Source: a virus
Direction: 5' to 3' (one strand)
IMG/VR virus record: IMGVR_UViG_3300031920_000141
Location: 1-21,783 of that record
Length of the DNA: 21,783 nucleotides
Notes under the pieces: generated by a model
What the model was told of the DNA's origin: nothing
Seen by the model: only the letters and a program-made list of their open reading frames with translations
Database searches by the model: none
In this document: positions 1 through 21,783 of the stretch, in pieces
How positions within the stretch are numbered: position 1 is the stretch's first letter
Layout: each line of letters starts with the position of its first letter
Made by a program: the position numbers and the translations under genes

Positions 1-9
1 GTCTGAGTG

Positions 10-30
10 AAAAACAGATAAAGTCTGTCT
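10..30 (-). terminator. Probable Rho-independent terminator closing the late transcript
   Basis: Read on the minus strand, ACAGA (28-24) pairs with UCUGU (18-14) around a CUUUA loop. G-U and A-U pairs can extend the stem to seven pairs, and a run of five U (14-10) follows. It lies about 25 nt after the stop codon of the last minus-strand gene, where the late operon should end. The stem is short and AT-rich, so strength is uncertain. Confidence 0.4.
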
Positions 31-52
31 AGTACCCCCTATATTGCACAAT

Positions 53-349
53 TTAAAACAGTGTTTTTCGTTCAGTTCCAAAATGTGTAGATGTGTTTGA
101 GGTGTTACAATCTTTGATTTTTAATGATGATTCAGCTCTGTTAATCTGTAGGAACATTAAAAGAAAATCATTGAAGCGCTGTGTGTTCTCGTCTGTAGTT
201 ATTTTAATCCACCATTCACCAGTATATTTATCTATCTTCCATATTTTATTGTTTGGTGCGTGTTCATTGAGTACATCAATACCTTTTGAATTGTCTACTT
301 TAAATTTAAATTCAATCACTCCACACCTCACTATCAATAGGATATCCAT
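53..349 (-). CDS. Unknown small protein downstream of HNH
   Basis: I do not recognise this 98-residue protein. It is mostly polar, with an aromatic segment (GEWWIKIT, about residues 44-51) followed by a predicted amphipathic helix; no signal peptide or membrane segment is visible. Its 5' end overlaps the end of the HNH gene, which points to translational coupling. The ATG at 349 gives a 38-bp overlap. A GTG at 319, preceded by GAGG at good distance, gives an 88-residue product and only an 8-bp overlap with the HNH stop, and is an attractive alternative start. The opposite-strand frame over the same DNA looks like a shadow (low complexity, no ribosome binding site). If the genome is circular, this gene lies between HNH and the terminase leader. 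Confidence 0.6.
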   Translation of the reverse strand: MDILLIVRCGVIEFKFKVDNSKGIDVLNEHAPNNKIWKIDKYTGEWWIKITTDENTQRFNDFLLMFLQINRAESSLKIKDCNTSNTSTHFGTERKTLF

Positions 350-641
350 CTGAATCAGCGCCTTGCCAAGGTTTAGGCTTCAATCCTCGCAGTAGTCTAT
401 CATCTACAGCTTTTGTTTTCTTCATGTGGCATCTATGGCATAGAGCCTGTAGGTTAGTCCATTCTAATCTTAAATCATAATCTATCTTAATAGCTATCTT
501 ATGGTCTATCTCAGTAGCAGCTACAACTAACTCTTTTTTAGTACATATCTCACATAGTGGATACTCTAATATATAAGCTGTTCTTATCTTAACCCATGAT
601 GTAGATACATAAAAAGGATTTCTCTCTTTGTTATTACTCAC
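312..641 (-). CDS. Phage HNH endonuclease (packaging-associated type)
   Basis: This 109-residue protein has the compact zinc-bound HNH fold. A C30-x2-C33 knuckle is followed by the catalytic D46-H47 pair (EIDH), N63 in WTNLQ, and the second knuckle C68-x2-C71 followed by H72. The length is normal for free-standing phage HNH proteins such as HK97 gp74. In cos-type siphoviruses these are encoded beside the terminase genes and stimulate specific DNA cleavage by the large subunit; that role is inferred here from family and position. Start is GTG at 641 with AGGAG about 8 nt upstream. The gene has its own AT-rich upstream region, after the terminator at 762-789, so it may be transcribed separately. 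It carries no RuvC or DNA-binding module and is not an IscB- or intron-type homing enzyme. Confidence 0.9.
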   Translation of the reverse strand: MSNNKERNPFYVSTSWVKIRTAYILEYPLCEICTKKELVVAATEIDHKIAIKIDYDLRLEWTNLQALCHRCHMKKTKAVDDRLLRGLKPKPWQGADSDGYPIDSEVWSD

Positions 642-748
642 GCTTATACTCCTAAATTATTTAAGAAGTATAACATAAGTCTATATTATGATATAAAAAA
701 GATAGAACTATTGTTAATAAAAAATCATTCTATATTAGATTTGAAGTA
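642..748 (-). promoter_or_regulatory. AT-rich leader and possible promoter of HNH
   Basis: No gene fits between the RNA terminator (762-789) and the HNH start. Read on the minus strand the segment is very AT-rich and holds a TATACT box about 30 nt before the GTG start, but no convincing -35 box. The ribosome binding site AGGAG precedes GTG 641. A promoter here is inferred from position and the -10-like box only. Confidence 0.3.
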
Positions 749-749
749 G

Positions 750-1152
750 GAAAAATAAGGCATAAGAGGGCTATTGAAAACCCCCTTATAACGCTTATTC
801 ATTCTCCATTGAGTTACTCAGTGAGGTTTCAAAGCTTTTGCAGTTTGAGCCATTACATAGTTATAATGCTGCAAAACATACTAGAACGCCGCGTTGTCGT
901 TTCGGCTCATTCCCAGTGGATATAAATATCCGTACCCAAGTCGTATGATAAAGGTGTGCGATTAGAATACGCACTCAACTAGCCCCATCAGCTCATTTTT
1001 AATTTTACTACTCTATGACCGTTAGTCTCAAGTAGTTCGTGGTTTTTTCTTGCTCATGCCACCACTTATAGGCATATACGATTTTAACCACTTATTTAAA
1101 GTTGTAGGTATTACAACTATCTCGATAATTCTACTTTAATAAAACTTTGCTT
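750..1152 (-). ncRNA. Candidate structured non-coding RNA of about 400 nt
   Basis: No reading frame fills this stretch, unusual in so compact a genome. On the minus strand it holds many complementary segments (forward coordinates): 1096-1106 with 1112-1117/1135-1139 (a stacked hairpin); 1039-1044 with 1086-1091; 1055-1060 with 1071-1076; 1007-1012 with 1031-1036; 956-960 with 970-974; 918-922 with 927-931; 851-855 with 864-868; and an 8-bp perfect stem 836-843 with 869-876. TGAGCC (909-904, minus) can pair with GGCTCA (851-846) inside the loop of the 8-bp stem, forming an H-type pseudoknot. The stretch ends in a strong terminator-like hairpin (762-789), which fixes the strand. It starts directly after the holin stop and ends before HNH. 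It lacks recognisable group I P/Q/R/S elements or a group II domain V, and is not tRNA- or tmRNA-like. Family unknown. Many short pairings occur by chance, so covariation is needed. Confidence 0.5.
751..789 (-). terminator. Rho-independent terminator after the structured RNA
   Basis: On the minus strand AUAAGGGGG (789-781) pairs with CCCUCUUAU (770-762): nine base pairs including one G-U, with a 10-nt loop. GCCUUAUUUUU follows. The U-rich tail lies only on the minus-strand 3' side. It separates the holin/RNA transcript from HNH. Confidence 0.6.
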
Positions 1153-1530
1153 TTACTTTATCTTATCTTTAAATGAGTTAATAAACCCACCGCCAAAGTA
1201 CCACGCTACTATAGTAAGCATTATCCAGCCAAGCTCAAAGGTAGCTACAAGCTCTAAATACTGCTTTAACTGCTCATTAGTTCCTAGTGACTGAATAATG
1301 ACACCAACCCAAAAAGCAAAGATAAAATTAAATGTAAATCCGAAAGCTAGATATCTCTGGGCACGTTTAAAAGGCTCATATAATGGCAACATCTTTAATT
1401 TAGTAGATACTGCCAACTGGTGCGCTGTTGCTTTCTCTTCATCTGAGTAGTACAAAGCATCACCAGTGTTTATAACTGCATCTACAGCCTTATTTGCTGT
1501 ATCACCATTAAATAAGCTTAAAAAACTCAT
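1153..1530 (-). CDS. Holin, three-TM gene-transfer-agent type
   Basis: This 125-residue protein begins with a soluble amphipathic part containing a Lys/Glu/Ala-rich helix (residues 1-55). Hydrophobic segments follow at about residues 60-82 (LAFGFTFNFIFAFWVGVIIQ) and 97-117 (FELGWIMLTIVAWYFGGGFI), with a charged tail ending in KDKIK. The layout and the Y-E-P-F-KRAQR stretch before the first segment resemble the family named holin of 3TMs, for gene-transfer release. By family it would permeabilise the inner membrane at lysis and release the endolysin. It is the last protein gene before the structured RNA, four bases after the preceding gene's stop. The M15 peptidase it would serve lies 9 kb upstream in the same operon direction. 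Confidence 0.75.
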   Translation of the reverse strand: MSFLSLFNGDTANKAVDAVINTGDALYYSDEEKATAHQLAVSTKLKMLPLYEPFKRAQRYLAFGFTFNFIFAFWVGVIIQSLGTNEQLKQYLELVATFELGWIMLTIVAWYFGGGFINSFKDKIK

Positions 1531-1534
1531 AATA

Positions 1535-1783
1535 TCACTCTCCTAAACTTTTATTACAATGATTATTTTCAAGCTTACCAAGAAAATAACACACTTTATC
1601 ATCAAACCATGTTGATGTATTAGCTAACTGTTTACGCCCTATATTAGAGCTTATTGTCTCATCCTGTGAACCATTCCAAATAATAACATTAAAAAGCTGG
1701 TCTAAAGCAAGTAAAAATCTAAACCAGCGTTTACGCTTTGAAACATCATTATCAAACTTTTCGTATAAATCATACTTAGTCAT
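1535..1783 (-). CDS. Conserved small phage protein (LDQLxN...DETIS family)
   Basis: The 82-residue product holds LALDQLFNVIIWNG (about residues 25-38), then SQDETISSNIGRKQ and a late NHC motif. From memory, this pattern marks a widespread family of small phage proteins of unknown function, often beside lysis or tail-end genes. The first helix is hydrophobic, so peripheral membrane association is possible; there is no clear signal peptide. The ATG overlaps the preceding gene's stop (ATGA), and the holin starts five bases after its own stop, so all three are co-translated. A lysis accessory role is inferred from position only. Confidence 0.65.
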   Translation of the reverse strand: MTKYDLYEKFDNDVSKRKRWFRFLLALDQLFNVIIWNGSQDETISSNIGRKQLANTSTWFDDKVCYFLGKLENNHCNKSLGE

Positions 1784-2124
1784 GCAAACACCCCTATCTT
1801 TTGAGGCATCATATAGCTCTGTTCCACTCCATTATCATCTATATATGTAATTGGTACATCATAAGCATATACACTCTTATATAGTCCATGTGACACATCA
1901 TCAGCAAACATTTCCTCATAAGTTCCTAGATTTGTAAGTGATGAAAACTTTGCTAAATCAAGCTTATTATCTCTAACCAAAGAGAGAGTTTTAACACCAT
2001 TATTTTTAATAGGTGTAAGAGTGTTACCATGTGTATAATTCCCGTCTTCGTCTACCATTTCATTATCAATTAACTCTTTTTTTAGTTGCTCTATATCTGA
2101 GCAGTAAAATACTTTATCTATCAT
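1780..2124 (-). CDS. Unknown protein behind the receptor-binding gene
   Basis: I do not recognise this 114-residue, acidic, soluble-looking protein. The N-terminus (MIDKVFYCSDIEQLKKEL) looks like strand-helix. The middle has a tyrosine-rich part (GLYKSVYAYDVPITYIDDNGVEQ), and it ends in MMPQKIGVFA. Genes in this slot, directly after a tail fibre, are often fibre chaperones or small virion proteins, but nothing here proves it. AAAAAGGGA lies shortly before the ATG, and its stop overlaps the next ATG. Confidence 0.6.
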   Translation of the reverse strand: MIDKVFYCSDIEQLKKELIDNEMVDEDGNYTHGNTLTPIKNNGVKTLSLVRDNKLDLAKFSSLTNLGTYEEMFADDVSHGLYKSVYAYDVPITYIDDNGVEQSYMMPQKIGVFA

Positions 2125-2222
2125 TTTTTTCCCTTTTTGATGTTATATATACCAGCTAAATATCTATCCATTCTATCTTCTGCTTCTTGGCTAAAACTAT
2201 GCAGGTGACATCTCAGTGGCAC
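2121..2222 (-). CDS. Possible 33-aa mini-gene between fibre and next gene
   Basis: A short frame opens at GTG 2222 inside the 3' end of the fibre gene (or at ATG 2171, 16 residues). It ends in TGA overlapping the next gene's ATG, the same ATGA coupling used throughout this operon. The product is hydrophilic, with a helix-like AEDRMDRYLAGIYNIKKGKK tail. It could be a real coupling peptide, or a frameshifted remnant of an older, longer fibre C-terminus. It is short, so chance is a serious alternative. Confidence 0.25.
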   Translation of the reverse strand: MPLRCHLHSFSQEAEDRMDRYLAGIYNIKKGKK

Positions 2223-3639
2223 TTAAGCTCTTATCGTAAATGAGATAGTTTTTCAGATGACCATATATAAACTGACTACCACCATTTCTATTACCTAGAT
2301 AAAACACTCCATTAGCAGCTATTCCAGTAGAAGTTGCTGCAAATCCTTGAGATGCAGCGATACCATTAACATACGGAACTGCTAACACTTTAGAACTTGA
2401 TATTGCTAGTCTATTAAATACAGTATTATCAATTGAAGTTACTAAAGAACCCCCCTTTCTAAATGCTACATTAGTACCATATGTATAAATATCGTATAGT
2501 CCACTAATACCCTCTAAGTCAAATAAGTTACCTGCCCCTATATTTCTTGTTTTAGCATCAATAATAACAGTACTTGCTTCTTCGTTTCGTGGTGCATTTC
2601 CAGCCCATTTAACACTACACACATCCGAACCCCTAGTAACAGCAGCAGTAGTAGTAGGTATATAACTTGAAGCAAATGGTAGCTGTTCCAATTGACTACC
2701 CCAAATCTCTATCTCATCACCATCAGTAAGCATCCTTATATAATGCCTACCAGCAGTAGAATCAGCAATATTACTAACATTAATCCTTACCCATTCAGTT
2801 CCTATTTCATCACCAAAATATAAATAAATACCATTAGTGTCTACTATTCCTATAGCTCCATTGCCTTTTAGTCTTTTAACATAAAATGAATTTGTATAGC
2901 TTTCTCCAACTATTATACTTCTAACTTGTGTAATGGTACTTGTACCAGCGAGTTTTATAACTTTTGTAGAGTTTGATATTCCATCTGGTGCTTTTCCGCC
3001 AATTGATAATGAAACATTCTGTGCAGCCCAATTACCAGTAGTATAATCACCACTATCTAGTGCTGAATTAGTACTACCACCCTCAACCAAAAGCCCATCA
3101 CTCTCAAACCTAGCTTCATCTATAGCAGCATACTGCAAAACACCATTTCTATCTATATATGAAGCTGTAGTAGCTCTAGTAAACGTAACATCTGTAGCTG
3201 GATTTGCACTTTTACGAGGTACTAAACTACCTAATAATGGTAAATCTAAAAGTAAATGTTTACCAAGTCCAAGCTCTTTAACTTTAGTTATCATCTGAAA
3301 TTCAGCAGTAATAGCCCAAATATCCTTAGTTAATTGAACTAATGAATAAACACTAGCAAATCTAAACTCTTTTACCTCTTCATCACCCTCTATTAACCAT
3401 GCAGCATTAAAAACACTTACACCATTAGATAGAGTTTGATAGTAAAAATCCTTAAAAGCTAACATCTGCTCATTAGAACTACATACAAATCTAAACTTTA
3501 CCATGTAATCATTACAGAAAGTTTTTCTTTGTCTAGTAGCATAATCAAAATTACTTCTAATGAAAGATGAACCGCCTTGCATTTGGTTACCTACAAGTTG
3601 CGTTTTTGGTAAAGTATCAGGATAGTCAATTAGTGCCAT
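2197..3639 (-). CDS. Receptor-binding tail protein with LamG-like C-terminus
   Basis: This 480-residue protein has two parts. Residues 1-115 look like a tail-attachment domain of the siphovirus tail-tip type (IDYPDTLPKTQLVGNQM... through AITAEFQM). Residues about 135-200 hold the module common in phage fibres: FTRATTASYIDRNGVL, then DEARFESDGLLVEGGSTN. The rest is beta-rich. Its last 140 residues (from about STVIIDAKTRNIG to LKNYLIYDKSLSATEM) match a concanavalin/LamG-like carbohydrate-binding sandwich, ending in the usual LSxxEM. It probably recognises a surface glycan. It follows the J-like tail tip, as expected for an adhesin. AAGGAATTAAA precedes the ATG. Fusing tip attachment and LamG adhesin in one chain makes it a likely host-range determinant. 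Confidence 0.8.
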   Translation of the reverse strand: MALIDYPDTLPKTQLVGNQMQGGSSFIRSNFDYATRQRKTFCNDYMVKFRFVCSSNEQMLAFKDFYYQTLSNGVSVFNAAWLIEGDEEVKEFRFASVYSLVQLTKDIWAITAEFQMITKVKELGLGKHLLLDLPLLGSLVPRKSANPATDVTFTRATTASYIDRNGVLQYAAIDEARFESDGLLVEGGSTNSALDSGDYTTGNWAAQNVSLSIGGKAPDGISNSTKVIKLAGTSTITQVRSIIVGESYTNSFYVKRLKGNGAIGIVDTNGIYLYFGDEIGTEWVRINVSNIADSTAGRHYIRMLTDGDEIEIWGSQLEQLPFASSYIPTTTAAVTRGSDVCSVKWAGNAPRNEEASTVIIDAKTRNIGAGNLFDLEGISGLYDIYTYGTNVAFRKGGSLVTSIDNTVFNRLAISSSKVLAVPYVNGIAASQGFAATSTGIAANGVFYLGNRNGGSQFIYGHLKNYLIYDKSLSATEMSPA

Positions 3640-3648
3640 TTTAATTCC

Positions 3649-6222
3649 TTAGTATATAGTTTCATCATAATTCGTAGCTGTAATAGTAATCTCATTACCA
3701 CTAGGCTTAATACTTATAACAATATAATCTTTCACAAAAGTGTTTGATATTCCCATAGAGAAATTAGTCTTATCAAACTCCTCACCATCATAAAGCCATG
3801 TCGGAACAGTTCCTAAAATCTCTATAGTATTAGAATCAACTACTACCATAGAAAGTATATCACTAACACTAGCATCTTCTTTTCTAAAGATAATGCTATC
3901 ATATATCCCATCAGATAAATCATAAGAGCAAGTTAATGTTATATAATTTCCATTTATATAAGATATTTGACCACCTATACCCCACTCAGGTAAATTATGA
4001 CTAATAGCAATTCTATCTAAAAACTCAGGAATTAATCCCTGTATATCTGTTTTAAACTCTACAGATTTTCTTCTAGCTTTATCTTGTTTATAAAGATAAG
4101 TAGCCATTTCTAAAGCTTTAACACCATCAGTACAGCCCCATAACTCAATTTCCTCAGGGAAAATACCATCTGTAGGATAAATAACTGTAGCCTCTTTAAA
4201 CTCATCACTATCACGATAAATAATCTTAATACTATCAGTCTCATCCTGTTCCGTAAAAAGATAAGATATCTTTAAGCTGTCTTTTATAATATTTGTTTCA
4301 TTATATAAAGCAGTCCTTATAGGCTTAATAGCATCATGTTTTAACTTTATCTCTGAACCACTAGGATATACATTATATCTGTTACTTTTAGCTGTCATTT
4401 GCATAGCATCATATAGAGTCATTTTAGAATCTATAGCACCATTAACGCTAGTATCAAGCGTATCAATTAGATTTAAATCTGCAATAGGTAAACGCCCCCC
4501 GTAAACATCATTACTATACAAATCCGTAATAACACTTTTTACATCTGATAATAAATCACTTCTAGTAACCCATGCGTTTATTGCAAACTGACCTATAGAG
4601 CTAATAGCATTAGATGCTCTTATCTTACACCAAAGCAGCGTGATATTATTAAGCGGCTCATAGTCTGGGTCTGCGTGTATAAACTTGATTGATTTTATAT
4701 AAGTCTTATCCATGCTTTGAACATTTGATGGCTCTGCTGTTATTCTTTTTATCTTTATGTTTGCTGTGCTTTGTGGCACTGTGTAGATATGTTTATATGT
4801 TGCTCTAATCGCTGAGTTATCTCTAGCTATCGTTTGAATAACCTCGTCTGTTGGAGTACCTGCCTCAGTGTAGTTGATGTTGAATTGAGTCGTTCTATCT
4901 TCTAAAGCACCAGTTGTAGAGTTTGAATTATAAACACCTGCTGGGTAGTGGTAGTCTATTTCAAAGCCTATGTGTGATTTGTCGTATAAGTATGCTCCGT
5001 AACCTGTTTCAAATTCAGCAGTATATAGTTTACCTCTTATGTAAACATCTCCAGAAACAGATAATAAAGGGCTAGGGCTAGTAAACGTATATCTTGCATC
5101 AAGTGGATACCCAGTAACGAGAAGATGTCTTTTTACTGTATAGTCAATAACACCTACTCTAAAGCAAGTTGAAATTGCTAGATTATATAAAATAACAACA
5201 TTTTCACCGCTAGTCTCCACAAATGTATCTTCTCCATCTTTTGTTGTGATAGCATAGCTTCCATCTGTTGCAATAACCCCATCTGGCTCAGTAACAAACG
5301 TATGAGTCTGAACAGTTACTACATTCGCTGTAACAGAATCAACTGTATAAATTCCATTGTTTGAAACTGTATTGCTGATTGTAATTGTTGACCCATTACT
5401 TAATGAACTTAAATCAGGCTCATCGCCATTTGCATAAGGATAAAAAGTAATAGTTGAGTTTTCAAATCTCATTACCATTGATTGATTTTGAGGTGTACCT
5501 CTTATCTCTAAGTTTTCAACGTCAGGAATAGTTTTAATTAGTTGGTGATAATTTGAGTCATTTACTTTAGTGTTAAAAAGTGCAGGTGTTTTAAAGTCAT
5601 CATGTTCTAGTTTTTCATATCTAAAGTAATCACTTTGAATTTCTTGTACGTTTGTATCGCTGATTAATAAATCATCTATTGCATATTTACCTTGACCGAT
5701 ACACATCAACTGATAAAGATACTCTTCATTATTCTCATATCTATAATATGGCGGTGCTATTAGTGCTGGATATGTTCTAACTTTTCCATATATTATAGGT
5801 ATAACTTGACCTACTTTAGCCTCGTTTTGTTGAGAGTTTAAAGAGTAAACACTAGAGGCTTGACCAGCGGAATTTCTACTAGCAAGTGATGTTTGCATAT
5901 TAGGGATTTTAGGCTTAAATATTTGACCTATTATATAAGATACAGCAGCAGATATAAATAAATTCGCTATAAATGTTACTACAGAACCACCAACAACACC
6001 AACCGCTAAAGCTGGTCTAAACATTATGATAATGATATCATCATCTTTTAGCTCAATATCATAATCATCTAGCACTATTTTTTTTTCATTTACATATATA
6101 TCACATGGTTTATCAAATCCATTTGGATATTTCTCTAACAAATAATCTATTAATCTATCATAGCTTATTTCTTCTACTGTCCTATCACCAATCTTAAAGA
6201 TATTAGATGTTACAAATGTCAT
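3649..6222 (-). CDS. Tail tip protein, gpI-like N-terminus fused to gpJ-like body
   Basis: In this 857-residue protein the first 70 residues form a small alpha-beta domain ending in DDDIIIIMFRP. A long hydrophobic stretch follows (about 72-103, ALAVGVVGG...YIIGQIF), as in lambda gpI-type tail assembly proteins. From about residue 120 (SSVYSLNSQQNEAKVGQVIPIIYGKVRTYP, GQGKYAIDDLLISDT) it shows the host-specificity/tip attachment (lambda gpJ, Phage-tail_3) signature. The rest is beta-rich, ending with baseplate-hub-like domains. The tip caps the tail tube and passes the receptor signal. Its start overlaps the NlpC gene stop (ATGA). It is shorter than lambda J (over 1100 aa) and probably lacks the terminal binding domains, which may be supplied by the next gene. 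Confidence 0.85.
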   Translation of the reverse strand: MTFVTSNIFKIGDRTVEEISYDRLIDYLLEKYPNGFDKPCDIYVNEKKIVLDDYDIELKDDDIIIIMFRPALAVGVVGGSVVTFIANLFISAAVSYIIGQIFKPKIPNMQTSLASRNSAGQASSVYSLNSQQNEAKVGQVIPIIYGKVRTYPALIAPPYYRYENNEEYLYQLMCIGQGKYAIDDLLISDTNVQEIQSDYFRYEKLEHDDFKTPALFNTKVNDSNYHQLIKTIPDVENLEIRGTPQNQSMVMRFENSTITFYPYANGDEPDLSSLSNGSTITISNTVSNNGIYTVDSVTANVVTVQTHTFVTEPDGVIATDGSYAITTKDGEDTFVETSGENVVILYNLAISTCFRVGVIDYTVKRHLLVTGYPLDARYTFTSPSPLLSVSGDVYIRGKLYTAEFETGYGAYLYDKSHIGFEIDYHYPAGVYNSNSTTGALEDRTTQFNINYTEAGTPTDEVIQTIARDNSAIRATYKHIYTVPQSTANIKIKRITAEPSNVQSMDKTYIKSIKFIHADPDYEPLNNITLLWCKIRASNAISSIGQFAINAWVTRSDLLSDVKSVITDLYSNDVYGGRLPIADLNLIDTLDTSVNGAIDSKMTLYDAMQMTAKSNRYNVYPSGSEIKLKHDAIKPIRTALYNETNIIKDSLKISYLFTEQDETDSIKIIYRDSDEFKEATVIYPTDGIFPEEIELWGCTDGVKALEMATYLYKQDKARRKSVEFKTDIQGLIPEFLDRIAISHNLPEWGIGGQISYINGNYITLTCSYDLSDGIYDSIIFRKEDASVSDILSMVVVDSNTIEILGTVPTWLYDGEEFDKTNFSMGISNTFVKDYIVISIKPSGNEITITATNYDETIY

Positions 6223-6578
6223 ACTCTTAATCCTTGTATATTTCCATACATTCTATGTATAAAATCCATTGTCTGATACACTACACCATCTAAACTAGCA
6301 TGAACTACACCGCCATCATAGTAAACACCAGCATGAAAGAAGATATTGTTTTTACCTAAAATGATTATATCTTTATTCTTATAATTTTCATCAATCTCTT
6401 TTAAGTTATGATGTTTTAACTCTTCTTTAAAATGCTTTATAGATGCAGTTAATGTTTTCGCTGTACCATCAGGCTTTGGCGCATCAGGTATCAGATAACA
6501 AACTAAATCCCAACAATGAGCACTATACGCATCATAAGGCTTACCAATTACATCATTTATTTTATCCTCAAAAGTCAT
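6219..6578 (-). CDS. NlpC/P60-like tail peptidase
   Basis: This is a short (119-121 aa) papain-like cysteine peptidase as found in tail tips (lambda gpK, GTA peptidase). Numbering from the upstream ATG at 6584, the putative nucleophile is C24 in AHCWDLV, the general base H84 in FFHAGVYYDGG, and the third polar residue H95 in VVHAS. It may trim the tail tip or open peptidoglycan during DNA entry. I prefer the ATG at 6578: GGGG is well spaced from it, and it overlaps the DUF1833-like gene's stop (ATGA). The ATG at 6584 lies too close to the GGGG. It lies between the DUF1833-like and J-like genes, the classic order. Confidence 0.85.
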   Translation of the reverse strand: MTFEDKINDVIGKPYDAYSAHCWDLVCYLIPDAPKPDGTAKTLTASIKHFKEELKHHNLKEIDENYKNKDIIILGKNNIFFHAGVYYDGGVVHASLDGVVYQTMDFIHRMYGNIQGLRV

Positions 6579-7072
6579 AGCCATAACCCCAAAAAACGCT
6601 GGTCAAAATATGCCTTATTCCCAGTAGGAATAGTTCTCTTGTACAAATCAGCTCTAGTAGCTACAGCGGTAATAGTCACATCATCAGTAACTATATTTGT
6701 TAGCACTAGACTAAGAGGTGAGGTCTGAGGCGTATCAAAACCATCTATATAAGCTCTATATATCAACTTTATTGGTTCATCTATATTCTCAGCAGCTAAC
6801 TCAAGCTCTCTAGTACCCTCACGCCCTACATTATCAAATACAAAAGCCAAATCTTGCTGAGGACTTCCAACCTCAGGCAGTCTAATATCAAAAGCAAAAC
6901 CCTCAAATGTAACTATGCTATCATCTTCTAGTTTCCAGTTATGGCTATCGTTATCCTTTACTAAATAATATGTTTGAGTAAATAAAGAATGGCTTATTTC
7001 TATAGTATCATAAGCCATTTCCGCTGTTGGATTAGCACTATAAATCTTTTTTAGTTCATTAGATAATGCCAT
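6575..7072 (-). CDS. DUF1833-like tail protein
   Basis: This 165-residue beta-rich protein begins MALSNELKKIYSANP, has the central TFEGFAFDIRLPEVGSPQQDL stretch, and ends RTIPTGNKAYFDQRFLGLWL. This matches the pattern I recall for DUF1833 phage proteins, encoded just before the NlpC-like peptidase in GTA-like and HK97-like tail modules. A distal-tail/baseplate role is inferred from that position. It is soluble, with no signal peptide. It starts two bases after the tape measure stop. Confidence 0.75.
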   Translation of the reverse strand: MALSNELKKIYSANPTAEMAYDTIEISHSLFTQTYYLVKDNDSHNWKLEDDSIVTFEGFAFDIRLPEVGSPQQDLAFVFDNVGREGTRELELAAENIDEPIKLIYRAYIDGFDTPQTSPLSLVLTNIVTDDVTITAVATRADLYKRTIPTGNKAYFDQRFLGLWL

Positions 7073-7074
7073 AA

Positions 7075-8781
7075 TTAAGCCTTACTTAAATTATATCTTG
7101 ATTCTAAAGCACCGCCTAAAGTACCAGTGCCGCGCCTTATATCATTAGTTATTTTACTGATAATAATCTCTATTTGCCCCTCACTATCTTCATTTACTCC
7201 AACATCCACACCAGCATTATTAATTACATTTACATTAACCGCGGTAACTCCACCTGTTGATGTTTCTCCATTTGGTATAATATTTGCACCGCGTGGAAGA
7301 TTAACAATTTCAGGACCATCCTCACCAACTAAAAAAGAACTGCCATTTTTTATAATACCACCTTGAGCACCAGCACCGCCTACTGTAACAGTACCAGCGG
7401 AAGCTGTACCAGTTGTAACATTAAAACCTAATCCTTTAAGTGCAGCAGCAACCGCCACTTGAATAAATAGAGTCTCTATAAGTTTAGCAATTACATCTTT
7501 TAGTATATTTTGAAAAACATCACCAAAACTTGTAGCACCATCCATAGCCTGACGAAACGCCCCAGTTATTCCGCTTGATATTGTAGTGTTCATGCTGCTT
7601 ACAAGTGATTTTGCTGTAGTTGTTTTATTTGTAAGATTTGTATAGTAGGCATCAGCAGCAGCGCCTACCTCACTCCATAATGTAGTTTGATTTGAGATAT
7701 TATCATTTATTCTATTTTGGTCACTTATTATTTTTTCAGAGTCCAAGCCTGTAAAACTTGTTTCTAAAATTCTCTTTAGTGATAAACTAGCTTCACTCGT
7801 TCCCATTATAGCAGCTATCCACGCATCACTATTGCTTATGCTCTGAGCCATAGCTGCATTATAACGCTCTAAAGCCTCTGATTTATCTCTACCCTCTATA
7901 CCATTAAAAAGATTTATAGCAGCAGCTAAAAGCTCATAACCAGCTATCGCGGTGCTTATACTTGTAGTAAGTATCTCAAAACCTCTACCAGCACTATAAA
8001 CTACTTGCTTAGTAATATCTAATGATTTACTAAACACGTTTATCTTTCCAGTGCCTTTGTTTAAATCTTCTACAAGTTGAGTAAGCGATACAGATAAACC
8101 TACTGTAATCCCTTTCCAAACTGTATCCATAATTTTACTTGATATATTCCACGCATCACTAGAGCGCTCTATAGCTTTGATATAATCACCGCTTATTATA
8201 AGCCCTAATTTTTCAGCTTTTGCAGCAGTATCATCTAAGCCTTTTGAGCCTTTTGAGAGCATATTAACCATAGCTACACCCTCAGAGTCAAAGAGCTTCA
8301 TTGAGAGCCTTACTCTATCACTCTGACTTGTAACATCTGCCATGCTATCCGCCACACGCTTTAACATTTCATCAGGCGTAAGCTTTGCTAACTCTTCAGC
8401 ACTTATATTTAACTCATTCAGTGCGCCTACAGCTTCACCAGTTCCACGCGCTGCCTCAGAAACACGCCTAGTCATTCTTTGGATAGCCATATCTAAAGTG
8501 TTTGTAGATATACCAGCCTCTTCAGCTCCAAGATGTAAACCCTGTAAAGCTTCAGCAGTTATACCTAACTTAGATGATGTCTTACCTATCTTATTAAGTC
8601 CAGCAGCAGTAGCATTAATCTTACCAATCATAGCACCACTCACAAAAATAGCAGCAAATGTTCCTACAGTTCTAGTCATATTAGTTATAGATTTTTTGAC
8701 TGTTTTTTCAGCTCTATTCATACCCTTAACTAGCTTAGCTGTATTAGCTAATATATCAATCTCTATGCTACCTACTGCCAT
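7075..8781 (-). CDS. Tail tape measure protein
   Basis: The 568-residue protein starts MAVGSIEIDILANTAKLVKGMNRAEKTVKKS, a usual tape-measure opening with many helices. Hydrophobic patches follow at about residues 36-52 (TVGTFAAIFVSGAMIG) and near 433-455 (FIQVAVAAALKGLGF). The C-terminal motif FLVGEDGPEIVNLPRGANIIPNG is diagnostic of this family. It sets tail length and may form a channel at infection. At about 0.15 nm per residue it predicts a tail near 85 nm, short for a siphophage. It overlaps the preceding gene by 14 bp, so translation is probably coupled. There is no lytic domain inside it. Confidence 0.92.
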   Translation of the reverse strand: MAVGSIEIDILANTAKLVKGMNRAEKTVKKSITNMTRTVGTFAAIFVSGAMIGKINATAAGLNKIGKTSSKLGITAEALQGLHLGAEEAGISTNTLDMAIQRMTRRVSEAARGTGEAVGALNELNISAEELAKLTPDEMLKRVADSMADVTSQSDRVRLSMKLFDSEGVAMVNMLSKGSKGLDDTAAKAEKLGLIISGDYIKAIERSSDAWNISSKIMDTVWKGITVGLSVSLTQLVEDLNKGTGKINVFSKSLDITKQVVYSAGRGFEILTTSISTAIAGYELLAAAINLFNGIEGRDKSEALERYNAAMAQSISNSDAWIAAIMGTSEASLSLKRILETSFTGLDSEKIISDQNRINDNISNQTTLWSEVGAAADAYYTNLTNKTTTAKSLVSSMNTTISSGITGAFRQAMDGATSFGDVFQNILKDVIAKLIETLFIQVAVAAALKGLGFNVTTGTASAGTVTVGGAGAQGGIIKNGSSFLVGEDGPEIVNLPRGANIIPNGETSTGGVTAVNVNVINNAGVDVGVNEDSEGQIEIIISKITNDIRRGTGTLGGALESRYNLSKA

Positions 8782-9100
8782 CTTTAAACCCTCTCATAAA
8801 ATTCATTAGCCCATCATTCAGGCGCGTTTGTTTTATCTCTTTTTTTGTCTCTTCATCTATAGAGATAAGAAAATCTAAAGCCTCTCTACGTTCTTTAGAT
8901 TTAGACTTTCTTAACTCTAAGTTAAATATTAGTGCTGAAAGTTGAGCTATCATCATCTCATTTCTCTCAACACCAAAAGGCTCTATTTTGCTATATTCAA
9001 GCCATTGTATAAATTCATTATATGGCATTTCGTCAATCTCAGCTAGACTCTTATTGAGTTCTCTAGCTAATCTAAAACGAAACTTATCCATATATGACAT
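8768..9100 (-). CDS. Tail assembly protein, lambda gpT-like
   Basis: This is 110 residues: an N-terminal helix FRFRLARELNKSLAEIDEMPYNEFIQWLEY followed by KIEPFGVERNEMMIAQLSALIFN. The order (RLA-L...S-EF-W--Y...EPFG--R-----A) is the minor tail T / DUF4035-type pattern. Such proteins act with the preceding G-like chaperone to load tube subunits on the tape measure. Unlike lambda, it has its own ATG (9100), with GGAG nine bases upstream inside the end of the G-like gene, so it is likely translated independently rather than only as a frameshift fusion. Confidence 0.8.
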   Translation of the reverse strand: MSYMDKFRFRLARELNKSLAEIDEMPYNEFIQWLEYSKIEPFGVERNEMMIAQLSALIFNLELRKSKSKERREALDFLISIDEETKKEIKQTRLNDGLMNFMRGFKDGSR

Positions 9101-9101
9101 A

Positions 9102-9332
9102 CTATAAAGCTCCAGCCCACTCTAAAACTTCTGCAAGTTCTACATTTGTAATCTCATCTAAAAACTCATCATCTTTACCAGTAATAAGCTTGAACAGTTG
9201 ACATCCACCCTCAAACTCATCCGCTTTAATAGCTCTCATCACGCCTACTTTAACAGTGATTTCACTTATTTTTGTAGCTGTTACACTCTCACCATTAAGC
9301 TTAAATACTTTTGTTTTTCTATTCGCCATCAT
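9102..9332 (-). CDS. Tail assembly chaperone, G-like
   Basis: The 76-residue protein lies between tail tube and gpT-like genes, where the lambda gpG-type chaperone is always encoded. Its sequence (TATKISEITVKVGVMRAIKADEFEGGCQLFKLITGKDDEFLDEIT, ending EWAGAL) has the look of short tail assembly chaperones: a beta hairpin followed by helices, with a conserved Leu/Asp/Glu pattern. It is predicted to bind the tape measure transiently and be absent from mature virions. Start ATG-ATG at 9332 follows AAGGGTAAATG-like spacing. Confidence 0.75.
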   Translation of the reverse strand: MMANRKTKVFKLNGESVTATKISEITVKVGVMRAIKADEFEGGCQLFKLITGKDDEFLDEITNVELAEVLEWAGAL

Positions 9333-9338
9333 TTACCC

Positions 9339-9743
9339 TTATGGTGTTTCAACTACAGCAGTAGTTAATCTAATGCTCACACTTCCACTTAACTTATCAT
9401 CAGCACCGCCACTATGAGGTACAGATTTTACAACACCCTGAAAGGTATGGATAATCCCATTAGCAAACTCCATTTCCCAAAAATAAGCGGCTTGACTATC
9501 TTTACTCGCTTTAGCTAAAGCAATTCCAGCAGAACCCACTACATAATTTAAATCGAAACTAAGGTTATCAGCTTCAGCTAAACCTGTTAAATACTCTTTT
9601 CTTGCTGAAGTTGAGTGTGTGACATCTATATCACTGTTCTCACCATCTTCAAAATTATAACCAGTTATCTCACCTAGTAGCACCATAGCTACAACACCAT
9701 CTACACTTAAACTTATCTTAGTACCTTGAAATTTCATACCCAT
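9339..9743 (-). CDS. Major tail tube protein
   Basis: This 134-residue tube subunit has the typical LLGEITGYNFEDGENSDIDVTHSTSARKEYLTGLAEADNLSFDLNY stretch (about residues 22-67). The end is beta-rich (GSVSIRLTTAVVETP). It polymerises around the tape measure to form the tail tube. AGGAGAG lies eight bases before ATG 9743. It lacks an Ig-like C-terminal decoration domain. It is probably the most abundant tail protein. Confidence 0.88.
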   Translation of the reverse strand: MGMKFQGTKISLSVDGVVAMVLLGEITGYNFEDGENSDIDVTHSTSARKEYLTGLAEADNLSFDLNYVVGSAGIALAKASKDSQAAYFWEMEFANGIIHTFQGVVKSVPHSGGADDKLSGSVSIRLTTAVVETP

Positions 9744-9755
9744 CTTATCACTCTC

Positions 9756-10091
9756 CTATTTCCATAATTTAAAATCTAAGACATATTTAAACGTCTTATT
9801 ATCATCTTCTACATCTCCAAAGCTCTGAAAAATAACCGCTGAAAATGTACTACAGTTTAACAGCTTATTTTCTATACTTAAAGCTATTTCATCTACCTCA
9901 CTTTTAGTACTACCATAAACATCTATTTGATATCTAACCTCTTTAACTGCACCCTGTCCAGTTGAGTGATTATCTCTAGAGTTTGAAATAACATCATAAA
10001 CACCGTAAGGTTTTACTTTACTTTGTGGCGCAAAATATGCGTATACTTTGTAAACTTCACCACTTAAACAAGTAGCTAGTAGTTCATCCAT
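9756..10091 (-). CDS. Tail completion / terminator protein (DUF3168 type)
   Basis: This 111-residue protein contains KPYGVYDVISNSRDNHSTGQGAVKEVRYQIDVYGSTKSEVDEIALSIENKLL, the core of the DUF3168 family (SPP1 gp17, tail-to-head joining). It caps the head-proximal end of the tail tube. It sits between gp10-like and tube genes, the usual place. The middle of the protein carries the conserved PYxVYxxIS and VxVYxxT motifs of the family. Confidence 0.82.
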   Translation of the reverse strand: MDELLATCLSGEVYKVYAYFAPQSKVKPYGVYDVISNSRDNHSTGQGAVKEVRYQIDVYGSTKSEVDEIALSIENKLLNCSTFSAVIFQSFGDVEDDNKTFKYVLDFKLWK

Positions 10092-10095
10092 ATTT

Positions 10096-10524
10096 TTACC
10101 TCGCTTTTAATTGTTTTAGTTTTTTTGGAAGAGTCTTTTTGATGTACTCTCTAGCTGCTGTTACTGGCTTTTGTCCTACGCTGTCTAGTGATGGTCTTAA
10201 AAAAGGCTTCTTACTCATATTTTTAGTACCATACTCTAAATAATAAGCGTACTGTTTAGTATTCTTTGATACCTTACCATTATCTAGCTCTACTTTTTTA
10301 ATAAAAACACTATAGCGAACTTTAGTTTTTTTAGTTCTTCTTTTCTTAACACCTATAGCTTTTCTAAGTTCCAAAGTATCCTTATGTACTCTGTTGCGTA
10401 CTTCATCACGGACTACAGCAGCACCAGCACGAACAGCACCAGCAACTACACTTTTTTCTAGCTTCTCAGGAAGAGTTCTTAAAACTTTAACTAGCTTTTT
10501 AAAATCAGTCTGAGAACTCATCAT
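10096..10524 (-). CDS. HK97 gp10-like head-tail/tail protein
   Basis: This is about 142 residues, strongly basic. SSQTDFKKLVKVLRTLPEKLEKSVVAGAVRAGAAVVRDEVRNRV is followed by YAYYLEYGTKNMSKKPFLRPSLDS. The YGTxxxxxxPFLRPAL pattern is diagnostic of the gp10 (HK97) family, which acts at the head-tail interface before tail joining. The M15 peptidase gene stop (TGA) overlaps an ATG at 10524 by one base. AAAGG precedes it, so this ATG (or the adjacent one at 10521) is preferred over the TTG at 10527. The basic C-terminus is family-typical. Confidence 0.88.
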   Translation of the reverse strand: MMSSQTDFKKLVKVLRTLPEKLEKSVVAGAVRAGAAVVRDEVRNRVHKDTLELRKAIGVKKRRTKKTKVRYSVFIKKVELDNGKVSKNTKQYAYYLEYGTKNMSKKPFLRPSLDSVGQKPVTAAREYIKKTLPKKLKQLKAR

Positions 10525-10823
10525 CAAACCTTTGGTTGGTATTCCATGTGAATATGGTCTAATTCTAAAACTACATCAAATTCATCACCAAGTTTTTCTT
10601 TAAGAATTTTAGCCGCGTGTTTTCCGTTATCATTAAAAAAATGTGTTCTTAAATCCGCACCAAATCCTACATAATGTAAAGAACCTCTACTATGTTTTCC
10701 ACCAGAAAGCTCAGTGATTACCAATTCTTTACCTAAAGATTTATACACACCATCAGCTATAATCAAACCTAGTAAAAGCTCAGTTTTAATGCCATTAGCT
10801 TTTACATTATCTTTGATAATCAT
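10524..10823 (-). CDS. M15-family peptidoglycan peptidase (endolysin)
   Basis: In this 99-residue zinc peptidase of the VanX/L-alanyl-D-glutamate type, the ligand motif S48-L-H50-Y-V-G53-F-G-A-D57 is followed by E87-L-D-H90-I-H92. H50, D57 and H90 would bind zinc, and E87 is the catalytic base. It is the smallest form of the fold, with no signal peptide or cell-wall-binding domain, so it needs a holin to reach the cell wall. It starts on the stop of the membrane protein gene (ATGA), forming a lysis pair in the middle of head-tail genes. By family it cuts stem peptides in peptidoglycan. Confidence 0.85.
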   Translation of the reverse strand: MIIKDNVKANGIKTELLLGLIIADGVYKSLGKELVITELSGGKHSRGSLHYVGFGADLRTHFFNDNGKHAAKILKEKLGDEFDVVLELDHIHMEYQPKV

Positions 10824-11059
10824 TGTATTTTTCCTTTTAGATAACTAATATCTTTTGAGTTTTCAACCACTATATCAAAGTATTTATTTTGATTTGAGAT
10901 AACTTTATCTATCTTTTTTTCAAGATGAGGCATAGCAATTTTAGTATCTCTATTTGTGATGAACTCACTTCCAGCCCATGCAAACATTGAAAGAACTATA
11001 GGCGCTATAAACATAGCAATAAAGATATGAGGTATAGTTTGTCTAATTAATTTTGGCAT
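10820..11059 (-). CDS. One-TM membrane protein beside the endolysin
   Basis: This is 79 residues with a hydrophobic span at about 8-29 (TIPHIFIAMFIAPIVLSMFAWAG) and a polar, helix-forming tail containing VISNQNKYFDIVVENSKDI. One TM plus a coiled tail suits a pinholin/antiholin or an inner-membrane spanin, but no family is recognised. It overlaps the M15 peptidase start (ATGA) and has AGGAGAGG before its ATG. A lysis role is inferred from that pairing. Confidence 0.65.
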   Translation of the reverse strand: MPKLIRQTIPHIFIAMFIAPIVLSMFAWAGSEFITNRDTKIAMPHLEKKIDKVISNQNKYFDIVVENSKDISYLKGKIQ

Positions 11060-11070
11060 TTTATCCTCTC

Positions 11071-11667
11071 CTATTGGTGGTGTTTTTTTTCTAAAGTAAA
11101 TTGAGCCGCTACTATAGTTACATCTGTATTTAAACTATCTGCTTTAGCTCTGATCTCTAAAACATCATTTACATTTAACTCCAACAACATACCACCTATT
11201 AAGTGAATTGGTGTATTTCCAGCACCTATATATTCAACTGGTGAAGAGACTGCAACTGGTGCATTATTTACATACCAAGCAAAAGTTACTAAAACATTTT
11301 GAGGTATTTGAGCACCACCAAATACATTAAACCTATACAATCCATCTGTTTTTATAGTTGCTTTATTTGTAAGAAAATCATATATAATATGCCCGTTAGA
11401 ATTATCTAGCTGTAAAGTATCTACCATCTTTATATTTACATAATCTAAACCTATATTTGTAGTCAAATTATTACTTGCATAAACTGCTATCACTCCAAAG
11501 CTAGTTTTAAAAGCTGTAGTAGTAGCAGTAATTAAATCAATTATCAAACTAAAGATAGTAGATTTTTGAATCTTCTTACTCTCCCCAGCGTTTACAACTA
11601 CAAACAAATCACCATCAGCTACACCAGCTTTTAAAAGCTCTGTTAACTGGCTTACTTTCTTATCCAT
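11071..11667 (-). CDS. Fibre-like virion protein with TNF/C1q-like end
   Basis: This is about 198 residues. The N-terminus (KKVSQLTELLKAGVADGDLFVVVNAGESKKIQ) has the form common at the start of phage fibre and head-fibre proteins. Residues about 70-195 are beta-rich, with GLYRFNVFGGAQIPQ and IHLIGGMLLELNVNDVLEIRAKA, resembling a trimeric TNF/C1q-like jelly roll. It lies between the head-tail adaptor and lysis genes, an odd place for a tail fibre; a capsid or neck decoration is possible. The ATG at 11667, with GAGGGGG nearby, is preferred over the GTG at 11670. It overlaps the adaptor end by 8 bp. Confidence 0.65.
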   Translation of the reverse strand: MDKKVSQLTELLKAGVADGDLFVVVNAGESKKIQKSTIFSLIIDLITATTTAFKTSFGVIAVYASNNLTTNIGLDYVNIKMVDTLQLDNSNGHIIYDFLTNKATIKTDGLYRFNVFGGAQIPQNVLVTFAWYVNNAPVAVSSPVEYIGAGNTPIHLIGGMLLELNVNDVLEIRAKADSLNTDVTIVAAQFTLEKKHHQ

Positions 11668-12088
11668 CACTCACCCCCTCATTTATTAGATATGCGCCTG
11701 ACTCTGTTAATATACTAAAACCATCCTCTAGCAGCATATCACTTCTTACATCTACATACTCAACATCTACACGCTCTTTAGCAAATATAAGAAATTTAGT
11801 AGAACGCATCTTCTCATTTAAAACATATTTAACATCAAAAATCTTATCTTTAAATATTATCCTATCATCAGGCTTTAAATCTCGCTTTCTCATTATAAGA
11901 TAATAGTCTACATCATTTACCATCTTATCACTTATAAAATACTCATCACCTTTTATAGGCTCTATAGCTGCTTTAGTTATAGCTATATTTGTCCATGTGT
12001 AGCTTACAGCACTAGAGGCATCTAAAACCTCTTCTTTTCTCTGTATAACTACCTTGTTTCTAAGAGTTCCAGCCCTGAGCATACCCAT
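11660..12088 (-). CDS. Head-tail adaptor (head closure protein)
   Basis: In this 142-residue protein the first 100 residues (MLRAGTLRNKVVIQRKEE...YTWTNIAITKAAIEPIKGDEYF...DRIIFKDKIFDVKYV) fit the Phage_H_T_join / SPP1 gp16 family. These form the stopper ring between connector and tail. An extra tail (residues 115-142, MLLEDGFSILTESGAYLINEG) repeats an LLEDG/ILTESG pattern seen at the ends of many phage proteins. It starts three bases after the gp6-like gene's stop. Confidence 0.88.
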   Translation of the reverse strand: MGMLRAGTLRNKVVIQRKEEVLDASSAVSYTWTNIAITKAAIEPIKGDEYFISDKMVNDVDYYLIMRKRDLKPDDRIIFKDKIFDVKYVLNEKMRSTKFLIFAKERVDVEYVDVRSDMLLEDGFSILTESGAYLINEGVSDG

Positions 12089-12091
12089 GAT

Positions 12092-12616
12092 TTAAATCCT
12101 ACCTACTTTGATAGTATCTAGTAGAGGCAAAACACCATTAGGAAGTTTACTGACTATAGTTCCTGTTATGGTGTCCTCTCTATGTGAATAACTATCACCT
12201 ATCATTAATAGTCTAGCCTGTTGCGCTATATAGTTTTGATGTTCATCTACATAAGAATTGTAACTAATTCTAATCACGCCACCATCATAATCATCAGGTA
12301 CAAGCTCTCTAATCACATTATCAGCGTAAACCTGAACAGCTAATGTTATAATCTCAGCAGATAAATTTGTGTACTCTATAGATGCATCTTTTACCTCTTG
12401 TTTCCAATCTAAATACATAGGGTTTAAGAACTCTAAAAAGTCCTCAGACAAACTCCAAGCAGCCCAACTCTTACCAGTATAATTCTCAACGTATGCAAGT
12501 GAAGCTGTAGCATAAGCCTGTATTAAAGTATCATCATCAGTCTCATCACTATCTACCTGTAAATGCTGTTTGATTCTAGCTAATGTTAAGCCATCAATTA
12601 AACCATCTATAGCCAT
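12092..12616 (-). CDS. Head-tail connector, HK97 gp6-like
   Basis: This 174-residue protein begins LTLARIKQHLQVDSDETDDDTLIQAYATASLAYVENYTGKSW, the helical signature of gp6-like DNA-packaging connectors, which bind under the portal. It is longer than HK97 gp6 (about 110 aa). The extra middle includes a helix (AEIITLAVQVYADNVIREL), and the C-terminal 45 residues (IAQQARLLMIGDS...) may extend the ring. AAGGGTTTAAAG precedes its ATG. A small hairpin lies upstream at 12643-12664. Confidence 0.85.
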   Translation of the reverse strand: MAIDGLIDGLTLARIKQHLQVDSDETDDDTLIQAYATASLAYVENYTGKSWAAWSLSEDFLEFLNPMYLDWKQEVKDASIEYTNLSAEIITLAVQVYADNVIRELVPDDYDGGVIRISYNSYVDEHQNYIAQQARLLMIGDSYSHREDTITGTIVSKLPNGVLPLLDTIKVGRI

Positions 12617-12642
12617 CTTTAAACCCTTTGTTTTGATTTACT

Positions 12643-12664
12643 CTAACACCTCATAAGGTGCTAG
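12643..12664 (-). other. Short hairpin between capsid genes and connector
   Basis: CTAACACCT / AGGTGCTAG pair with one mismatch around CATA. Read on the minus strand there is no U-run, so this is not a standard terminator. It may slow decay of, or separate, the highly expressed capsid message from the connector genes. Inference only. Confidence 0.3.
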
Positions 12665-12675
12665 ATAAAGCAAAA

Positions 12676-12921
12676 TTATTCCGCTTTATTTTCTTCTTTT
12701 TGAATTTCAGCAATTTTATCGGCATTGTGAGCCTTTTTTTGCTTACCATCATAGAACTTATCGCTATCAGCTTTTGAAGCTGCTTTAAACCAAGGCTCTA
12801 CATTATTATCATCATCACCATTGATACCAGCTAAAGCATCAGTAGAACGAACATCATACACTTTACCTTTCACAAAAGTTCGTGACGCTGTAACCTTTTT
12901 ATTTATACAATTTACTAACAT
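12676..12921 (-). CDS. Small unknown protein behind the capsid gene
   Basis: This is 81 residues. The first 30 (MLVNCINKKVTASRTFVKGKVYDV) look like a small SH3-like beta fold as seen in short phage head proteins. An acidic middle (GDDDNNVEPWFKAA) and a Lys/Glu-rich helix end follow. It is 11 bases downstream of the capsid gene and shares its message, so a capsid decoration, completion or assembly role is plausible but unproven. Confidence 0.6.
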   Translation of the reverse strand: MLVNCINKKVTASRTFVKGKVYDVRSTDALAGINGDDDNNVEPWFKAASKADSDKFYDGKQKKAHNADKIAEIQKEENKAE

Positions 12922-12932
12922 TTAAACCCCTT

Positions 12933-14108
12933 TTATACTGTACGAACAGTTAATTTAGAAAAACCATTATTCATAGTTGTCATTTTACCATCAAGTCTAG
13001 CAGTAGCTACAAATACTGTCTCATCTTCAAGTATTTTTAACTGGTCACTTCTTTGAACGCGAATACCTCTAACCAATCTAACTAGATACTGTTTAGGATT
13101 ACCAAAGATTAAAGGATTATCACCAGCAACAATAGCACCAAGCTCATAGTTTGGCTTAACCATATAACCACCTATAGAGTATTTAATCTCATCAGCAGCA
13201 GTAGCACTAGCATTAGTTTGATAAATCGGTCTACCTGTTGTATCTTTTTGCTCACTCATCCATAAAATGAATTCATCACTACCATAGAAAAAAGCACCTT
13301 TTCTACTTGCTGGCTGTAACGCTGCTATCAATGCTAAAGCATCATTATGCTCAACCGCTCCGATAGTTGCAGATATAACCTCAATAGTTGAAGTATCAGG
13401 TAAAATTCCTAAAGGCTTTTTAACACCATCACCATTTATAAACGCAGCTTCAGCGGCACGATTTAAACGTACACCAAGTAGACCAGCAACATAAGTACCG
13501 ATATCAAAAAAGCTATCTTCAATAAGCTCATTTGAAACACTCGTAGCACTCGCTACTTTATAAGCTGCTAAAGTTTTCTTCCCAGTTACAAAATCCACTA
13601 GAGTAATCGCGCCGCTCTCATCAGTCCAAACACCTGTATTAGATGTATCATCAGCAGTAGGTATAGATAACTCACCATTGTTTGCAGTTTCAATAATATC
13701 AACATCATCAAATAACGAACCATGCTCTTTAATCTTCTCTAAAAGAACTTTTAAGAACTCAGGCGGTACAAGTTCTGCACCAGCAGTAGCAGTTCCACTT
13801 TGCATAGCTGCTACAAGTTTCTCGTACTGTTTAAACTCCATATCACCTTTAAGGTGAGCTACAAACGCAGCTTGAATTTTTTCAGTTGCATCTACTTGTT
13901 TTTCTTCATTTGGCTTAACATTTTCTAAAGCCACATCACGCTGGATTTGTATAGCTTGAATCTGATTGTCAATATCTCCAATCTCATCTTGTAGCGTTTT
14001 CATTACACTCAAATCAGCAGCAGCGATAATCTCACCCTTTTGTTTAACTATATCACCAATAGCAGCAGTTTTCTGCGCTCTTAATTCCATTAATTGCTTT
14101 AATGTCAT
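12933..14108 (-). CDS. Major capsid protein, HK97 fold
   Basis: In this 391-residue protein, residues 1-75 form a helical delta domain (LKQLMELRAQKTAAIGDIV...DEIGDIDNQIQAIQIQRD), the internal scaffold that the protease removes. The coat domain follows, with AMQSGTATAGAELVPPEFLKVLLEKIKE (about 103-130), an E-loop area near GELSIPTADD, and C-terminal IFGNPKQYLVRLVRGIRVQRSDQ...ARLDGKM, all family features. There is no separate scaffold gene. The start overlaps the protease stop (ATGA). Confidence 0.95.
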   Translation of the reverse strand: MTLKQLMELRAQKTAAIGDIVKQKGEIIAAADLSVMKTLQDEIGDIDNQIQAIQIQRDVALENVKPNEEKQVDATEKIQAAFVAHLKGDMEFKQYEKLVAAMQSGTATAGAELVPPEFLKVLLEKIKEHGSLFDDVDIIETANNGELSIPTADDTSNTGVWTDESGAITLVDFVTGKKTLAAYKVASATSVSNELIEDSFFDIGTYVAGLLGVRLNRAAEAAFINGDGVKKPLGILPDTSTIEVISATIGAVEHNDALALIAALQPASRKGAFFYGSDEFILWMSEQKDTTGRPIYQTNASATAADEIKYSIGGYMVKPNYELGAIVAGDNPLIFGNPKQYLVRLVRGIRVQRSDQLKILEDETVFVATARLDGKMTTMNNGFSKLTVRTV

Positions 14109-14773
14109 TGTGTTACCTCTCTTAATATTTTTTGAGCTTCTTTATTTAGCTCTAACTGTTTTTCATCCGCTGCCAATAAAGCAGATATTTTTTCACTTTC
14201 GGACTCAAAACGACTCTCACAATTGTTTGCACAATTTATGATTTTTTCTTTAGCATCATCTACAGCAGTAATAGCTGAAAATTCAGCGCCACTCACTAGA
14301 ACTCTATCTGCAAAACCCTGAGAAACTATATCAGCACCAAAGATATACGTCTCTTTATCTAACATGGTTTTTATAGCTTCAAGTGTCTTACCACTCTTAG
14401 CTACATAAGCATCACGCATTAACGCAGTTACGCCCTCTAAGATTTCTACAGTTTTAGTAAAAGCTACATAATCACCCTGTGAAACTGTATGAGCATTATG
14501 AATCATAAAAGTAGAGTTATCATAAACTACAAACTCATCCGCTGCCATAGCAAAGTATGAGGCTATAGATGCAACTAATGAACCACCAACTATAACAATT
14601 CTTCCTTTATCATAGTTTCTAATCGCATTAAATATCTCTATACCATCAAACAAAACACCACCAGCAGAACTAAGATTTATAGTAATATCACCTACACTAG
14701 CTTTAATCTCATCTACTACTACTTTAGCTATTATCTCTTTACCGATAATACCCTCTAATTTAATTATCTTCAT
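14105..14773 (-). CDS. ClpP-like prohead protease
   Basis: This is a 222-residue S14-type serine protease. The proposed triad is S69 (in GGSLVASIAS), H92 (FMIHNAH) and D139 (MLDKETYIFG), with 23 and 47 residue spacings like ClpP (25 and 49). The oxyanion strand SSAGG is at 35-39. The last 60 residues are a charged, coiled helix, perhaps scaffold-like or for docking on the capsid delta domain. It cuts the capsid N-terminus during maturation. It follows the portal with no spacer and overlaps the capsid start. Confidence 0.9.
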   Translation of the reverse strand: MKIIKLEGIIGKEIIAKVVVDEIKASVGDITINLSSAGGVLFDGIEIFNAIRNYDKGRIVIVGGSLVASIASYFAMAADEFVVYDNSTFMIHNAHTVSQGDYVAFTKTVEILEGVTALMRDAYVAKSGKTLEAIKTMLDKETYIFGADIVSQGFADRVLVSGAEFSAITAVDDAKEKIINCANNCESRFESESEKISALLAADEKQLELNKEAQKILREVTQ

Positions 14774-16147
14774 CTATTTTACCTCTTCTTTTGGAGTTAC
14801 CTTGTTAGAGCTGTTAAGCTGTAATTTCAAGCGTCCAAGTTCAGCTTTAAAATCATTTTGAATTTTTACCAAAGCGCGAATCTCTTCACCATCATTTTCA
14901 TCATCATCAGTGTTACTGTTTGCATCATTTCCACCTTTTGAATTATTAAAGTTTGCATCTGCTTGACTTTTAGTCAATACACCTGACTCTTGTAGTATTT
15001 CATCTAATCCATCAATCTCCTCTAATTTTTCAGCTCTCCTCACTTCATTTCTAGTAATATGACCGTTTCTAATACCTGAGGCATAGTTAGTATATCTCTC
15101 ACTTTTATTAAGACTCAGTAAGATATCTAAATCAAAATCAAAAGAGATACTGTCTTTTTCAGTTTCACTTAAAAGCTTGTTGCTCATTTCTTGAGCTATA
15201 GCTATAAAATAAGGTGCTAAAGTTGATTTATAAAAATCTCGATTCATTTCAGATATGTTTGAGTAAGTAGCCTGAGATAAATCACCAAGCTTGTTAAGAG
15301 GAACACCAAAGATTACAGCTATATCTGCTCTAGTCAACTTTGCAGATTCTACATAGTTTGCATCCATAGGACTAATAAGCTGTAATTGTTTATATACACC
15401 ACCATCAGAAATAACAGCAGTCTTACCTGTATTTTCAACACCGCCATATTTCTCACCAAAGCCTGTTTTAATCTGCTCTATAGCTGCTACATCTAATCTT
15501 TTAGGATACTCTATAACACCTGAAATATTTGTAGCTTGTTTATAGAAATTTTCACTATATGTACCCTCATTACTATAGCTATCTAATGTTTTTCTATGAA
15601 GCTCTATAGGATTTAAACCGCGCTTACCATCCTCACTCATAATCTGAAAATGTAATATATTTTCATGCCAAACTTGTATTGTTTTTCCAGCGTAGTTAAT
15701 TTGATAAAGAAAATCATTTGAGTTAATAAATTCTACTATACCGACTACATCCCATTTTAAAGGTACAAGCTCAGTAACTTGATAGTTATCATCACGCACT
15801 ATAAGAGCGTAACCATTACCACGACCAGCTACATTCAAAGCCATAAACTGCATCCAGTTAAAGTAAGTCATATAACCATAAGGATTTTTTAGTAATCTTG
15901 TAAGATAATGAGTATTAAGATTTTTACGCCCTTTATCTGTATCTTGATAAAGCTTTAGCGGTGAAATAGCTATAGTTTGAGAGATTATCTTTATAGAGGC
16001 ATATACTGGAACTAAACCAAAATCTTTACTGGATGTAGCAAAAGAATTAAAGAAACCATCAAAAGCATCAGCAGTTATAACCGCCTCAATTACACTTTTG
16101 ATTTTTTCTACTGTTTTAGATTTGAATGGATTTGAAAGTTTGAACAT
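14774..16147 (-). CDS. Portal protein, HK97 type
   Basis: The 457-residue protein has family features: VPVYASIKIISQTIAISPLKLY (about 46-67), YLTRLLKNPYGYMTYFNWMQFMALNVAGRGNGYALIVRDD, and GVPLNKLGDLSQATYSNISEMNRDFYKSTLAPYF. The acidic Asn/Asp-rich segment near 410-425 is a low-complexity tail. It forms the 12-fold ring through which DNA passes and where terminase docks. Separation from TerL by about 3.3 kb of other genes is unusual. AAGG lies about eight bases before its ATG. Confidence 0.93.
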   Translation of the reverse strand: MFKLSNPFKSKTVEKIKSVIEAVITADAFDGFFNSFATSSKDFGLVPVYASIKIISQTIAISPLKLYQDTDKGRKNLNTHYLTRLLKNPYGYMTYFNWMQFMALNVAGRGNGYALIVRDDNYQVTELVPLKWDVVGIVEFINSNDFLYQINYAGKTIQVWHENILHFQIMSEDGKRGLNPIELHRKTLDSYSNEGTYSENFYKQATNISGVIEYPKRLDVAAIEQIKTGFGEKYGGVENTGKTAVISDGGVYKQLQLISPMDANYVESAKLTRADIAVIFGVPLNKLGDLSQATYSNISEMNRDFYKSTLAPYFIAIAQEMSNKLLSETEKDSISFDFDLDILLSLNKSERYTNYASGIRNGHITRNEVRRAEKLEEIDGLDEILQESGVLTKSQADANFNNSKGGNDANSNTDDDENDGEEIRALVKIQNDFKAELGRLKLQLNSSNKVTPKEEVK

Positions 16148-16226
16148 AAAATAACCTTAGTAATTATTTCTATATTCAAAATTAAACCTTAATAAACCTT
16201 TATAGAAGTTTAAACTAAAATTGATT
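16148..16226 (-). promoter_or_regulatory. Leader between parA and portal
   Basis: This AT-rich 79 bp contains the tandem octamer TAAACCTT (16183-16190 and 16193-16200) and a small palindrome at 16215-16228. No terminator with a U-run is seen. A TATAAA box on the minus strand (in TTCTATAAAGG) could start a head-gene transcript independent of the island. Evidence is weak. Confidence 0.3.
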
Positions 16227-16853
16227 TTAATTGCTTACACACTCTTTTACAAACTCACTTAGCATATAAATCTCCGTTCTAGCCTTGCTATCACTACCAC
16301 CTACAACACTCCCACCATTTGCATAACTTTTTTCATAAATTACACGCCTATGTATCGTAGGTGCGATTTTATATCCAAGCTCTCTAAGATTTCCAAAGAA
16401 ACTCTCTCCAGTTATATTTTTCAATCTTGTATCTATTCTATTTGGTACTACTACAAGATTTATATTATCATTGTCTAGTAGTTTTTTGATTCTATCTGTT
16501 TTATCCATTAGAGATATAAACGCATCTACCTCAATAGGACTCATAGAAGTTGGTATCAAAACTACATCACTCACGCTCATTAAAGCCTGAGTAGATACTA
16601 AATCATAACCACCAGTATCAAAGATTAAAAAACTATCTTTATCCTGTACTATGTTTGATAGTTCTTTTAACTCAGGATTAAAATAGCTTTTAACATTTGC
16701 ATGAGCCGCCCACTTATGAGCAGCACCCTGCGCCTCATCTAAATCAATAATCTTTACATCTAAACCCTCATGCACCAACTGAGCCGCCAAATTAACAGCA
16801 ATAGTAGTCTTACCGACACCACCTTTTATAAGGTTAATTACAGATATTATCAT
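16227..16853 (-). CDS. parA: ParA-type partition ATPase
   Basis: This 208-residue protein is a small ParA/MinD-like ATPase. Its deviant Walker A is INLIKGGVGKTTIAVNLAAQL (signature K-G-G-V-G-K-T-T at about 11-18), with IIDLDEAQG at Walker A' (36-44) and LIFDTGGYD at Walker B. Length and lack of an N-terminal HTH place it with the short ParF type. ParF works with a small ribbon-helix-helix centromere-binding partner; a candidate is encoded at 17950-18159. The start overlaps the end of the preceding gene by 20 bp. It would segregate low-copy plasmid-like DNA, or bind DNA for another purpose. No parS-like repeat cluster was found apart from the palindromes at 18807-18872. Confidence 0.88.
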   Translation of the reverse strand: MIISVINLIKGGVGKTTIAVNLAAQLVHEGLDVKIIDLDEAQGAAHKWAAHANVKSYFNPELKELSNIVQDKDSFLIFDTGGYDLVSTQALMSVSDVVLIPTSMSPIEVDAFISLMDKTDRIKKLLDNDNINLVVVPNRIDTRLKNITGESFFGNLRELGYKIAPTIHRRVIYEKSYANGGSVVGGSDSKARTEIYMLSEFVKECVSN

Positions 16854-17184
16854 TTTTTATCTCCAAATCATCTATTAAAATTTCATCAATATTTAATTTT
16901 TTACAAATATCTATAAAACTTTTATTGCTTATATTATGCCTAATTAAATGATTAAACCCTCTCTCTAATAATACATGAGTAATATTAGAAAATAATATTT
17001 TAAGATTTCTTTTATGCGCCTCTCCATAATGGTTAGTGCCATTATTTATAATATTACATAATTGCCTATAAGTGATTCCGTATTGTGTTCTTAAAAAAAA
17101 TTTAGTAAGATTGTTTTCTGAAGCCATCATCTCTATTGTTTTAATAAATTTTAAAATAATTTTTCTATTTGCTACCTTATTCAT
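16834..17184 (-). CDS. Possible DNA-binding protein coupled to parA
   Basis: This is about 116 residues. Its middle, TKFFLRTQYGITYRQLCNIINNGTNHYGEAHKRNLKILFSNI, looks like a helix-turn-helix of the XRE kind (Tyr-Gly-Ile-x-x-x-Gln-Leu in the recognition area), but I cannot assign a family. The ATG at 17184, behind AAAGGAAAAAG, fits better than the upstream ATG at 17205, which would add seven basic residues. It overlaps the previous gene's stop by 8 bp and parA by 20 bp. It could regulate the island or act as ParB-like partner. Confidence 0.6.
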   Translation of the reverse strand: MNKVANRKIILKFIKTIEMMASENNLTKFFLRTQYGITYRQLCNIINNGTNHYGEAHKRNLKILFSNITHVLLERGFNHLIRHNISNKSFIDICKKLNIDEILIDDLEIKNDNICN

Positions 17185-17497
17185 TTTCTTTTTCCTTTGC
17201 TTCATCTTCTAAAATATCTCTAACTCTTTTAGCATTTCGCAAAACTTTGTTAATGCCTTTTATCAAACCCTTTTTAATAGTAGGATTCTTTAAATGCTTT
17301 TCCTGAGCTGCTATCCATTCGTTTATATCAAAATGAACATAGCTGCTTATCGCGCCTGTTTTGCTTTTACCCATTCTACAAAAAGAGTTTATATCCAAAC
17401 TAAGTTGAGCTTTATTCATAATACGATTAATAATCACTTCATCATCAATATGCTTACGCAGTATCATTCTATTTACTATTATCTCTCTAGTTACCAT
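17177..17497 (-). CDS. Unknown basic island protein
   Basis: The 106-residue product is charged and predicted helical, with a central SFCRMGKSKTGAISSYVHFDINEWIAAQEKH patch and a Lys/Arg-rich end ending EAKEKENE. I do not recognise it. The alternating charge suggests nucleic-acid binding. AGAGGGG lies just before its ATG, within the preceding mini-gene, and it overlaps both neighbours. Confidence 0.55.
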   Translation of the reverse strand: MVTREIIVNRMILRKHIDDEVIINRIMNKAQLSLDINSFCRMGKSKTGAISSYVHFDINEWIAAQEKHLKNPTIKKGLIKGINKVLRNAKRVRDILEDEAKEKENE

Positions 17498-17600
17498 GTA
17501 TAGCCCCTCTCATTATATTAAACATTCTTCCAGCCTCACCTACTGTAATATTACTATTTAAAGCAAGTACATAACAAATAAATTCATTGATCTCATTCAT
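17487..17600 (-). CDS. 37-aa mini-gene in the island
   Basis: ATG 17600 overlaps the stop of the preceding gene (ATGA). The product (starting MNEINEFICYVLALNSNITV) continues to TAG at 17487, 11 bp inside the next gene. Without it there would be a 100-bp gap in an otherwise overlapping chain. The sequence resembles a short helical fragment with a possible turn (TVGEAGRMF). AAGG sits upstream. Small size keeps confidence moderate. Confidence 0.4.
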   Translation of the reverse strand: MNEINEFICYVLALNSNITVGEAGRMFNIMRGAIHGN

Positions 17601-17953
17601 TTTTTAAGCCTTGCTGTAATATTTGATAAAGCTTGTTCATATCTATCAAGTTGTTCTGTTGACATAAAAGAATTATCAATATCTTGTTCTAAATAATCAA
17701 ACCTAATACCTTTAAACTTATTTTGCATTAGTTCATTTTTAGTTGATAAAGTTATAGTATTTTTATTTGGAAATATAATAATATTATTCTTTTTAATACC
17801 TACATCATTTATAGCACCTGAGATATGATATATAATTCTTTTAGTAATATCTCTAGTAATTTCATTTTGAACTATCATAACAATATTGTTACCATTAGAA
17901 CACTCTAAACAAGCTTTTAAACAAGCTCTGAAAGTTTTTCCAGTTTTTCTCAT
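17597..17953 (-). CDS. Small P-loop-like protein
   Basis: This is about 118 residues starting MRKTGKTFRACLKACLECSNGNNIVMIVQNEIT. A TGKT turn then a helix then a hydrophobic strand is the pattern of small phage P-loop proteins with a shortened Walker A. Later IIIFPNKNTITLSTKNELMQNKFKGIRFDYLEQD resembles the second strand and Asp-rich segment of that fold. The nucleotide-binding function is uncertain, because the first glycine of Walker A is missing. ATG 17953 (ATGA overlap, AAGGGG upstream) is preferred over the GTG at 17962. Confidence 0.55.
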   Translation of the reverse strand: MRKTGKTFRACLKACLECSNGNNIVMIVQNEITRDITKRIIYHISGAINDVGIKKNNIIIFPNKNTITLSTKNELMQNKFKGIRFDYLEQDIDNSFMSTEQLDRYEQALSNITARLKK

Positions 17954-18159
17954 AATAACCACCCCTTACCTTTCATATCAGATAAAATCAACCCATTAAC
18001 ATAAGCCGATAACGTACCCTCACCATTAACCCTAAAAGCTTTTTTCGCATCTTTATCAATCATCATAGATGTTTGTACGTTGTTACTCTCAGCATCTTTA
18101 ACTTTTAAAGAACTATTACCTTTTAACTTATCTACTGCATCATCAAACGCACCTTTCAT
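17950..18159 (-). CDS. Ribbon-helix-helix-like protein, candidate ParG partner
   Basis: In this 69-residue protein, the flexible charged N-terminus (1-25) is followed by a strand (NVQTSMMIDKDAKKAF), then a helix-like GEGTLSAYVNGLILSDMKGKGWLL. This order (T-S-x-x-I-x-x-x-x-K...LSxxVNxLI) fits small dimeric ribbon-helix-helix repressors such as ParG/CopG. Such proteins bind operators and centromeres and stimulate ParF-type ATPases through their tails. It is in the same operon as the ParA gene but not adjacent. Ends overlap both neighbours by ATGA. Confidence 0.6.
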   Translation of the reverse strand: MKGAFDDAVDKLKGNSSLKVKDAESNNVQTSMMIDKDAKKAFRVNGEGTLSAYVNGLILSDMKGKGWLL

Positions 18160-18311
18160 AATAATCCACCCTCACTTTGTATATATAATGCTATATAGTA
18201 AAGCGCAACAAAAGCAAAAAAGAGAAACACTCTAAACGCTGTAACTCTGATAGATGCAACAACCCAAAACATAAAAAACATAAATAAAACACCAATACTC
18301 TCTAAAATCAT
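18156..18311 (-). CDS. 51-aa membrane peptide
   Basis: This short frame has ATGA overlaps with both the preceding and following genes, strong support for translation. The peptide (starting MILESIGVLFMFFMFWVVAS) holds two hydrophobic spans, about residues 6-20 and 29-44, split by a basic turn (IRVTAFR), and a polar end. It might be a small membrane protein for superinfection exclusion or membrane tethering; no homologue is recognised. Confidence 0.6.
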   Translation of the reverse strand: MILESIGVLFMFFMFWVVASIRVTAFRVFLFFAFVALYYIALYIQSEGGLL

Positions 18312-18553
18312 TTTTTTAACCCTCTATTTCTTAAATAAAATATCTTTAACGAAAACCACGCAAAAGCAACATCATCTTTAAAAATATCATCACCATACTC
18401 AGTAGTTTTAGCTAACTCAATTAACTCACCATCTAACATTTTTCTTAGCATCTTTTTTGAATATTTTTTCAGTACTTTAGGTTTAGATTTTCTATCTTTA
18501 ATATTAATACTAGTAAGAGCTAATCTCTTTAATGTATCACCATATCTATCCAT
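18308..18553 (-). CDS. Unknown basic protein in the island
   Basis: This 81-residue protein is Lys/Arg-rich in the first half (KDRKSKPKVLKKYSKKMLRKML) and more acidic in the middle (YGDDIFKDDVAF). There is no recognisable family. A basic amphipathic helix might bind RNA or membrane. TAAGGA lies before ATG 18553. It ends on the next gene's ATG. Confidence 0.5.
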   Translation of the reverse strand: MDRYGDTLKRLALTSINIKDRKSKPKVLKKYSKKMLRKMLDGELIELAKTTEYGDDIFKDDVAFAWFSLKIFYLRNRGLKK

Positions 18554-18567
18554 ATTATTAATCCTTA

Positions 18568-18765
18568 TTAATATATATAAAAAGAGTCATTATCCTCATT
18601 AGGATAAACCTCAAAAGATACATAATCATCATTCTTACCTATTGCAAATAAAGTGCTATTATTGTCATCAGCTTGATAAACTTTACAATCCTCAACATCT
18701 TGTATAAAACTCCAAGTATCAACACCTAATTCTTTAACAATTTGTTTATCTTGATATTCAGTCAT
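18568..18765 (-). CDS. Small acidic protein, first gene of the island operon
   Basis: This is 65 residues with 15 Asp/Glu, four Lys and no Arg or His, so strongly negative. It starts MTEYQDKQIVKELGVDTW, then has short strand-like pieces (KVYQADD, STLFAIG, YVSFEVYP). AAAGGAG precedes the ATG. Being the first gene after the divergent promoter, it is probably expressed early. Small acidic early proteins are often host-defence inhibitors or DNA mimics, but I cannot name a family. Confidence 0.6.
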   Translation of the reverse strand: MTEYQDKQIVKELGVDTWSFIQDVEDCKVYQADDNNSTLFAIGKNDDYVSFEVYPNEDNDSFYIY

Positions 18766-18780
18766 AATTTAACTCCTTTT

Positions 18781-18954
18781 TTGTCTTACCAAAATCATAA
18801 CACAAAAACATATAATTATATGTTCATACGATTATACAATCGAATAAACACATAAATATACTATTATATGTAACTCTTTGTAACGTCTTTACTTTGTATT
18901 TGTAAAAACTTTACTATTTAGATATAATTATCAGATCAATTAAAAAGGTTTGTC
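18781..18954. promoter_or_regulatory. Divergent control region with palindromic operators
   Basis: Two gene sets diverge here. An 18-bp perfect palindrome, AACATATAATTATATGTT (18807-18824), overlaps a minus-strand TATAAT (18820-18815). A weaker inverted repeat CGATT-ATAC-AATCG (18829-18842) covers another TATAAT on the minus strand. A related pair of half sites ACATA...TATATGT lies at 18850-18871. The plus-strand promoter is TTGTAA (18900-18905), 17 bp, TATAAT (18923-18928), then AAAAAGG (18942-18948) before the ATG at 18955. The palindrome has the shape of a ribbon-helix-helix or HTH operator and would control at least the minus genes. Confidence 0.65.
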
Positions 18955-19128
18955 ATGTTAAATAAAGATGCAAAAATAATCATTTACAATCTGAAAGTAG
19001 AAAAACAGTTAAGAGATAGATTCTTAGCTATAGCTAAACACCTAGAATCAGATGGTGCTAAAGAAGTAAGAAAGTTTATGAAAAAATATGTTTCAGACAA
19101 TGCAAATTTGGCGCTGCATATAGAATAA
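18955..19128 (+). CDS. 57-aa ribbon-helix-helix-like regulator
   Basis: This plus-strand protein of 57 residues begins MLNKDAKIIIYNLKVEKQLR. A short strand (KIIIYNLKV), then the helix EKQLRDRFLAIAKHLE, then the helix AKEVRKFMKKYV give the order strand-helix-helix of Arc/CopG-type repressors. Its TAA shares one base with the next ATG (TAATG), so both are translated from one message. It has a near-perfect promoter and an AAAAAGG ribosome binding site. Candidate ligand of the 18-bp palindrome upstream. Too short for automatic callers, but well supported. Confidence 0.6.
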   Translation: MLNKDAKIIIYNLKVEKQLRDRFLAIAKHLESDGAKEVRKFMKKYVSDNANLALHIE

Positions 19129-19463
19129 TGAATAAGCTACATAAGAGACTTGATGAGTTAAAGCAGCATAAACGCTTTGATGAGTGTATAGAATACACAC
19201 AATACATAAGTTCTCTCAATAAGAAAGCTCCTAACATCCTAATACATCCTAGAAAAGTAACACAATTTGATGATGGAACTGCTCACGTTTTAGGTGCTTT
19301 TTATGAGAAGAACTTCAGCTATGATTTCCAACTAAGCAGCTCTAAAGTAAAACGAATAAAAAACGATAAATATACCAATGAAGATTTAAACGATTTAGAA
19401 GATGATTTAAATATGCTAGATAACAACCCTGACTATAATCAAGATATAGAATATCCTTTTTAA
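19128..19463 (+). CDS. Unknown protein co-translated with regulator
   Basis: The 111-residue protein has a Lys/Glu/His-rich helical N-terminus (NKLHKRLDELKQHKRFDECIEY), a beta-like middle (TAHVLGAFYEKNFSYDFQLSSSKV), and a very acidic C-terminus (NEDLNDLEDDLNMLDNN). I recognise no family; it is not RelE- or PIN-like by motif. It follows the 57-aa regulator with TAATG coupling and converges with terL, overlapping its stop by 4 bp. Cargo, anti-defence or toxin-like functions are all possible. Confidence 0.6.
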   Translation: MNKLHKRLDELKQHKRFDECIEYTQYISSLNKKAPNILIHPRKVTQFDDGTAHVLGAFYEKNFSYDFQLSSSKVKRIKNDKYTNEDLNDLEDDLNMLDNNPDYNQDIEYPF

Positions 19464-21040
19464 ATAAACATAATTTCACTCGTAACGCTAACCGCTTCCA
19501 CTTGATGGCATCTAGCAGCCATAGCTAAAGCTACACACCCATCTATTCGACCATGAGATTTTTTCTTATCAAGTTTCTTACCTCCAGCTGGGTCTATAAC
19601 TATCACACTATTTGCTACATTCCAAGTCAACAAAGGATTACCATCATGCCATAGTTTGCGCTCATAGATATACTCTTCCAAAGCGTTAACCGCTGGACTC
19701 ATATCTTTAAAGCCCTGTCCGTATGGTTCTACTGGTAGATGCTCTCCAAGTTCTGATAAACATCTTTCAATCTCATAATATTTCCATCTATCATAATAAA
19801 TCATCTGCATATCAAATACTTCACAAATCTCTAAGAGTGCTTTTGTCATGTATAGCCAGTCAGTTGTTACAGATGGCGTAGTGAGTAAAAAGCCTTTTTT
19901 CTTCCAGTCCATATAGTTAACACCATCACGCTCACCACGTTCAAACAATCCCTCTTGAGCACTCCAAAAATAACTTACATTATATAGAGTATCATCATGC
20001 CCCTCTACTATAAGTTGCAAACTACATAAATCATTTCTACCACCTGACAAATCAAGTCCAGCATAAGCCTTGCATCCTTTTAAATCATTTATATCATATT
20101 CAGTTTTACAGCTTAACCAAGTATCTCTAGTCATAAAGATACTCTCTGAGCTGTATCTTTGATTTGCGATTAATTGTCTAAATGTAGCCATAGACGTTGG
20201 AAGATACTTTGCTTTTCTTAATTCCTTTTCTATCGCTCTTTTTAATGTTGGTATCTCTTCCATAGATGGATTTGATAATATCCAGTTCTCACTATCAGTT
20301 ACATCTAACTCCTCAGGTATAGAATAGATATGACCTACAAAACTATCATCCTCAGTCTCATCATCCTCATCATTTATCTTCATAGCGTAATCTACTTTTT
20401 TAGAAAACGGGTGTGAGTGGTCAGGCGACTGAGTAGAGAGAGAAATAATTAATGGTTCTTTTTGTGCTCCTACGGATGTAGCTAATGCCTCAAATAAATA
20501 GCCGCCCTTTTCTTTTGTCCAGTTACCAAACTCATCAGCGATAGCCAAATAAGCATTTAATCCCATAGCAGTGTTTCCATCTGCTGCAATAGCTTTGATT
20601 TCCATTCCAGTTTCAATGTGTTTTATCTGTTTTTTACTCTCTACTATTTTAAATCTAGTTACTAAATCACCATCATATTCTATAAACTTTTTTATAACAT
20701 TAAACATAATTCCAGCCTGTTCACGCGTACCAGCAGCTAATATGATTTGTGCTTCTTTTTGTTGTAAGTAAGGAATAATAGTAAAACATAATGTAATAGC
20801 AGCGATAAACTCAGTTTTTCCATTCTTACGCGCAATAGTTAAAAGTGCCTCGCTCACAACTCTAGTTCTATCATCAGCTCTAAACTTTGTGAATATTGCA
20901 TAAATAAATTTACGTTGCCACTTAGCAAGTTTAAAAGGCTTACCAACATAAGAACCACTTACAAGTTTAAAGCTCTCTATGGTTTCACATATTATTTTTG
21001 CTAAATTATCATTGATTATTATATCTTTAGAATCACTCAA
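19460..21040 (-). CDS. terL: Terminase large subunit
   Basis: This is 526 residues, HK97 type (Terminase_1). The ATPase half has a Walker A variant LTIARKNGKTE (67-77), Walker B AIADEF (166-171) and coupling motif STQ (202-204). The nuclease half has D330 in YAGLDLSGG, D417 in MIYYDRW and D500 in GRIDGCVALAMAA, the three RNase H-like acidic residues. It powers packaging and cuts concatemers. Start is TTG at 21040, as no ATG fits without removing the conserved KPFKLAKWQ region. It is in the same frame as terS, separated only by TAA-GCT. Its end meets the plus-strand 111-aa gene. Confidence 0.95.
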   Translation of the reverse strand: MSDSKDIIINDNLAKIICETIESFKLVSGSYVGKPFKLAKWQRKFIYAIFTKFRADDRTRVVSEALLTIARKNGKTEFIAAITLCFTIIPYLQQKEAQIILAAGTREQAGIMFNVIKKFIEYDGDLVTRFKIVESKKQIKHIETGMEIKAIAADGNTAMGLNAYLAIADEFGNWTKEKGGYLFEALATSVGAQKEPLIISLSTQSPDHSHPFSKKVDYAMKINDEDDETEDDSFVGHIYSIPEELDVTDSENWILSNPSMEEIPTLKRAIEKELRKAKYLPTSMATFRQLIANQRYSSESIFMTRDTWLSCKTEYDINDLKGCKAYAGLDLSGGRNDLCSLQLIVEGHDDTLYNVSYFWSAQEGLFERGERDGVNYMDWKKKGFLLTTPSVTTDWLYMTKALLEICEVFDMQMIYYDRWKYYEIERCLSELGEHLPVEPYGQGFKDMSPAVNALEEYIYERKLWHDGNPLLTWNVANSVIVIDPAGGKKLDKKKSHGRIDGCVALAMAARCHQVEAVSVTSEIMFI

Positions 21041-21043
21041 AGC

Positions 21044-21457
21044 TTAATCTTTCCATATCTTCTTATGAGTAATTCCATCACGCTCACCAGCTTTAACCTC
21101 TCTACCAACATCTTCAGGACTATCCTGTCTAGTAGTTCCAGCAGCGCGGCGTTGTTGCGGATTAATTCTAAGTGATGAACCTACGCGCGTTAAACATTTA
21201 ACTTTAGTATCTATGAGTCTTGATGTTTTTTCATACATTTTATTTTTTTCTGCTGCTGGACTTCCAGCAAGTGCCAAAGCTGCATATAATATATTTAATT
21301 CTTTTAAAGTTTTAGCGTATATTTCAAGTAGCGGAACATCCGCCATATTAAAATATGATGCTGTATAAGATTTTACTATCATTTCAAAGTATGTTATTTC
21401 ATCATCACTTTCTAAACTTATCGGTTTTAAATGTTCAAGCTCTATTACAGCACTCAT
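21044..21457 (-). CDS. terS: Terminase small subunit, P27 type
   Basis: The 137-residue protein has a helical core (YFEMIVKSYTASYFNMADVPLLEIYAKTLKELNILYAAL), an oligomerisation helix region and the typical GSSLRINPQQRR end of the central domain, followed by a polar linker. P27-type small terminases recognise the packaging site and regulate the large subunit. AGAGG is seven bases upstream of ATG 21457. The upstream repeats may be its own binding site. Confidence 0.85.
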   Translation of the reverse strand: MSAVIELEHLKPISLESDDEITYFEMIVKSYTASYFNMADVPLLEIYAKTLKELNILYAALALAGSPAAEKNKMYEKTSRLIDTKVKCLTRVGSSLRINPQQRRAAGTTRQDSPEDVGREVKAGERDGITHKKIWKD

Positions 21458-21520
21458 GGTATTCCTCTCAATTTCACGCGGCGTATATTATCTATTATAC
21501 TTTACACTATAACCGCAAAG
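21458..21520 (-). promoter_or_regulatory. Late promoter before terS
   Basis: Reading the minus strand, TATAAT lies at 21499-21494, about 37-42 bases before the terS ATG, with AGAGG as ribosome binding site. TTGCGG is only 13 bases upstream of the -10 box, too close for a standard -35, so this may be a weak or activated promoter. It overlaps the first CGCGGCGTAT repeat, so regulation by a repeat-binding protein is possible. Confidence 0.4.
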
Positions 21521-21671
21521 CGAAATTTTTATTTGTTAAATTATAACTTTAAGGTGATTATAACATAATATTTTATAAAGAAAAAATAAAGATGTTGCGC
21601 GGCGTATTAAACTTCATCTACTTTAACATAACAATGCGAAGCAAGAAAATTTTTTTTTGAAAATACACTTT
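21477..21671. repeat. Degenerate direct repeat in terS leader (CGCGGCGTAT units)
   Basis: Two copies 121 bp apart start with the identical 10-mer CGCGGCGTAT (21477-21486 and 21598-21607). In both, ACTTTA follows at +22, then a GCAAAGC/GCGAAGC element and an A-run/T-run. GC-rich 10-mers are very rare by chance in such AT-rich DNA. The spaced sites and A/T tracts, next to terS and near HNH on a circle, suggest a packaging (cosB-like) or regulatory site. Confidence 0.5.
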
Positions 21672-21783
21672 TTGCATATAGTAGGTGAAAAATGACTTAA
21701 CCACCAATCCAACACACACATAGAAGTGTTATATCAAAGAGAAAAAAGCAAAAATACAGTAATACTCTCAAATAACCACTATC
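21672..21783. other. Non-coding right end of the window
   Basis: No gene of reasonable length is seen. A small inverted repeat (AACAC 21711-21715, GTGTT 21726-21730) and short A-tracts are present. The end does not repeat the first bases of the window by eye. Confidence 0.4.

Follow-up and report, generated by a model that had tools for sequence, protein, structure and literature searches.

Does the largest gene-free interval in the late half of a compact phage genome encode a structured RNA of its own, or is it the untranslated end of an operon? The window analysed here (G000) is a virus record of 21,783 bases, with 33% GC. It is the late half (head, tail, lysis) of an HK97-type siphophage, and its ORFs lie almost all on the minus strand, the late genes being read from 21457 down to 53. 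The gene that we call terS, named from its position only (21044–21457), matched no Pfam or PHROG family. It is followed by an HK97/HK022-type large terminase (19460–21040, minus strand) and, between terminase and lysis end, by the portal, capsid and tail genes on the same strand; a LamG-containing tail protein is encoded at 2197–3639. The gap under study has as its upstream neighbour a holin-like small membrane protein (1153–1530, minus strand, PHROG 9646), whose relative in Marinomonas phage P12026 adjoins a putative amidase. Its downstream neighbour is an HNH endonuclease of 109 aa from the small phage HNH families (312–641, minus strand), and an orphan ORF lies at 53–349. The phage is poorly sampled: the closest terminases (IMG/VR, GTDB genomes) share ~39% identity along most of their length, and the closest tail protein, 58% identical, lies on a contig that stops short of the corresponding region.

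Two ORFs between the large terminase and a small-gene cluster, 18955–19128 and 19128–19463, run on the plus strand, opposite to all others. The run of small genes that separates terminase and portal includes one for a ParA-type ATPase (16227–16853, minus strand), whose plasmid matches include Campylobacter, Helicobacter and Piscirickettsia at ~28–34% identity; given this ATPase, the phage is possibly a phage-plasmid.

The interval between the holin-like and HNH genes (642–1152, ~510 bases) is the largest gap in the window and, as originally predicted, contains no ORF of at least 40 aa. Its GC content is 0.37 to 0.43 in 750–1000, whereas the remaining gaps, not counting a left-end piece of 52 nt, have 0.17 to 0.29. 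Structured RNAs tend to occupy long GC-rich gaps of AT-rich genomes (PMC6429828), so that a GC-rich gap in this AT-rich phage mildly favours either an RNA or a decayed gene. The coding-like GC of the gene-free stretch would fit a remnant of a decayed gene or of an inserted element. We consider such a remnant highly unlikely, because six-frame pieces gave no convincing match in related loci or PHROGs (best PHROG E 0.03 for pieces of at least 35 aa from 642–1152), no repeats or DGR-like template were found (no direct repeat of at least 30 nt in 1–4200, no reverse transcriptase noticed among the window proteins), and no intron was matched in Rfam.

A terminator had been predicted at the 3′ end, and we find it present and strong. 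A hairpin of 12 pairs with a 6-nt loop (790–761, minus strand; z −4.46 for 755–800) is directly followed by the T-run CCTTATTTTT at 760–751, and the combination of a GC-containing hairpin, a U-run and same-strand genes upstream identifies an intrinsic (Rho-independent) terminator. From the terminator to the HNH start, the sequence is AT-rich (642–750, minus strand, 20% GC) and includes a promoter-like match at 717–688; this match and the other promoter-like sites of the region occur at chance frequency. Since the gap sits among minus-strand late genes and its terminator is strong and correctly oriented, we read it as the 3′ end of the late operon, left untranslated, closed by a terminator and possibly harbouring an orphan structured RNA. 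To the operon-end interpretation we give about an even chance of being correct.

We evaluated the fold of the region as a whole and in blocks. The whole of 740–1160 (421 nt) has a z of −3.7 versus shuffles, a value that is due to the terminator (755–800) and to a 5′ block (1000–1122). Minus its terminator (811–1155), the region has a z of −2.15. The 400-nt minus-strand windows of the genome (102 of 107 covered) have a mean of −0.91 and an SD of 1.36, and this fold lies within that background and in the range of the phage’s coding windows. The 5′ block, situated on the minus strand just 3′ of the holin-like stop codon, forms three successive hairpins (z −3.78, MFE structure equal to the centroid) and is the only block besides the terminator to fold better than shuffles; the middle segment (940–1010) is shuffle-like, with a z of 0.0. 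A z below −3 was found for 17 of 578 windows of 150 nt, none of these 17 coming from the gap region.

Outside the gap, the late operon folds most significantly at 8801–9200 (minus strand; z −6.0, 400 nt), in coding sequence around the genes 8768–9100 and 9102–9332. Tail-assembly frameshift signals occur in this kind of region in many siphophages. A second strong fold (16401–17000, minus strand; z −4.4 for 16601–17000) spans the junction of the ParA gene and its upstream gene.

The main structural argument of the original prediction was a pseudoknot in a different block (830–945, minus strand), which folds no better than shuffles (z −0.58). Its 8-bp stem (836–843/869–876) is an exact match, and the two pseudoknot halves, GGCTCA at 851–846 and TGAGCC at 909–904, are indeed present on the minus strand, but the pairing is at chance level: similar combinations of stem and pseudoknot arise in 9% of shuffles and in 21% of 81 further 403-nt windows taken from this phage. 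Perfect stems of at least 6 bp number 7, a count that 8% of shuffles and 28% of the other windows also reach. A structured orphan RNA is possible, with its best support at 1000–1122, not at the pseudoknot block. Such an orphan would be a non-coding late RNA, either a transcript of its own or a product cleaved from the operon 3′ end, whose three-hairpin domain and terminator function in trans or as a scaffold. The length of the gap and its GC content, relatively high for a phage with 33% GC, argue for it, as do the folds of the 5′ block and of the whole region and the possession of a terminator. With the 5′ block chosen post hoc, the pseudoknot block unstructured beyond chance, promoter-like sites only at chance level and no relative in any collection searched, we regard it as tentative and rather unlikely.

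These searches for relatives covered RNA families, DNA homologues and structure models. At the gathering score, a search of the window with Rfam returned no match; the region is hence no known intron, riboswitch, HEARO, GOLLD or ROOL, in keeping with the earlier statement that features of known RNAs are lacking. At E 10 on 640–1200, three weak matches to unrelated families were obtained. Neither tRNA nor tmRNA was found in the window, which is a fragment of the phage. The new phage RNA family that had been proposed gained no member from DNA comparison with phages, and no DNA relative of the region was present in plasmids, ~165 related loci, kin records or 369 gammaproteobacterial genomes. Loci gathered by their holin-like, tail, terminase and HNH genes gave no match with blastn or nhmmer, nor did two single-sequence structure models (R1 and R2, for two blocks) match in 1.37 Mb of related loci. 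Two weak matches of 19–20 nt in kin records, one of them in G006 at the end of a portal-like gene, are at chance level and were rejected, as were IMG/VR pattern matches to AATGAGCCGAAACGAC, to the pseudoknot halves with a flexible gap and to the third hairpin of the 5′ block, which are chance matches that lie, essentially all of them, within coding sequence.

One relative, L020, whose tail protein is 41% identical, carries the corresponding interval; after its tail genes, the holin-like gene is followed immediately by another ORF, and an RNA like that of the gap is absent there. In Marinomonas phage P12026, too, the next gene immediately follows the holin-like relative. Because no relatives were found, no RNA family can be claimed, and the analysis gave no evidence for the suggested functions in packaging, lysis timing or defence. 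The region is an orphan in the collections searched, from which very near records may be missing, so that failing to find it there does not argue strongly that nature lacks it elsewhere.

The gap also shares a short motif with the terS area. No 8-mer of the window is more over-represented than the GC-rich CGCGGCGT, which has 4 copies versus 0.02 expected. One copy lies in the gap (886–893, minus strand); the other three are plus-strand copies, one inside terS (21145–21152) and two shortly upstream of it (21477–21484 and 21598–21605). At two sites the motif is quasi-palindromic, of the form ACGC-S-GCGT. CGCGGCGT is possibly a packaging or regulatory DNA site, or an RNA pairing site. As a candidate protein-binding site for the terminase/HNH packaging machinery or for a late regulator, it might explain why the segment is kept free of genes. 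A precedent is provided by HK97, whose small terminase recognises one specific 15-bp site close to cos and whose HNH protein gp74 stimulates cos cleavage (PMC11331095). However, the HK97 site bears no resemblance to CGCGGCGT, which is a repeat here, and the repeat is not present in any related low-GC locus. As the motif would, moreover, account for 8 of the ~400 nt, we judge a DNA element to be decidedly unlikely as the explanation of the gap.

Pairing with the terS mRNA offers a further role for the same sequence. Within the gap RNA, ACGCGGCGU is exactly complementary over 9 nt to ACGCCGCGU, which precedes the terS start codon by 19 to 27 nt and lies just upstream of the likely ribosome-binding site, and it is nearly complementary to two further sites. 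With −17.6 kcal/mol, this 9-bp pairing is the best of all start regions; it was equalled at terS by 0/60 shuffled RNAs and at some start region by 3/60. The gap RNA might accordingly act as an antisense RNA that lowers late terS translation. We consider this extremely improbable: the pairing was found post hoc, is not extended past 9 bp and involves a site that is partly paired within the gap RNA itself, and the repeat serves equally well as a DNA motif. Elsewhere in the window, the gap RNA pairs most strongly with the mRNA at 17063–17076 (14 bp), a chance-level match that 29% of shuffles attain.

Considering all evidence, the feature is most likely ordinary, and an operon-end terminator preceded by a long untranslated segment is the safest statement. 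The gap itself, its terminator and the good fold of 1000–1122 are observed, and the operon-end reading draws further support from a fold beyond the terminator that falls in the range of coding windows, from the lack of any protein or RNA relative in the searches and from L020, which lacks such an RNA. Against it count the GC of 750–1000, far above that of other gaps, the better than expected folding of 1000–1122 and the length of ~360 nt, which is more than one would expect of a 3′ UTR alone in so compact a phage. We infer that the segment is transcribed and where its transcription starts. Late transcription through the tail and lysis genes would pass the holin-like stop codon at 1153 and continue for another ~360 nt of untranslated sequence, whose RNA would form the three hairpins in its initial portion, before the transcript is released at the intrinsic terminator (790–761). 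The segment would thereby punctuate the operon and probably shield the 3′ end of the late mRNA. It would presumably also insulate the HNH gene by keeping late transcription out of it, and the AT-rich stretch ahead of that gene may hold its own promoter.

It is plausible that a discrete RNA is made from the minus strand and ends at a terminator of its own. A lineage-specific version of it, a terminator-ended structured RNA of ~400 nt with a three-hairpin 5′ domain, without a relative in Rfam or public phage collections, that is made late and exerts an effect in trans (on the translation of terS via CGCGGCGU, for instance), appears unlikely. A gap that is just an operon end would be of little consequence. 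A discrete RNA, should one be made, would represent an unclassified phage RNA encoded between the lysis and HNH genes of an HK97-type lineage that is thinly sampled, and its complementarity to terS would then connect an RNA with DNA packaging in a testable way.

The candidate was compared with known systems. GOLLD and ROOL are large multi-hairpin RNA genes of phages and prophages with unknown functions (PMC12286853). The candidate resembles them as a multi-hairpin, gene-free phage segment; however, GOLLD often exceeds 800 nt versus ~400 nt here, both families often lie near tRNA islands whereas this window, a fragment of the phage, holds no tRNA, and the covariance models of GOLLD, ROOL and OLE are unmatched, with no supported pseudoknot. 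The catalytic cores of group I and group II introns were not found with the Rfam models. With HEARO/OMEGA RNAs the region shares a gene-free position immediately upstream of an HNH gene, but the HNH protein has 109 aa, in contrast to the long IscB type, and Rfam gave no match. Although longer and GC-richer than the other gaps of this phage, the region resembles an operon-end terminator with a long 3′ UTR in lying after the last lysis-type gene, on the right strand, with a strong hairpin and a T-run.
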